DNA of 49,460 nt from Methylomonas rivi (lineage in GTDB: Bacteria; Pseudomonadota; Gammaproteobacteria; Methylococcales; Methylomonadaceae): NCBI RefSeq assembly GCF_024505165.1, contig NZ_JANIBK010000018.1:1-49460 (forward strand). The letters are read 5' to 3'. This document shows positions 1 to 49,460 of this stretch, piece after piece. The notes beneath the pieces are model-generated. The model had not been told where the DNA came from and searched no databases. It saw nothing but the letters and a program-made list of their open reading frames with translations. How positions within the stretch are numbered: the first letter of the stretch is position 1; each line of letters begins with the position of its first letter. A program made the translations under genes and the position numbers.

Positions 1-2
1 AG

Positions 3-311
3 GCCGCCGGCCAGCCTTGGTTCGATGTGAGCGTGGACGGTTTGGACGGGCAGCGGGACGTATGGCTGCCGGAAGCGCTGGTCGATGCATCCGCCGCCCG
101 CTACCGGGCGGCCTTGGGCGAAATGACCGGCGAGCAGGTATTTACCCCGCGAGTGTATTCGAATGCAGCCCCGACGCCCGTAACCGTGGCGCCCGAAGCG
201 CGCGGGGAACTGCCGAATGCGATGCTTCCGTTTATAATGCCGGCCTTGAATACCGCGGCGTCCCCCGGTAAAACCGCCTCAGGCCAAGGAAAGAACCTTC
301 ACGATGAATAA
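3..311 (+). CDS. C-terminal part of an unrecognised protein (5' end outside window)
   Basis: A reading frame is open from the first bases of the window and ends at 309-311, giving the last 102 residues of a longer protein. I do not recognise the family. The fragment has a folded-looking stretch (around VWLPEALVDASAARYR) followed by a Pro/Ala-rich, low-complexity tail, as often seen at the disordered end of a protein. Its stop codon overlaps the start of the GH57 gene by 8 bases (ATGAATAA), so the two are probably co-transcribed and translationally coupled, which suggests a role in glycogen metabolism. Function cannot be assigned from this piece. Confidence 0.6.
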   Translation, partial: AAGQPWFDVSVDGLDGQRDVWLPEALVDASAARYRAALGEMTGEQVFTPRVYSNAAPTPVTVAPEARGELPNAMLPFIMPALNTAASPGKTASGQGKNLHDE

Positions 312-1911
312 AGGCTATCTCTGCATCGTTCTGCATGCCCATCTTCCCTATGTGCATCACCCGGAACACGACAGTTTTTTCGAAGAAAACTGGTTGTTCG
401 AGGCCATCACCGAATGTTATCTGCCTTTAATTGCCATGCTGGACAGGCTGCAGCAGGACAATATCCCTTGCCGGTTGACGCTGTCGCTGTCGCCGACCTT
501 GATTACCATGTTGCAGGATGAATTGCTGCGAGGCCGCTATTTACGGCACCTGCGGAAATTGCTGGAATTGGCCGGCAAGGAGGTGATCCGCACCGAAGGC
601 CAACCGCCGTTTAACGACCTGGCAAAGCGTTATAGGCGCGGGTATCTGGATGCGCTGCATGCTTACCAAAACCATTACCAGGGCGATTTGCTGGCGGCAT
701 TTGCCAAGCATCACCGCGGCGGCCGGCTGGAGTTGATCACCACGGCGGCCACGCACGGCTTTTTGCCCTTGCTGAATGTCAGCGAAGCGGCGGTGCGAAC
801 CCAGATCAAGGTCGGCATCGATAGCTTCAAGGCCTGCTTCGGTTTTGCGCCTAGCGGATTCTGGTTGCCGGAATGCGGCTTTTATCCAGGCCTGGAAGCA
901 GTGTTGCGGGATGCCGGGGTGGGGTATTTTTTTGTCGATACCCACGGCATCATGGATGCCGGCCAAGCGCCCCGGCATGGCGTTTATGCGCCGCTGGACT
1001 GCGGTAACGGCGTGATGGCTTTCGGCCGCGATCCGAGTTGTTCGCAACAGGTGTGGAGCGCCGAACAAGGCTATCCCGGCGACCCGGCCTACCGGGAGTA
1101 TTACCGCGACATCGGTTTCGATTTACCCTTGGATTATATTGCGCCTTATATTCTGGACGGCGTTACCCGTATCAATACCGGTATCAAATACCATCGCATT
1201 ACCGGACGGGATGCGCCGGTCAAGGCGGTTTACCAGCCTGACAAGGCCTTGGAAACGCTCGGCCGCCATGCCGAGGATTTTATCGGCAAGCGCCGGCGGC
1301 AAATTCGGGCCATCGGTCCGGAGATGGACAGGCCGCCCATTATCGTCGCCCCTTACGATGCGGAATTGTTCGGGCATTGGTGGCATGAAGGGCCGTTGTG
1401 GCTGGAACAGGTGTTACGCTTGGCCAGCTTGGAAGAAAACGGGGTGGAAACCGTCGGCTGCGGCGATTATCTGCAACGCCAGCCGCTGCAGCAGCAAGCC
1501 GTGCCGGCCATGTCGACCTGGGGCGACCAGGGCTATGCCGATTTTTGGCTGAACGAAACCAACGACTGGATTTATCCCTTGCTGCACCAAGCCAGCAACG
1601 AAATGGAAAAACTGGTCAGCGATCTGAAACCCTTCAAGGTCAGCGAACTGCAGCAACGGGCCTTGAATCAGGCCTTGAGATCGCTGCTGTTGGCGCAAGC
1701 GTCCGATTGGCCGTTTATCCTGAAATCCGGCACCACGGCCGACTACGCCAAGAAGCGCCTCACCGACCATTTGGCGCGCTTTAATTATCTGCACGATTGC
1801 ATACGCAAAAATCGTATCGACGAGCGCTATTTGACCGCGCTGGAAGTGATGGACGATATTTTTCCGGAAATCGATTTTCGCGACTACCATGCTCGCCAGC
1901 CTCAGGAGTAA
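304..1911 (+). CDS. GH57 1,4-alpha-glucan branching-type enzyme
   Basis: 535 residues, a usual length for the shorter GH57 branching enzymes (DUF1957 type). These form alpha-1,6 branches in glycogen by a retaining mechanism in the cytoplasm. The family motifs are visible in order: HAHLPY near residue 11, EGQPPFND near 98, WLPECGF with the expected nucleophile Glu190, and PYDAELFGHWW with the expected acid/base Asp352. The C-terminal 150 residues are helical, as in the family's C-terminal domain. The ATG at 304 overlaps the previous gene and has an AAGGAAAG about 9 bases upstream. The next gene carries starch-binding modules and starts 3 bases after the stop, so this is a small glycogen operon. 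The motifs are complete and the enzyme should be active; the exact reaction (branching, 4-alpha-glucanotransferase or amylase) cannot be settled by motifs alone. Confidence 0.88.
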   Translation: MNKGYLCIVLHAHLPYVHHPEHDSFFEENWLFEAITECYLPLIAMLDRLQQDNIPCRLTLSLSPTLITMLQDELLRGRYLRHLRKLLELAGKEVIRTEGQPPFNDLAKRYRRGYLDALHAYQNHYQGDLLAAFAKHHRGGRLELITTAATHGFLPLLNVSEAAVRTQIKVGIDSFKACFGFAPSGFWLPECGFYPGLEAVLRDAGVGYFFVDTHGIMDAGQAPRHGVYAPLDCGNGVMAFGRDPSCSQQVWSAEQGYPGDPAYREYYRDIGFDLPLDYIAPYILDGVTRINTGIKYHRITGRDAPVKAVYQPDKALETLGRHAEDFIGKRRRQIRAIGPEMDRPPIIVAPYDAELFGHWWHEGPLWLEQVLRLASLEENGVETVGCGDYLQRQPLQQQAVPAMSTWGDQGYADFWLNETNDWIYPLLHQASNEMEKLVSDLKPFKVSELQQRALNQALRSLLLAQASDWPFILKSGTTADYAKKRLTDHLARFNYLHDCIRKNRIDERYLTALEVMDDIFPEIDFRDYHARQPQE

Positions 1912-1914
1912 GCC

Positions 1915-3384
1915 ATGGCCGCCATTCAATGTTTAGCGGTGGAAAACACCATTGTCCGCAAAAAAGCCGGTAGCCAGCAGGTGCTGGTGTTTTTGCTGGC
2001 GGTGGAGAATCTGAGTTTCGATAAACAGGTCGATGTGGCCTGGGCTGGGCCGGATGGCGAATGGCATATGCTGGCCGCCCGGTATTTGGGGCCGCGCGGC
2101 GAGCAACAGGAATATTGGCAGGCACGGCTGGTATTGAACGGTAAATCCGGCCGCGAACCGGCCGCAATTGTCAGTTTCGCCTTGCGTTTGCGCTGCCGGG
2201 ACGGCGAGTTTTGGGATAACAACGGCGGTTGGAATTTTCAAAGCAAGCAGGGCAGCGGCGTTGCGTTGGCGCGCGGTTTGCGGCTACAAAACCTCCACAT
2301 TAAACCGAAGTTGGAAGACGGGCAGCGCTATGTGCAAATCAAGGTGGCGGTCGATCCGGACATGCGCGCCGAGGCGGTGTTATTGCATTGGACCGACGAC
2401 AATTGGCGGCACAGCCGGCAAACCCCATGCCACCGTAGCAAACGCCTGAAACAACGCGGCGCCCAGATATGGACGGCCCGTTTGAAGGCGGAAGACGCGT
2501 TTGCCCTACAGTACAGCATTTGCTGCCGAACCGCGCGGCAAGAGATTTGGGACAATAACGGCGGCAAAAACTATCAGACCGGCCGCGATCCGCTCAAGGT
2601 GATGATTTTAAACCTGCATTGTTATCAGGAGGACAGGCAGGACGACAAGCTGTCGCAAATCGCCAAGGCCATCAACGAACAGGCGGTGGATATCGTTTGC
2701 CTGCAGGAGGTAGCCGAGCACTGGAACAACGGCCATGGCGACTGGGCGTCCAATGCCGCCAACATCATCAACCAGCGTCTGAAACCGGCCATGCATCTTT
2801 ACACGGACTGGTCGCATCTGGGCTTCGACAAATACCGCGAGGGCGTGGCGATTTTAAGCCGTTACCCCTTGCACCATGCCCATTCGCGCTACGTTTCCGA
2901 TAGCCACGACGCCTACAGCATCCATTCCCGCAAAGTGGTGATGGCACAGGTACATGTGCCTTACATGGGGGCCGTCAATGTGTTTTCCGCCCATTTGAGC
3001 TGGTGGGAAGACGGCTTTCAGCAACAGTTCCAGCGCTTGGGCGAATGGGCCGGCGGCTTGCAGGACGATGCCGTCAAAGCCACCTTGTTGTGCGGCGACT
3101 TCAACATTGCCGCCGGCTCTATCGGCTATCGGCAGGTGGTGAACGGCAATCAATACGAAGACCAATATTTGGCCGCCAACCATCGGGGTTTGTTCGAAAA
3201 AATCTTCCGCGTCAACGACCCCCACTGGGGCAATCTGCTGGCGGACGATTACCGTATCGATTACATCTTTATGAATAAGTCCAGCGATTTGAGAGTCACT
3301 TCCGCGCGGGTAATCTTTACCGATTGGGACTACGGGCAAGTGTCCGACCATGTCGGCTATTTGATGACATTCGAACCGAAATAG
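1915..3384 (+). CDS. Tandem starch-binding (CBM21-like) modules fused to an endonuclease/exonuclease/phosphatase domain
   Basis: 489 residues, no signal peptide. Residues 1-115 and about 120-225 are two related beta-rich modules, each ending in the hallmark FWDNNGGWNF or IWDNNGGKNY, a signature of CBM21-type starch/glycogen-binding modules. From about 228 to the end is an EEP-fold hydrolase: NLHCYQ, CLQEV (metal-binding Glu), HLSWW, CGDFN, DYRIDYIF and the terminal SDHVG catalytic Asp-His are all present, so the hydrolase looks active. EEP enzymes cleave phosphodiesters or phosphomonoesters (nucleic acids, inositol phosphates, sphingomyelin). Fused to glycogen-binding modules and lying 3 bases downstream of a GH57 glycogen enzyme, it may act on phosphate groups at glycogen granules; this is inference. 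A nuclease held on glycogen is the alternative. Confidence 0.8.
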   Translation: MAAIQCLAVENTIVRKKAGSQQVLVFLLAVENLSFDKQVDVAWAGPDGEWHMLAARYLGPRGEQQEYWQARLVLNGKSGREPAAIVSFALRLRCRDGEFWDNNGGWNFQSKQGSGVALARGLRLQNLHIKPKLEDGQRYVQIKVAVDPDMRAEAVLLHWTDDNWRHSRQTPCHRSKRLKQRGAQIWTARLKAEDAFALQYSICCRTARQEIWDNNGGKNYQTGRDPLKVMILNLHCYQEDRQDDKLSQIAKAINEQAVDIVCLQEVAEHWNNGHGDWASNAANIINQRLKPAMHLYTDWSHLGFDKYREGVAILSRYPLHHAHSRYVSDSHDAYSIHSRKVVMAQVHVPYMGAVNVFSAHLSWWEDGFQQQFQRLGEWAGGLQDDAVKATLLCGDFNIAAGSIGYRQVVNGNQYEDQYLAANHRGLFEKIFRVNDPHWGNLLADDYRIDYIFMNKSSDLRVTSARVIFTDWDYGQVSDHVGYLMTFEPK

Positions 3385-3416
3385 TTTTCAGGCGCTTTCG
3401 GCGATTAGCCGGTAAG

Positions 3417-3440
3417 AAAATCCCCCTTGTTTCAGGGGGA
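3417..3440 (-). terminator. Rho-independent terminator of the small minus-strand gene
   Basis: TCCCCCT (3421-3427) and AGGGGGA (3434-3440) form a 7-bp stem with a 6-base loop. Read on the minus strand it is followed by TTTTCTT. It lies about 65 bases beyond the stop of the minus-strand gene ending at 3504. On the plus strand there is no T run, so it would not serve the CBM-EEP gene well. Confidence 0.6.
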
Positions 3441-3503
3441 GGGTGGATGTTATCCGCGCCTCAAGGTCGAGGCGCTAAAAATACCGGGCGATGATGGTCC
3501 GTA

Positions 3504-3764
3504 TTAAGCCATTTTTTCAGGCGGGCAGGCTTGCTCCGCGGGCAATGCCGCGCGCAGTTCCTGAATCAGAAAACGTTTCAGGCCGCGGCCCAAGCGTTGC
3601 GCCAAAAGCGTAACGGCTCTTTCTTTGCTGACGAAAGTGGCGGGTTGCCTGCCCTTGCGGTGTTTGGTCAGGGCTTTGCGCGCGGAGGGGCGCAGATAGC
3701 ATTCCGTGCCCGAAGGCAGCGTCGTGTCCAAGTCTCTTAGTAGATGGGGGGTGATTTTATTCAT
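3504..3764 (-). CDS. Small basic hypothetical protein, 86 aa
   Basis: 86 residues, rich in Arg, Lys and Leu, with no signal peptide or membrane segment. I do not recognise the family. The first 45 residues contain a short arginine/lysine-rich stretch (RPSARKALTKHRKGR); the rest is probably helical (RAVTLLAQRLGRGLKRFL). The start is supported by GGAG 7 bases and AAGGAG 14 bases upstream, and a terminator-like hairpin follows the stop, so it looks like a complete single-gene transcription unit. The charge would suit a nucleic-acid-binding or ribosome-associated protein, but nothing specific supports that. Confidence 0.55.
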   Translation of the reverse strand: MNKITPHLLRDLDTTLPSGTECYLRPSARKALTKHRKGRQPATFVSKERAVTLLAQRLGRGLKRFLIQELRAALPAEQACPPEKMA

Positions 3765-3871
3765 GGCATTCTCCAGTCTCCTTGCGGAGCGTTGGGTAAT
3801 TCCTATACCAGGAAAAGGTCGAACTCCCGACCTGTTATTTAGAAAAAATAACGTGATTAAAATAGCAATTT

Positions 3872-3908
3872 CCGCCTAAAAAGCAATCGAATTTTTTAGG
3901 GCGGTTTT
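3872..3908 (+). terminator. Hairpin plus T run upstream of the PLD-like gene
   Basis: CCGCCTAAAAA (3872-3882) pairs with TTTTTTAGGGCGG (3892-3904) with one bulged base, followed by TTTT. It resembles an intrinsic terminator on the plus strand but has no plus-strand gene immediately upstream. It may block read-through into the PLD gene or act in its leader. The rest of 3765-4016 holds a short AT palindrome (GTTATTT/AAATAAC, 3834-3852) and nothing else I can support. Confidence 0.35.
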
Positions 3909-4016
3909 GATGGATAGGCTTGACAGCGGGAAAATCGTTGATCCCTGGAATGGCAATTCTGAATCCCCCGGCTATTTGGTGCATAATTCCCCATCTGATT
4001 TATTCCGGACAACGAT

Positions 4017-5609
4017 ATGCAAGTCGCAGAACATTATGCAAGACCCGTGTTTGGCAAGCTGGGGGGGTATTTCCAACGCGTTAACGATTTCAAGGATACC
4101 TTTAATTTGCGCTGGGGCAGGATAGAGTTCGACATGTACCACGGCATGTCGGCCAACCTGAAGGTGGTTCTATGGGTATACCGGGATAACGTCTGCGAGA
4201 AATATATCGTCGATACCGATGCCTACGATATTCAATGGGACCGGCATAAACGCGCCACCCGGGATTTTTTCATTCTGCCCAGTTCGGTGCATTTCGGCAA
4301 AATCAACTGCATCAAGTTTTCCTTTATCGTGCATCTGGGCGAGCATTCCATCGCTTCCCGGAACGAATACATCTTTATGGATTGGTACCAGCTGCAGGAC
4401 GGCAATCATCAGCAGCGTACTATTACCGACGAACATGCCACGGCCAATTATTACCGCACCTACGAACTGAATCCCGGCGAATTGCAAGCCGATGCGGATT
4501 GGTACAACCACCACTTTCATTCGCTGAATCTGATCCCCAAATTCACCAAGGGTCAGCAATATCATCCCTACCACCCCAAGCGCTTTATTCACGACCATAT
4601 CGACAAGGTGATCATGGCCAAGCGGGATAATCCCAACCGGCTGTGTACCATTAAAGTCAGCGTGGACTGCATAGACGACAACGACTTTGTGAATCATCTG
4701 ATCCACGCCAGCCATCAGGGGGTGTGGGTGCAATGCGTGGTGGATTGGCGCAAGATGACCTTGACCAACAGCCAGACTTACGCCAACCTGAAACGCTCCG
4801 GCATCGAGTTGATCGGGGTGTTCTGCACGCCCAAGCACCATTTGATCGAAGTCGAGCCGGACATGCATACCAAGTTCGTCATATTCAATGATGAAGACTG
4901 TATTTTGGGGTCGTTCAATATCACCTTCGACCGCTGGTGGGCCAACTGGGAATCGGGCATGACCTTTCATTCCAAGGGTGTCTGCCGTTTGCTGGACAAT
5001 ATTTTCCAAAGCCAGCGCGGCGGCGTGATTCAAAAATACGGCATCGACCCGCTCAGCCCGTTCAACCTGCTGTATACCTTCGGCCGGCATACCATGGCCA
5101 ACAGCCAGGTCTATCGTCCGCATCATGCCATTCTGGCGGAAATTCACCGGGCCAGGCATTCGATCAAGATTTGCCTGTTTTTGATCGGCGATCTGTTGGG
5201 CGATCATCACGATAGCGTCGTCAATGCCCTGATTCAGGCCAAGGAACGCGGGGTGGACGTGCAGATTTTGTTCAACGGCCATCTGGCCCGCCAGGGCCGT
5301 ATCGGCGTGGAGCGGCCGATGCACGAGGAATTGAACCGGCCGCTGCTGCCCGCCGTGCAGCGTTTAAAGTGGGGTGGGATTCGGGTAGGCTTGGTGTATG
5401 GGCAGGACGACCATCCGGTGCCTTATTCGCCGATACATTCCAAGTATTGCGTGATAGACAATTACATCGTCATAGAAGGCAGTTTCAACTGGTATAACAC
5501 CTCGGTGTTCTCCCACGACTTGATCGTGGTGGCCGCCAACCACGATGTGGCCAAACCCTACTTATACGAGTTCGATCAAATCCAGCGCTTATTCAGAGTC
5601 TATTTCTGA
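4017..5609 (+). CDS. Phospholipase D-like protein with two HKD-type motifs, the first altered
   Basis: 530 residues, no signal peptide. The N-terminal 185 residues are an unrecognised, probably beta-rich domain. From about 190 there are two PLD-like halves. The second has a perfect HxK(x4)D(x6)GSxN motif: HSKYCVID...GSFN with His474. The first reads HTKFVIFN...GSFN with His284, so the Asp of the motif is Asn (an Asp lies one residue further on). PLD-family proteins hydrolyse or transfer phosphodiester bonds in lipids or nucleic acids through the paired histidines, both present here. The gene ends within the 3' end of the convergent modE-type gene (21-base overlap). A degenerate copy of its last 233 bases occurs at 6600-6832. 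Substrate is unknown; a nuclease, cardiolipin synthase-like or lipid-acting role are all possible. Confidence 0.8.
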   Translation: MQVAEHYARPVFGKLGGYFQRVNDFKDTFNLRWGRIEFDMYHGMSANLKVVLWVYRDNVCEKYIVDTDAYDIQWDRHKRATRDFFILPSSVHFGKINCIKFSFIVHLGEHSIASRNEYIFMDWYQLQDGNHQQRTITDEHATANYYRTYELNPGELQADADWYNHHFHSLNLIPKFTKGQQYHPYHPKRFIHDHIDKVIMAKRDNPNRLCTIKVSVDCIDDNDFVNHLIHASHQGVWVQCVVDWRKMTLTNSQTYANLKRSGIELIGVFCTPKHHLIEVEPDMHTKFVIFNDEDCILGSFNITFDRWWANWESGMTFHSKGVCRLLDNIFQSQRGGVIQKYGIDPLSPFNLLYTFGRHTMANSQVYRPHHAILAEIHRARHSIKICLFLIGDLLGDHHDSVVNALIQAKERGVDVQILFNGHLARQGRIGVERPMHEELNRPLLPAVQRLKWGGIRVGLVYGQDDHPVPYSPIHSKYCVIDNYIVIEGSFNWYNTSVFSHDLIVVAANHDVAKPYLYEFDQIQRLFRVYF

Positions 5610-6452
5610 AACGGATCCCTGACCCTCCGTCGGTTGTAACGCCGCCAGGAGTAGCGCGTTACTTTTGAATAATGCGTGGCAAGCGCTGTTTTTCTTCAAG
5701 TTCAGGTTGCGCAAACTGGTCAAGGTAATCGAGGCCGACAGGGTGTCCCCGCCCGGCAGGCGCAGAATTACTTCGGTGTCCACCCCGTCTTGCAGAATAC
5801 GTATCACCTGTCCGGTTAAGCAGTTGCGGGCCGAGAACGGCGGTAGCGTCGCCACCGCCAGCATGATTTCCGAAGCATTGACCAGTACCAGCACCTCGCA
5901 ACCGGTGCTAAGAGCCAACGTTTGCCATTCGTCCATGGTTACGGAGGCGACGACGCGATCGCCGCCTTTCAGCGCCACGTGTACTTCAGCGGTTACAGCG
6001 CCGGTAACGATTTCGGTAACCGTGCCGAATAGCTGGTTTGTAGCGCTGGTTTTAACGGCCAAGGGTTTTAACAGCAGCATTATGTCGGGATCGTTCGTGA
6101 GCTTGCCGTTGAGTTCCGCTAAGAATACCTGGTGTTGCTGTTCCAACGTCGTGAACAGGTTCAATAACGCTTGGCCGGCTGCCGTCAATCGAGTGCCGCC
6201 GCCTTTGCTGCCACCGGTAGCCGTCGATATCAGAACTTTGGGAGCCATGTTATTGGCACGCTCTATGATCTGCCAGGCTCCCTTGTAACTCAAGCCGGCC
6301 AATTTAGCCGCTTGGTTGATCGATCCGGTTTCTTCTATCGCTCTCAGCAAGTTCAGCATGCGGGTATCCAGCATGCCGGCCAAGCGCAATTTGCCGGTGA
6401 CCCAGCGGTAATCGGGATATGTTGCTTTGTGCTGAGTCGGATTTTTGGCCAT
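5589..6452 (-). CDS. modE: ModE-type molybdate-responsive transcriptional regulator
   Basis: 287 residues, close to the 260-270 of classical ModE. Residues about 25-110 form the LysR-like winged helix typical of ModE (LLRAIEETGSINQAAKLAGLSYKGAW, then the conserved GGSKGGGTRLTAAG). Residues about 145-205 and 215-275 are two molbindin (MOP/TOBE) domains: NQLFGTVTEIVTGAVTAEV and NCLTGQVIRILQDGVDTEV are the typical starts, which bind molybdate or tungstate in the dimer. With metal bound, ModE usually represses the modABC transporter and activates molybdoenzyme genes. No mod genes adjoin it here, so it acts at a distance. Its 3' end overlaps the PLD gene tail to tail, and the gene sits between the PLD gene and its decayed partial copy. 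Confidence 0.85.
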   Translation of the reverse strand: MAKNPTQHKATYPDYRWVTGKLRLAGMLDTRMLNLLRAIEETGSINQAAKLAGLSYKGAWQIIERANNMAPKVLISTATGGSKGGGTRLTAAGQALLNLFTTLEQQHQVFLAELNGKLTNDPDIMLLLKPLAVKTSATNQLFGTVTEIVTGAVTAEVHVALKGGDRVVASVTMDEWQTLALSTGCEVLVLVNASEIMLAVATLPPFSARNCLTGQVIRILQDGVDTEVILRLPGGDTLSASITLTSLRNLNLKKNSACHALFKSNALLLAALQPTEGQGSVSEIDSE

Positions 6453-6599
6453 TTTTTGTTAAATGTAATCAAGTGCGTTGCGAAAAGATGTCGGAAGCCT
6501 GTTAATTTCGGCTCTAAAGTCAGTTTCCCGCCCATCATTTTTTGACTTGACGGAATCTTACTGCAGGATGCATACAAAGTAGAAATTTGTTTACCGTCA

Positions 6600-6832
6600 G
6601 GATTCGGGTAGGCTTGGTGTACGGCCAGGAGGATCATCCGGTGCCGTATTCGCCGATACTTTCCAAGTATTGCGTGATAGACAATTACATCGTCATAGAA
6701 GGCAGTTTCAACGGGTATAACACCTCAGTGTTCTCCCACGACTTGATCGTGGTGGCCGCCAACCACGATGCGGCCAAACCCTATTTATACGAATTCGACC
6801 AGATTCAGCGTTCGTTCCGGGTATTTTATTAG
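6600..6832 (+). pseudogene. Decayed partial copy of the PLD-like gene (C-terminal 77 codons)
   Basis: Bases 6600-6832 align without gaps to 5377-5609, the end of the PLD gene, with about 25 differences in 233 by hand count. The frame remains open to a TAG. The catalytic His of the HKD motif is Leu (LSKYCVID) and GSFNWYN has become GSFNGYN, so the piece cannot be catalytic. The first PLD half and the N-terminal domain are absent. A short frame from 6587 would give an 81-residue product starting MFTVR, but no good ribosome-binding site precedes it. Many differences are at third codon positions, which suggests divergence for a time under selection as part of a full second gene that was later truncated. 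Confidence 0.8.
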
Positions 6833-6837
6833 GCCGG

Positions 6838-7242
6838 TCATTCCTTCAGCCCATCGATGTATTTGCCCAGCTTTTTATCCATTTTGGTCGTATGCATGGC
6901 GAACCAGTCGAACATATACACAACTACCGCTTCAAGGGAGATGCGGTCGGTGGCGTAGGCGTGTATCCGTTCGTCCAGCAGCGCCAATAATTCCGCGTGT
7001 TTTTGTTGGTGCTCGGGGTAATCCGGGTAGCCGGTTCTCAGCATGATGTTTTCTTCGCTGAAAAAATGAAAATCGGCGTATTTTTTAACCTCGTTCAATA
7101 AACGCATGCACCAAGCCTTGGGTTCTCCGGTTTCCGAGGCTTGGGATACGCTACGGATCAAATCCAGAAACACCTGATGTTCGTGGTCGATGCGCAGGTG
7201 ACCAACCTCAAAGCGTTTGTCCCAGCGGATGTCGATTGCCAT
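6838..7242 (-). CDS. Bacteriohemerythrin
   Basis: 134 residues, the normal length of a single-domain bacteriohemerythrin, a four-helix bundle that binds O2 at a di-iron site. All seven ligands are present at canonical spacing: His22 (DHEH), His59 and Glu63 (HFFSE), His78 and His82 (HQQKH), and His117 and Asp122 (HTTKMD). In methanotrophs this protein is known to deliver O2 to particulate methane monooxygenase, and it serves as an O2 store or sensor in other microaerophiles; which role applies here is inference. It is transcribed alone on the minus strand and its stop lies 6 bases beyond the end of the PLD remnant on the opposite strand. Confidence 0.92.
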   Translation of the reverse strand: MAIDIRWDKRFEVGHLRIDHEHQVFLDLIRSVSQASETGEPKAWCMRLLNEVKKYADFHFFSEENIMLRTGYPDYPEHQQKHAELLALLDERIHAYATDRISLEAVVVYMFDWFAMHTTKMDKKLGKYIDGLKE

Positions 7243-7310
7243 GAGCGTGCCTCGGTATAGGGGATGGATGTTTAGAATAAGCTATTCAATCGATTCGACA
7301 ATATTATTTT

Positions 7311-7446
7311 GTAATTATTCAGCGAATGCCAGCCGTAACCCAACGCATCGGCTTATGGCGGTGCAATGGCTTCAATTGTTGGGTTACGCTCTATCGAGCA
7401 ACCTACGCAATTGATCCGCATCGGCTGGCATTCACTGAATAGTTAC
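7311..7446. mobile_element. MITE-like element, 136 bp, with 25-bp terminal inverted repeats
   Basis: The 25 bases at 7311-7335 are the inverted complement of 7422-7446 with two mismatches. Inside, GTAACCCAAC (7335-7344) is matched in inverse by GTTGGGTTAC (7377-7386), giving a nested palindrome. No coding frame fits. The size, nested inverted repeats and intergenic location between two minus-strand genes fit a miniature inverted-repeat transposable element or a related REP-type element moved in trans. I cannot identify the partner transposase or count copies from this window. Confidence 0.6.
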
Positions 7447-7476
7447 CGTTATTTTTTATAACCGCTTGATAAATAT

Positions 7477-7500
7477 GCCGCCCGGCCCGAGCCGGACGGC
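7477..7500 (-). terminator. Probable terminator of the PPi-PEPCK gene
   Basis: GCCGCCCGGC (7477-7486) and GCCGGACGGC (7491-7500) form a 10-bp GC-rich stem (one G-U pair) with a 4-base loop. On the minus strand it lies about 30 bases past the stop at 7529 and is followed by ATATTTAT, a weak T tract. Confidence 0.5.
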
Positions 7501-7528
7501 GGAAAAACGAATCCGGGTCAATCATGGG

Positions 7529-10500
7529 TTAATCCGCTTGATAGGGCTGTAGCGGATCGGCGCCCAGCGTGCCTATCAAGGTTTGCAAGTAGTCCGGCGC
7601 TTTCAGCTTTTCCAGTTTTTCCGCGGCCTGCCGGTGGCGCGTTTGCCAATAGCCGTCCGCGGTTTGGCCGTGGCGGCGGCCGTCTTGTATGTGTTTGTCC
7701 AGATACGCCACATGCCGCTGCCACAAAGCCACATCGCGTTGCTGTTTGATCGCCAGCCTTTCCCGGTACCAGGCGGAATCGAGCAGATATTCCCGGCTGA
7801 ACATGGCGCGTATCTCCGGATGATGCGCGTCCATGCCCCGGTAATGCCCCAAGGCCATGATATGCAGCAGGGCGCGCAACGGCGGGCAGGCATCTTCCAC
7901 GCTGCCGTCGTCCAGATACTGTTGGGCCACTTGTTGCTGGGTTTCGACGATGTTGTTGACGCCGTCGACGAATACGTCCAGATTTTGCCGCTCGGGTTGC
8001 AGGATGTCGTCGGTAAACACCGCATACGGGTTATCGAAAATCTTGCCCATCAAACCGTGTACGAAGTGGCTGGTGATGCGGTAGCCCAGCCGGCTGGCCA
8101 GCACGATATTGCCGTTATGCTCGAAGTCGTTGAGCGGTTCCAGATAGCCGTGTTTCAGCAGATACTCCGGTTGCCGCTCATCCTTGGACAGGCGCGACCA
8201 GATTTCCGGAATCAGCAGGCTGATGTCGTGATCGACGCGAATGTCCGGGCCGATATAGCCCGCCGAGCTGGAAAAGCCGGGGTAGCCGGTTAGAATAAAC
8301 GACACCAGGGCATTGTTCAGGTCGGCTGTCGGCCGCAAGGCGTTGAACGGGCCCTTGGTCAGCGCGCCTTCGCTGCCGGCGCCTGTCGTGGAGGGCGACT
8401 TGCCGGTCAACGAGCAGACAAAGTCCATGAACAGTTCCGGCAAGTCCTGATAATGAATCGGGTTGTAGACCGCCAGAGCCCTGATCTTGCCGTCGGGCGG
8501 ATTGTTGCGGCGGCCGGTGAGTACCGCGTCCACCGGGTGGCACAGCGGTTGATTGAGAGGGATTTTGCGATGCAGGCGGGCGCCCATTTCCGCCACGTAT
8601 TTGCGCATGGGTTTGATCAAATCCACCCGGGTTTCCAGATAGCGCGGATTTTTCGAGGGTTTGCCGTCCACCAGGCGCGGGTGCGCCGACGATACCGCGT
8701 AAGGCTGATTTTGTCGATAAGCCTCGCTCAACAAATCGTGCATGGGCGGGGTGAATTTGGAAAAGGTCAGCACGTCTTCCACTACCTCGGCCAGCTTATC
8801 ATGGTCCAGCGGTTCGAAATTGGCCATGAAATTGCCGGGGGCGGACATATTGAATTCGGTTTGCTTGTCGTAACCGGGGATGATGGCGTCGTCCGGGCGC
8901 TGGAATAGCCGGTATTCGCAGTTGCCGACCAATTTAACGCTTTGTCCGCGAACGTCCTGGGCGATCCAGGGCCGTATCGCCGCTACAGGCACCACCACCG
9001 AGGCGCTGATGTCGTCTTCCATCTGCACTTTTTCGCAGGCCAGATAATCCTGGCGTACTTTAAAGGTGCGCCAGCCGCCTTCCAGATCGAAACCCACCCT
9101 AAGGTAAGTGGCCACAATCTTGCGGTGGTCCAGCTTCAATTCATGGCCGGGAGCGCCGTCGATAATGTCGACCGATAAATGGTCGCGCCAGTTATCGCCC
9201 CATTCGCTGCGGTAAAAACGTTTGATCAAAAATACCAGGGCCATGATGCTGGGCGGGATGGCTTTTAGCCAAGCGTTGAATTCGGCGGTGTGGTGCGGCG
9301 AGGGCGTCAATAATTTGATCACCGAACCCAGGCTGCGTTCGTCGCTGAGTATGGCGCGGGTGGGGGTGTGGTCTTCGTGTTCGAAGCCGGGCTTGAAGCG
9401 TCCGGTGTAATCCTTGTCGAAAATGGCCTGCACCCGGTCCAGGTCGCGCTGCAGGTCGTCGACGAACAGCGGGCCGTAAATCACGGCGTCTTCTATGGAT
9501 TTGGAAATTTCCGACTTGCCGCCGCCGGACACCGTGCACGGTTTATGGCAAAAGGTGCCTTCCGCCACCGTGCCCACCAAGCGCCAGGAGGGGGCGCCGG
9601 GGTGTTTGCACATTTCGATTTTGTAGCCGTTGGGCTGGATATAGATTTTGCCCGGCTGCAGCCGAATGGCGTGGCTTTTGCCGTTTTTGACCCAAGTGAT
9701 TTTCTGGGTATTCAGGTTCATCCGCAAATCCTGCGGCACATAAACGACGTCGGGAAAGCGGTTGTCTATGGCGTAGCCTTCCGGCTGCACGGTCATGACG
9801 GCGCCGTAGTGGTAGGCCATTTCATCGAAATCGTAACCGGGTTCGCGGGTCAGGCTGCCGACGCCGAATTCGTCGCCGTGGTTGAAGCGGCGGAAGGCCA
9901 AGGCGCCGCCGGCGTGTTCCTCTTCGGCGGAACCGAACAGATTGGCGGCATAGCTGATTTGGGTTTTGACTTCTTTTTTGCAATAACCGTAATAGTTGTC
10001 GGCCAGCAGGGTGACGATGACCCCGGAGGCGTCGCGGGCGCAAAGTTTAAACGCTTGGCCGTTGTTGTACAGTTCGTCTTCCCGTTCCCAGCACATGCCG
10101 TCGGCGCGTTGCCGCTCGCTGGCGTCGTCCCAATGCGGCAGGCCGACATCGATTTTGCGCAGTTTGGCCAAATGCGGGGCCAAAATCACGCAGCCGCTAT
10201 GGCCGCTCCAATGTTCGATATCCAGCGCCGCGTCGCATTCGGGCAGGGCCGGGTTGCCGCCGTTGCCGAAAATGCTTTCCACGAAATCCAGATTGCTGAC
10301 CAGATTGCCGGGAGCGAAAAAGCGGATTTCCATGGATTTTTCCGCCTCCATGCCTGGGATTTCCGGGCAAATCACCGGACGCAGCAGCAACGAGGCGAAC
10401 ATGCGCGCCGGCTGCGGCTGATTGGCGGTAAACGGTACGATCAGCATGTCCGCCGGCGGCTTCAGGGCCTGTTCCAGCATTCTGGCGAAGGTCAGTTTGG

Positions 10501-10999
10501 GCACTTGTTTTTTATCGCCCGGCACCGGCAGGCCGCCTTCCGCGATATGAAAGGAACCTTCGGTGGTGCGGCGGTCGCTGGCGGGATTATGCAATACGCC
10601 TTGCTTGACCCGGTAACTGGAGACGATTTCCGATTTGAATTCGTCGGCGCCCAGCGGCAGCGACAGTTCGCGGGCCACCCCGTGCCGGTCCAATTCGAAG
10701 GTCATGGTGGGCAGGGTGGGGATTTTATCCAGACCCAAGTCGGCCAGATAACGCTCCAGGAAGTTCTGGATGCGGCGGTCGGCGGGATACAGCGACGAAC
10801 CGGCCAGCTGGCGGTTTTTTTCCAGATAACTGTTCAGCAAATCCTGGGCGGTATCCATGAAAACGGCGGACTCGGCATCGTTACAGGTGGGTTGTCCGCA
10901 GGATGCCAGCTTTAAATTGATATAAAGATGCAGTTGCTGACTGATACTTTGCCGGTCCTGATGATCCGATCCAAGACCCAGCGCCCGTAGCTTATCCAT
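7529..10999 (-). CDS. PPi-dependent phosphoenolpyruvate carboxykinase (EC 4.1.1.38)
   Basis: About 1156 residues, the size of the pyrophosphate-type PEPCKs of Propionibacterium and Entamoeba and twice that of ATP/GTP PEPCKs. The enzyme interconverts PEP + CO2 + Pi with oxaloacetate + PPi, so it links C3 and C4 pools and can make PPi. Stretches I recognise from the Propionibacterium enzyme include DNYYGYCKKEVKTQISY, TVSGGGKSEISKS, RRTTEGSFHIAEGGLP, GKSPSTTGAGSEGALTKGP and SSAGYIGP.IRVDHDIS, spread along the whole chain, so the gene is full length. I chose the ATG at 10999 (MDKLRALGLG) because GGGGG lies 5 bases upstream and the homologue starts near here; an in-frame ATG at 11068 would add 23 residues. 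It is a single-gene unit. The assignment rests on recalled sequence similarity. Confidence 0.85.
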   Translation of the reverse strand: MDKLRALGLGSDHQDRQSISQQLHLYINLKLASCGQPTCNDAESAVFMDTAQDLLNSYLEKNRQLAGSSLYPADRRIQNFLERYLADLGLDKIPTLPTMTFELDRHGVARELSLPLGADEFKSEIVSSYRVKQGVLHNPASDRRTTEGSFHIAEGGLPVPGDKKQVPKLTFARMLEQALKPPADMLIVPFTANQPQPARMFASLLLRPVICPEIPGMEAEKSMEIRFFAPGNLVSNLDFVESIFGNGGNPALPECDAALDIEHWSGHSGCVILAPHLAKLRKIDVGLPHWDDASERQRADGMCWEREDELYNNGQAFKLCARDASGVIVTLLADNYYGYCKKEVKTQISYAANLFGSAEEEHAGGALAFRRFNHGDEFGVGSLTREPGYDFDEMAYHYGAVMTVQPEGYAIDNRFPDVVYVPQDLRMNLNTQKITWVKNGKSHAIRLQPGKIYIQPNGYKIEMCKHPGAPSWRLVGTVAEGTFCHKPCTVSGGGKSEISKSIEDAVIYGPLFVDDLQRDLDRVQAIFDKDYTGRFKPGFEHEDHTPTRAILSDERSLGSVIKLLTPSPHHTAEFNAWLKAIPPSIMALVFLIKRFYRSEWGDNWRDHLSVDIIDGAPGHELKLDHRKIVATYLRVGFDLEGGWRTFKVRQDYLACEKVQMEDDISASVVVPVAAIRPWIAQDVRGQSVKLVGNCEYRLFQRPDDAIIPGYDKQTEFNMSAPGNFMANFEPLDHDKLAEVVEDVLTFSKFTPPMHDLLSEAYRQNQPYAVSSAHPRLVDGKPSKNPRYLETRVDLIKPMRKYVAEMGARLHRKIPLNQPLCHPVDAVLTGRRNNPPDGKIRALAVYNPIHYQDLPELFMDFVCSLTGKSPSTTGAGSEGALTKGPFNALRPTADLNNALVSFILTGYPGFSSSAGYIGPDIRVDHDISLLIPEIWSRLSKDERQPEYLLKHGYLEPLNDFEHNGNIVLASRLGYRITSHFVHGLMGKIFDNPYAVFTDDILQPERQNLDVFVDGVNNIVETQQQVAQQYLDDGSVEDACPPLRALLHIMALGHYRGMDAHHPEIRAMFSREYLLDSAWYRERLAIKQQRDVALWQRHVAYLDKHIQDGRRHGQTADGYWQTRHRQAAEKLEKLKAPDYLQTLIGTLGADPLQPYQAD

Positions 11000-11255
11000 A
11001 ATGCCCCCATGGTTGGTTAATTGATAGCGGCATGATATAGCAATCTTGCCGGTTCCGGCATAACCCATTGGCCGATTTTCGCATTGAAGAATGCGTTAAA
11101 TGTCTCGGCTGCTGTGTGATATGGCCTATTATTGCCCGTAACGGATGGGGCGCCGCGCCCTTAAGCGGTTGCCACGGCAGGGTTTTGTGCGGCTGGTATC
11201 CGAATTGCTTGAAACCGGGGATTTATCCACCGATTTTGATTCCGGATTCCAACCA

Positions 11256-11768
11256 ATGCCTCTCGCCGTTATCGACCATGCGCAAGTAACCGTATTGTTT
11301 CGCGATCATCGTGAAGCCATTATTCGTTACCTGCTGCAAAGAGTGCGTTGTCCCGACACCGCGCAGGACTTAAGCCAGGAAACCTATTTAAGGCTGTTGC
11401 GCCAGGACGCCTTGCCGCACGCCGATAATCTGACCGGCTACCTGTATAAAACCGCCGAGCGGCTGGCGATCGATTTTTTGCGCTACGACCTGCGGGTAAA
11501 CAGCCGTACCGAAGAACTGGACGACAGTTTGGAATGCCCTCGGGTGCAGCCTGAGGCCTTGGCCATCGTGCGGCAACAGTGCGAGATGCTGCTTGACGCC
11601 ATTGCCGCGCTGCCCAGCCAATGCCGGCACGTATTTTTATTGCGCAAAATCGACGAATTGAGTTACGCCGACATCGCCCGGCAACTGGGTATTTCCGAAA
11701 AAACCGTGCAACGGCATTTGGTGAAAGCCATGTTGCATTGCCATCGCCGGCTGGAATCGGCGGTATGA
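11256..11768 (+). CDS. FecI-like ECF RNA polymerase sigma factor
   Basis: About 170 residues from the ATG at 11256 (MPLAVIDHAQ). Region 2 is visible as YLLQRVRCPDTAQDLSQETYLRLL and region 4 as a helix-turn-helix ending in YADIARQLGISEKTVQRHL. This is the FecI class, which directs transcription of iron-siderophore receptor genes when released by its FecR partner. A longer frame runs upstream to 11145, but its first 37 residues are unlike the family, so the internal start is preferred; the ribosome-binding site is weak at either. The stop overlaps the start of fecR (ATGA at 11765-11768), so the pair is translationally coupled. Confidence 0.88.
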   Translation: MPLAVIDHAQVTVLFRDHREAIIRYLLQRVRCPDTAQDLSQETYLRLLRQDALPHADNLTGYLYKTAERLAIDFLRYDLRVNSRTEELDDSLECPRVQPEALAIVRQQCEMLLDAIAALPSQCRHVFLLRKIDELSYADIARQLGISEKTVQRHLVKAMLHCHRRLESAV

Positions 11769-12727
11769 GCTCGAATGCCCGGCAAGCCCGTTTCAGCCAG
11801 CGTAGTTTCGAACAGGCGGTGACCTGGTTTGTGGCCCTGCAAAGCCAGGATTGCGACGCCGCCAGGCGGGCCGAATTTCAACGCTGGCTGGATAAACACG
11901 CCTCGCATCCCTTGGCTTATACCGAAGCGGAAAAGTTGTGGGCCAATCTCGATCCGTTAAAGAGCGGCGAGCTACCCGATTTACAGGCGGCACGACGGGC
12001 CGGGCCGCAAAAAGTGAGTGTCAGAACCGGTTTGAGCGTATTGCTGGCGGCGGCGCTCGCCGCCGGGTGGTGGCTGGATTACCGGGCCGCGCCGGTCGGC
12101 TATATCACCAGCGTGGGACAACGCCAATCGATAAGCTTGGCCGACGGTTCGTCGATTGAATTGAATGCCGTCAGCCGCTTATCCGTTAAGCTCAGTTGGT
12201 GCCGGCGGGAAATCACCTTGCTGGAAGGCGAGGCGTTGTTCAATGCGGCGCATGAAACGCTGCGGCCGTTTACCGTGCAAGCCAACGGCCTGCAAATTCG
12301 GGACATAGGCACCCGTTTTACGGTACGCAGCCGTGCGGATGCCGTGCGGGTGGCCGTGCTGGAAGGCGAGGTCTCCTTGAAGCCGGAGCATGATTGGCTG
12401 GGACAGCCCTTAACAGCCGGCCATAGCCGGCAACTGGACGGCAACAAGCAATTGCAGGCAATCGAAACCAGCGACGCGGATAACGAGGCCGGCTGGGTGG
12501 ACGGACGGCTGGCGTTCGAACATACGCCGTTGGCCGAAGTGGTCGCCGAACTGGAACGCCATCACCCGGTTCGCTTCGTATTCGCCGACCCGGCGCTGGC
12601 AAGGCAGACCTTGAGCGGCAGTTTCGACATCGCGGATTTGCAACCCTTTTTGCGGGCCGTGGAGACGATGTTGCCGGTTCGCGCGGTGCGTAAAAAGCAG
12701 ACTATCGTCATATCCGGAAGGCGGTAG
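11765..12727 (+). CDS. FecR-like transmembrane anti-sigma regulator
   Basis: 320 residues from ATG 11765. Residues 10-60 are the cytoplasmic anti-sigma domain (DUF4880 type: AVTWFVALQS...FQRWLDKHASHPLAY). Residues about 87-105 are one membrane segment (LSVLLAAALAAGWWL). Residues 115-240 are the periplasmic FecR domain (GQRQSISLADGSSIELNAVS, then DIGTRFTV and VAVLEGEVSL). The last 70 residues resemble the STN/DUF4974 end that contacts the TonB receptor. The protein senses ligand loading of an outer-membrane receptor and releases the sigma factor. A receptor gene is expected directly downstream but is not present intact, so this pair is orphaned or works with a receptor elsewhere. Confidence 0.88.
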   Translation: MSSNARQARFSQRSFEQAVTWFVALQSQDCDAARRAEFQRWLDKHASHPLAYTEAEKLWANLDPLKSGELPDLQAARRAGPQKVSVRTGLSVLLAAALAAGWWLDYRAAPVGYITSVGQRQSISLADGSSIELNAVSRLSVKLSWCRREITLLEGEALFNAAHETLRPFTVQANGLQIRDIGTRFTVRSRADAVRVAVLEGEVSLKPEHDWLGQPLTAGHSRQLDGNKQLQAIETSDADNEAGWVDGRLAFEHTPLAEVVAELERHHPVRFVFADPALARQTLSGSFDIADLQPFLRAVETMLPVRAVRKKQTIVISGRR

Positions 12728-13063
12728 TTCGGGTTCCATCCGCGGGCCTTGACAATGACTGTACAGCGGGCGTCGATAATTTTCCATGGGCTGCAGGAGT
12801 CATGAAACCTCGGGATTTGAAAAAGATATCGCGATTAATGGAGTCTGGACGGCAAGGTTCGACCCAATAGCGACAGTCGTTTGAGCTTTCAAATGACTTC
12901 TAAGGGATAATAAGCTGAACCTGCGTTTGTGGAAGTAGGCTCGGTTAAATGATAATGAAACCCAGCTAAAAATCATTAAAGCGGGGTATCGCTGCCACTC
13001 CACCCAGCCTACAACCCTAAAATTTGGCAGCAGTGAATTTAAATAAAGTCAAAGATCTTTAAT
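12728..13063. other. Intergenic junction: possible truncated receptor start, then A+T-rich island edge
   Basis: At 12802 an ATG preceded by AGGAG (spacing only 2 bases) opens MKPRDLKKISRLMESG and stops at 12870. Its position 75 bases after fecR is where a TonB receptor gene should start, so it may be the remnant of one; this is inference from position, since 22 codons cannot be assigned. From about 12880 the composition becomes A+T rich. Also here are a short inverted repeat around 12874-12895, TAATGA/TCATTA at 12953-12978, and a perfect palindrome AAAGATCTTT at 13051-13060 just upstream of the HNH gene, a possible operator. Confidence 0.4.
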
Positions 13064-13846
13064 ATGGCAGCAAAAAAGAGAGATAGCTACAGTGACAACG
13101 AGCATAGTATGCTTTATGCGGAAACTGGCGGATGCTGTCCTCTCTGCACGCTGCCAATTCTTTTTAAAAAGCAGGGTTCAACAAAACCAAATAAGGGCTA
13201 TGAAGTTGCCCACATCTATCCATTGAATCCTACGCCGTCTCAAGCTACTGCTCTTATCGGGTATCCTACTCCTATTGATATAAATGCTCTTGAGAACGTT
13301 ATTGCATTATGTCCAACATGCCATACCAAATATGACAAAGATTTCAAGCTTGATGAGCTTATAAAACTCAGGAAAATTAAGGATGGATATTTGAGTGAAG
13401 CGAAGGCAAAGCAAACGGCATCGCAGCATACAATTCAAGAGGAAGTCTACGAAATATTAGATGCAATTGCCTCGTTTGATTTTGATGAAACGTCACTTAG
13501 CTCTACTAATTTCGATGTTTCAACAGTCGACAAAAAACTAAGGACGGGTATGAGCCCACTGCAAAAAAGTGAAATCAAGATGTATGCAATTAGTTTCTAT
13601 GTGCGAATACGGGATCATATCCGTACACTAGAACAGCAAGACCAAGCATCAGTAAGAATTCTTCAGAATCAAATCAACTCATACTATCTTGCTATGAATA
13701 AGCAAAACCCAGAAAACAAAGATTTTGTATTCAATTATGTTGCTCAATGGATCAGCTCAAAATCCAATAAACCCATTTTGGCCGCAAAGGTATTAACTTC
13801 TTTTTTTGTCCAGAATTGTGAGGTTTTTGATGCTGGTACCGAGTAA
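13064..13846 (+). CDS. ABC-3C effector: HNH nuclease domain plus ABC-3C C-terminal domain
   Basis: 260 residues. Residues 15-105 are an HNH nuclease with a structural zinc site: CPLC (Cys25, Cys28) and CPTC (Cys83, Cys86), catalytic-type His50 in VAHIYP, Asn78 and His87. From about 115 the chain is helical and resembles the C-terminal domain shared by third components of ABC-three-component systems (KLRTGMSPLQKSEIKMY followed by helices ending WISSKSN). In that class the effector is thought to be held in check and released by an SMC-like ATPase through a middle component. The start lacks a clear Shine-Dalgarno sequence. The stop overlaps the middle-component gene by 17 bases. Composition is much richer in A+T than the flanking genes, a sign of horizontal transfer. 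DNA is the likely target; this is inferred from HNH. Confidence 0.8.
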   Translation: MAAKKRDSYSDNEHSMLYAETGGCCPLCTLPILFKKQGSTKPNKGYEVAHIYPLNPTPSQATALIGYPTPIDINALENVIALCPTCHTKYDKDFKLDELIKLRKIKDGYLSEAKAKQTASQHTIQEEVYEILDAIASFDFDETSLSSTNFDVSTVDKKLRTGMSPLQKSEIKMYAISFYVRIRDHIRTLEQQDQASVRILQNQINSYYLAMNKQNPENKDFVFNYVAQWISSKSNKPILAAKVLTSFFVQNCEVFDAGTE

Positions 13847-14051
13847 ATTTACAAGACTTGAAGAATCTACTATTTTCAAGATGAAGTGCATTCTGGCAGA
13901 TAAAAATGAAGTCGAAACAGTTCTTGATGTATATATTAGAACTAAGGATTCATTTTACGATGTTTCCGAATTTATTCATGCTCTTGATGTTTTGTATGTC
14001 CTGGGTTTGCTGAATATAAATAATATGACTGGCTTAGTTGAGTATGCTTAA
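13830..14051 (+). CDS. ABC-3C middle component (MC6-like), 73 aa
   Basis: 73 residues from ATG 13830 (MLVPSKFTRLEESTIFKM), with GAGG 6 bases upstream. The pattern M-L-x-P-x-K-F near the start and the terminal FIHALDVLYVLGLLNI..MTGLVEY match the small winged-helix-like middle component 6 of ABC-3C systems as I know it (ALDLL.ALG..). It should bridge the ATPase and the HNH effector. It overlaps the effector gene by 17 bases and the ATPase gene by 8, so the three are translated as a unit and probably kept at fixed ratios. An upstream in-frame start at 13806 adds 8 residues and is less likely because it lacks the family's usual N terminus. Confidence 0.72.
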   Translation: MLVPSKFTRLEESTIFKMKCILADKNEVETVLDVYIRTKDSFYDVSEFIHALDVLYVLGLLNINNMTGLVEYA

Positions 14052-15663
14052 AGAGATTCACTGCCCTTTTTTTAATCATTCCAGCATTACTTTTCACCAA
14101 GGATTCAACATAATATTAGGTGATGATGATGCAAAGAATTCAATTGGAAAGTCTACGGCTTTGATGGTTATAGACTTCATATACGGAGGAAGTAGCTTCC
14201 TTAAAGATGAAGCTGGAGCTATTAATGCACTTGGTCATCACCACTATAATTTTTCCTTCGAGTTTTCAGGAAAATCGTATTACTTCTCGCGCTCTACCGA
14301 TCCCTCAGATTTGGTTTACGTCTGTGACGAAAGCTATGTTAGGCATGATGAAGTATCTGTTGAAGATTATTGCAGAACACTTAAAGAACTTTATGGATTA
14401 GCAAAAATTGAAAGTTCTTTTCGCTCTATTGTTAGCCCTTTCGCTCGAATATGGAAGAAAGGATGTTTGGAACCTGACCAACCATTCATATCCGCCCTTA
14501 AAGAGCCATCTGGAACTGCAATTAGCCGATTGATTGATCTCTTTGAGCGTAGAGGGGAAATTGCAGCTGAGAAGAAGGTAATTGATAAATATAGAGAGCG
14601 TAAGAAGTTAATATCTGGCTCAATGACTGAGAATATTATCCCAAATATAAACAAAACCAAGTACAAAGCCAACAAAAATATTATTGCAGAAAACGCTGTA
14701 CAAATTGAGCAACTCAAACAGGGTTTTAGTGGGACACTTAATGCTTATGAGGCTCTGTTTGATAAAAACTTACAAAGTTTGAATCAGCAAAAGAACGAGC
14801 TTACAAAGTTTAAAAGCGAGCTTCAGAGCAAAGTAAAAAGATTGCAAAGGGAAATTTCCGGTATAACGCCACGAGTTGCAGAAAATATTAAACTTGTAAC
14901 TGAGTTTTTTCCCTCCGTAAACGTAGATAGACTAGAGCAAGTAGAGGCTTTTCATCAGAATATTGGGCGTATCGTTAAGAAGGAACTCAGGGACGAACTT
15001 GCAACAGCTCAATTGAAAGAATCTATTCTTACGAACGAGATTATGTCCTTGGAGCAACAAATCCAAACAGCATTAAAATCAAAAGGAATGCCCGATGACT
15101 TGTTTAAGCGAGTATTTGAATTGAAGGAGATCACCGATAAGGCAAGTGAAGAAAATAAATTTTTTGAGAAAAAGGCACAGATTGAGGAAGCTATAAAAAT
15201 TTCAGGTAGTCGACTGGATGATATTTTTTCTCAAATATTTCTTGATATTGAAGGGAGACTTAATTTGAAGCTAAAGGGATTTAACAAGGTTGTTTACGGC
15301 CCGACTAGAAACAGCTCAGAGTTAAGGATTAAAAGTTCTAGTTCTTATAGCTTCACTTCCCCAGGTGATACAGGAACAGGAAAGTCCTATGCTGGATTGA
15401 TTGGCTTTGATAGGGCTATGCTCTCTTTAACCCGCTTACCTTTCGTTATTCATGACTCGGTAGTCTACAAGAACATTGAAATAGCCGCTATACAAAAAAT
15501 ACTCAGAATTATGGCCTCCACAAAGTCAAAGCAAATTTTCTTATCTTTTGATGAGGCAAAGAAATTTGGCCTTCAAACAGAAGGGTTAATCAAGAAATTT
15601 ACGGTCTTGAAGCTGAGTCACAACGATCTTCTTTACAATAAAGACTGGCGTGATAAGAATTAG
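14044..15663 (+). CDS. ABC-3C SMC-like ABC ATPase (DUF2326 type)
   Basis: 539 residues from ATG 14044. The N terminus (FHQGFNIILGDDD...NSIGKSTALMVIDF) is a Walker A with Lys36, in the form typical of DUF2326 ATPases. Residues about 170-420 are mostly coiled coil, including a hinge-like centre. The C-terminal half-site has the signature-like GDTGTGKS (441-448) and a Walker B-type LPFVIHDS (Asp471). The two halves fold back to make one ATPase head, as in SMC and Rad50. In ABC-3C systems this subunit is believed to sense altered nucleic acid or replication intermediates and license the effector. Overlaps the middle component by 8 bases. An upstream TTG at 14038 is an alternative start. Strongly A+T rich. 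Confidence 0.85.
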   Translation: MLKEIHCPFFNHSSITFHQGFNIILGDDDAKNSIGKSTALMVIDFIYGGSSFLKDEAGAINALGHHHYNFSFEFSGKSYYFSRSTDPSDLVYVCDESYVRHDEVSVEDYCRTLKELYGLAKIESSFRSIVSPFARIWKKGCLEPDQPFISALKEPSGTAISRLIDLFERRGEIAAEKKVIDKYRERKKLISGSMTENIIPNINKTKYKANKNIIAENAVQIEQLKQGFSGTLNAYEALFDKNLQSLNQQKNELTKFKSELQSKVKRLQREISGITPRVAENIKLVTEFFPSVNVDRLEQVEAFHQNIGRIVKKELRDELATAQLKESILTNEIMSLEQQIQTALKSKGMPDDLFKRVFELKEITDKASEENKFFEKKAQIEEAIKISGSRLDDIFSQIFLDIEGRLNLKLKGFNKVVYGPTRNSSELRIKSSSSYSFTSPGDTGTGKSYAGLIGFDRAMLSLTRLPFVIHDSVVYKNIEIAAIQKILRIMASTKSKQIFLSFDEAKKFGLQTEGLIKKFTVLKLSHNDLLYNKDWRDKN

Positions 15664-15738
15664 CGCGCGTGCTGTTTAGCCGGTGTTTACAAATGAGGCC
15701 CAGCCAAGGGTAAGGTTAAGCTCTTTGGAGATATTGTT

Positions 15739-16851
15739 TTGATTCATGTAGTATTGGATACCAATATATATAGAAGTAATCCGAGCAGGAATAATCTAAA
15801 TTTCCAGGCTATTGAAAAATTAGCAAACGCTGGGTGGCTAAAACTGCATATACCATATGTGGTTGAGCGCGAGTTCCAAACTCAACAACGCGAAATCTAC
15901 TCAAAAGACTTAGAAAAAGCGCAATCCGGTCTATCTGGTCTATCAAGAAAACAGTTGTCGCCAGAAGTGCTAGAGATAGTAAATTTATTAAAAGCTCAAC
16001 TTGAAGCTGAATCGGAAAATATTCTATTAGACGCCGAGAAACAGCTTACGGACTGGGCTGAAAGTATAGATGCAAACCGGTATCCTTTATGCTTATATCA
16101 GGCGCATACTGCTCTTGAAGCATATTTTCATGGTTTCCCGCCATTCAAGGCACCCAAAATTCGTGACGACATACCAGACAGCTTTGTCGTACAAGCCATT
16201 AACAAATTATGTCTTGAAAATGGTGACATACATTTAGTTGCTGGTGACAAGAAAGTAAGAGATGCCTTTTCTGAAAGAAAATCTGTTACCGTATATAAAG
16301 ATTTATCGGATTTCATTGAATCAGAAATAATTCAAAATGAACTTAAAGACATTGATTTACTTGATAATATAGAAACAATTAAACTCGCTCTCCAAGCCTA
16401 TGAAGATGAATACAGTGAGATTTCCACTAGAATATCCAGTGATGTGGGCGAAGTAATAGTAGGCAAGACGATTAGTGATGCTTCTATACCAGATGATAAT
16501 AATGAAGCAACCATTGATGGGTACTATAGTGCAGATGAAATAGAGCTTGACTTTACTGATCTGGCATATTATGGAAATGGTCAGTTTGGATTTCCATTTA
16601 GTTTGAAAATAATGGTCAGTGCTACTTATTACATATTTAAGGCTGATTACTATTGTATGGATGATGGGCCTTCGGTAACGGATCATAATGATCACTACTT
16701 TGAAGCGGAGGATGAGTTTGAAGTTATGGTAACCGGAACGGTATCAATCACTATTGATCGGGACAAAATAAATATGGATGAATTTTCTGAATGCATTGAT
16801 CAAGAATCAATCGCTATTGATGAAGTTCAGAGCATTGACCTAAGTAAATAG
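15739..16851 (+). CDS. PIN-domain (DUF4935-type) predicted RNase, island gene
   Basis: 370 residues, TTG start at 15739 with GGAG 8 bases upstream. Residues 1-195 are a PIN nuclease domain: VVLDTNIY (Asp7), a Glu at 43 or 45 in VVEREF, Asp147 in DIPDSFVVQAI and Asp170 in LVAGDKKVRDAF, the expected acidic cluster that binds Mg/Mn for RNA cleavage. Residues 230-370 are very acidic and probably beta-rich, of a kind I have seen attached to such PIN domains but cannot name. It lies 75 bases after the ABC-3C ATPase on the same strand and has the same A+T-rich composition, so it may be a fourth component, a second effector or an independent conflict gene carried by the same island. No antitoxin-like gene follows. 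Confidence 0.72.
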   Translation: MIHVVLDTNIYRSNPSRNNLNFQAIEKLANAGWLKLHIPYVVEREFQTQQREIYSKDLEKAQSGLSGLSRKQLSPEVLEIVNLLKAQLEAESENILLDAEKQLTDWAESIDANRYPLCLYQAHTALEAYFHGFPPFKAPKIRDDIPDSFVVQAINKLCLENGDIHLVAGDKKVRDAFSERKSVTVYKDLSDFIESEIIQNELKDIDLLDNIETIKLALQAYEDEYSEISTRISSDVGEVIVGKTISDASIPDDNNEATIDGYYSADEIELDFTDLAYYGNGQFGFPFSLKIMVSATYYIFKADYYCMDDGPSVTDHNDHYFEAEDEFEVMVTGTVSITIDRDKINMDEFSECIDQESIAIDEVQSIDLSK

Positions 16852-17104
16852 CCTCAATGGAATCGAAAATTCGAAGGCAAATACCCTCGATTTCGCCAAC
16901 GCTGCATCAAGGCTATGAAAGGCCTGCCCTAGTCATGCAATCATAAACGCTATCAGGCAGCTATCCATTCCAACGCGGTCACTAAAGCAGATGCGCCGCA
17001 GTCCGCTTGTGGCCGAACCTACCCTATCAGTAGTGAAACGACGAAACCGACCCTTAGGCCTGTTAGAAGTTAAATCGCTTGTTCGTTGACAAGCGTTAAT
17101 ACTG
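16852..17104. other. Right edge of the A+T-rich island; no gene
   Basis: Contains no supportable reading frame. Composition returns toward the backbone by about 16,900. A perfect hairpin CGCTTGT/ACAAGCG (17076-17082 and 17089-17095, 6-base loop) lies just past the stop of the minus-strand kinase-like gene and, read on the minus strand, is followed by ATTTAACTT; it is probably that gene's weak terminator. I saw no integrase remnant, tRNA or clear direct repeat matching the left edge. Confidence 0.4.
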
Positions 17105-17809
17105 TCAATTCATTTCGATTTGAAAATAAACAAGTAAGCGTCTAGCCATATCGGCTTTGCGCGCAATCATCTTCTCGGCTAATGTCCGGCTGCCGCCGTT
17201 GTCAATAACGGCTTCGCGAATCCGTTCGTCGGGAATCCGCACTACCACGCTAATGGCCTGCTGGATGTCGTCGGCAGTCATGTCGGCGAACAGCTTGATT
17301 GCGTGCGGGTTGTCCGCGTCGGTTCGCAGTACATCGAGTTCGTCCACGCGGGCGCCGAATGCCCGGCCTTTGGGATCCCCTTGCGCTCGAAATGCCAGCG
17401 CTCCGCCCACATCGAGCGTCAGCACTTTACCGTTGACGACGCCCTGGTTGTCGCCATTGAAGCCGGCGGCGTCCCAGTTCGCCGTCCAGGCATGCACGCC
17501 GAACCAGCGTTGGGCCTGTTTGCGTTCGCTATCGCTGAGATGGGCAACACACTTCTTGTCGAGTGAGACCCATTCGGTCGCGATTTGGTCGGGCGATTTT
17601 GTGTTTACATAGCTCAACGTCGGCGCGCCGGCCAGTTGGTAGAGCTTGGCCGCAATCGTCTCATTGCGGGCGTGGGCCGGAGATTCCAGCGTCTTCACGT
17701 AGTAGCGCCGTCCGTCATCGTCCTGAAAAATACCCGCGGGGTTGCTGCCCAATTGCTCGCCAACCCGCCGCATGGTGGCGGTATCGATCGGAAGTCTGTT
17801 TGCGTTCAT
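17105..17809 (-). CDS. Predicted kinase-like protein (HipA/PI-kinase-like motifs)
   Basis: 234 residues from the ATG at 17809 (MNANRLPIDTATM). The order of conserved pieces resembles kinases of the HipA/phosphatidylinositol-kinase lineage: a glycine-containing start GSNPAGIFQDDDG followed by YYVK (ATP-binding Lys), RNE (helix C Glu), ANWD..GFNGDNQG (catalytic-loop-like Asp and Asn), then LTLDVGG (metal-binding Asp). Similar domains occur in phage-head-associated and effector proteins. It starts 14 bases after the stop of a protein phosphatase gene on the same strand, so the two form a likely antagonistic pair. The frame continues upstream to 17989 but that part lies inside the phosphatase gene. 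The kinase activity is predicted, not certain. Confidence 0.6.
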   Translation of the reverse strand: MNANRLPIDTATMRRVGEQLGSNPAGIFQDDDGRRYYVKTLESPAHARNETIAAKLYQLAGAPTLSYVNTKSPDQIATEWVSLDKKCVAHLSDSERKQAQRWFGVHAWTANWDAAGFNGDNQGVVNGKVLTLDVGGALAFRAQGDPKGRAFGARVDELDVLRTDADNPHAIKLFADMTADDIQQAISVVVRIPDERIREAVIDNGGSRTLAEKMIARKADMARRLLVYFQIEMN

Positions 17810-17823
17810 CGCTGTACGCTGGC

Positions 17824-18378
17824 TCAGGGAATGGGCTTGGTTCGGCGCACCAGCGCCAGTTGCCCGGGCGTTTCGATGGCGCCCTTGCGCGCGCGGCGAA
17901 CGGCATGGATCGCTTCGTCGGGGTTCATACCCAATTCCGCCAATAGCCGCGCCGCGATCATGCCCGCCCGGCCCAGGCCGCCCTTGCAATGCACCAGCAC
18001 ATCATCCCCATTGCGCAACATCTCGCGAATTTCGCGGCCTTGCGTGACCCACTGCTGTTCGAAAGCCTGAGTAGGAACGGAAAAGTCGGCAATGGGTAGA
18101 TGATGCCATTCGATGCCGCGTCGGCGAATTTCATGCCCAAGTTGCGGCACTTTGAGAGCGTTGAGCTCCGCGGGTTCGACCAAAGTCAGCACCCGCTTTG
18201 CCCCCCACGCCGCGATGGCGTCCAAATCGATGCCGAGGTCGCGCTCCCAGGCGCCCGTGTGCGCAAAATGATCATGTTTGCCGGGGCAGAAAGTGATCCC
18301 GATCCGTCCATGCGACGGGCTCGCGCGTACTTCCGCGATCTGAAGAGGGTGTGTGTGGCTTGTCCGCGCCCCTGCCAT
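17824..18378 (-). CDS. Dual-specificity/tyrosine protein phosphatase (CDKN3-like)
   Basis: 184 residues. The cysteine-phosphatase signature C(x5)R is intact: HCKGGLGRAG with Cys131 and Arg137; Asp98 in LPIADF is placed as the general acid. The segment GITFCPGK...GAWERDLG and the ending GAIETPGQ are typical of a bacterial branch related to eukaryotic CDKN3/KAP, sometimes fused to ADP-ribosylglycohydrolases. It removes phosphate from protein Tyr, Ser or Thr, or from a small molecule. AAGG lies about 9 bases upstream of the start. First gene of a two-gene minus-strand operon with the kinase-like gene; the pair suggests reversible phosphorylation of one target. Confidence 0.8.
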   Translation of the reverse strand: MAGARTSHTHPLQIAEVRASPSHGRIGITFCPGKHDHFAHTGAWERDLGIDLDAIAAWGAKRVLTLVEPAELNALKVPQLGHEIRRRGIEWHHLPIADFSVPTQAFEQQWVTQGREIREMLRNGDDVLVHCKGGLGRAGMIAARLLAELGMNPDEAIHAVRRARKGAIETPGQLALVRRTKPIP

Positions 18379-18470
18379 ATTGCCAACCTTACCAAAGACC
18401 GAATATCGGCGCGGGAGTTTAGCACGAACAATCGACTGCTAATCTGCTCAAGCGGCAAGCAGCGCGCAAA

Positions 18471-18493
18471 AAAACCGCCGTATGGGCGGTTTT
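18471..18493. terminator. Bidirectional intrinsic terminator
   Basis: AAAACCGCC (18471-18479) and GGCGGTTTT (18485-18493) make a 9-bp stem with a 5-base loop, flanked by A and T runs so it can work on both strands. On the minus strand it would stop transcription from the aspartic protease gene before the phosphatase. It is nearly the same as the terminator at 19851-19874. Confidence 0.7.
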
Positions 18494-18530
18494 GGGTTAG
18501 GGCGCTCGGTCAATCAGTAAGCCCGCGTAG

Positions 18531-18556
18531 CCGCGATTAGCGAAGCGTAATCGCGG
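18531..18556. repeat. REP-like palindrome
   Basis: CCGCGATTA (18531-18539) and TAATCGCGG (18548-18556) are perfect inverted repeats around GCGAAGCG. The 26-base unit resembles the widespread extragenic palindromes built on AGCGAAGCGTAATC. Only one copy was noticed in the window. Confidence 0.5.
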
Positions 18557-18614
18557 CAATGAACCAAGTAGGAAAGAGTTAATTCCGGCTATTGCTACCG
18601 ATCAACCCGGCGGG

Positions 18615-19115
18615 CTAATTTTTGGCCAGATCTAGCGAACGCGCTTTACAATCACTGAGAATCAAGTGAGCTGGATCCACCGAGAGAGCGAACGGGGCCA
18701 CTTTCTTCAAAGCGCTTAACCCGAGTATCTGGCGTTCGGTTCCCTTAAATACGGCGGCTTCCACGTCATGAATGATGCAGCAGCAGCCGATGTTTAGGTT
18801 CGCGATGCGATAAATCGGCACAATGACATCCGTACCGTCAGCCATCATGCCTCCAACTTGCTTGACGTAGTCAAGCTTTCCGCGCTCCTTCAACAATTCG
18901 AGAGTAGCTTCGTTGATAGTGACATAGTCAGAACCCGTATCAACCATAAGCTCGTTCTTTGCTACCCCGTCAAATTCAACGGGAACATAATATGTCGCCG
19001 TCCCTTTCTTGCTCATGGGAACCGTGGTACCGAATTGAACGACTTGCACAGCTTGAGCGGGTGGAACCAAAAAGCACAAACTAACGAATAGTAGCGCTAC
19101 GGCATGCATAAACAT
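18615..19115 (-). CDS. Secreted retropepsin-like aspartic protease
   Basis: 166 residues. A signal peptide is clear (hydrophobic ALLFVSLCFLVPPAQA, cleavage after residue 22). The mature part is a single-domain clan AA aspartic protease: ELMVDTGSDYVTI with catalytic Asp59, a glycine flap region GGMMADG, and the ILGLSALKK motif near the end that matches the hydrophobic-hydrophobic-Gly element. Such proteins work as dimers in the periplasm or inner membrane. The unusual CCC at about residue 111 may bind metal or form disulfides. An in-frame ATG two codons later is an alternative start. Monocistronic, with the hairpin at 18471-18493 as the likely terminator. Substrate unknown. Confidence 0.78.
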   Translation of the reverse strand: MFMHAVALLFVSLCFLVPPAQAVQVVQFGTTVPMSKKGTATYYVPVEFDGVAKNELMVDTGSDYVTINEATLELLKERGKLDYVKQVGGMMADGTDVIVPIYRIANLNIGCCCIIHDVEAAVFKGTERQILGLSALKKVAPFALSVDPAHLILSDCKARSLDLAKN

Positions 19116-19430
19116 AAATGACCTCGGAAATTTAATTACCTCGCACTTATTGTTTACAGCGCATATCGTATGCCATAAGTAGATTTCCTTTATTTACAGA
19201 TAGTTAATAGCATAAGACTAAACTAATCCGGACTTGTTGGCACCAAATCGGAGCATAATGGGTTTTGATGCGCACCAAAATAGCGCACGATCACTTTCGA
19301 TCCGATAGAATTCAGTAAAATAATGTTGCTCGCATAATTTCGAATCGATATAATCAATCATCCTATACGACACAGGGAATGGTACGTGGGGTTACCTTCT
19401 TATAACTAAATCAATAGTGGGACTACTAAA
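19116..19430. other. A+T-rich divergent promoter region
   Basis: A 315-base gap between the protease gene (minus) and a small secreted-protein gene (plus), so it should hold both promoters. It has two similar pieces, GGCACCAAATCGGAGCA near 19240 and GCGCACCAAAATAGCGCA near 19270, the latter an inverted repeat (TGCGC...GCGCA), a possible regulator site. No gene seen. Confidence 0.35.
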
Positions 19431-19724
19431 ATGAAAAAACCTACTCAAATTGCAAGTTTGTTAGTTGCTTTGATAACGGCTTTATTCTCAACAAGCATTT
19501 TTGCGGACGCCAGCAACTGCAATGCCTTCTATCCAAAGGTTCCTTACAATTGCGAATTAGTAAGAATCAAGAGTCTTCCCTTGGAACGTGCGGATTTTTC
19601 TGCTTTTGAAACGGGTGCGAGTGTGGCTAAAGCTTCGGCTGGTCATGTACAGCATCCCCTCCGCTCCGTGTCACGCGATACTGCAAGAAAATTACGATCC
19701 CATTCAACAGAAATCGCGAATTGA
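19431..19724 (+). CDS. Small secreted hypothetical protein, 97 aa
   Basis: 97 residues with a convincing signal peptide (MKKPTQIASLLVALITALFS, cleavage after STSIFA at residue 25). The mature 72 residues have two Cys near the N terminus (SNC and YNCEL) that could form a disulfide, then a low-complexity Ala/Ser/Arg tail. I do not recognise the family. The tail looks less conserved than the start, so a frameshifted or shortened gene is possible. A weak GGGAC precedes the start. Confidence 0.5.
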   Translation: MKKPTQIASLLVALITALFSTSIFADASNCNAFYPKVPYNCELVRIKSLPLERADFSAFETGASVAKASAGHVQHPLRSVSRDTARKLRSHSTEIAN

Positions 19725-19850
19725 TATTGTGTAGTCGCTTTGGACGTTACAATTCGGCTTTCAGCTCTTGCCGGATGTTGCGTAAAATCATACGGCGGCA
19801 AACGAACCGTCAGCTTGAATTAGCCCTACACCGATAGGCAGTACGCAAAA

Positions 19851-19874
19851 AAAACCGCCCAGCTGGGCGGTTTT
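19851..19874. terminator. Bidirectional intrinsic terminator downstream of rpiA
   Basis: AAAACCGCCC (19851-19860) and GGGCGGTTTT (19865-19874) form a 10-bp stem with loop AGCT, flanked by eight A on one side and six T on the other. It lies 20 bases past the rpiA stop on the minus strand and also closes the plus-strand small gene. Confidence 0.85.
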
Positions 19875-19894
19875 TTGTTCGGCCGCGTGGCCGA

Positions 19895-20572
19895 TCAGTA
19901 AGTAATCACTTCCGAACCTTTGCCCACCAATACGACATCGGCGTCGCGCATTGCAAACAGGCCGTTGGTGATGACGCCGGGGATATTATTGATGGCTTGT
20001 TCCATACCGACCGGGTCGACAATGCTCAGATTGTAAACATCCAGAATTTCGCAGCCGTTATCGGTGATGTACGGTTGGCCGGTGTCCTTATTCATGCGCA
20101 ATTCGGGGGTACCGCCCAGTTTGGCCAATTGTCTGGCCACGAAGCTGCGCGACAAGGGCAGCACTTCGACAGGCAACGGAAATTTGCCCATTACGTCCAC
20201 GCATTTGCTTTCGTCGACGATACAGACGAATTTTTTGCTGGCGCCGGCGATGATTTTCTCGCGGGTCAAGGCGCCGCCGCCGCCTTTCAGCATTTTTCGG
20301 TGTGGAGTGACTTCGTCCGCGCCGTCCACGTACACTTCCAGATCGCCGCTTTGGTTTAATTCCAAAACCTTGATGCCGATGGATTGCAGATGCTCGGTGG
20401 TTTTGATGGAGCTGGAAACCGCCGCTTCGATGTCGTGTTTAAAATCGCAGTCGGCCAGTTGGTTGATCAAATGGGTGACGGTGGAGCCGGTACCCATGCC
20501 GATCACAGGTACGTTTTTCAGGTATTGCAGAGCCGCCGCCGCTACTTGTTTTTTTAATTCATCTTGGGTCAT
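19895..20572 (-). CDS. rpiA: Ribose-5-phosphate isomerase A
   Basis: 225 residues from ATG 20572 ([10 protein letters not shown]), the usual length. It converts ribulose-5-phosphate and ribose-5-phosphate in the pentose phosphate pathway. Family motifs: GMGTGSTV near residue 26, [10 protein letters not shown] near 55, VDGADEV near 82 (catalytic Asp), [12 protein letters not shown] near 95 (catalytic Glu) and VDESKCV. AGGA lies about 9 bases upstream of the start. The frame is open to 20659, but the extra 29 residues are unlike the family. Single gene with the strong terminator at 19851-19874. Confidence 0.96.
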
Positions 20573-20750
20573 TGTTGTTATTCCTGATGAGAGGTGGTGT
20601 GAAAATCGGCCGCGGCGATGTTGCCGCGTGGGTGTGGGATAATAACCGATTAACGCCAATCTCTCAGCAGTTTTTACGCCGGCGGGGATGTGGGGGCTAT
20701 ACCGTTCAGGCTACACGGGGCAATGGCTGCAGCCGGTACCGAGGATCAGA

Positions 20751-22274
20751 ATGCATCAATATATCGAAAAAATATTACGCGCCAAGGTGTACGACGTGGC
20801 GGAGGAAACGCCGCTGGATTTTGCCTCCGGCTTGTCCGACCGGCTGGAAAACCGGGTTTATTTGAAGCGGGAGGATTTACAGCCGGTATTTTCCTTCAAA
20901 TTGCGCGGGGCCTATAACAAAATGGCCGCGCTGACTCCGGAGCAGGCCGAGCGGGGCGTGATCGCCGCATCGGCCGGCAACCATGCCCAGGGCGTGGCAT
21001 TGGCGGCGAAAAAACTCGGCATCAAGGCCTTGATCGTAATGCCGAAAACCACTCCGGAAATCAAAGTAAAATCCGTCAAGGCCCGCGGCGCCAAAATCGT
21101 CCTGCACGGCGATTCTTACGACGATGCTTACAGTCACGCCCAGGAGTTGGCTGGCGAGAAGGGGCTGGTGTTTATTCACCCTTACGACGACCCGGAGGTG
21201 ATTGCCGGCCAGGGCACGGTGGGGATGGAAATCCTGCGCCAGCACAACGGCGATATTCACGCCATTTTCGTGCCGGTGGGCGGCGGCGGGCTGGTGGCCG
21301 GGATTGCCGCCTATGTGAAATTCGTGCGGCCGGAGATCAAGATTATTGCCGTGGAACCCGACGATGCCGATTGTTTGAATCAAGCCTTGAAAGCCGGCCG
21401 GCGGGTGGTGCTACCGCAAGTCGGCTTGTTTGCCGACGGCGTGGCGGTAAAACAAATCGGCGCCGAGCCCTTCCGCATCGCCCGGCAACATGTGGATGCA
21501 GTGATTACCGTCAGCACCGACGAGATTTGCGCCGCCATCAAGGACATTTTCGACGATACTCGCTCGGTGGCGGAACCGGCCGGCGCGCTGGCGGTGGCCG
21601 GCTTGAAAAAATATGTCGAACAATCCGGTTTGCGTCAACAAACCTTGGTAGCGATAGACAGCGGCGCCAATATCAATTTCGACCGCTTACGTTATGTGGC
21701 GGAGCGTACCTTGGTGGGCGAACATCGGGAAATATTGCTGGCGGTGGCGATACCGGAGCAGCCCGGCAGTTTTTTGAAATTCTGCAAAAAAATCGGCAAA
21801 CGCAGCATTACCGAATTCAATTACCGTTATTTCGACCGGCGGCTGGCGCAGGTGTTTGTCGGCATCAGCAGTAGCGGTCTGGAAGGCGACCGCGAGCAAT
21901 TGATCGCGCATCTGGAGGAAGATGGCTTTTTGGTAACGGATATGACCGTCAACGAACTGGCCAAGGACCATATCCGCCATATGGTGGGGGGGCATGGCCC
22001 CAGCGAGTTGAACGAAAGCGTCTATAGCGTGGAGTTTCCGGAACGGCCCGGCGCATTGCTGAAATTTTTGCTGTCGCTGGGCAGCCAATGGAATATCAGT
22101 TTGTTTCATTACCGCAACCACGGCGCCGCGTTCGGTAAGGTGTTGATCGGCTTGCAAATGGCTGCCGCGGAATGCGCGGCTTTCGAACAATGTCTACATG
22201 GCTTGGGCTTGGCGTTTCAGCAGGAAACCGGCAATCCCGCCTATCGTTTGTTTGCCGGCGGTAGCGCCGAATAA
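20751..22274 (+). CDS. ilvA: Threonine dehydratase, biosynthetic
   Basis: 507 residues from ATG 20751 (MHQYIEKILR), with GAGG about 7 bases upstream; a longer frame to 20688 is less likely. It deaminates threonine to 2-oxobutyrate, the first step of isoleucine synthesis. The PLP lysine is Lys50 in FSFKLRGA, and the phosphate-binding loop is VGGGGLVAG near 185. After residue 320 there are two ACT-like regulatory domains (EQPGSFLKFCKKIG and ERPGALLKFLLSLG), as in the isoleucine-inhibited, valine-activated E. coli enzyme, so allosteric control is expected. Divergent from rpiA, sharing a 178-base promoter region. Confidence 0.96.
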   Translation: MHQYIEKILRAKVYDVAEETPLDFASGLSDRLENRVYLKREDLQPVFSFKLRGAYNKMAALTPEQAERGVIAASAGNHAQGVALAAKKLGIKALIVMPKTTPEIKVKSVKARGAKIVLHGDSYDDAYSHAQELAGEKGLVFIHPYDDPEVIAGQGTVGMEILRQHNGDIHAIFVPVGGGGLVAGIAAYVKFVRPEIKIIAVEPDDADCLNQALKAGRRVVLPQVGLFADGVAVKQIGAEPFRIARQHVDAVITVSTDEICAAIKDIFDDTRSVAEPAGALAVAGLKKYVEQSGLRQQTLVAIDSGANINFDRLRYVAERTLVGEHREILLAVAIPEQPGSFLKFCKKIGKRSITEFNYRYFDRRLAQVFVGISSSGLEGDREQLIAHLEEDGFLVTDMTVNELAKDHIRHMVGGHGPSELNESVYSVEFPERPGALLKFLLSLGSQWNISLFHYRNHGAAFGKVLIGLQMAAAECAAFEQCLHGLGLAFQQETGNPAYRLFAGGSAE

Positions 22275-22851
22275 ATGGGCTGGCGGGCGTTTTTGCAAAG
22301 CGTCCGCCAATGCGTTTGCGATGAAGGTAGCAAACCCAATAAACGTAATGAAATTCTACGTGCCTTTCCGGTTCCGGCTGGATAAACTGCGAACGTAGCT
22401 GGGGATGACGTTTGCAAGCTCCGAATAAGCCGATTCCGCTCATGGTTCGACAATCTCTCGGTAACCGCGCCTGCGTTGCTCTAACTTAGCATTCTTGCAG
22501 TCGAGCGCGAACGGAATCAACAACTTGCCGTTAGTCCCGAGCCTGTCGAAGGACTTAATCGGAGCCTCCTTAATGGGGCCTGCCGTTTAAAATTTTTCCA
22601 CCGGCTGTTCGAACGGGAGGCCGGAAAATTTTAACGAGGATTATTCATATCGCGTTTTAGCGGTGCGTGCGTCTCTTTACTTAAAGTAATGGCGGTCTAT
22701 TGCGTATGGCAGTTCGGTATCGGCCTATTTTGCGGTGTGTACTGACGACGGGATGTAGTGGGTCCCAGCCGCCCTTGCGCGTCGGCGCCGATACCTCGTT
22801 TGGGTGTGCGTTTTGGGGTAACCGGGCCGCCCGGCCGCTATTGGAGCAGCC
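22275..22851. other. 577-base intergenic region
   Basis: No supportable gene. It contains GAGCCTGTCGAAGG near 22540, a short repeat unit common between genes of many bacteria, and a long imperfect inverted repeat AAAATTTTTCC (22589-22599) against GGAAAATTTT (22623-22632), whose 23-base loop holds CCGG on both sides. The promoter of the sensor gene at 22852 is probably in the last 200 bases, but no clear -35/-10 pair stands out. Confidence 0.4.
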
Positions 22852-24543
22852 ATGAGCTGGAAAGCATTGTTTGCAGTATCGGCAAGGTTTTTAGTGCCCA
22901 TGCTGTTTGCCGCCGCGGCGTTGCTGGCGATCGGCGTCAACTATCGGTTACAGGTCAAACAATACGCGGAAGCGATTCGGTTTAGCGAGCAAAAACGCCT
23001 GCGGGAGCATTTAGGTATCGAACGGACCCGGCTGGAGCGGGAATGGGAGCTGAATAATGTAGCGCAGGTGCGCCGGCTGGTGGCGGGTTTGCCGTTACTG
23101 AGCGGGATCGCGCATGCCTGGTTGATCGACGAAGCCGGGCGCGTTGTGGCCGCCTTATCGGAGGCCGAGCTTGGGCAATCGATGGCAACGGTCTTGGCTA
23201 AACAATCCGAAGGCTTGCGCAATACCCTTCAGGTTGAAAAAACGGCGTGGCATCCGGAGATACGCATTTATTCCATCCAAGGCGAACAAGCCTTGCTGGG
23301 CGCGGTTGGCGTTCGGCCGAATTTGCTGTTGTTGGCGCGGCTGGATTTGCGGCCCGCCCTGGCCGAGCAGTCGGTGTTGGGAGGCCGGTATTTAATTCGC
23401 CAAGCCGGTGTGATTGTTGTGTTGACGATACTGCTGGGCGGTTTATTGCATTTTTTATGGTTTCGCCGCGCGGCGCATCTTACCGCTACCGCCATTGCCA
23501 TGGGCAAGGGCGATTTCGAGTTGCGCACCCAAATGGAGGGCGGCGACGAGTTGGCGGCCATAGGCGCGGCGTTGGATAATCTGGCCGTCAATCAACAACG
23601 GTATCAGGCGGAATTGCGCCAGCTCCTGCGTAAATTGGAGACCATCGCCAATGCTTCGCCGGTGTTGTTTTGGTCATCCCGGCCGGATAAGGAATGCAAA
23701 TGGTTCAATCAGCGCTGGCTGGATTTTACCGGGCGCGGCATGGAACAAGAACGGGGCATCGGCTGGTTGGAGAATATCCACCCCGACGATGTCGAACGCT
23801 TTTGGGCGGCGTATGCCGGTGCGTTCGACCGGCGCCAGCCGTTTGCCGTCCAATGGCGCTTGCGCCGCCGGGACGGCCAATACCGTTGGCTGCTCAATCA
23901 CGGCATGCCGCGTTACGATGCCGATGGGTACTTTCTGGGCTATATCGGTTCCTGCCTGGATATTACCGAGCAAAAGCAGCTGAACGAGCGGCTCGCCGCC
24001 AGCGAGGCCTATTACCGCCATTTATTCGAACATAACCCGGCGCCGATGTTGATTTTTGCGCGGGCAGGCTTGCGGCTGCTGTCGGTTAACCAAGCTTTTC
24101 AGGAACACTACGGTTATAGCCGGGAGCAAGCGCTGTCTCTGGAACTGCCCGATTTATACCCGGAATCCGAAAAAGCGGCCATCATGGGTTTGGCGGAAGA
24201 GTGGCACGATCATGCTCTTGCCGGAGAATGGCACCACCGGAAACGGAATGGAGAATTCATGGATGTCGTGGCCCATTCCCACGGTTTGATTTACGCCGAT
24301 CAAGCCTGCAGGGTCATGGTGATCGTCGATATTACCGAACGAAAACGGGGGGAATTGATTTTGCAGCAACGCAACGAGGAGCTGGAGTGCTTTAATGTAG
24401 CCTCCACCGAGCGGGAGTTGGCGATGATCGATTTAAAACGGCAAATCAACGCCTTATCCGCTCAATTGGGGCAACCGCCGCCTTACGACCTGAGCTTTGC
24501 CGGCGATGCGCCCATGCCGCCCGCGAGCGGGAAAAGCGCGTGA
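22852..24543 (+). CDS. Membrane PAS-domain sensor protein without a kinase domain
   Basis: 563 residues. Membrane segment at about 10-29, a periplasmic sensor region of about 150 residues, a second membrane segment near 185-205, then a HAMP-like linker (AIAMGKGDFELRTQMEGGDELAAIGAAL). Two PAS domains follow (about 265-385 and 390-505), the first with the PAC ending GSCLDITEQKQL and the second VIVDITERKRG. The chain ends in a coiled coil (ELAMIDLKRQINAL) that normally leads into a histidine kinase, but no H-box or ATPase domain is present. Its stop overlaps the next gene, a histidine kinase, by 4 bases (24540-24543), so the two may form one split receptor complex or signal by dimerisation. Start ATG 22852 follows GGAGC. 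Confidence 0.85.
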   Translation: MSWKALFAVSARFLVPMLFAAAALLAIGVNYRLQVKQYAEAIRFSEQKRLREHLGIERTRLEREWELNNVAQVRRLVAGLPLLSGIAHAWLIDEAGRVVAALSEAELGQSMATVLAKQSEGLRNTLQVEKTAWHPEIRIYSIQGEQALLGAVGVRPNLLLLARLDLRPALAEQSVLGGRYLIRQAGVIVVLTILLGGLLHFLWFRRAAHLTATAIAMGKGDFELRTQMEGGDELAAIGAALDNLAVNQQRYQAELRQLLRKLETIANASPVLFWSSRPDKECKWFNQRWLDFTGRGMEQERGIGWLENIHPDDVERFWAAYAGAFDRRQPFAVQWRLRRRDGQYRWLLNHGMPRYDADGYFLGYIGSCLDITEQKQLNERLAASEAYYRHLFEHNPAPMLIFARAGLRLLSVNQAFQEHYGYSREQALSLELPDLYPESEKAAIMGLAEEWHDHALAGEWHHRKRNGEFMDVVAHSHGLIYADQACRVMVIVDITERKRGELILQQRNEELECFNVASTERELAMIDLKRQINALSAQLGQPPPYDLSFAGDAPMPPASGKSA

Positions 24544-27500
24544 GCTTCGACAGCCGTCAGCGTTATATCGTACTGGCCTGTCTGGCCTATGTCTGTCTGG
24601 CGCTGGCCTGGATATTCCTTTCCGATCAATGGCTGGCCGCCATCATGGATTTGACCGACGTGGTTTGGTTGTCCTCCGCCAAGGGGGTATTTTTTGTGCT
24701 GGTGAGCGGTTTAGGGTTTTACTTTGTCTTGCAGGGGGTGCCTGCCGCTAGCGGGGAAAAAACCGGCTATTTTTCCTTATCCCATATTCTGGCCGGCCAG
24801 CGTTTGCCGGGTTGGCTGGCGTATGCGCTGGCACTGGTATTAATCGTCACGGTGCAGATAATCTATGTCCGGATCATGGATGTCTTCGACCATGCCCCCC
24901 TGCTGGTTCTGTTTATGTTACCGGTGATTCTGTCCGCGCTGCTGGGCGGGTTGGGTCCCGGCTTGACGGCCACTTTCGCGGCCGCCGGGGTCACTGCTTA
25001 CAACATGCAGCCGGCGGGTTACTTTGCGATCGGAAGCGTGTTCAACGTTTTTCATTGGTGTCTGCTGATCGTTAACGGCCTCACGGTCAGTTTAATCGGC
25101 GAAGCCATGCACTTGGCCCGTCTGCAGGAGGTCGGGCGCAGGCGGCAGCTGGAAGAAACCTCGCTGGAACTGGGCGCCAGCGAAGCGCAATTCCGGCGTT
25201 TATTTCAGGAAGCGCCGGTCGCCATGGCTTTAGTGGACAGAGCGGGGGGGATTCCGGCCCAAAACGCCCGTTTCGAATCCTTATTCGGTTATTCCCGCGC
25301 CGAACTGAACAGTTTGGCGGACTGGTGGCCTCGGGCTTATCCGGATCCCGCGTATCGCGAACAAGTGAAAGCGGACTGGGGCGTCGCGCTGAGAAGGCCG
25401 GCCAATAACGCGGTTAACGCGCAGGGTAGAGAGTACCGTGTTACCTGTAAGGACGGTTCCGAAAGGCTGGTGCGGATTTATAGCATTTCCTTGCTCGACG
25501 GCGTGTTGTTTACCTTTTTGGATATCACCGAGTCCCACAGGGCCGAACAGCGGCTTAGATTATGGACGGAATCGTTCGAACGGGCGCAAGTGGGGCTGGT
25601 CATTTCCGATGCGCGGAACAATACCGTCAGTGCGGTCAATCCCGCCTTTGCCCAACAGCGGGGATACGGCTGCGCTGAAATGACAGGCCTGCCTGTCGCC
25701 CGGCTTTTCCCCCCGGAGCGCCAGGACGATATTCGGCACCTGCTGCAAACCTTAACCGAAAAACCGCATGTGGTATTCGAAACCGAACATGTCCGCAAGG
25801 ACGGCAGTCGTTTCCCGGTGTTAATCGATGTTTCGGTGCTTCGAGACCCGCAACAGAGCCCGCTCAACCGGGTTGCCTTTGTAATCGATTTGACCGAACG
25901 CAAACGGGCGGAACAGGCTTTGGCGGCGGTGCAGGCTCATTCCAACCTTCAGCAAGCCAGGGCCAGGCTGGCTATTCTTAACCAGATGCAGGATGCCAAC
26001 GCCGCGCGCTTGCGCGCCGAAGCCGCCTTGGCCGCGCTGAAGGAGAGCGAGTCGCGGATCAAGCTGTTTATCGATTATGCCCCGGCTTCGTTGGCGATGT
26101 TCGACCGCGGCATGCGGTATTTGGCCTTTAGCCGCCGCTGGCTGGACGACTACCGGTTGGGCGACCGCGAACTATTCGGACTGTGCCATTACGATGTATT
26201 CCCCGACATCGGCGAAAGCTGGAAAGCCATCCACCGGCGCGGCATGGCGGGCGAAATCGTCCGCGCCGACGAAGACCGCTTCGTCCGGGAAGACGGCCGG
26301 GAGCAATGGCTGCGCTGGGAAGTACGGCCTTGGTATCTGGACGGGGGCGAAGTTGGCGGTATCGTCATATTCTCCGAGGACATTACCGCGCGGCTTGCGG
26401 CCAAACAGGCGTTGCGCAACAGCGAAGCCCGCATGCGCGCCTTGATCGGCACGATTCCGGATTTGATTTGCCTTAAGGATTTGAGCGGCGTTTATTTATT
26501 ATGCAATCCGGTCTTGGAACGGTTGGTCGGCATGAAAGAGGCCGATATTATCGGCCATACTGATTACGATCTTTTCGATACCGAACAGGCCGATTTTTTC
26601 CGCGGCAACGACCGTCTCGCGCTCGAAGCCGCCGCGCCGGTTATCAATGAGGAATGGCTGACGTTCGCCGGGGACGGTTATCGCGGCTTATTCCAAACCG
26701 TGAAAACGCCGGTTTCCGATGCGGATGGGCAGGTTATTGGTATACTTGCCATCGCTCGTGACATCACATTATTGCGCCAAGCGGAAGAGAATTTGCGCGC
26801 CATCAATGCGAATTTGGAAGTCCGGGTGGCCGAGCGGACCGCCGAGCTTGAAGCGCTCAACCAGTCGCTGGAAAGTTTCGTCTATTCCGTTTCACACGAT
26901 TTGAAAGCGCCGTTGCGGGGCATAGAAGGTTACAGCCAGTTGCTCAGGGAAGATTACGGTCAAGCCTTGGACGACGACGGCCGTTTTTTCATTGCCAATA
27001 TCCGCACCGGCGTGGAACGGATGGGCGAGCTGATCGACGACCTATTGGCCTATTCCAGGATGGAGCGGCGTAAGTTGGATAGCCTGACGCTGGATTTGGC
27101 CGTTTTGGTCGATCAAGCCATAAAGGAAAAAGCCGATGCCATCGCCGCTAGCGGCGCGGAAATCGTCACCGATTTGCCGTCCGTCCGAGTGCGGGCGGAT
27201 GCCAACGGTTTGAGCCTGGTGATGCGCAATTTGCTGGAAAACGCGCTTAAGTTCAGCGCCAAGGCCGAGCGGCCGCGGATTGACATCGGTTTCCGGCTGG
27301 AGGAGGAACGCGTGGTGGTGCGAATTGCCGACAATGGCATAGGGTTCGATATGCTGTACCATGAGCGGATATTCGAGATTTTTCAAAGGCTGCATCGGCT
27401 GGAGGATTATCCCGGTACCGGTATCGGGCTGGCCTTGGTCAAAAAAGCCGTGCAACGGATGGGAGGCGATGTCTGGGCGGAAAGCGCGCCGGGGCAGGGA

Positions 27501-27545
27501 GCCCGCTTTTATGTGCAATTGCCGGTAGCCAAGCCGGATAAATGA
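24540..27545 (+). CDS. Multi-PAS membrane sensor histidine kinase
   Basis: 1001 residues, GTG start overlapping the previous stop (GTGA). Two membrane helices lie in the first 65 residues, then a DUF4118-like four-helix membrane domain (about 88-190; LSALLGGLGPGLTATF). PAS domains follow at about 215-340, 342-460, 505-620 and 625-745. Residues about 778 onward are a HisKA/HATPase kinase of the bacteriophytochrome-like kind: SVSHDLKAPLRGIEGYSQLL with phosphorylated His786, NLLENALKF, DNGIGFDMLYHERIFEIF and GTGIGLALVKK. The directly following gene is an Rcp1-type receiver, the usual partner of this kinase type. No chromophore-binding PHY/GAF region is visible, so the signal is probably redox or a small ligand through PAS. 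Confidence 0.9.
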   Translation: MSFDSRQRYIVLACLAYVCLALAWIFLSDQWLAAIMDLTDVVWLSSAKGVFFVLVSGLGFYFVLQGVPAASGEKTGYFSLSHILAGQRLPGWLAYALALVLIVTVQIIYVRIMDVFDHAPLLVLFMLPVILSALLGGLGPGLTATFAAAGVTAYNMQPAGYFAIGSVFNVFHWCLLIVNGLTVSLIGEAMHLARLQEVGRRRQLEETSLELGASEAQFRRLFQEAPVAMALVDRAGGIPAQNARFESLFGYSRAELNSLADWWPRAYPDPAYREQVKADWGVALRRPANNAVNAQGREYRVTCKDGSERLVRIYSISLLDGVLFTFLDITESHRAEQRLRLWTESFERAQVGLVISDARNNTVSAVNPAFAQQRGYGCAEMTGLPVARLFPPERQDDIRHLLQTLTEKPHVVFETEHVRKDGSRFPVLIDVSVLRDPQQSPLNRVAFVIDLTERKRAEQALAAVQAHSNLQQARARLAILNQMQDANAARLRAEAALAALKESESRIKLFIDYAPASLAMFDRGMRYLAFSRRWLDDYRLGDRELFGLCHYDVFPDIGESWKAIHRRGMAGEIVRADEDRFVREDGREQWLRWEVRPWYLDGGEVGGIVIFSEDITARLAAKQALRNSEARMRALIGTIPDLICLKDLSGVYLLCNPVLERLVGMKEADIIGHTDYDLFDTEQADFFRGNDRLALEAAAPVINEEWLTFAGDGYRGLFQTVKTPVSDADGQVIGILAIARDITLLRQAEENLRAINANLEVRVAERTAELEALNQSLESFVYSVSHDLKAPLRGIEGYSQLLREDYGQALDDDGRFFIANIRTGVERMGELIDDLLAYSRMERRKLDSLTLDLAVLVDQAIKEKADAIAASGAEIVTDLPSVRVRADANGLSLVMRNLLENALKFSAKAERPRIDIGFRLEEERVVVRIADNGIGFDMLYHERIFEIFQRLHRLEDYPGTGIGLALVKKAVQRMGGDVWAESAPGQGARFYVQLPVAKPDK

Positions 27546-27609
27546 TTTCGTAACTTCGGTTAGATACAGTAAGCGATAAATATCCCATTTTTTAACAAGG
27601 TCCCGCAAT

Positions 27610-28035
27610 ATGACTGCCTATCCGCCTATTCTGCTGGTCGAAGATAACCCCGTCGATGTCGATTTAACCTTAAGGGCATTCAAGCGCCGTAAACTGGCCA
27701 ATGAAGTATTGGTGGCGCGCGACGGCGAGGAAGCGTTGGCCTGGGTGCCGCGCTGGGAAGCCGGCGAGGAGAGGCCGGCCGTTATCCTGCTGGATTTGAA
27801 AATGCCGCGCGTGGACGGGCTGAGCGTTTTGCGCGCATTAAAAGCCCATCCGCTGCTGCGCTGCATCCCTGTGGTGATATTGACCACTTCCAAGGAAGAC
27901 AAGGATGTTACAACAGCGTACGAGTTAGGGGCCAATTCCTACATCGTCAAGCCGGTAGAGTTCGATAAATTCATGGATGTCGCCCAACAGATCGAACTGT
28001 ATTGGTGTGTGTTAAATGAAAAACCTCGCCTGTAA
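27610..28035 (+). CDS. Rcp1-like single-domain response regulator
   Basis: 141 residues, a bare receiver domain with no output. The acidic pocket is VEDNPVD, the phosphoacceptor is Asp62 (LLDLKMPRVDG), the switch Thr is in ILTTSKED and the Lys is in VKPVEF. It resembles Rcp1, the partner of cyanobacterial phytochrome kinases: it has the extended loop between helix 2 and strand 3 (WVPRWEAGEERP). It lies 64 bases after the histidine kinase gene and is its likely target; it would pass phosphate on or act by protein contact. AAGG lies 11 bases before the ATG. Confidence 0.92.
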   Translation: MTAYPPILLVEDNPVDVDLTLRAFKRRKLANEVLVARDGEEALAWVPRWEAGEERPAVILLDLKMPRVDGLSVLRALKAHPLLRCIPVVILTTSKEDKDVTTAYELGANSYIVKPVEFDKFMDVAQQIELYWCVLNEKPRL

Positions 28036-28110
28036 CCGTATCGGTAGCTTCCATGATATGTCATGCCTCCGCAACCGCCGCCGGTACCCGCGCATCGATA
28101 GGATCTGAAA

Positions 28111-31100
28111 TTGTCCGGAATGAAAGTATTGTATATCGAAGATTCCGCCGCTGATGCGGACCTCACCCGGCGGACACTCGCTAAAACGGCCCCCGAAATA
28201 GAGTTGGACATTGCCGCCAGCTTGGCGGAAGGTTTGAGCAAGCTGGCCGGGCCTAAACATTACGATTTGCTGTTGTCCGATTTGACGCTCCCGGACGGTA
28301 GCGGGCTGGACGCATTGACGTGCGTGCGCGAACGGCAATTGCCCGTGGCTGTCGTCATCCTGACCGGTTCCGGAGACCAGGACGCGGCCATTGCGGCCCT
28401 TAAGGCCGGCGCCGACGACTATCTGGTCAAGCGGGACGGCTATCTAAATAATTTGCCCGCCGCGCTGGCTTTGGCCGAAACGCGTTTTCGGCAGCATGCC
28501 GACCGTAACCTCCGCATACTCAGGGTCTTGCAAGTCGAGCATAATGCTTTCGATGCCGACTTGACCCGCCGGCATTTGTCGCATCACGCCCCGCACATTC
28601 GCCTGACTAGGGCGGCGACTGCCCCGGAGGCGCTGCAACTGATCGGCGACACCGGCGATGCAGGGCTTAATTTCGACGTCATCTTGGCCGATTACCGCCT
28701 GCCGGGCATGGACGGCCTGGAGTTGACTAAAATCCTGCGCGAGGAGCGCGGTTTGGATGTGGCCATCGTGCTGGTGTCCGGGCAAGGTAGCGAAGATGTG
28801 GCCGCGCGCGCCTTGCATTTGGGCGTGGACGATTATCTGGCCAAACACGAGGGCTATCTTTACGAATTGCCGGCGACGCTGGAAAAAGTGGCGCATCAAG
28901 TCGAGTTGAACCGCGAGAGGGTGGTGCTGAAGCAGACCGCCAAACGCTTGTCGCGGGTTTTAGCGGCCAGTCCGAGCATTCTATATAATCTGCGCTTTTC
29001 CAAGCAAAACTGGCTGACGACCTGGGTCAGCGACAATATCCTGCGCCAGCTGGGCTATACCACTGAAGAAGCCATGCGGCCGGGTTGGTGGCAGGCGCAT
29101 GTGCATCCCGAGGATAGACAGCGGGTGATGGACGCCCAACCCATGCTGATGGCGGACGATCATTTGCTGCACGAATACCGGTTTAGCCATGCGGATGGCC
29201 ATTGGGTATGGGTTAGAGACGAACTGAGGCTGATCCGCGACAGCGGCGGCCGGCCGTTTGAAATTGTCGGCGCCTGGCTGGATATCAGCGAGCAAAAGCG
29301 CACGGAGGCCCTTCGGTTCGCCCGCCAATCGGCACTGGACAGAATTGTCGCCAATCAGGCTTTGCCGGTGATTTTGGACGACATCGCCCGCCGCGTCGAG
29401 GCCATTTACCCGGACATGCGGGTTTCTATTTTGCTGATCGACGCGTTCACCGGCCGGCTGACCCAGGGTGCCGCGCCGAGTCTGCCGGACTTCTACAACC
29501 GGGCCGTGGAACAGTTGGAGCCCGAAATAGGCCGCGGTTCTTGCGGAACGGCCGCCAAACTGGGCGAACCGGTTATCGTTACCGATATCGAGCAGCACCC
29601 TTATTGGGCAGACTACCTGGAGTTGGCGCGGCGGGCGGGGTTTGGCGCCTGTTGGTCGGTGCCTTTCAAGGACGAGGCGGGGCGGGTCTTGGGCACGTTC
29701 GGGATTTACCACGATAGCAAACGCGAGCCTTCCCCCGGCCAGATGGAACTGATAGACGAATTTACCCGGATTACGGCGTTGGCGGTGCAAAAGGTACGCG
29801 CCGCCGATACATTACGCCAGGCGGCGGCGGTGTTCGACGCGACCCGGGAAGGTATTTTGATTACCGATCTGAAACCGCGCATCGTCGCCATCAACCGGGC
29901 CTATACGGACATTACCGGCTATGGCGAAGCCGAGTCGTTAGGTAAAAATCCCAAGTTCATCGGCTCGGGCCGCCATGATAAGGCGTTTTACCGGGCGTTA
30001 TGGGACAGACTGTCCGCCACGGGACATTGGCAGGGCGAAATCTGGAACCGGCGTAAAAACGGCGAGTTTTATCCGCAGTGGTTGACGATCAATACCGTCT
30101 ATGACGAACAGGGGGCGCCACGGCAATATGTCGGCGTGTTTAGCGACATCTCGCAAATCAAGGAGTCCGAGGCCCGGCTGGAGCGGTTGGCGCATTTCGA
30201 TCCGTTGACCGATTTGCCCAATCGCCTGCTGGTGCAATCGCGTCTGCGGCATGCGCTTGAGCATGCCGAACGGCATGGGCATAGGGTAGGGGTGCTATAT
30301 CTGGACTTGGATAGGTTCAAGACGGTCAACGATAGTTTGGGGCATCCGAGCGGGGATGAGTTATTAGGGTTGTTGGCCGGGCGGTTGAGCAAGCGCTTGC
30401 GCGACGAGGACACCTTGGCCCGCCTGGGCGGCGATGAATTTTTGCTGGTGCTGGAGCACATCGAAACGCCCGAAGCGGCCGCCACGGTGGCGCAATCCAT
30501 GATCGACTTGTTGCTGCCGCCGTTTCATTTGTACGGCGGACAAGAGATTTATCTCGGCGTCAGCATCGGTATCAGCCTGTATCCGGACGATGCCGGCGAT
30601 GTCACCGAATTGATTCAGCATGCCGACATGGCCATGTATCTGGCCAAACAGGAGGGGCGTAATACCTATCGCTTTCATACTCAGGCGCTGAGTAGCGCCG
30701 CTAGCGAACGGCTCGATCTGGAAACCCGTTTGCGGCGGGCGCTGGCGGAGAATGAGTTTGTGCTGCATTATCAAATGTTGATCGATGCCCGGAACGAGGC
30801 GGCGATTGGCGTCGAAGCGCTGGTGCGCTGGCAGCCGCCGGGTGAAGCCATGGTGGCGCCCGGGAAATTCATCCCCATTGCCGAGGAAACCGGTCTTATC
30901 GTGCCGCTGGGCGAATGGGTGCTGCGCAGTGCCTGTCAACAGGGAAAGGCCTGGATCGATGCCGGTTTGCCGCTCATGATAATGGCGGTGAATTTGTCGG
31001 TGCGGCAGTTTCAGTCGGTCGATGTGGTGGAATTGGTGCGGCGGGCATTGGCGGACAGCGGTTTCCCGGCCGAGCGTCTGGAGTTGGAGCTGACCGAAGG

Positions 31101-31482
31101 TATGTTGATGGACGACGCCAATCAAACCATTGTCACGCTCAATGCTTTGAAACAACTCGGCGTCAGGCTTTCGATAGACGATTTCGGCACCGGCTATTCC
31201 TCGTTGGCTTATTTGAAGCGTTTTCCGATCGATAAGCTGAAAATCGATCAAAGCTTTGTGCGCGGCCTGTACGATGACCTGAATGACCGGGAAATTACCG
31301 CTACCATTATCGCCATGTCGCGCATTTTAAAGCTGGACGTCTTGGCGGAGGGCGTGGAGACCGAGCAGCAATTGACCTTTTTGCGGGAAAACGGCTGCGA
31401 TTATTACCAGGGTTATTGGTTTCATAGGCCGGAGTCCGCTGCAGGCGTGGAACAGCGCCTCGCCGAAAAATTTTCGCGCTAA
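28111..31482 (+). CDS. Double-receiver PAS/GAF/PAS GGDEF-EAL protein (c-di-GMP turnover)
   Basis: 1123 residues, probable TTG start at 28111 with AGGA 8 bases upstream (ATG at 28120 is possible). Domains in order: receiver 1 (Asp57), receiver 2 (Asp194, but one pocket acid replaced in VEHN), PAS (about 285-400), GAF (about 410-565), PAS (570-690), GGDEF (about 690-855) and EAL (about 865-1115). The GGDEF motif (773-777) is intact and preceded by an RDED inhibitory I-site at the right spacing; the EAL motif (902-904) and DDFGTGYS are also intact. Both diguanylate cyclase and phosphodiesterase activity are possible. Its position after the kinase and Rcp1-like regulator suggests it receives phosphate from that kinase and sets c-di-GMP, affecting surface attachment or motility. 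Confidence 0.92.
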   Translation: MSGMKVLYIEDSAADADLTRRTLAKTAPEIELDIAASLAEGLSKLAGPKHYDLLLSDLTLPDGSGLDALTCVRERQLPVAVVILTGSGDQDAAIAALKAGADDYLVKRDGYLNNLPAALALAETRFRQHADRNLRILRVLQVEHNAFDADLTRRHLSHHAPHIRLTRAATAPEALQLIGDTGDAGLNFDVILADYRLPGMDGLELTKILREERGLDVAIVLVSGQGSEDVAARALHLGVDDYLAKHEGYLYELPATLEKVAHQVELNRERVVLKQTAKRLSRVLAASPSILYNLRFSKQNWLTTWVSDNILRQLGYTTEEAMRPGWWQAHVHPEDRQRVMDAQPMLMADDHLLHEYRFSHADGHWVWVRDELRLIRDSGGRPFEIVGAWLDISEQKRTEALRFARQSALDRIVANQALPVILDDIARRVEAIYPDMRVSILLIDAFTGRLTQGAAPSLPDFYNRAVEQLEPEIGRGSCGTAAKLGEPVIVTDIEQHPYWADYLELARRAGFGACWSVPFKDEAGRVLGTFGIYHDSKREPSPGQMELIDEFTRITALAVQKVRAADTLRQAAAVFDATREGILITDLKPRIVAINRAYTDITGYGEAESLGKNPKFIGSGRHDKAFYRALWDRLSATGHWQGEIWNRRKNGEFYPQWLTINTVYDEQGAPRQYVGVFSDISQIKESEARLERLAHFDPLTDLPNRLLVQSRLRHALEHAERHGHRVGVLYLDLDRFKTVNDSLGHPSGDELLGLLAGRLSKRLRDEDTLARLGGDEFLLVLEHIETPEAAATVAQSMIDLLLPPFHLYGGQEIYLGVSIGISLYPDDAGDVTELIQHADMAMYLAKQEGRNTYRFHTQALSSAASERLDLETRLRRALAENEFVLHYQMLIDARNEAAIGVEALVRWQPPGEAMVAPGKFIPIAEETGLIVPLGEWVLRSACQQGKAWIDAGLPLMIMAVNLSVRQFQSVDVVELVRRALADSGFPAERLELELTEGMLMDDANQTIVTLNALKQLGVRLSIDDFGTGYSSLAYLKRFPIDKLKIDQSFVRGLYDDLNDREITATIIAMSRILKLDVLAEGVETEQQLTFLRENGCDYYQGYWFHRPESAAGVEQRLAEKFSR

Positions 31483-31487
31483 TCGGC

Positions 31488-31946
31488 TTATTCCAGCCCC
31501 AGGATAAAATCCCACTGTTGCCGGCTGACCGGCATGATGGACAAGCGGTTGCCGCGCCTTACCAAGGCCAGATCGGCCAGCTCCGGCTGTTGTTTCAGCT
31601 CTTGCAGGCCGATGGTGCGTTGCAGCTTGCGGACGAATTTGACGTCGACCATAAACCAGGTGGGTTTGTCCGGGTTGCTTTTCGGATCGAAGTGTTTGTC
31701 GTCCGGATCGAAGGCGGTGAAGTCCGGATAGCTTGCCCGGGCGACTTCGGCGATGCCGACGATGCCCGGCAGGTCGCAATTGGAATGGTAAAAGAACACC
31801 GGGTCGCCGACTTTCATCTCGTCGCGCATCATGTTGCGGGCTTGGTAATTACGCACGCCGTCCCAGGGTTCGGTTTGTTCGGGGCGCCCGGCCAGGTCGT
31901 CGATGCCGAAGGCCTCGGGTTCGGATTTCATCAGCCAGTACTGCAT
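31488..31946 (-). CDS. EVE-domain protein
   Basis: 152 residues from ATG 31946 (MQYWLMKSEPEAFGIDDL), with TTGGAG 5 bases upstream; the frame continues further upstream without a better start. The whole protein is one EVE (DUF55) domain of the PUA-like superfamily: KSEP, WDGVRNYQARNMMRDEMKVGDPVFFYHSN and GIVGIAEV are the standard blocks. EVE domains bind modified bases in DNA or RNA through an aromatic cage. Standalone forms are common in proteobacterial housekeeping positions. It lies 69 bases downstream of the receiver-PilB gene on the same strand and converges with the GGDEF-EAL gene, with only 5 bases between. Confidence 0.92.
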   Translation of the reverse strand: MQYWLMKSEPEAFGIDDLAGRPEQTEPWDGVRNYQARNMMRDEMKVGDPVFFYHSNCDLPGIVGIAEVARASYPDFTAFDPDDKHFDPKSNPDKPTWFMVDVKFVRKLQRTIGLQELKQQPELADLALVRRGNRLSIMPVSRQQWDFILGLE

Positions 31947-32015
31947 AAAAGCTCCAAGATCAGGGTTGTGTCGGGCGGATAGCATAGCATGGCCAAAAAT
32001 GCGCGACACGACGGG

Positions 32016-34241
32016 CTATACTTCTTGCGGGCCCAGCACGCGCAGCACTTCCTCGCAGGTGGTCAGGCCTTCCAGCACCTTGCCGAGCGCGTCCTGGACG
32101 ATGGTTTTATAGCCGTTTTTAATGGCGGCGTTTTTAAATTCCAGATGGCCGGCCTGTCTGGCGATCATGTCGCGCAGTTCTTCGTTGGGAATTAACAGCT
32201 CGATCAGGCAAATCCGGCCGCGATAACCGCTGGAGGCGCAGTGGTCGCAGCCTTGGCCCTTGAAGAGCGGCCGGTCGAGGTTGCGGAATAGCGGCCCCAA
32301 TTGTTCCAGCAAGGTGGGATCGACCTGATCCGGTGCGCGGCAATGCGGACAAATTTTTCGTACCAGCCTTTGGGAGATAATGCCTTCCAGGCTGCTGGCC
32401 AGGATGTAGGGTTTCAGGCCCAGATCGAACAAGCGGGCGATGGTGGCGATGGCCGAGTTGGTATGCAGGGTGGAGAACACCATATGCCCGGTCAAGGCTG
32501 CCTGAAAAGCCACTTCTGCGGTCTCCAGGTCGCGTATTTCCCCCAATAAAATCACGTCGGGATCTTGCCTGAGAATGGCGCGCAATACTACCGGGAAGGT
32601 CAAGTCGATTTTGCCTTTGATGTTTACCTGGCCGGCGCTGTCCAGGTAGTATTCGACCGGCTCTTCCAGGGTGACGAAATTTTTGGTGGGGGTGGCGGAG
32701 TGCTGCAACAGGGAATACAGAGTCGAGGTTTTGCCGCTGCCGGTGGGGCCGGTGGCCAAAATGATGCCTTGGGGCTTAGCGATCAGGCGCTCCAGTTTAA
32801 CTAAATCGCCGCTCGAAAAACCCAATTGGTCGATGGGATGGATGGAGGCGTTTTGATCCAAAATCCGCATCACCACCTTTTCGCCGTTTAACACCGGCAG
32901 CGTCGAGATACGCAGGTCTATGATACGGTTGGGGGTTTTAACGGTCACCCGGCCGTCTTGCGGGCGCCGGCGTTCGGCGATGTCCATTTCGGCCATGACT
33001 TTGATGCGCGATACCAAGGGGCCGTGGAAATGATGCGGGATATAGATTTTATCTTCCAGGATGCCGTCTATCCGGTAGCGTACGGCAATGCTTTTGGCGC
33101 GGGGTTGAATGTGTATATCGCTGGCGCCCAGGCGAATGGCTTCCAGGATAACGGCGTTGACCAAACGGATGGCCGGCGGCTCTTCGGTTTGCTTTAACAG
33201 TTGCCCCAGCGATAGTTGGCTGTCTTCTTCCTCGATGACGACTTGTATGCTTTCGAAGGGGTCTTCGGTGGCCATAATGGCATTAAAGTCGTTAAACGAT
33301 TGCGTGCCGCCGTAAATGTCCTCCATTTTGCGTTCAATCTCGGCGACATTGGCCATCACGACTTTCAACGGCAGGCCGCTCATGAAGCTCAGCTCCGCCT
33401 GTAAATCCAGATTGACCGGGTCGGCCACCGCAATCAGCAATTGGCCGTTTTCGATTTTTAACGGCAAGACCGCGTGTTGCCGGCAAATCGAATGCGGGAT
33501 CAGATTATGCACTTCCGGCTCGACTTGAAATTCGGCTAAGGCAATTTCTTCCACCAGTAAATCCTTGCGCAGGATGTCGCGGATCACGGCCTCGTCTACC
33601 CATTGCCGATGCAGAATCAATTTCAGCACCGAATCGTTGGCATTTTGCTTGAGCTTGAATAATTCCTGCAGTTGGGCGTTGCTCAACAGGTTTTTCTTGT
33701 TCAGTAGAATGGCGATTTGGCCGCCGTCGGAGCCGACCGCCTTTCTAAGTTTGCCGATCTCCTTGGTTTTTTCCTGGTTTTCGATCTTGAGTTTTTTGTT
33801 TTTGGCGATCAGGTCGTATTGTTCCAGCGCCAGACCGACCGTGATGCGCAAATCGTCGTCGTTCCAGGGTTTTAAAATAAATTTATACACCGCGCCTTCG
33901 TTGATGGCGCCCAATACCGCGCCGGTGTCGGCGTGGCCGGTCAGCATGATGCGAATGGTGTCCGGATGCAGCGCTTTGATGCGCTTTAATAATTCCGCGC
34001 CGTTCATGTGCGGCATTTTGTGGTCGGTGATGATCAGCTGGTAGTCGTTGTCCTTGAGCAGTTGCAAGGCCTCCTGGCCCGACATGGCGGTGTCGATGTG
34101 GTAGTTCTCGCGCCGGAAAATCCGCCGTAAGGAACTCAGCACATTGGGTTCGTCGTCGACGAACAGCAGGCGGTAATTGTGCTTGCCCGTTGCTTCGCTA
34201 TCCGCATTTCCGCCGGTAAACAGTGAGCTATATTTCGACAT
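32016..34241 (-). CDS. Receiver domain fused to a PilB/GspE-type secretion ATPase
   Basis: 741 residues. Residues 22-140 are a receiver with DDE pocket and phosphoacceptor Asp73 (ITDHKMPHMNG). A coiled-coil linker and a GspE N-terminal-like domain (about 180-300) follow, then the type II/IV secretion ATPase: Walker A GPTGSGKT, an Asp box with LEEPVEYY, Walker B LLGEIRD, the His box STLHTNSA and the tetracysteine zinc motif CPHC...CDHC, all intact. PilB/GspE ATPases drive pilus or pseudopilus extension in the cytoplasm. A receiver on the same chain means phosphorylation can directly gate the motor. It begins 3 bases after the histidine kinase gene, which is the evident phosphate donor. Confidence 0.92.
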   Translation of the reverse strand: MSKYSSLFTGGNADSEATGKHNYRLLFVDDEPNVLSSLRRIFRRENYHIDTAMSGQEALQLLKDNDYQLIITDHKMPHMNGAELLKRIKALHPDTIRIMLTGHADTGAVLGAINEGAVYKFILKPWNDDDLRITVGLALEQYDLIAKNKKLKIENQEKTKEIGKLRKAVGSDGGQIAILLNKKNLLSNAQLQELFKLKQNANDSVLKLILHRQWVDEAVIRDILRKDLLVEEIALAEFQVEPEVHNLIPHSICRQHAVLPLKIENGQLLIAVADPVNLDLQAELSFMSGLPLKVVMANVAEIERKMEDIYGGTQSFNDFNAIMATEDPFESIQVVIEEEDSQLSLGQLLKQTEEPPAIRLVNAVILEAIRLGASDIHIQPRAKSIAVRYRIDGILEDKIYIPHHFHGPLVSRIKVMAEMDIAERRRPQDGRVTVKTPNRIIDLRISTLPVLNGEKVVMRILDQNASIHPIDQLGFSSGDLVKLERLIAKPQGIILATGPTGSGKTSTLYSLLQHSATPTKNFVTLEEPVEYYLDSAGQVNIKGKIDLTFPVVLRAILRQDPDVILLGEIRDLETAEVAFQAALTGHMVFSTLHTNSAIATIARLFDLGLKPYILASSLEGIISQRLVRKICPHCRAPDQVDPTLLEQLGPLFRNLDRPLFKGQGCDHCASSGYRGRICLIELLIPNEELRDMIARQAGHLEFKNAAIKNGYKTIVQDALGKVLEGLTTCEEVLRVLGPQEV

Positions 34242-34244
34242 GAT

Positions 34245-35477
34245 TTATGAGCCGGGTTTGACAGGCAGGCTGATCGTTACTCGCGTGCCGGTATTGGGCC
34301 GGCTTGCGATGGTCAGTTCGCCGCCATGGGCCTGGACGATATTGCGCGACACGCTCAACCCCAGCCCCATGCCTTTGCCCACTTCCTTGGTGGTAAAAAA
34401 CGGGTCGAAAATATGCGGCATGTCGGCCTCCGCAATGCCGCGGCCGGTATCCCGCACCTCGATAACGATTCGATTGTCTTGAAAGGCGGTGCGCCATCGA
34501 ATGCTGCCCTGAGCGCCCATGGCGTCCGCCGCATTCAGCAAAATGCTTAAAAATACCTGTCCCAGTTCGCCGGGATGGCAGTGCAGCAGCGGCAATGCGC
34601 CCAAATCCAACTGCAATTCGGCCTTGCCGCGCAATTCGGCGGCGGCCACATTGCAGACTTGCCGGATCAGCACATTAAGGTCGGCTTCTTCCCATTCGGT
34701 TTCGTCGACGCGGGAAAAGCCTTTAAGGTCTTTGACGATGGCCGCGATCCGCTCGGTGCCGCTGATGCTTTCGGCCAGGATGTCCCGCATGTCCTGCCGG
34801 ATAAAATCCATGTCTTCCCGTTGCCAGGCGGTTTTTAAGGCTGCTATGTCCTGGCAGGTCGGCAACAGCGCGCCGATTTTGTCCAGCGACGCCAAATAAG
34901 ATGTGGCCGTCGTTAAATTGCTGCGGATAAAGCCGATGGGGTTGTTGATTTCGTGCGCTATGCCGGCCGCCAGGCGGCCGACGGATGCAAGTTTTTCGGC
35001 TTCGTAGAGTTTGAGTTGGGTCTGTTCGATGGTTTGGACTTGTTGCTTGACGCGCAGCTCCAGGTTTTCCGCCAGCGCTTTATAGCGCTGTTCGGATTGT
35101 TCTAGGGCGTTATGCCGGCGCTGCAATTCGTCGAAATCGTCCTGTTGGGTTTGCAGATGCAAATCCGAAGCCATTAGATAGCGGGCATTGGTGTGCAGCA
35201 ATAGCTTGAGCAGGTCGGCGGCGGCCTTTAACCGATCTTGCGGGACGGCGGCGGCAATGGTGCCGATGGGCTCCAATTCGCCGTATAGGGGGAGGCCGGG
35301 TATGTCGTTCGTTGGCTCGGATGCGCCCAGCAGGCATGCGCCGCGCGGGTCGAAAATAGCGATCGGCGCGCCGAGCAACGCTTGTAACGCGGTCGCCAAG
35401 CGTTGTTTGTCGATGCCTAGCAACAAGTCCTGTAGGTTCAGGTCGCGCTCGAAATCGTGGCCGGTGTCTGTATCCAT
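34245..35477 (-). CDS. Soluble sensor histidine kinase
   Basis: 410 residues without membrane segments. Residues 1-100 are a small sensor region of unknown type (APIAIFDPRG..L..LPLYGELEPIGTI, GAF/PAS-like in pattern). A coiled coil covers 110-165. The kinase core follows with H-box AGIAHEINNP (His175), N-box ILLNAADAM, G1 DTGRGI, the F-box FDPFFTTK and G2 GMGLGLSV. This HPK4-like class often controls pilus or chemotaxis-like outputs. The start overlaps the MglA-like GTPase stop by one base (TGATG) and its stop is 3 bases before the receiver-PilB gene, which argues for a dedicated GTPase-kinase-motor operon. Confidence 0.92.
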   Translation of the reverse strand: MDTDTGHDFERDLNLQDLLLGIDKQRLATALQALLGAPIAIFDPRGACLLGASEPTNDIPGLPLYGELEPIGTIAAAVPQDRLKAAADLLKLLLHTNARYLMASDLHLQTQQDDFDELQRRHNALEQSEQRYKALAENLELRVKQQVQTIEQTQLKLYEAEKLASVGRLAAGIAHEINNPIGFIRSNLTTATSYLASLDKIGALLPTCQDIAALKTAWQREDMDFIRQDMRDILAESISGTERIAAIVKDLKGFSRVDETEWEEADLNVLIRQVCNVAAAELRGKAELQLDLGALPLLHCHPGELGQVFLSILLNAADAMGAQGSIRWRTAFQDNRIVIEVRDTGRGIAEADMPHIFDPFFTTKEVGKGMGLGLSVSRNIVQAHGGELTIASRPNTGTRVTISLPVKPGS

Positions 35478-36142
35478 CAGTATGCCTGCCGGTCAATTTG
35501 TCCGCTGGCCTGGGCGGCAAAGGCCTCGCGGGATAAGAGGTGTCGGTTTTGAAATTCAAACTCCCGGTCCAGGCCGTCGTAAACCCGGTTTAACAAGGCG
35601 TGGAATGTTTCCACCACGCCCTCGCCAGTCAAGGCCGAGCTGAACAGCACCGGCCAGGGTGCCGCTTGCCAGCGTTGCAGCACTTCCGCTTCGGTCAGAA
35701 TGTCGCTCAAGTCGCGCTTATTGAATTGCACGACTAACGGCAGCCGGTCGAAATCGATGCCGACCCGGGCGGCATTGTCTTCCAGATTGGCAAAGGCTTC
35801 GCCGTTATTGGTGCTTTGGGTGCGCTGCGAGTCGGCGACGAACACCACGCCGTCGGCCCGCGACAGCACGGCTTTGCGGGTGCTGTCATGCACCACTTGG
35901 CCGGGTACCGTGTATAGCTTGAACTTGATCAGCAGGCCGGAAGGGGCTTTAAAACCCAGCGGCAGTAAGTCGAAGAACAGGGTGCGATCGTTGGCGGTTT
36001 CCATCAGCATGATGTCGCCCTTCAGATCGGGGCGCAAAATATCGTGCAAACGCATCAGGTTGGTGGTTTTGCCGCTCTGCGCGGGACCGTAGTACACCAG
36101 TTTGATGCTTAACCGGTTATTCTCTTCATCGAAAATCGCCAT
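35477..36142 (-). CDS. MglA-like small Ras-family GTPase
   Basis: 221 residues. P-loop GPAQSGKTTN (residues 19-28), switch region with TVPGQ (in place of the Ras DxxGQ, as usual for MglA) and the NKxD guanine motif in QFNKRDL. In Myxococcus MglA sets cell polarity and directs type IV pili and gliding; related bacterial GTPases regulate twitching in Thermus and others. No MglB-type (roadblock) activator gene is seen here. First gene of the minus-strand operon with the histidine kinase and receiver-PilB fusion, so control of pilus polarity or assembly is a reasonable inference. Confidence 0.9.
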   Translation of the reverse strand: MAIFDEENNRLSIKLVYYGPAQSGKTTNLMRLHDILRPDLKGDIMLMETANDRTLFFDLLPLGFKAPSGLLIKFKLYTVPGQVVHDSTRKAVLSRADGVVFVADSQRTQSTNNGEAFANLEDNAARVGIDFDRLPLVVQFNKRDLSDILTEAEVLQRWQAAPWPVLFSSALTGEGVVETFHALLNRVYDGLDREFEFQNRHLLSREAFAAQASGQIDRQAY

Positions 36143-36329
36143 GACATTTCATTGGCCCGTGCCGGAATGGGTGGGAAGATAATATACCGTTCATGAGTAG
36201 TCCGCTTGTTTGGCTATAACACGGCTTGCGGTTTAATGCCGTTCGCGGCCGAACTTGCGCTTGGCCGCCAGTGTATTGCAATTCGGTCGGCGCGTCATTG
36301 CGCATTCGCGCCTAGAATAGCTTGGCATG

Positions 36330-37499
36330 CTATTCGTTGGCAACGATGTCGACCAGCAAAATGCGATCCGGATCCAGACGCAGGGACAGGGTTTTACATA
36401 AAAAGTCGCTGCCGAAGTCGCGGTAGCGCTCCGAGGTGACGATGCGGTGGCTGTCTCCGGCGGCTTCCAGGGCCAGCAATTGAAAAAAGTAAGGCCTCCA
36501 GGACCAATTGAAGCCTATCTTGCGCGGGTCGGTAAACCATCGGTTTTCCAAAAAACTGAAATCCGGCGATAGCTGGTTGCCTTGGTTGTCGCACAGATAA
36601 AAACGAATCACATTGCTTTGGGCGAAATTCCAGCTGGTCAGTTCGTTCAGGTTAAAGTCGCCCTGTAACACCTGCGATAAGCGGTAAATCAAATCCTTGG
36701 TGGTGTTGATGGCGGCGACTTTAACTTGTAATTTCGCCACGGTGTTTTTCAGGAATTTGTTACGCAGCGAAATAATGTGCTGTTCGTAAAGCTGCGGTGG
36801 TTTGAATTCGGCTTGGGCGGGCGAAAACAGATAACCCTGCATAAACTGCGCGCCGCAGCTGAGCCCGAACAAAAACTCCTCGTCGGTTTCCACGCCTTCG
36901 CAAATGATTTGGCAGCCGGTGCGCTTGCCCAGGCGGGTCATCAGATGTACCACTTCGCTGGCGATACCGCCCTTGGTGGCTTGTTTGAATAAACGCATGT
37001 CGATTTTGATGATGTCCGGGTGTATCGCCATGACCCGTTGTAATTGCGACGAACCGGCGCCGAAATCGTCCAGCGCTACCCGCAGGCCTTGCTTGCGGTA
37101 ACGTTTGACGATTTCCTTCAATTTATTCAGGTCGGCATGGTCTTCGGTGATTTCGATAATAATCCGCTGCCGGTCGATATTGAGTTCTTCCAGCATTTTT
37201 AAGGTGGGCAGCGCATTCAGATGGCGGAGATTGTTGATCCAGGCGGCGGAAATATTGATCGCCAAATAGGTGTTGCTGTCCAGCTCGGCGAATTTTTGCA
37301 GGGCCTGCCAGCGTACTTGCCGGTCCAGCTCGGTGCGTTGTTTTTCGTCCAGGTTCGGCGAGGAAAACAGCGACCCCGCGGAGACGATTTTGTTGTTGGC
37401 GTCCAGTTGTCTGGCGAGGGCTTCGTAGCCGATGATTTTGCCGTTGGCCACGCTGACGATGGGTTGAAAATGCGGGAATAGGTTGATTGTGGATTCCAT
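36330..37499 (-). CDS. EAL-domain c-di-GMP phosphodiesterase with a C-terminal sensor domain
   Basis: 389 residues, no membrane segment. Residues 1-240 are an EAL domain at the very N terminus: YEALAR, NIS, ITED, DDFGAGSS, KIDM and CEGVET keep the metal- and substrate-binding residues, so hydrolysis of c-di-GMP to pGpG is expected. Residues 260-389 form a Cache-like sensor region (RFYLCDNQGNQLSP..., ending SLRLDPDRILLVDI), here apparently cytoplasmic. The EAL-then-sensor order is less common than sensor-then-EAL. It lies 188 bases upstream of the MglA-like operon on the same strand, consistent with joint control of surface motility. Confidence 0.88.
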   Translation of the reverse strand: MESTINLFPHFQPIVSVANGKIIGYEALARQLDANNKIVSAGSLFSSPNLDEKQRTELDRQVRWQALQKFAELDSNTYLAINISAAWINNLRHLNALPTLKMLEELNIDRQRIIIEITEDHADLNKLKEIVKRYRKQGLRVALDDFGAGSSQLQRVMAIHPDIIKIDMRLFKQATKGGIASEVVHLMTRLGKRTGCQIICEGVETDEEFLFGLSCGAQFMQGYLFSPAQAEFKPPQLYEQHIISLRNKFLKNTVAKLQVKVAAINTTKDLIYRLSQVLQGDFNLNELTSWNFAQSNVIRFYLCDNQGNQLSPDFSFLENRWFTDPRKIGFNWSWRPYFFQLLALEAAGDSHRIVTSERYRDFGSDFLCKTLSLRLDPDRILLVDIVANE

Positions 37500-37638
37500 A
37501 TGAGATTTAACTGGCCTCTACTGTCATGTGGGTTATTGCGCTGGAATTGGGTGAAACGCGTATTTCCGGTCTACGCTTTAACGATCCGTTTTTCGCATGT
37601 GCGTAAGTATGGTTCATTATTAACTAAAAGGAGGCTTT

Positions 37639-38784
37639 ATGTCCGAATATAAGCTCTATTATGCGACAAACCGTAAACATAAGGGTTCGCGTTGGCAGCC
37701 GGAAGGTTACGGGAAGAAGTTTAGCGACGACGGCATGGAGAACCTGCGCTTTGGCGTATTAACGGTCAATGCGGACGACAAGACGGTGCAAAAATATCTG
37801 GATGCTCCGCTGAAGGATTGCGGCGCGGGCGATGGCGAAAAGTTGGCCGCTTACTTGGCGGGATGCGCGGAGAAAGCCAAAATCGTCGCCTATGAAGAGT
37901 CCATCAAAGCGGACATCGCCGAACAAGCCCAGGCCAATACCAAGTTGGGTTCCAAAGCCATGTTTGCCGACTTGATGCAGGACATGCAAAACAGCAGCGA
38001 TGTACTGATTTATATCCATGGCTTTAATGTGACTTGGAACGATGCGGTGGGCTCGGCCCTGGCTTTGCAATTGATGCTGCAGAATGCTCCAACCCGGGAC
38101 GATTCGCAAAAACTGCAAGTGGTGCTGTTCAGCTGGCCTTCCGATGGCTTGGCGTTGCCGTGGGTGTCTTATAAATCGGATCGCTCCGAGGCCGCGGGTT
38201 CCGGCGCGGCGGTTGGGCGCGGATTTTTGAAGTTACGCGATTTTTTGGCCGATTTACGCGACAAGGCCAAAAAGGGCGGTACACAGCTGTGCGGGCAGGA
38301 TATTCATCTGTTGTGCCATTCCATGGGGAATTTTCTGTTGCAAAGCGCCCTGGCCAGAATCGCCGACTTTACCCCGGGCAACAGTTTGCCGCGTATTTTC
38401 GAACACGTCTTTTTATGCGCGCCCGATGTGGACGACAACGCCTTGGAACCCGGCCAGCCGCTGGAAAAAATCGACCAGATCGCCCGTAACGTATCGCTTT
38501 ACCATAACCGGCAGGATACCGCGATGGTGATCTCCGACTATAGCAAGGGTAATCCGGAGTGCTTGGGAGGTGCCGGAGCCGCGCATCCCGCTTTGCTGCA
38601 CAACAAAGTGCATCAAATCGATTGCACGCAGGTAGTGCACGGCATCGTCGAGCATAGTTACTATCTGGCCGGAAAAGTGGCTGCCGACATCAGGGCCAGT
38701 ATCGATGGCCGGGAGCAGGGCGACGGCCGCCGGGAGAGGCAGCGTAGCGCCACTTTGGAGAATGTTTGGGTGTTGAAAAAATAG
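37639..38784 (+). CDS. Alpha/beta hydrolase (DUF900-like)
   Basis: 381 residues, no signal peptide. A strong AAGGAGG lies 6 bases before the ATG. The fold is visible from about residue 125: DVLIYIHGFN (oxyanion region), VVLFSWPSDG, and the nucleophile elbow CHSMGNF with catalytic Ser near residue 231, then an acid in LCAPDVDDN and His in the last third (GIVEHSYY). The type matches DUF900 hydrolases, lipase/esterase-like proteins of unknown substrate. The N-terminal region (YATNRKHKGSRW) is also a DUF900 trait. Monocistronic; no obvious terminator follows. Confidence 0.8.
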   Translation: MSEYKLYYATNRKHKGSRWQPEGYGKKFSDDGMENLRFGVLTVNADDKTVQKYLDAPLKDCGAGDGEKLAAYLAGCAEKAKIVAYEESIKADIAEQAQANTKLGSKAMFADLMQDMQNSSDVLIYIHGFNVTWNDAVGSALALQLMLQNAPTRDDSQKLQVVLFSWPSDGLALPWVSYKSDRSEAAGSGAAVGRGFLKLRDFLADLRDKAKKGGTQLCGQDIHLLCHSMGNFLLQSALARIADFTPGNSLPRIFEHVFLCAPDVDDNALEPGQPLEKIDQIARNVSLYHNRQDTAMVISDYSKGNPECLGGAGAAHPALLHNKVHQIDCTQVVHGIVEHSYYLAGKVAADIRASIDGREQGDGRRERQRSATLENVWVLKK

Positions 38785-39704
38785 TGTGTTGGGGAGGGAG
38801 GCGCCGATTGAGTTGGAAAAATATTTAAATCCCCGTGATTCGACCGTTGGGCGTTTATTAGTTTTTCCTGTATGTGCTAAATAACTTTAATCAGGCCCGA
38901 TCAATATTTTTTAAACATTAATCACGGTCAGGTCTGATTACAACTGCTGCAAACAATGCGAAACCATCGTTTAAATCCTTTGTGCTTTTGGGTATAATGC
39001 CAAGATTAAGGTTGCGGCTAGTTTATGCAGTTTTGTATCCTCACGGGTTATGGTGATGCGCAGTCCGGCGGATTGTCTTGCTTCTTGGATGTTTTAACGA
39101 TATGCGGAGCTTTGCATGGATGACAACAAGGTTGTATCAATGCTTGCTGCTTCCTATTTTCTTCATGATGAGGGTTTTCGCTAATGCCGCATGCTTAATA
39201 GTATGCCGGTTAGCTGCGGCTATTATTCTTCGCTGAAGCAGGCCTCAATATCTACGTATACCAGCGTGATTTTCATCTGCCTTTGTAACTTCGCTTATTG
39301 ACTGCCCCTGCGTGGTCTAGGGCGGTTCGGCTTCATTTGTGGCATTAGGAACTATCGCATCCTCAAGCGCTGAATTAGTGAATAATCGGAACATTTTCCA
39401 TCGGTTCCGGTTCTTCATTCGGAAAGAAATTAGGTGCGTTTTTTAGTGGTTGTCGGGTTGTTTCTTTGGGGTTTATCGCAAATAGTTTTTCCATTCTATA
39501 TGCATTCGATAACAATGTTTTTACGAATGTCCGTCCGAGGTTATTGGTGCCGGTTATGATTTATGCGGTATAACCCCGGCATAACAGGAGATAATTAGCT
39601 TAATGATCCTGACGTTATTCGGGACAAGCGATCGGGCTAAAAGCGCGGAAACTTTTCGATTAACCGATTCATGAAGTTAAGTGTTTTCCTTGGATTGAAC
39701 TTAT
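38785..39704. other. 920-base non-coding leader region before the polysaccharide operon
   Basis: No reading frame that I can support. It contains an imperfect inverted repeat (38889-38900 against 38928-38939, 10 of 12), a TATAAT at 38993-38998 with TTTAAA 17 bases upstream as a possible promoter, and a hairpin TGCCGGTTAT/ATAACCCCGGCA at 39548-39557 and 39570-39581. If transcription starts near 39005, the first gene has an untranslated leader of about 700 bases, as seen for antiterminated surface-polysaccharide operons, but no ops element was found. Confidence 0.4.
38970..38998 (+). promoter_or_regulatory. Candidate sigma-70 promoter
   Basis: TTTAAA (38970-38975) and a perfect TATAAT (38993-38998) with 17-base spacing, in the non-coding region before the SIS gene. 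The -10 is strong and the -35 weak. Confidence 0.4.
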
Positions 39705-40277
39705 ATGCAACAACACATAAAAAATTACACCGATAAATTGTCGCGTTCGCTATGCCATGCGGCTATGCAAGATGTTCAGGTACTTGCTAGCGCATTGTTG
39801 GAGGCTTGGGTTTCTGGTCGTTGCATATATTTGTGCGGCAATGGTGGGAGTGCGGGTAACGCGATCCATCTCGCCAATGATTTTATCTACGGCGCGGGTT
39901 TAAACAATGAAGGTGGCTTGCGAGCAGAAGCTTTGAGCGCTAATGCCGCGGTTTTGACTTGTCTTGGTAATGATTTAGGGTACGACAGCATATATGCTGA
40001 ACAGATCAGGATTAAAGGCAACCCCGATGATATTCTGATAGTGCTTTCCGGTAGCGGTAATTCGGCGAATGTGGTAAAGGCGCTTGAAGTAGCTAATCAA
40101 AAAGGCATGAAAACTTTCGCCATACTGGGGTTTAGTGGGGGGCGCTGCAAGGAGATTGCGCAATTTCCAATTCATTTTGAGGTTGACGATATGCAAATCG
40201 CGGAAGATCTGCAGCTTATCGTTGGCCATATATGTATGCAGTGGCTGTGTGATCAAGACCTTGCCGCAAGCAAATAG
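39705..40277 (+). CDS. SIS-domain protein related to phosphoheptose isomerase (GmhA)
   Basis: 190 residues, the length of GmhA. The SIS fold shows CGNGGSAGNAIHLANDF, LTCLGNDLGYDSIYAEQ, VLSGSGNSANV and the end DMQIAEDLQLIVGH. GmhA turns sedoheptulose-7-phosphate into heptose-7-phosphate for LPS or capsule heptose. From memory of E. coli GmhA, its catalytic His near the C terminus falls at a Gln here (EDLQ), so the reaction may differ. First gene of a seven-gene operon of sugar-modifying enzymes; 20 bases before the radical SAM gene. The ribosome-binding site is weak. Confidence 0.82.
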   Translation: MQQHIKNYTDKLSRSLCHAAMQDVQVLASALLEAWVSGRCIYLCGNGGSAGNAIHLANDFIYGAGLNNEGGLRAEALSANAAVLTCLGNDLGYDSIYAEQIRIKGNPDDILIVLSGSGNSANVVKALEVANQKGMKTFAILGFSGGRCKEIAQFPIHFEVDDMQIAEDLQLIVGHICMQWLCDQDLAASK

Positions 40278-40297
40278 ACGTTAAATAAGGATCGACG

Positions 40298-41395
40298 ATG
40301 CAAGATAAATATTCAATTGATAGCCATAAACTCATTTACCACCCCAAGCGGGTCGCACAGTTAATGGATGTGGGCGACGACTGGAATAAGGCTAAATCGG
40401 TTTACCCAATCTATCTTGAGATATCTCCGGTCGGGGCTTGCAATCATCGCTGCCGGTTCTGTGCCGTCGACTATATCGGTTACAAAACCAACATGCTTGA
40501 TGTGGAAATTCTTAAAAGCCGGTTAGAGGAAATGGGGCGCTTGGGAGTTAAAAGCATAATGTACGCGGGCGAAGGCGAACCTATGTTACACAAGCGTATT
40601 CATGAGATAGTCAAGGCTACCAAGGATGCAGGGATCGATGTGTCATTCACAACCAATGCCACGGTGATCACCGAACAATTTGTCGATGAAGCCCTGCCGC
40701 TGGTTTCATGGATCAAGGTATCGATAAATGCTGGAACCGCCGGTACCTACGCGCAAATTCATCAGACGAAAGAGAAAGATTTTCAAAAGGTCATTGATAA
40801 TTTAAAGCGGGCGGTTGCTGCTAAGAGAGAAAACAATCTCGCTTGTGTCTTGGGTGCGCAATCTCTGTTGTTGCCTGAGAATTCAAATGAGATGGGGAAA
40901 CTGGCAGAGTTATGCAGGGATGAGATCGGTTTGGATTATTTGGTCATTAAACCCTATTCGCAACATTTGTTCAGTGAAACCCATCAATACGAAAATATTG
41001 ACTATACGCCGCAATTGGCGATGGCTAAGCAGATGGAGTCGTATAATACCAAGGACTTTAACGTGGTGTTTCGCGGACATACGATGAAGAAGTACACTGA
41101 GTCGGACAGATATCAGAAATGCCACGCCACGCCTTTTTTATGGGGCTACATCATGGCGGATGGCTCCGTCTATGGTTGTAGCGCTTATTTACTGGATAAA
41201 CGCTTTGAATACGGCAATATCAACGAACAGTCTTTTCAGGCCATCTGGGAGGGCGAAAAACGCCAACAAAGTTTCGAATTTATTCGTCACGAACTCGATA
41301 TTAAGGAATGTCGCCGCAATTGCCGCATGGATGAAGTCAACCGTTACCTTCATGCCATGTCGGAAAACAATATCCCTCACGTTAATTTTATTTAA
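40298..41395 (+). CDS. Radical SAM/SPASM enzyme (first of two paralogues)
   Basis: 365 residues. The radical SAM cluster motif CNHRCRFC gives Cys48, Cys52 and Cys55; GEGEP near 91 is the SAM-binding GGE-like motif. A SPASM-like C-terminal part has Cys275, Cys294, Cys338 and Cys342, enough for one auxiliary [4Fe-4S] cluster. Such enzymes carry out radical oxidations, epimerisations or peptide modifications. AAGGATCG precedes the start. Placed between a sugar isomerase-like and a sugar epimerase gene, so a sugar or sugar-nucleotide substrate is likely. Its ends ([12 protein letters not shown] and PHVNFI) match those of the second radical SAM protein at 44916, so the two are duplicates that have diverged. 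Confidence 0.88.
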
Positions 41396-41409
41396 ATCAT
41401 TTATTCGTT

Positions 41410-42399
41410 ATGAAAACACTTGTTACCGGCGGTTGCGGCTTTATTGGAAGCCATCTTGCCGAAATGTTGCTTGCTTCGGGACATGAAGTTGTCATCATTG
41501 ATAGTTTGGCGTGCGGACGTAAGGAAAATATTAAAAACTTTGCAGCGCATCCCAAGCTTGTTTTTCATCAAGCGGACATTTGTGATCGTAATGCCATCAG
41601 GCCTTACTTCGATAACGTCGACTGGGTGTTTCATATGGCCGGCCTGGCGGACATCGTGCCCTCGATCGAACAGCCCGACAGCTACTTTGAGACCAACGTT
41701 AGCGGTACGCTGAATGTTTTACAGTGCGCGTTGGATTCAGGCGTTAAGCGTATGGTCTATGCGGCATCGTCTTCCAGTTACGGTATACCCGATGTTTATC
41801 CCACTCCGGAAACGGCGCCGATTGACCCTCAATATCCCTACGCGCTGACCAAGTATATGGGCGAAGAACTGGTGTTGCATTGGGCCAAAACCTATAAATT
41901 GCCGGCGGTTTCGTTGAGACTTTTTAATGTATACGGCCCCCGGTCCCGAACATCCGGAGCTTATGGCGCGGTTTTTGGCGTATTTCTGGCCCAGAAGCTG
42001 AAAGGCAGTCCTTTTACGGTCGTCGGTGACGGCACCCAAACCAGAGACTTTACTTATGTTACCGATGTTGCCGCGGCGTTTATCAAGGCGGCGCAATCGG
42101 ATGTCAGTGGCGAGGCTATTAATGTCGGTAGCGGAAACCATTACAGCGTTAACCGCTTGGTCGAATTGCTGGGTGGCCCCGTTGTGCATATTCCTAAACG
42201 TCCGGGAGAGCCCGATTGTACTTTTGCCGATACCGGCAAAATTGCTAAATTGCTCGATTGGGCGCCCAAGGTTGCATTTGAACAAGGAGTGCAAAATATG
42301 CTGGATAGCATCCAAAACTGGAACGATGCGCCGGTTTGGGATGCGGCTACTATCGATAAGGCGACTACGACCTGGTTTCGTTATTTGGGGAAAGATTGA
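41410..42399 (+). CDS. NAD-dependent sugar epimerase/dehydratase
   Basis: 329 residues of the extended short-chain dehydrogenase family. NAD-binding GGCGFIGSH is at residues 7-15, DICD near 56, the catalytic Ser in AASSSSYG and the catalytic YALTK; NVYGPR and the nucleotide-sugar segment follow. It resembles UDP-glucose and UDP-GlcNAc 4-epimerases (GalE/WbpP-like) and acts on a nucleotide-linked sugar in the cytoplasm. It lies 14 bases after the radical SAM gene in the same operon. The exact sugar is not known. Confidence 0.88.
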   Translation: MKTLVTGGCGFIGSHLAEMLLASGHEVVIIDSLACGRKENIKNFAAHPKLVFHQADICDRNAIRPYFDNVDWVFHMAGLADIVPSIEQPDSYFETNVSGTLNVLQCALDSGVKRMVYAASSSSYGIPDVYPTPETAPIDPQYPYALTKYMGEELVLHWAKTYKLPAVSLRLFNVYGPRSRTSGAYGAVFGVFLAQKLKGSPFTVVGDGTQTRDFTYVTDVAAAFIKAAQSDVSGEAINVGSGNHYSVNRLVELLGGPVVHIPKRPGEPDCTFADTGKIAKLLDWAPKVAFEQGVQNMLDSIQNWNDAPVWDAATIDKATTTWFRYLGKD

Positions 42400-42462
42400 A
42401 AACAATGCGCTCTAAAATTTATGCTTCGAGTTTTATTCAGTGCCGTTTGTCAGGATTATTTT

Positions 42463-43452
42463 ATGTCGAAAGATGAGCTGAAACTGACCGAACAGCAGTG
42501 GGATCGTCTTGCGTTATTGCGGTCAATGCTACGAATTCGGCGTATTGAAGAAGCTATTGCAGAGCGCTACGCCGAGCAGGAAATGCGTTGTCCTACGCAT
42601 TTGTGTATCGGACAGGAAGCCATTGCGGTTGGCGTATCGGCGGTACTTTCCCGGGACGATGTTGTTTTTAGCAACCATCGCGCGCATGGTCATTATATAG
42701 CCAAGGGTGGCAATGTGAGGGCTTTGATTGCTGAGTTGTATGGACGCTCTACCGGTTGCTGCGGCGGCCGGGGCGGGTCCATGCATCTTATTGATTTGGA
42801 TGTGGGTTTCATGGGGGCTACCCCGATAGTGGGTGGAACGGTACCGTTAGCGGTTGGCTCGGCGTGGGCAGCGTCTTTAAAGGATGAAAAACGGGTCAGC
42901 GTAGTGTTTTTCGGGGATGGTTGCTTTGAAGAGGGTGTTGTCCATGAGTCATTGAACTTTGCCGCCTTGCATAAACTACCGATTCTTTTTGTGTGCGAGA
43001 ATAATGAGTTTTCCGTTTATACGCGAATGTCGGAAAGACAGCCTGACCGGCCGATTTATCGTATAGCGGAAGCGCACGGTATGGCAGCGTATCATGGTGA
43101 CGGCAATGATGTGGAAGAGGTTCTGAGTATTGCCGAAGCGGCCATGGATCGTGCTCGAAATGGAGGCGGCCCGCAATTCATCGAGTTGAGTACTTATCGC
43201 TGGCGAGAACATTGCGGCCCTAATTTCGACGACCATCTCAACTATCGTTCCGAGTCGGAAATCGAGAGCGGCCTTAAGGATTGTCCTATCGCCAATTTCG
43301 CTTCTCGGCTGGAGCTAAGCAATATTTTGACGCAATCGGTTATGGATAGCTTCGAGGCTGAGTTTAGCGAAGAAATTGCCGACGCTTTCGAGTTTGCTCT
43401 TTCCAGTGCCAAACCATCCAGCAAAGAGGCGGGGGAGAGAGTTTATGCCTGA
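42463..43452 (+). CDS. Thiamine-diphosphate-dependent E1 component, alpha subunit
   Basis: 329 residues from ATG 42463 (MSKDELKLTE), with AGGA about 7 bases upstream; an earlier in-frame start at 42421 is less likely. It has the E1-alpha pattern of acetoin/pyruvate/branched-chain dehydrogenases: CIGQEAIAVG, SNHRAHGHYIAKGG (catalytic His), GRGGSMH and the ThDP-Mg motif GDGCFEEG...CENN. With the next gene it forms an alpha2beta2 enzyme that decarboxylates a 2-oxo acid. No E2 or E3 gene is in the window, so the bound acyl or aldehyde unit may go to another acceptor, for example a sugar; that step is inference. Overlaps the beta gene by 8 bases. Confidence 0.88.
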   Translation: MSKDELKLTEQQWDRLALLRSMLRIRRIEEAIAERYAEQEMRCPTHLCIGQEAIAVGVSAVLSRDDVVFSNHRAHGHYIAKGGNVRALIAELYGRSTGCCGGRGGSMHLIDLDVGFMGATPIVGGTVPLAVGSAWAASLKDEKRVSVVFFGDGCFEEGVVHESLNFAALHKLPILFVCENNEFSVYTRMSERQPDRPIYRIAEAHGMAAYHGDGNDVEEVLSIAEAAMDRARNGGGPQFIELSTYRWREHCGPNFDDHLNYRSESEIESGLKDCPIANFASRLELSNILTQSVMDSFEAEFSEEIADAFEFALSSAKPSSKEAGERVYA

Positions 43453-44533
43453 ATCGGGAATGCGGGAAATTACCTATGCGCAAGCCATTCGTGAAGGTCT
43501 GGATCAGGCAATGGAGCAAGATGCCAATGTCATTGTGATCGGTGAGGGGGTGCCCGACCCCAAAGCCATTTTTAACACAACGGCTGAGTTGCGCGAGAAA
43601 TACGGTGCCCGGCGTGTTTTCGATATGCCGCTTTCCGAAAACGGCGTCACGGGTGTTTGCATCGGGGCGGCGTTGTCCGGCATGCGGCCGGTTATGATTC
43701 ATCAGAGAATAGATTTTGCTTTGTTGGCGATGGATCAGTTGGTTAATAATGCCGCCAAATGGCATTACATGTTCGATGGCAAGGCGAGCGTGCCATTGGT
43801 TGTGCGGGTAATCGTCGGTCGTGGCTGGGGGCAGGGCCCCCAGCACTCGCAAAGCTTGCAAGCCATGTTTTCGCTGGTGCCTGGATTGAAAGTCATTATG
43901 CCGACTACCGCCCATGACGCTAAGGGTATGCTGATTTCGGCGATTGAAGACAACAACCCGGTTATGTTTATTGAACACCGCTGGTTACACCAGATAAAGG
44001 ACACTGTGCCGGAAACGTATTATCGCGTTCCGTTGGGGCAGTCCAAAGTGCTGCATGAAGGTGATACCGTAACGGTCGCTGCATTTTCACACATGGCGGT
44101 CGAAGCGCTCATCGCCGCGAAAGCGTTGATGTCCGTTATGGGGATCGCCATTGAAGTTTTGGACATGCGCAGCGTAAGTCCGCTGGATGTGGCCAGTGTC
44201 CTGAGGTCGGTTCGCAAAACCGGCCGATTGATCGTCGCGGATACCGCTTTTCGCACCGGCAGTGTCGCGGGCGAATTGATTACACAAGTCGTGGAGCAAG
44301 CCTTTTCCGCATTAAAACTGCCGCCCGCCCGCATTGCCCTGCCTGATCATCCCATGCCTACCTCGCCATTCATGGCGGAGCATTATTATCCCGGACCGGA
44401 AACTATTGTTGCCGCGGTGGCGGATATGCTCGGCATAGATAAAAATTCGGATGCCTATATTAAATTGACGGGGTTGCTGGTACGCGAAGGGCCGCACGAT
44501 ACACCAAACCCCGGCTTTACAGGTCCTTTCTAA
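43445..44533 (+). CDS. Thiamine-diphosphate-dependent E1 component, beta subunit
   Basis: 362 residues from ATG 43445 with GGGGGAGAG just upstream. Typical E1-beta features: TYAQAIREGLDQAM, GEGV, FDMPLSENGVTGVCIGAAL (the Glu that activates thiamine), QGPQHSQSL and the C-terminal transketolase domain from about 210 (GDTVTVAAFSHM; DMRSVSPLD). In place of the usual QxRN lattice there is a variant HHxRH-like set (KWHYMFDGKASVPLVVR). The last 30 residues (GLLVREGPHDTPNPGFTGPF) extend beyond most E1-beta proteins. Partner of the alpha subunit; part of the sugar operon and not of a catabolic dehydrogenase operon. Confidence 0.88.
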   Translation: MPESGMREITYAQAIREGLDQAMEQDANVIVIGEGVPDPKAIFNTTAELREKYGARRVFDMPLSENGVTGVCIGAALSGMRPVMIHQRIDFALLAMDQLVNNAAKWHYMFDGKASVPLVVRVIVGRGWGQGPQHSQSLQAMFSLVPGLKVIMPTTAHDAKGMLISAIEDNNPVMFIEHRWLHQIKDTVPETYYRVPLGQSKVLHEGDTVTVAAFSHMAVEALIAAKALMSVMGIAIEVLDMRSVSPLDVASVLRSVRKTGRLIVADTAFRTGSVAGELITQVVEQAFSALKLPPARIALPDHPMPTSPFMAEHYYPGPETIVAAVADMLGIDKNSDAYIKLTGLLVREGPHDTPNPGFTGPF

Positions 44534-44577
44534 TTCTAATCTGTAAGATTTAAACAGAACTAAATAGTGGTCAATCA

Positions 44578-44919
44578 ATGATGACGAGTAATCTTTGTTA
44601 TGCCGGCGCGGAAACAATCACGCCCGGTAAGGCTTGGTGCGAAATGTCCGATGCAGCGAGACTTACATGCGTAAATAATACCATGGCCGCCTATGCGGCT
44701 TTTCCAAATACCGTGCTGGTAGCGATCGAGGCCAAGCAGGACGGTCAAGTGATTATCAGGTTGCTCGAACCGGTTTCGGCTGATAAGCGGGGAACTTTAT
44801 TGCTTGATCTGGAGTTTTTTTTAAAGGAATCGATTGATCCGGGGGTGGTCGTTTGGCTGGAGCCGTTTGGTGATCGGAACTCGCTTAGAAATCTGCGTGG
44901 CATTGAGGTGAAATCATGA
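44578..44919 (+). CDS. Small conserved-looking hypothetical protein, 113 aa
   Basis: 113 residues, not recognised. Three Cys lie in the first 31 residues. The second half looks folded: beta strands VLVAIEAKQDGQVIIRLL and TLLLDLEFFLKES, then VVWLEPFGDRNSLRNLRG. The gene sits between the E1 beta gene (44 bases) and the second radical SAM gene, whose start overlaps its stop (ATGA, 44916-44919). The coupling suggests it is a partner of that radical SAM protein or of the E1 enzyme. An ATG one codon later is possible. Confidence 0.65.
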   Translation: MMTSNLCYAGAETITPGKAWCEMSDAARLTCVNNTMAAYAAFPNTVLVAIEAKQDGQVIIRLLEPVSADKRGTLLLDLEFFLKESIDPGVVVWLEPFGDRNSLRNLRGIEVKS

Positions 44920-46055
44920 GTGAAGCAGTGCAAACCCGCGAAGGGGCGTTGATTCTCGATTCTCATAAGCTCTCGTATCACACCGACAGAGTGGAGGCAT
45001 GGGAAGCAGGGGAGCGGATAGCGCCGGTTAGCGTCGATATGTCTTTGACCCGCGCTTGCGGTGCAATGTGTTCGTTTTGCTACGCGATGATGCAGGAATC
45101 GCAGGCCAGAAGCAGCATCAAAACCGTGGATGCGCTCAATTTACTGGACGATTTTTCCGCCATCGGTATACGTAGCGTATCGCTGGTATCGGATGGCGAA
45201 AGTACACTATCCAAGGCCTATGTTCCCTTCATCCAGCATGCGGCGGAATTAGGCATAGACGTGGGAAATGCAACCAACGCTTGGGAATGGGAGCCGGACA
45301 AAATCGAACAGGTATTGCCACACATAACGTGGATACGATTTACGGTTGCGGCCGGTCGGCCGGAAAGCTATGCCAGCATCATGTACAAAGGTCCGGAGCA
45401 TACTGAAGTATTTGATCGGGCGATAAAACATATTCAATATGCGGTCGATTTAAAAAGACGGAATGGGTTATCGGTAACGCTGGGTATTCAAATGGTGTTG
45501 ATGCCGCATTTGAAAGACGAGATCATCCCGTTTGCGCAGCTAGGGTTGGATCTGGGTGTGGATTACGCCGTGATCAAGCACTGTTCGGATGACGAACAGC
45601 ATACTTTGGGGATTGACTACAGCCAATACGACAGCCTTCACGATTTGCTGGTTCAAGCTGAGTCCATGAGTAACGAGCAGACAAAAATCATAGTAAAGTG
45701 GGACAAAATCAAAGATGGTGATAAGCCCTCTTATAAGCGCTTTTACGGCCCGCAGTTTTTGCTGCAAATAAGTGGCAGCGGTCTGGTGGCCCCTTCAGGC
45801 ATGTTTTTTAATGCGCGCTATTCAAAATTACATATTGGAAATTTCACCGAAGAACGCTTTATCGATATCTGGAAGTCCGAACGCTACTGGAGAGCCATGA
45901 ATTATCTGGCTTCTCCGGCTTTCGATGCTCAGACCATGATGGGTACTTTACCTATTCAGCATTATGTAAGTGTCGCGCTAGACAATCACGCCAAAGGCAT
46001 AAGCCGCATTCAGCCTGGTAAAGAACCGAAACCATTGCATGTGAACTTTTTGTAA
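44916..46055 (+). CDS. Radical SAM enzyme, paralogue with a cysteine-free SPASM-like region
   Basis: 379 residues. CGAMCSFC gives Cys48, Cys52 and Cys55, exactly the positions in the first radical SAM protein of the operon; SDGEST near 92 stands where GEGEP is. It shares the same ends (DSHKLSYHTDRV, LHVNFL). Only one other Cys (in KHCSDDE) occurs and the C-terminal SPASM-like region has none, so it cannot hold auxiliary iron-sulfur clusters of the usual kind. It still has the characteristic HIGNFTEERFIDIWKSE block of SPASM proteins. It may have a different radical chemistry or form a pair with its paralogue. Last gene of the tight operon. Confidence 0.85.
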   Translation: MSEAVQTREGALILDSHKLSYHTDRVEAWEAGERIAPVSVDMSLTRACGAMCSFCYAMMQESQARSSIKTVDALNLLDDFSAIGIRSVSLVSDGESTLSKAYVPFIQHAAELGIDVGNATNAWEWEPDKIEQVLPHITWIRFTVAAGRPESYASIMYKGPEHTEVFDRAIKHIQYAVDLKRRNGLSVTLGIQMVLMPHLKDEIIPFAQLGLDLGVDYAVIKHCSDDEQHTLGIDYSQYDSLHDLLVQAESMSNEQTKIIVKWDKIKDGDKPSYKRFYGPQFLLQISGSGLVAPSGMFFNARYSKLHIGNFTEERFIDIWKSERYWRAMNYLASPAFDAQTMMGTLPIQHYVSVALDNHAKGISRIQPGKEPKPLHVNFL

Positions 46056-46327
46056 GTATATCGTTACTACTTTATGCTCTAGGTAATCCAGCCTAATCGA
46101 CTACTTGAGAGAATATTTACGTGTATTTTATTATTGCCATTCGAAATTGGCGTGAGTTTGTAAAGCGGTTCATTGCCAAAATGTCAAGATAATAATAATT
46201 TTTCAAATCAAGCGGAATAGCGAAAGTATTGTTATTAACCGAACGTTATTCATTTCTGGTTGGCACCATGAGATGTCGAAGCTGTGCGGAAGCATAAGGG
46301 CTAAAGAAAACTTTATTCGAGGACTTG
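46056..46327. other. A+T-rich gap
   Basis: 272 bases with no gene; A+T rich in contrast to the preceding operon and leading into the A+T-rich genes after it. It may hold the promoter for the GT-C-like gene, but no convincing pair of boxes was seen. Confidence 0.35.
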
Positions 46328-48346
46328 ATGTTTATTTTAGGGGTAGTATCGTTCTTACAAATTACTTTTATTCCAGGCTATATTGCTATTAGGTTTTTAA
46401 GGCTTGATGGCATTAGCTTAATACAGCGCGCAGTATATATTTTTACATTAAGCCTGTTGATAAATTATATTGTTGTGATGCCTTTGGCGTCGCTTAATAT
46501 ATATTATTCATGGTTGGTATTCTTATTGCTAGCAATTGAATTTATTGTTATCGGTGGCATCTCTTTTAAAGATTGGAAAAGCGGAAAAAATTCCGGATAT
46601 TATGTGCGGTTGGTTGCGGGAGTCAGTTGCGAAAACACATTAAGTGGTTTCGGTATTATTCTAATTTCCATTATTTCACTGCTGCTATTTTGCTATCTTT
46701 TATATAAAAACTTAGGAACTATATTTTTACAGTCCGACATGATGGGGTCTTATAATCCCTGGACATTGGAATTCCTATTAAATAGATTGCCTGATCCTGC
46801 AAATACCATGAGTTATCCTATCCTTATGCCGGCAAATTGGTCTTTAGGATATCTTATTATGCAGAATGAAAATATTCAGTTTTTTAATAAGATGACTTTG
46901 TCGCTATTTCCATTCGTGGTTTCGTTGCTGTTTATAGATTTATCGATAAAGAATAAGAGCTTAATATATTTGCTAGGATTGGTATTCTATTCGATTATTT
47001 TAATTTTATATACTGGCTATTTGTTTGGGGCGGGGACGCTTGATATTCCTGCTGCATCGATTGGCTTTTTGGCATTCTATGCGATTTTGGATGTTTATTT
47101 TACGCGTAGCTCAAATAAAATAGATGGCAAGAGATTGATATTGGTTATTCTGTTTGCGTCTGTATCCGCGCTTATTAAACAAGCAGGTTTGTTTTTACTG
47201 ATTGTAATAATGGCTTGGTTGGTATGGTTCTTATTTGTTGATGGTAAAAATAAGACGAATTATAAGTTTAAGGAAAATTTTATAATATTACTACTATCAA
47301 TGGTGGTTGTATCTGTACTGGTCTTAAGTTGGTATGGATATATTGAATATCAGATATTCCAAGGCCGTTCTTCCTCATCATCTGCTTGGCTTACGAAGGG
47401 GATTCATGAAGGAAGGGATAATTATCAGCGTTTTTTATGGGCGATGAACTTGATATTTCCAATGGCTAAGTCGTGGAAAATTATTGGTGCGATAATTTTT
47501 CTTCTAAGCACTTTAGGGGTCTTTCATGAAAAAAGCCGCTTGGTGTTTCTGTTAATAATTTGCCCTTATTTGTTTATTTGGGTTTTCTATTATAGTTATG
47601 AAATAAGAACGATATCCCCCATTATGCCATTTGTTGCATATTCTGCCGCGTTTGGTGTTTATGTGCTTTTTGAAAAGTGTTTTTTTCGGGTTTTTAATAT
47701 TAAAGAGTTGAGTCAGTCTGCGCAAAAAAGTGATCTATCGAATAGAGTAAATTCGGATGAAAATTGCCAAAAAATCCGGGATTTTTGGGATATAGAATAT
47801 TCAAGTTTGTATTTAAAGCAAATAAATCCTTTCGTCGGCTGTTGTGCTTTTAGTTATCAATTTGCCAACCCTATGAGGTTACTTTTAAAAGTAAACGTTC
47901 ATCCTGGTCTTGCTCTTGGCATGTTTATTTCAGTTTTATTCGCTATTATCATTTTGAACTTTACTTGGTTTAGTTCGGATAAACTACTTTTAAGACAAAG
48001 TAATTTACTGATGACGGTGGGAGAAGCTCCGCAGTTGAATGAGTTTTTGGTTGATTATGTATCAAGGCATGAAATTAAAGGAAAGATTGCATCGCAATAT
48101 GGGTTGATAAGAATTTTCCCTCAGACTAAGCAATATTATTTTCCTCTAAAACTATTGGGTACCTATGATTATTTTAATAGTATTTTGGAGCGTGACGACA
48201 TAACGCATATCATAATAAAAGTAGGTAATGCTTATGGTTATGAATTTGATGGAGATATTATAGCATTAATTATGAGGCGGATTGAAAATAAAGAGTATAC
48301 GTTGCTTTTGCGTGATGACCAGCATTATTTTATTAAGATTAGATGA
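46328..48346 (+). CDS. Polytopic membrane protein, GT-C glycosyltransferase-like
   Basis: 672 residues from ATG 46328 with AGGA 4 bases upstream. About 13 hydrophobic segments spread over the first 460 residues and one more near 545 (LALGMFISVLFAIIILNFTWF), then a soluble C-terminal domain of about 110 residues. The first long external loop has an acidic/aromatic stretch (QSDMMGSYNPWTLEF), the kind of place where GT-C enzymes keep a catalytic Asp. This topology fits lipid-linked sugar transferases (ArnT/PMT-like) acting on the periplasmic face. No closer family was recognised; a polymerase (Wzy-like) is an alternative. Base composition is far more A+T rich than the genes before 46 kb, suggesting recent transfer. 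Confidence 0.65.
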   Translation: MFILGVVSFLQITFIPGYIAIRFLRLDGISLIQRAVYIFTLSLLINYIVVMPLASLNIYYSWLVFLLLAIEFIVIGGISFKDWKSGKNSGYYVRLVAGVSCENTLSGFGIILISIISLLLFCYLLYKNLGTIFLQSDMMGSYNPWTLEFLLNRLPDPANTMSYPILMPANWSLGYLIMQNENIQFFNKMTLSLFPFVVSLLFIDLSIKNKSLIYLLGLVFYSIILILYTGYLFGAGTLDIPAASIGFLAFYAILDVYFTRSSNKIDGKRLILVILFASVSALIKQAGLFLLIVIMAWLVWFLFVDGKNKTNYKFKENFIILLLSMVVVSVLVLSWYGYIEYQIFQGRSSSSSAWLTKGIHEGRDNYQRFLWAMNLIFPMAKSWKIIGAIIFLLSTLGVFHEKSRLVFLLIICPYLFIWVFYYSYEIRTISPIMPFVAYSAAFGVYVLFEKCFFRVFNIKELSQSAQKSDLSNRVNSDENCQKIRDFWDIEYSSLYLKQINPFVGCCAFSYQFANPMRLLLKVNVHPGLALGMFISVLFAIIILNFTWFSSDKLLLRQSNLLMTVGEAPQLNEFLVDYVSRHEIKGKIASQYGLIRIFPQTKQYYFPLKLLGTYDYFNSILERDDITHIIIKVGNAYGYEFDGDIIALIMRRIENKEYTLLLRDDQHYFIKIR

Positions 48347-48367
48347 TTATAGGTTTAGGTAAGTAAA

Positions 48368-49042
48368 ATGGGTAGCGTTAAAATAGTGCTATTATTTACT
48401 CTTATTATGCTAAGTGGGTGCGATAAGTACGATAAAAAGCATAAGGTAATACTGGAAAAGGGTGTTGTCGCATGGAATCAATGGAGATCGGATAATCCAG
48501 GTATAAAGCCAAACTTAGTAGGAGTAAAATATTATAAGGCAGATTTTAAGGGCTTTGATTTTTCTAATACGGATTTTTCATTTTCAGAATTGCCTTTTGC
48601 CGATTTCACTGGCTCTGATCTTCAAAACACAAATTTTACTAAATCCTATCTTCAAGTTGCAAACTTTAAAAATTGTATGCTTACAGGCTCAAATTTCTAT
48701 AGAGCAATGATGTATGGTGCAAATTTAAATGGTGTAACAGGTAAAAATATTTCCTTTTCCAGGGCCTATTTGGATTCTTCCGATCTGGTGAACTTGAATG
48801 TAGAGAATTCATTTTTTACAAATACATTTCTTGCGGATAGTAACTTATCGGGTTCTACTTTTAGAGGTTCTTTTTTTTATGATACGAATATGAAAAGGAC
48901 TTTTATTGTTAAAGCCCATTTCATAGATGTGGACTTTAAAGATGCAGATCTAAGTGGCAGTTTCATAAAGCAATCAGAATTCACCAACACAAATTTACAG
49001 GCCGCGAGAAGCGGCACAAATTTCATTAATATTGACAAATGA
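48368..49042 (+). CDS. Pentapeptide-repeat lipoprotein
   Basis: 224 residues. A lipoprotein signal is clear: MGSVKIVLLFTLIMLSGC with lipobox LSGC, Cys18 being the modified residue; Asp at +2 hints at inner-membrane retention. From about 55 to 215 the chain is built of pentapeptide repeats, A(D/N)LxX or similar (ADFKG FDFSN TDFSF; ANLNG; SNLSG STFRG; ADLSG), forming a right-handed beta helix. Such proteins serve as binding scaffolds. It lies 21 bases after the GT-C-like gene and 29 before the GT2 gene, so it belongs to the surface polysaccharide locus. Function unknown; A+T rich. Confidence 0.82.
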   Translation: MGSVKIVLLFTLIMLSGCDKYDKKHKVILEKGVVAWNQWRSDNPGIKPNLVGVKYYKADFKGFDFSNTDFSFSELPFADFTGSDLQNTNFTKSYLQVANFKNCMLTGSNFYRAMMYGANLNGVTGKNISFSRAYLDSSDLVNLNVENSFFTNTFLADSNLSGSTFRGSFFYDTNMKRTFIVKAHFIDVDFKDADLSGSFIKQSEFTNTNLQAARSGTNFINIDK

Positions 49043-49071
49043 TTAAATTTTAATAAATAAATGAGTTCATA

Positions 49072-49460
49072 ATGAAGCAAGTTCATATACTAATACCAGC
49101 ATATAATCCGGATGAAAAGTTATTACATATTGTTGAAGAGGTGTTGGCGGCTAATTTTTCGGTAATTGTAGTTGATGATGGTAGCGAGGTTGGGCTTGAG
49201 ATATTTGATGAGTTAAAACGTTTTCCTTCCTGTTGTGTTCTTCATCATGCAATAAATCTAGGTAAAGGAAGAGCGATAAAAACGGGGTTAAATTACTGTT
49301 ATGTAAATTTTCCAAAATCTGTTGGGGTTGTGACCGCCGATGCTGATGGGCAGCATTTATCTACAGACATAAAGAAAGTGGCCGATGCCTTGTTGGAAAG
49401 TCCTTCAAAATTTATTATTGGCTCCAGGGTGTTTTCAAAAAAAAATATACCTGTAAGAAG
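49072..49460 (+). CDS. GT2 family glycosyltransferase (3' end outside window)
   Basis: The first 129 residues are present. The N terminus is a standard GT-A nucleotide-sugar fold: VHILIPAYNPDEKLL, VIVVDDGS, INLGKGRAIKTGLNY and the metal-binding DADGQH. The pattern is closest to dolichol-phosphate-mannose synthase-like and polysaccharide GT2 enzymes that transfer a sugar from a nucleotide donor to a lipid phosphate or growing glycan on the cytoplasmic side. Start ATG 49072 lies 29 bases after the lipoprotein gene; no strong ribosome-binding site. It may make the lipid-linked sugar that the GT-C-like protein uses. Confidence 0.88.
   Translation, partial: MKQVHILIPAYNPDEKLLHIVEEVLAANFSVIVVDDGSEVGLEIFDELKRFPSCCVLHHAINLGKGRAIKTGLNYCYVNFPKSVGVVTADADGQHLSTDIKKVADALLESPSKFIIGSRVFSKKNIPVR

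Follow-up and report, generated by a model that had tools for sequence, protein, structure and literature searches.

Seven tightly spaced genes at positions 39705–46055, all on the + strand of the window (the entire 49,460-nucleotide stretch of Methylomonas rivi DNA analyzed here), are one version of a widespread cassette and not a local accident. That the cassette encodes a sugar pathway is well supported, and it may well make a nucleotide-activated, heptose-derived sugar with a two-carbon branch for a surface glycan, a reading that we place just short of probable; the exact chemistry is what we infer. If true, this pathway of methanotrophs, nitrifiers, iron oxidizers, and other bacteria would yield a type of sugar that glycan chemists could seek, and would combine radical SAM chemistry at the level of the activated sugar with thiamine-dependent branching, which are not shown together in the literature cited here. 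It would also explain why E1 genes resembling those of pyruvate dehydrogenase (PDH), and annotated as dehydrogenases, occur in glycan loci.

Gene content of the operon

Seven closely packed genes had been described in a previous, sequence-only reading of this stretch, and all seven are found in place on the + strand, six of them with Pfam matches. Neighboring genes are at most 63 bases apart, with an overlap of 8 bases between E1alpha and E1beta and of 4 bases between the 113-aa ORF and rSAM2. The first gene encodes a SIS_2/GmhA-like ketose-aldose isomerase (190 aa, 39705–40277, Pfam SIS_2 1.4e-23) and is followed by rSAM1, a radical SAM enzyme whose C-terminal domain is of the four-cysteine twitch/SPASM type (365 aa, 40298–41395, Radical_SAM 1.6e-19, SPASM 4.8e-10), and by a GalE/LegB-like NAD-dependent SDR epimerase/dehydratase (329 aa, 41410–42399, Epimerase 1.3e-63). 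Next come the alpha (329 aa, 42463–43452, E1_dh 1.5e-65) and beta subunits (362 aa, 43445–44533, Transket_pyr 3.1e-33, Transketolase_C 9.8e-26) of a thiamine diphosphate E1 enzyme; for E1alpha, the start at 42463 is more likely than that at 42421 because of an AGGA upstream and the lengths of the homologues. The operon closes with s113 (44578–44919), an orphan 113-aa protein and partner of short rSAM2 with no Pfam or NCBIfam match, and with the other radical SAM enzyme of the set, rSAM2 (379 aa, 44916–46055, Radical_SAM 5.6e-8). Of the proteins encoded downstream (membrane protein, pentapeptide protein, glycosyltransferase), none is matched in any other cassette locus at 1e-8, which for the membrane protein and glycosyltransferase immediately behind the operon counts against the proposed pathway.

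Distribution and conservation of the cassette

A scan with rSAM1 gathered 165 related loci, the best 80 of which were examined, a family being counted for a locus when any match fell anywhere in the stretch. The common gene order among these 80 is rSAM1, epimerase, isomerase, an HldE-like kinase/nucleotidyltransferase that is present in part of the loci, E1alpha, E1beta, and rSAM2. Besides the epimerase family (62/80) and SIS (50/80), the HldE-like protein, which the sequence-only reading could not see, is found in 58/80 loci. The sugar-modifying operon proposed by that reading is supported. The E1 pair occurs in 40 loci of this set, a split transketolase pair in 11, and both in none; this mutual exclusivity fits the expectation for alternative two-carbon transferases. 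SIS, kinase, and epimerase are all present in 31 of the 40 E1-pair loci, and SIS and kinase are both absent from the stretch in eight. Seven loci (L064-L066, L068, L080, L083, L091) carry a GT9 heptosyltransferase-type gene beside the E1 pair and rSAM1, without SIS or kinase.

The search for co-occurrence across genomes that had been proposed earlier thus indicates that the gene association is conserved in distant bacteria. Chance clustering was rejected: among the 41 loci in which rSAM1 is flanked by 8 kb or more in both directions, 30 contain the E1 pair and four the transketolase pair. This set was picked by rSAM1 similarity and includes several close relatives, so that its members are not independent. 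Six of these 41 loci lack both E1beta and the second subunit of the transketolase, and 22 of the best 80 loci, many of them on short contigs, lack any E1 or transketolase subunit; rSAM1 is therefore not dependent on the thiamine enzyme. The cassette is probably mobile.

The hosts are mostly Gram-negative and include methanotrophs, nitrifiers, and iron oxidizers, among others. A role in flagellin glycosylation was considered for the Methylobacter version and found no support in L051, where the upstream genes are ribosomal genes, secY, rpoA, dnaB, and alr.

Proposed isomerization and activation of the sugar

The kinase/nucleotidyltransferase of the same genome lies outside the window (contig C19, 1575–2999), on a contig that probably follows the window contig directly and whose first two ORFs have no match in the other cassette loci (1e-8). 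It joins PfkB and CTP_transf_like domains in one protein, is 67% identical to the protein encoded after rSAM2 in L014, and has no match among the plasmids (1e-40). The same two domains are combined in a single protein in the relative L073, which scores below the cut-offs for rfaE domain I (163.7 bits) and domain II (69.7 bits) and does not reach that of the HldE equivalog (179.2 vs. 521).

The frequent presence of an HldE-like kinase/nucleotidyltransferase in the cassette points to a heptose-type sugar. The isomerase, kinase, and cytidylyltransferase-like domain are shared with the GmhA-HldE pathway to ADP-heptose, and the closest solved structures to the window isomerase are phosphoheptose isomerases (2.1e-25). 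Nevertheless, the cassette proteins fall below all equivalog cut-offs, and the cassette adds radical SAM and thiamine enzymes to that pathway. The domain order is also reversed: the HldE profile has the kinase first (6-312 of 475), whereas in L073 the nucleotidyltransferase (45-166) precedes the kinase (212-524), an order shared by the gene on C19. As the SIS protein (gmhA, 118.9 bits, cut-off 209.45), the epimerase (galE, 186.6 bits, cut-off 262.3), and the kinase all score below the NCBIfam cut-offs for the named enzymes, the sugar may be something other than a heptose. Solved relatives of the window epimerase comprise UDP-glucose 4-epimerases and others.

Proposed pathway

In the proposed route, the SIS isomerase would convert a ketose phosphate (sedoheptulose-7-phosphate or similar) to an aldose phosphate, which the HldE-like enzyme, probably encoded on the next contig, would activate to an NDP-sugar, and the epimerase would then alter the configuration of this NDP-sugar. 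rSAM1 may take a hydrogen from a ring carbon and, through either dehydrogenation or a radical elimination, yield a ketone. The E1 alpha2beta2 enzyme would decarboxylate pyruvate (or another 2-oxo acid) and add the resulting hydroxyethyl carbanion to this ketone, giving a branched sugar, which in the case of a heptose backbone would have nine carbons. Finally, rSAM2 may carry out a further radical step together with s113. The sequences themselves show the gene content, its conserved association, the absence of E2/E3 hits alongside, the distinct E1 features, and the kinship of rSAM1 with DesII; we infer the substrate, step order, ketone, donor, and product.

Two-subunit E1-like enzymes are described as attaching a two-carbon unit from pyruvate to ketosugars, namely AviB1/AviB2 in avilamycin, Pau11/Pau12 (= Plm8/Plm9) in paulomycin, and KbDH in kibdelomycin biosynthesis (PMC12247030, PMC4425429, PMC4802897). 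In the passages on avilamycin and paulomycin, the acceptor is a 4-ketosugar from the ordinary 4-ketosugar route and a radical SAM enzyme is not mentioned, which counts against a radical SAM step as the source of the ketone here. These alphaKADH2 enzymes (including KbDH-alpha/beta) share with the cassette the separate, adjoining E1 alpha and beta genes in a sugar cluster, with no E2 or E3 in our loci. In contrast, they act on antibiotic sugars, whereas the cassette is found mostly in Gram-negative bacteria and brings in two radical SAM enzymes along with genes for heptose-type activation. The cassette E1 is likened to alphaKADH2 by description, and the sequence contrast is with E2-linked E1s. 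The sequence-only reading had instead invoked transfer of a two-carbon or longer unit as by YerE, which resembles our proposal in that an NDP-ketosugar destined for a surface glycan receives a two-carbon branch (yersiniose, Yersinia O-antigen). Two-carbon addition does have this precedent, but the two-subunit E1s of the AviB1/B2 type are the better one. YerE is an AHAS-like single-chain ThDP enzyme of the decarboxylase superfamily, and the window enzyme is of the two-chain E1/transketolase type. The earlier reading also knew of no described pathway with this gene set, and none was found in the open-access full-text literature searched.

A more specific form of the proposal is doubtful: the product would be a nine-carbon C-branched NDP-sugar made from a keto-heptose whose ketone is introduced by a radical SAM enzyme and not by an SDR dehydratase, E1 and split transketolase would be interchangeable as two-carbon transferases, and the FxGPF tail of E1beta would be a docking or gating element mimicked near the N-terminus of long rSAM2 proteins.

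Alternatively, and in our view unlikely, the thiamine enzyme may act first, with the E1 or split transketolase building a dedicated ketose phosphate through two-carbon transfer, which SIS isomerizes before activation and the radical SAM enzymes acting later on the NDP-sugar. The products of transketolase are natural substrates of GmhA-type isomerases, which speaks for this order, as does the split transketolase pair in 11/80 loci (best 80 of 165), where the E1 pair is missing throughout. On the other hand, sedoheptulose-7-phosphate is already supplied by the pentose phosphate pathway, a 1-deoxyketose formed from pyruvate would not be expected to isomerize to a normal aldose, and 8 of the 40 E1-pair loci have neither SIS nor kinase in the stretch.

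The thiamine diphosphate-dependent E1 pair

Both window subunits match PDH E1 structures (E1alpha, 1e-50; E1beta, 8.9e-66), yet E1alpha falls below both PDH E1 alpha equivalog cut-offs (PDH_E1_alph_y, 309.8 vs. 393.85; second, 189.9 vs. 411.35). For sequence comparison, 42 cassette E1 pairs were used (the window, L093, and 40 of the best 80 loci); L095 (=L084), L096 (=L065), and L097 (=L044) were left out as duplicates, E1 proteins at or below 350 bits were not used, and only the C-terminal 330 (alpha) or 365 (beta) residues of long E1 ORFs were kept. Two features set these proteins apart from E2-linked E1s: an alpha loop (YRWREHCGP in the window, 43195–43221, +), whose EHCG is present in 42/42 cassette E1alpha and 0/8 E2-linked sequences, and a beta C-terminal tail (FTGPF, 44516–44530, +), for which [FYW]xGP[FY] is found in 42/42 cassette E1beta and again in 0/8 E2-linked proteins. 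The EHCG loop and FxGPF tail may serve as an easy check in sequence data by which many such E1s can be told from true dehydrogenases, with one exception, the L102 pair, which lies in a sugar cluster yet has neither the cassette-type loop nor the tail. A catalytic-Glu pattern is present in 37/42 cassette E1beta, and the misses (L028, L030, L033, L037, L045) form one related group. The R..GH and QHS patterns were unspecific or uneven and were left unused.

Fifteen E1 regions from plasmid references were read in context (H3/L011, L101-L105, L112-L120). Each of the four E1 pairs that lack E2 and come from named plasmids outside Streptomyces (L011, L102, L103, L105) has DegT aminotransferase and sugar-type SDR/oxidoreductase genes in its vicinity. 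The Streptomyces pair L101 has a similar tail and loop, but adjoins ACP, condensation, and ketosynthase genes instead of sugar genes. This tail next to ACP and condensation-domain genes, like the DegT genes close to E1 in the other four, would suit an E1 that forms an acyl or hydroxyacyl group for a sugar amino or hydroxyl group or for a carrier protein, with no carbon-carbon bond made. We consider this improbable, as the identified recurrent cassette families include no ACP or acyltransferase and the E1-like pairs described in the cited reports catalyze carbon-carbon ligation (PMC12247030, PMC4425429, PMC4802897).

That the E1 pair stands without E2 or E3 genes, as the sequence-only reading stated, is supported by the neighborhoods: neither gene was found in any of the 80 best of 165 loci, although an adjacent E2/E3 in related genomes, named earlier as evidence for an ordinary dehydrogenase complex, was specifically looked for. 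The same search found E2 in 11/11 control loci (7/7 without the four query-source loci) and E3 in four control loci, two of which are query sources. Two E1 trees, built without L112 (unannotated, E2 match, used as an E2 control) and L116 (fused alpha/beta with adjoining E2), each separate the eight E2-linked E1s from all 47 others by one branch (100/99; 100/100). An ordinary dehydrogenase complex was thus rejected on gene neighborhood, alpha loop, beta tail, and trees. An ordinary 2-oxo acid dehydrogenase E1 served in trans by an E2 from elsewhere in the genome is very improbable on the same grounds (0/80 loci with E2/E3, distinct loop and tail, separate side in both trees): its overall E1 similarity and PDH-like scores and the two E2 genes elsewhere in this genome (C4, C72) would agree with it, but the E2 gene on C4 adjoins a 950-aa E1 gene.

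Radical SAM enzymes and s113

Two radical SAM enzymes had been claimed from the sequence, and both are present, each with a Radical_SAM domain and a CxxxCxxC motif, although the last one lacks a SPASM match in Pfam. They may deoxygenate the sugar, as that reading suggested. rSAM2 is a paralogue of rSAM1 (27% identity in the alignment). Its SAM-cluster motif CGAMCSFC (45057–45080, +) is retained, with all three cysteines in 40/40 rows of the rSAM2 alignment (L077 is incomplete), and the four auxiliary-cysteine positions are occupied in the window protein by F, S, M, and P. Its partner s113 was aligned in 12 sequences, including the window one, and is encoded in 10 of the 40 E1-pair loci. The s113 model (pLDDT 80.9) has no clear fold, and Foldseek returned nothing below 0.001. 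An NFU-like iron-sulfur scaffold was dropped as a candidate, since NFU1 and CnfU reached Z 8.0, borderline for what common arrangements produce, and when profiles were compared, 10 NFU stretches scored a probability of 0.04 (maximum 100). Fusion of s113 into long rSAM2 was likewise discarded: the s113 profile had no hit below E 0.8 in 22 long rSAM2 proteins, and their N-terminal extension did not align to s113.

rSAM1 is assigned to the SPASM/twitch group by its auxiliary-cluster cysteines (C275, C294, C338, C342; 41120–41323, +), which, like those of the SAM-cluster motif (C48, C52, C55; 40439–40462, +), are conserved in 43/43 aligned sequences. Its sequence profile is closest to DesII (1.2e-10), a TDP-sugar ammonia-lyase, and BlsE, and the model (pLDDT 88.6) also has DesII as its nearest fold (Z 25.8, rmsd 4.0, 341 aligned), suggesting a DesII-like enzyme. 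However, identity to DesII is 15%, TIGR04426 gives 47.3 bits against a cut-off of 450, and the best fold matches include the peptide maturases SuiB (Z 24.2) and SkfB (24.2), whose Z scores are close to that of DesII, which counts against the proposed pathway. The radical SAM dehydrogenase BtrN, which has a twitch domain and is shorter than rSAM1, matches its C-terminal domain only in sequence (BtrN residues 157-242, 2e-4; fold Z 18.7). BtrN acts on an aminocyclitol and has four auxiliary cysteines, as does rSAM1.

Many SPASM-type enzymes are peptide maturases, and the best NCBIfam score is that of a tungsten cofactor maturase (85.5 bits vs. cut-off 380). A role for rSAM1 and rSAM2 in peptide or cofactor maturation, with no relation to the sugar genes, is nonetheless highly unlikely, despite the closeness of SuiB and SkfB to DesII in the fold search, as s113 is the only recurrent short precursor-like gene and occurs in just 10 of the 40 E1-pair loci, the rSAM1 profile is closest to DesII and BlsE, and rSAM1 is accompanied by an epimerase-family gene in 62 of the best 80 of 165 loci.

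Operon structure and the nature of the E1 pair

The operon comprises seven genes within 6.35 kb (39705-46055), all on the + strand, encoding an SIS_2 isomerase, a radical SAM enzyme (rSAM1), an epimerase, the alpha and beta subunits of an E1-type thiamine-diphosphate (ThDP) enzyme, a 113-aa orphan protein (s113), and a second radical SAM enzyme (rSAM2). The arrangement is operon-like because the genes are tightly spaced, ranging from an 8-base overlap to a 63-base gap (E1 alpha start taken as 42463).

In the best 80 of 165 loci with an rSAM1 relative, four E2 and two E3 queries gave no match at 1e-4 to these usual partners of a dehydrogenase E1. E2 was found in all 11 control loci, four of which were the query sources, and the E3 control was weaker (found in four control loci, two being query sources). 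The genome itself has two E2 genes, one of which adjoins a 950-aa E1, and the window E1 alpha is its sole full-length match to the short alpha type. For reference, plasmid-borne E1 pairs were examined in their gene context; of those in the trees, eight are E2-linked (L104, L113-L115, and L117-L120) and five have no adjoining E2 (L011, L101, L102, L103, and L105). Both subunit trees place the eight E2-linked pairs on one side of a branch and all 47 others on the opposite side (support 100/99 for beta and 100/100 for alpha), with finer placement unsure owing to several long branches, some joins of which may be false according to a program warning. The alpha-loop motif EHCG is present in 42/42 cassette proteins and in none of the eight E2-linked ones, and EH[CV]G occurs in four of the five references without E2. 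The beta C-terminal motif [FYW]xGP[FY] is distributed in the same way (42/42 cassette proteins, 4/5 references without E2, 0/8 E2-linked); L102, a reference without E2, has neither motif. A ThDP-type GDG..N pattern is found in 41 of the 42 cassette proteins. Gene context, trees, and motifs together set the cassette E1 pair apart from ordinary dehydrogenase E1s. On a Streptomyces griseofuscus plasmid, the reference pair with a GPY tail and an EHVGP loop (L101:10998-13044) adjoins condensation-domain, ACP, and ketosynthase genes, and this E1-like enzyme possibly works in polyketide or peptide assembly.

A recurring cassette with an apparently exchangeable thiamine enzyme

A pattern scan derived from an rSAM1 alignment identified 165 relatives in 84,980 species genomes, and the best 80 loci were fetched. 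Going by record titles, these 80 come from various classes of Pseudomonadota, from Nitrospira, Nitrospina, and Magnetococcales, and from a small number of further metagenome bins that may in part be wrongly binned. Assigned by profile matching of ORFs, the gene families in these best 80 of 165 loci include the epimerase (n = 62), an HldE-like kinase/nucleotidyltransferase termed C2 (n = 58), SIS (n = 50), E1 alpha (n = 45), E1 beta (n = 42; complete pair, n = 40), and rSAM2 (n = 36). A split transketolase pair is present in 11 loci, never together with an E1 pair, and 22 of the 80 have no subunit of either enzyme. Among the 41 loci flanked by 8 kb on each side, 30 have the E1 pair, four the transketolase pair, none both, and six neither.

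Three layouts recur. The first reads rSAM1-epimerase-SIS-C2-E1 alpha-E1 beta-(s113)-rSAM2, with varying gene order; the window, in which SIS stands first, is one such variant. A second layout combines rSAM1 with the transketolase pair (11 loci), with a different kind of radical SAM enzyme (c17) in five and a methyltransferase (MTc6) in the stretch of eight. Examples of this replacement of E1 by a split transketolase (TKN/TKC) are L098:10118-17397 and L087:1112-10531, in which the families c10, c21, and c22 have no or only weak Pfam matches. The third layout, rSAM3-GT9 heptosyltransferase-E1 alpha-E1 beta-rSAM1, occurs without SIS or C2 in seven loci (L064, L065, L066, L068, L080, L083, and L091); L083 also has s113-rSAM2 directly upstream. 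Finally, L026 and L034 encode rSAM1, SIS, and C2 but neither E1 nor transketolase; their B12-type radical SAM genes belong to family c28, whose Pfam identification comes from L035. Given these recurring layouts, including the two loci without a thiamine enzyme, rSAM1 and the activation genes appear to form a shared core, and the thiamine enzyme appears to be a modifier that can be swapped.

Proposed sugar activation and pathway

C2 combines CTP_transf_like and PfkB domains in one protein. Compared to HldE, the domain order is reversed, and both rfaE domains are matched, each below the cut-off; the kinase half of the L017 protein resembles a solved heptose 7-phosphate kinase (7.6e-11). No C2 gene lies within the window, but contig C19 (L110) of the same genome encodes a 475-aa C2 (C19:1575-2999) directly followed by a nucleotidyltransferase (C19:2999-3685), 67% and 66% identical, respectively, to the two genes after rSAM2 in L014. 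These genes probably complete the sugar pathway. The last gene of the window is an incomplete glycosyltransferase, whose Glycos_transf_2 match reaches profile position 120 of 168, and C19 begins mid-frame in a reading frame that closes with a GtrA/DPMS membrane domain. As both ends look like halves of one glycosyltransferase gene, C19 and the contig of the window (C18) are probably neighbours. Farther along, C19 encodes NeuB, UDP-GlcNAc 2-epimerase, nucleotidyltransferase, hexapeptide transferase, DegT, and epimerase, a gene set of nonulosonic acid type that agrees with a surface glycan.

We propose that the isomerase, kinase, and nucleotidyltransferase would form an NDP-heptose-like sugar, which the epimerase would adjust. 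rSAM1 would then introduce a ketone to which the E1 pair may add a two-carbon unit, with rSAM2 performing a finishing step. The proposed E1 step has precedent: PMC12247030 describes E1-type alphaKADH2 enzymes that attach a two-carbon unit to ketosugars, with pyruvate as the donor in the tested cases, and that appear specialised for two-carbon branches. Pau11/Pau12 (= Plm8/Plm9) and AviB1/AviB2 are described in PMC4425429 and PMC4802897. Replacement of E1 by transketolase fits two-carbon transfer, and it fits equally well a thiamine enzyme that makes a precursor rather than adding a late two-carbon unit. E1-type branching is already known; the combination, host range, and probable backbone proposed here are not described in the open-access literature searched (5.39 million papers), where, among the matches listed, we recognised no work joining radical SAM enzymes, heptose or surface-glycan genes, and an E1 pair, although differently worded or subscription papers may escape such a search.

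Radical SAM enzymes and a shared motif

rSAM1 and rSAM2 are paralogous (27% identity) and both terminate in HVNF(I/L). Among solved structures, the rSAM1 profile matches DesII (1.2e-10) and BlsE (4.5e-10), and its C-terminal domain matches BtrN (2e-4). DesII is also the best fold match of the predicted rSAM1 model (pLDDT 88.6), at Z 25.8 over 341 aligned residues; SuiB, SkfB, and BlsE score within 2 Z units of it, and BtrN reaches Z 18.7. DesII, BlsE, and BtrN act on small sugar-like molecules, and SuiB and SkfB act on peptides, so the fold alone leaves the rSAM1 substrate undecided. All seven cluster cysteines of rSAM1 are invariant in 43/43 sequences.

In rSAM2, the four auxiliary cysteines are missing from all 12 proteins of loci with s113 (FSMP in 11, YAMP in one) and kept in the 27 other readable proteins (one further row is truncated), none of which is accompanied by s113. 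Given this 12/12 versus 0/27 split, s113 accompanies the rSAM2 form without auxiliary-cluster ligands; in the window the two genes lie at 44578-44919 (s113) and 44916-46055 (rSAM2).

The window E1 beta ends in FTGPF (44516-44530, +). A similar FxGP[SFY] motif occurs within the first 140 residues of 18 of the 27 cysteine-keeping rSAM2 proteins, and in the truncated row, reading VPNQFTGPS(Y/F)R in the printed sequences; it is carried on an N-terminal extension in long rSAM2 proteins (e.g. L051:16359-17750). Across the loci, [FY]xGP[FYS] was found in 46/46 E1 beta and 22/42 rSAM2 ORFs, and in no ORF of 23 other families.

Origin and downstream genes

The window rSAM1 shares 83% identity with a relative found in a metagenome-assembled proteobacterium and 76% with one from a Thiosymbion. 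Its identity to the rSAM1 of 14 further genomes in its genus is only 64-68%; in that genus, 15 of 37 genomes, its own counted, were positive at 1e-60. One same-genus match (G300:C57:92273-93370) coincides exactly in position with the rSAM1 of Methylomonas methanica R-45363 (L049), which makes Methylomonas the probable genus. Together with the lower GC content of the operon (0.44-0.52 vs. 0.52-0.59 in the 9 kb upstream), the higher identity to the first two relatives suggests horizontal transfer.

Between the operon and the glycosyltransferase, 46325-48346 encodes a 673-aa protein that is membrane-like by eye and without Pfam or NCBIfam match. A pentapeptide-repeat protein with a lipoprotein-like start, again by eye, is encoded at 48368-49042 and adjoins the glycosyltransferase gene.
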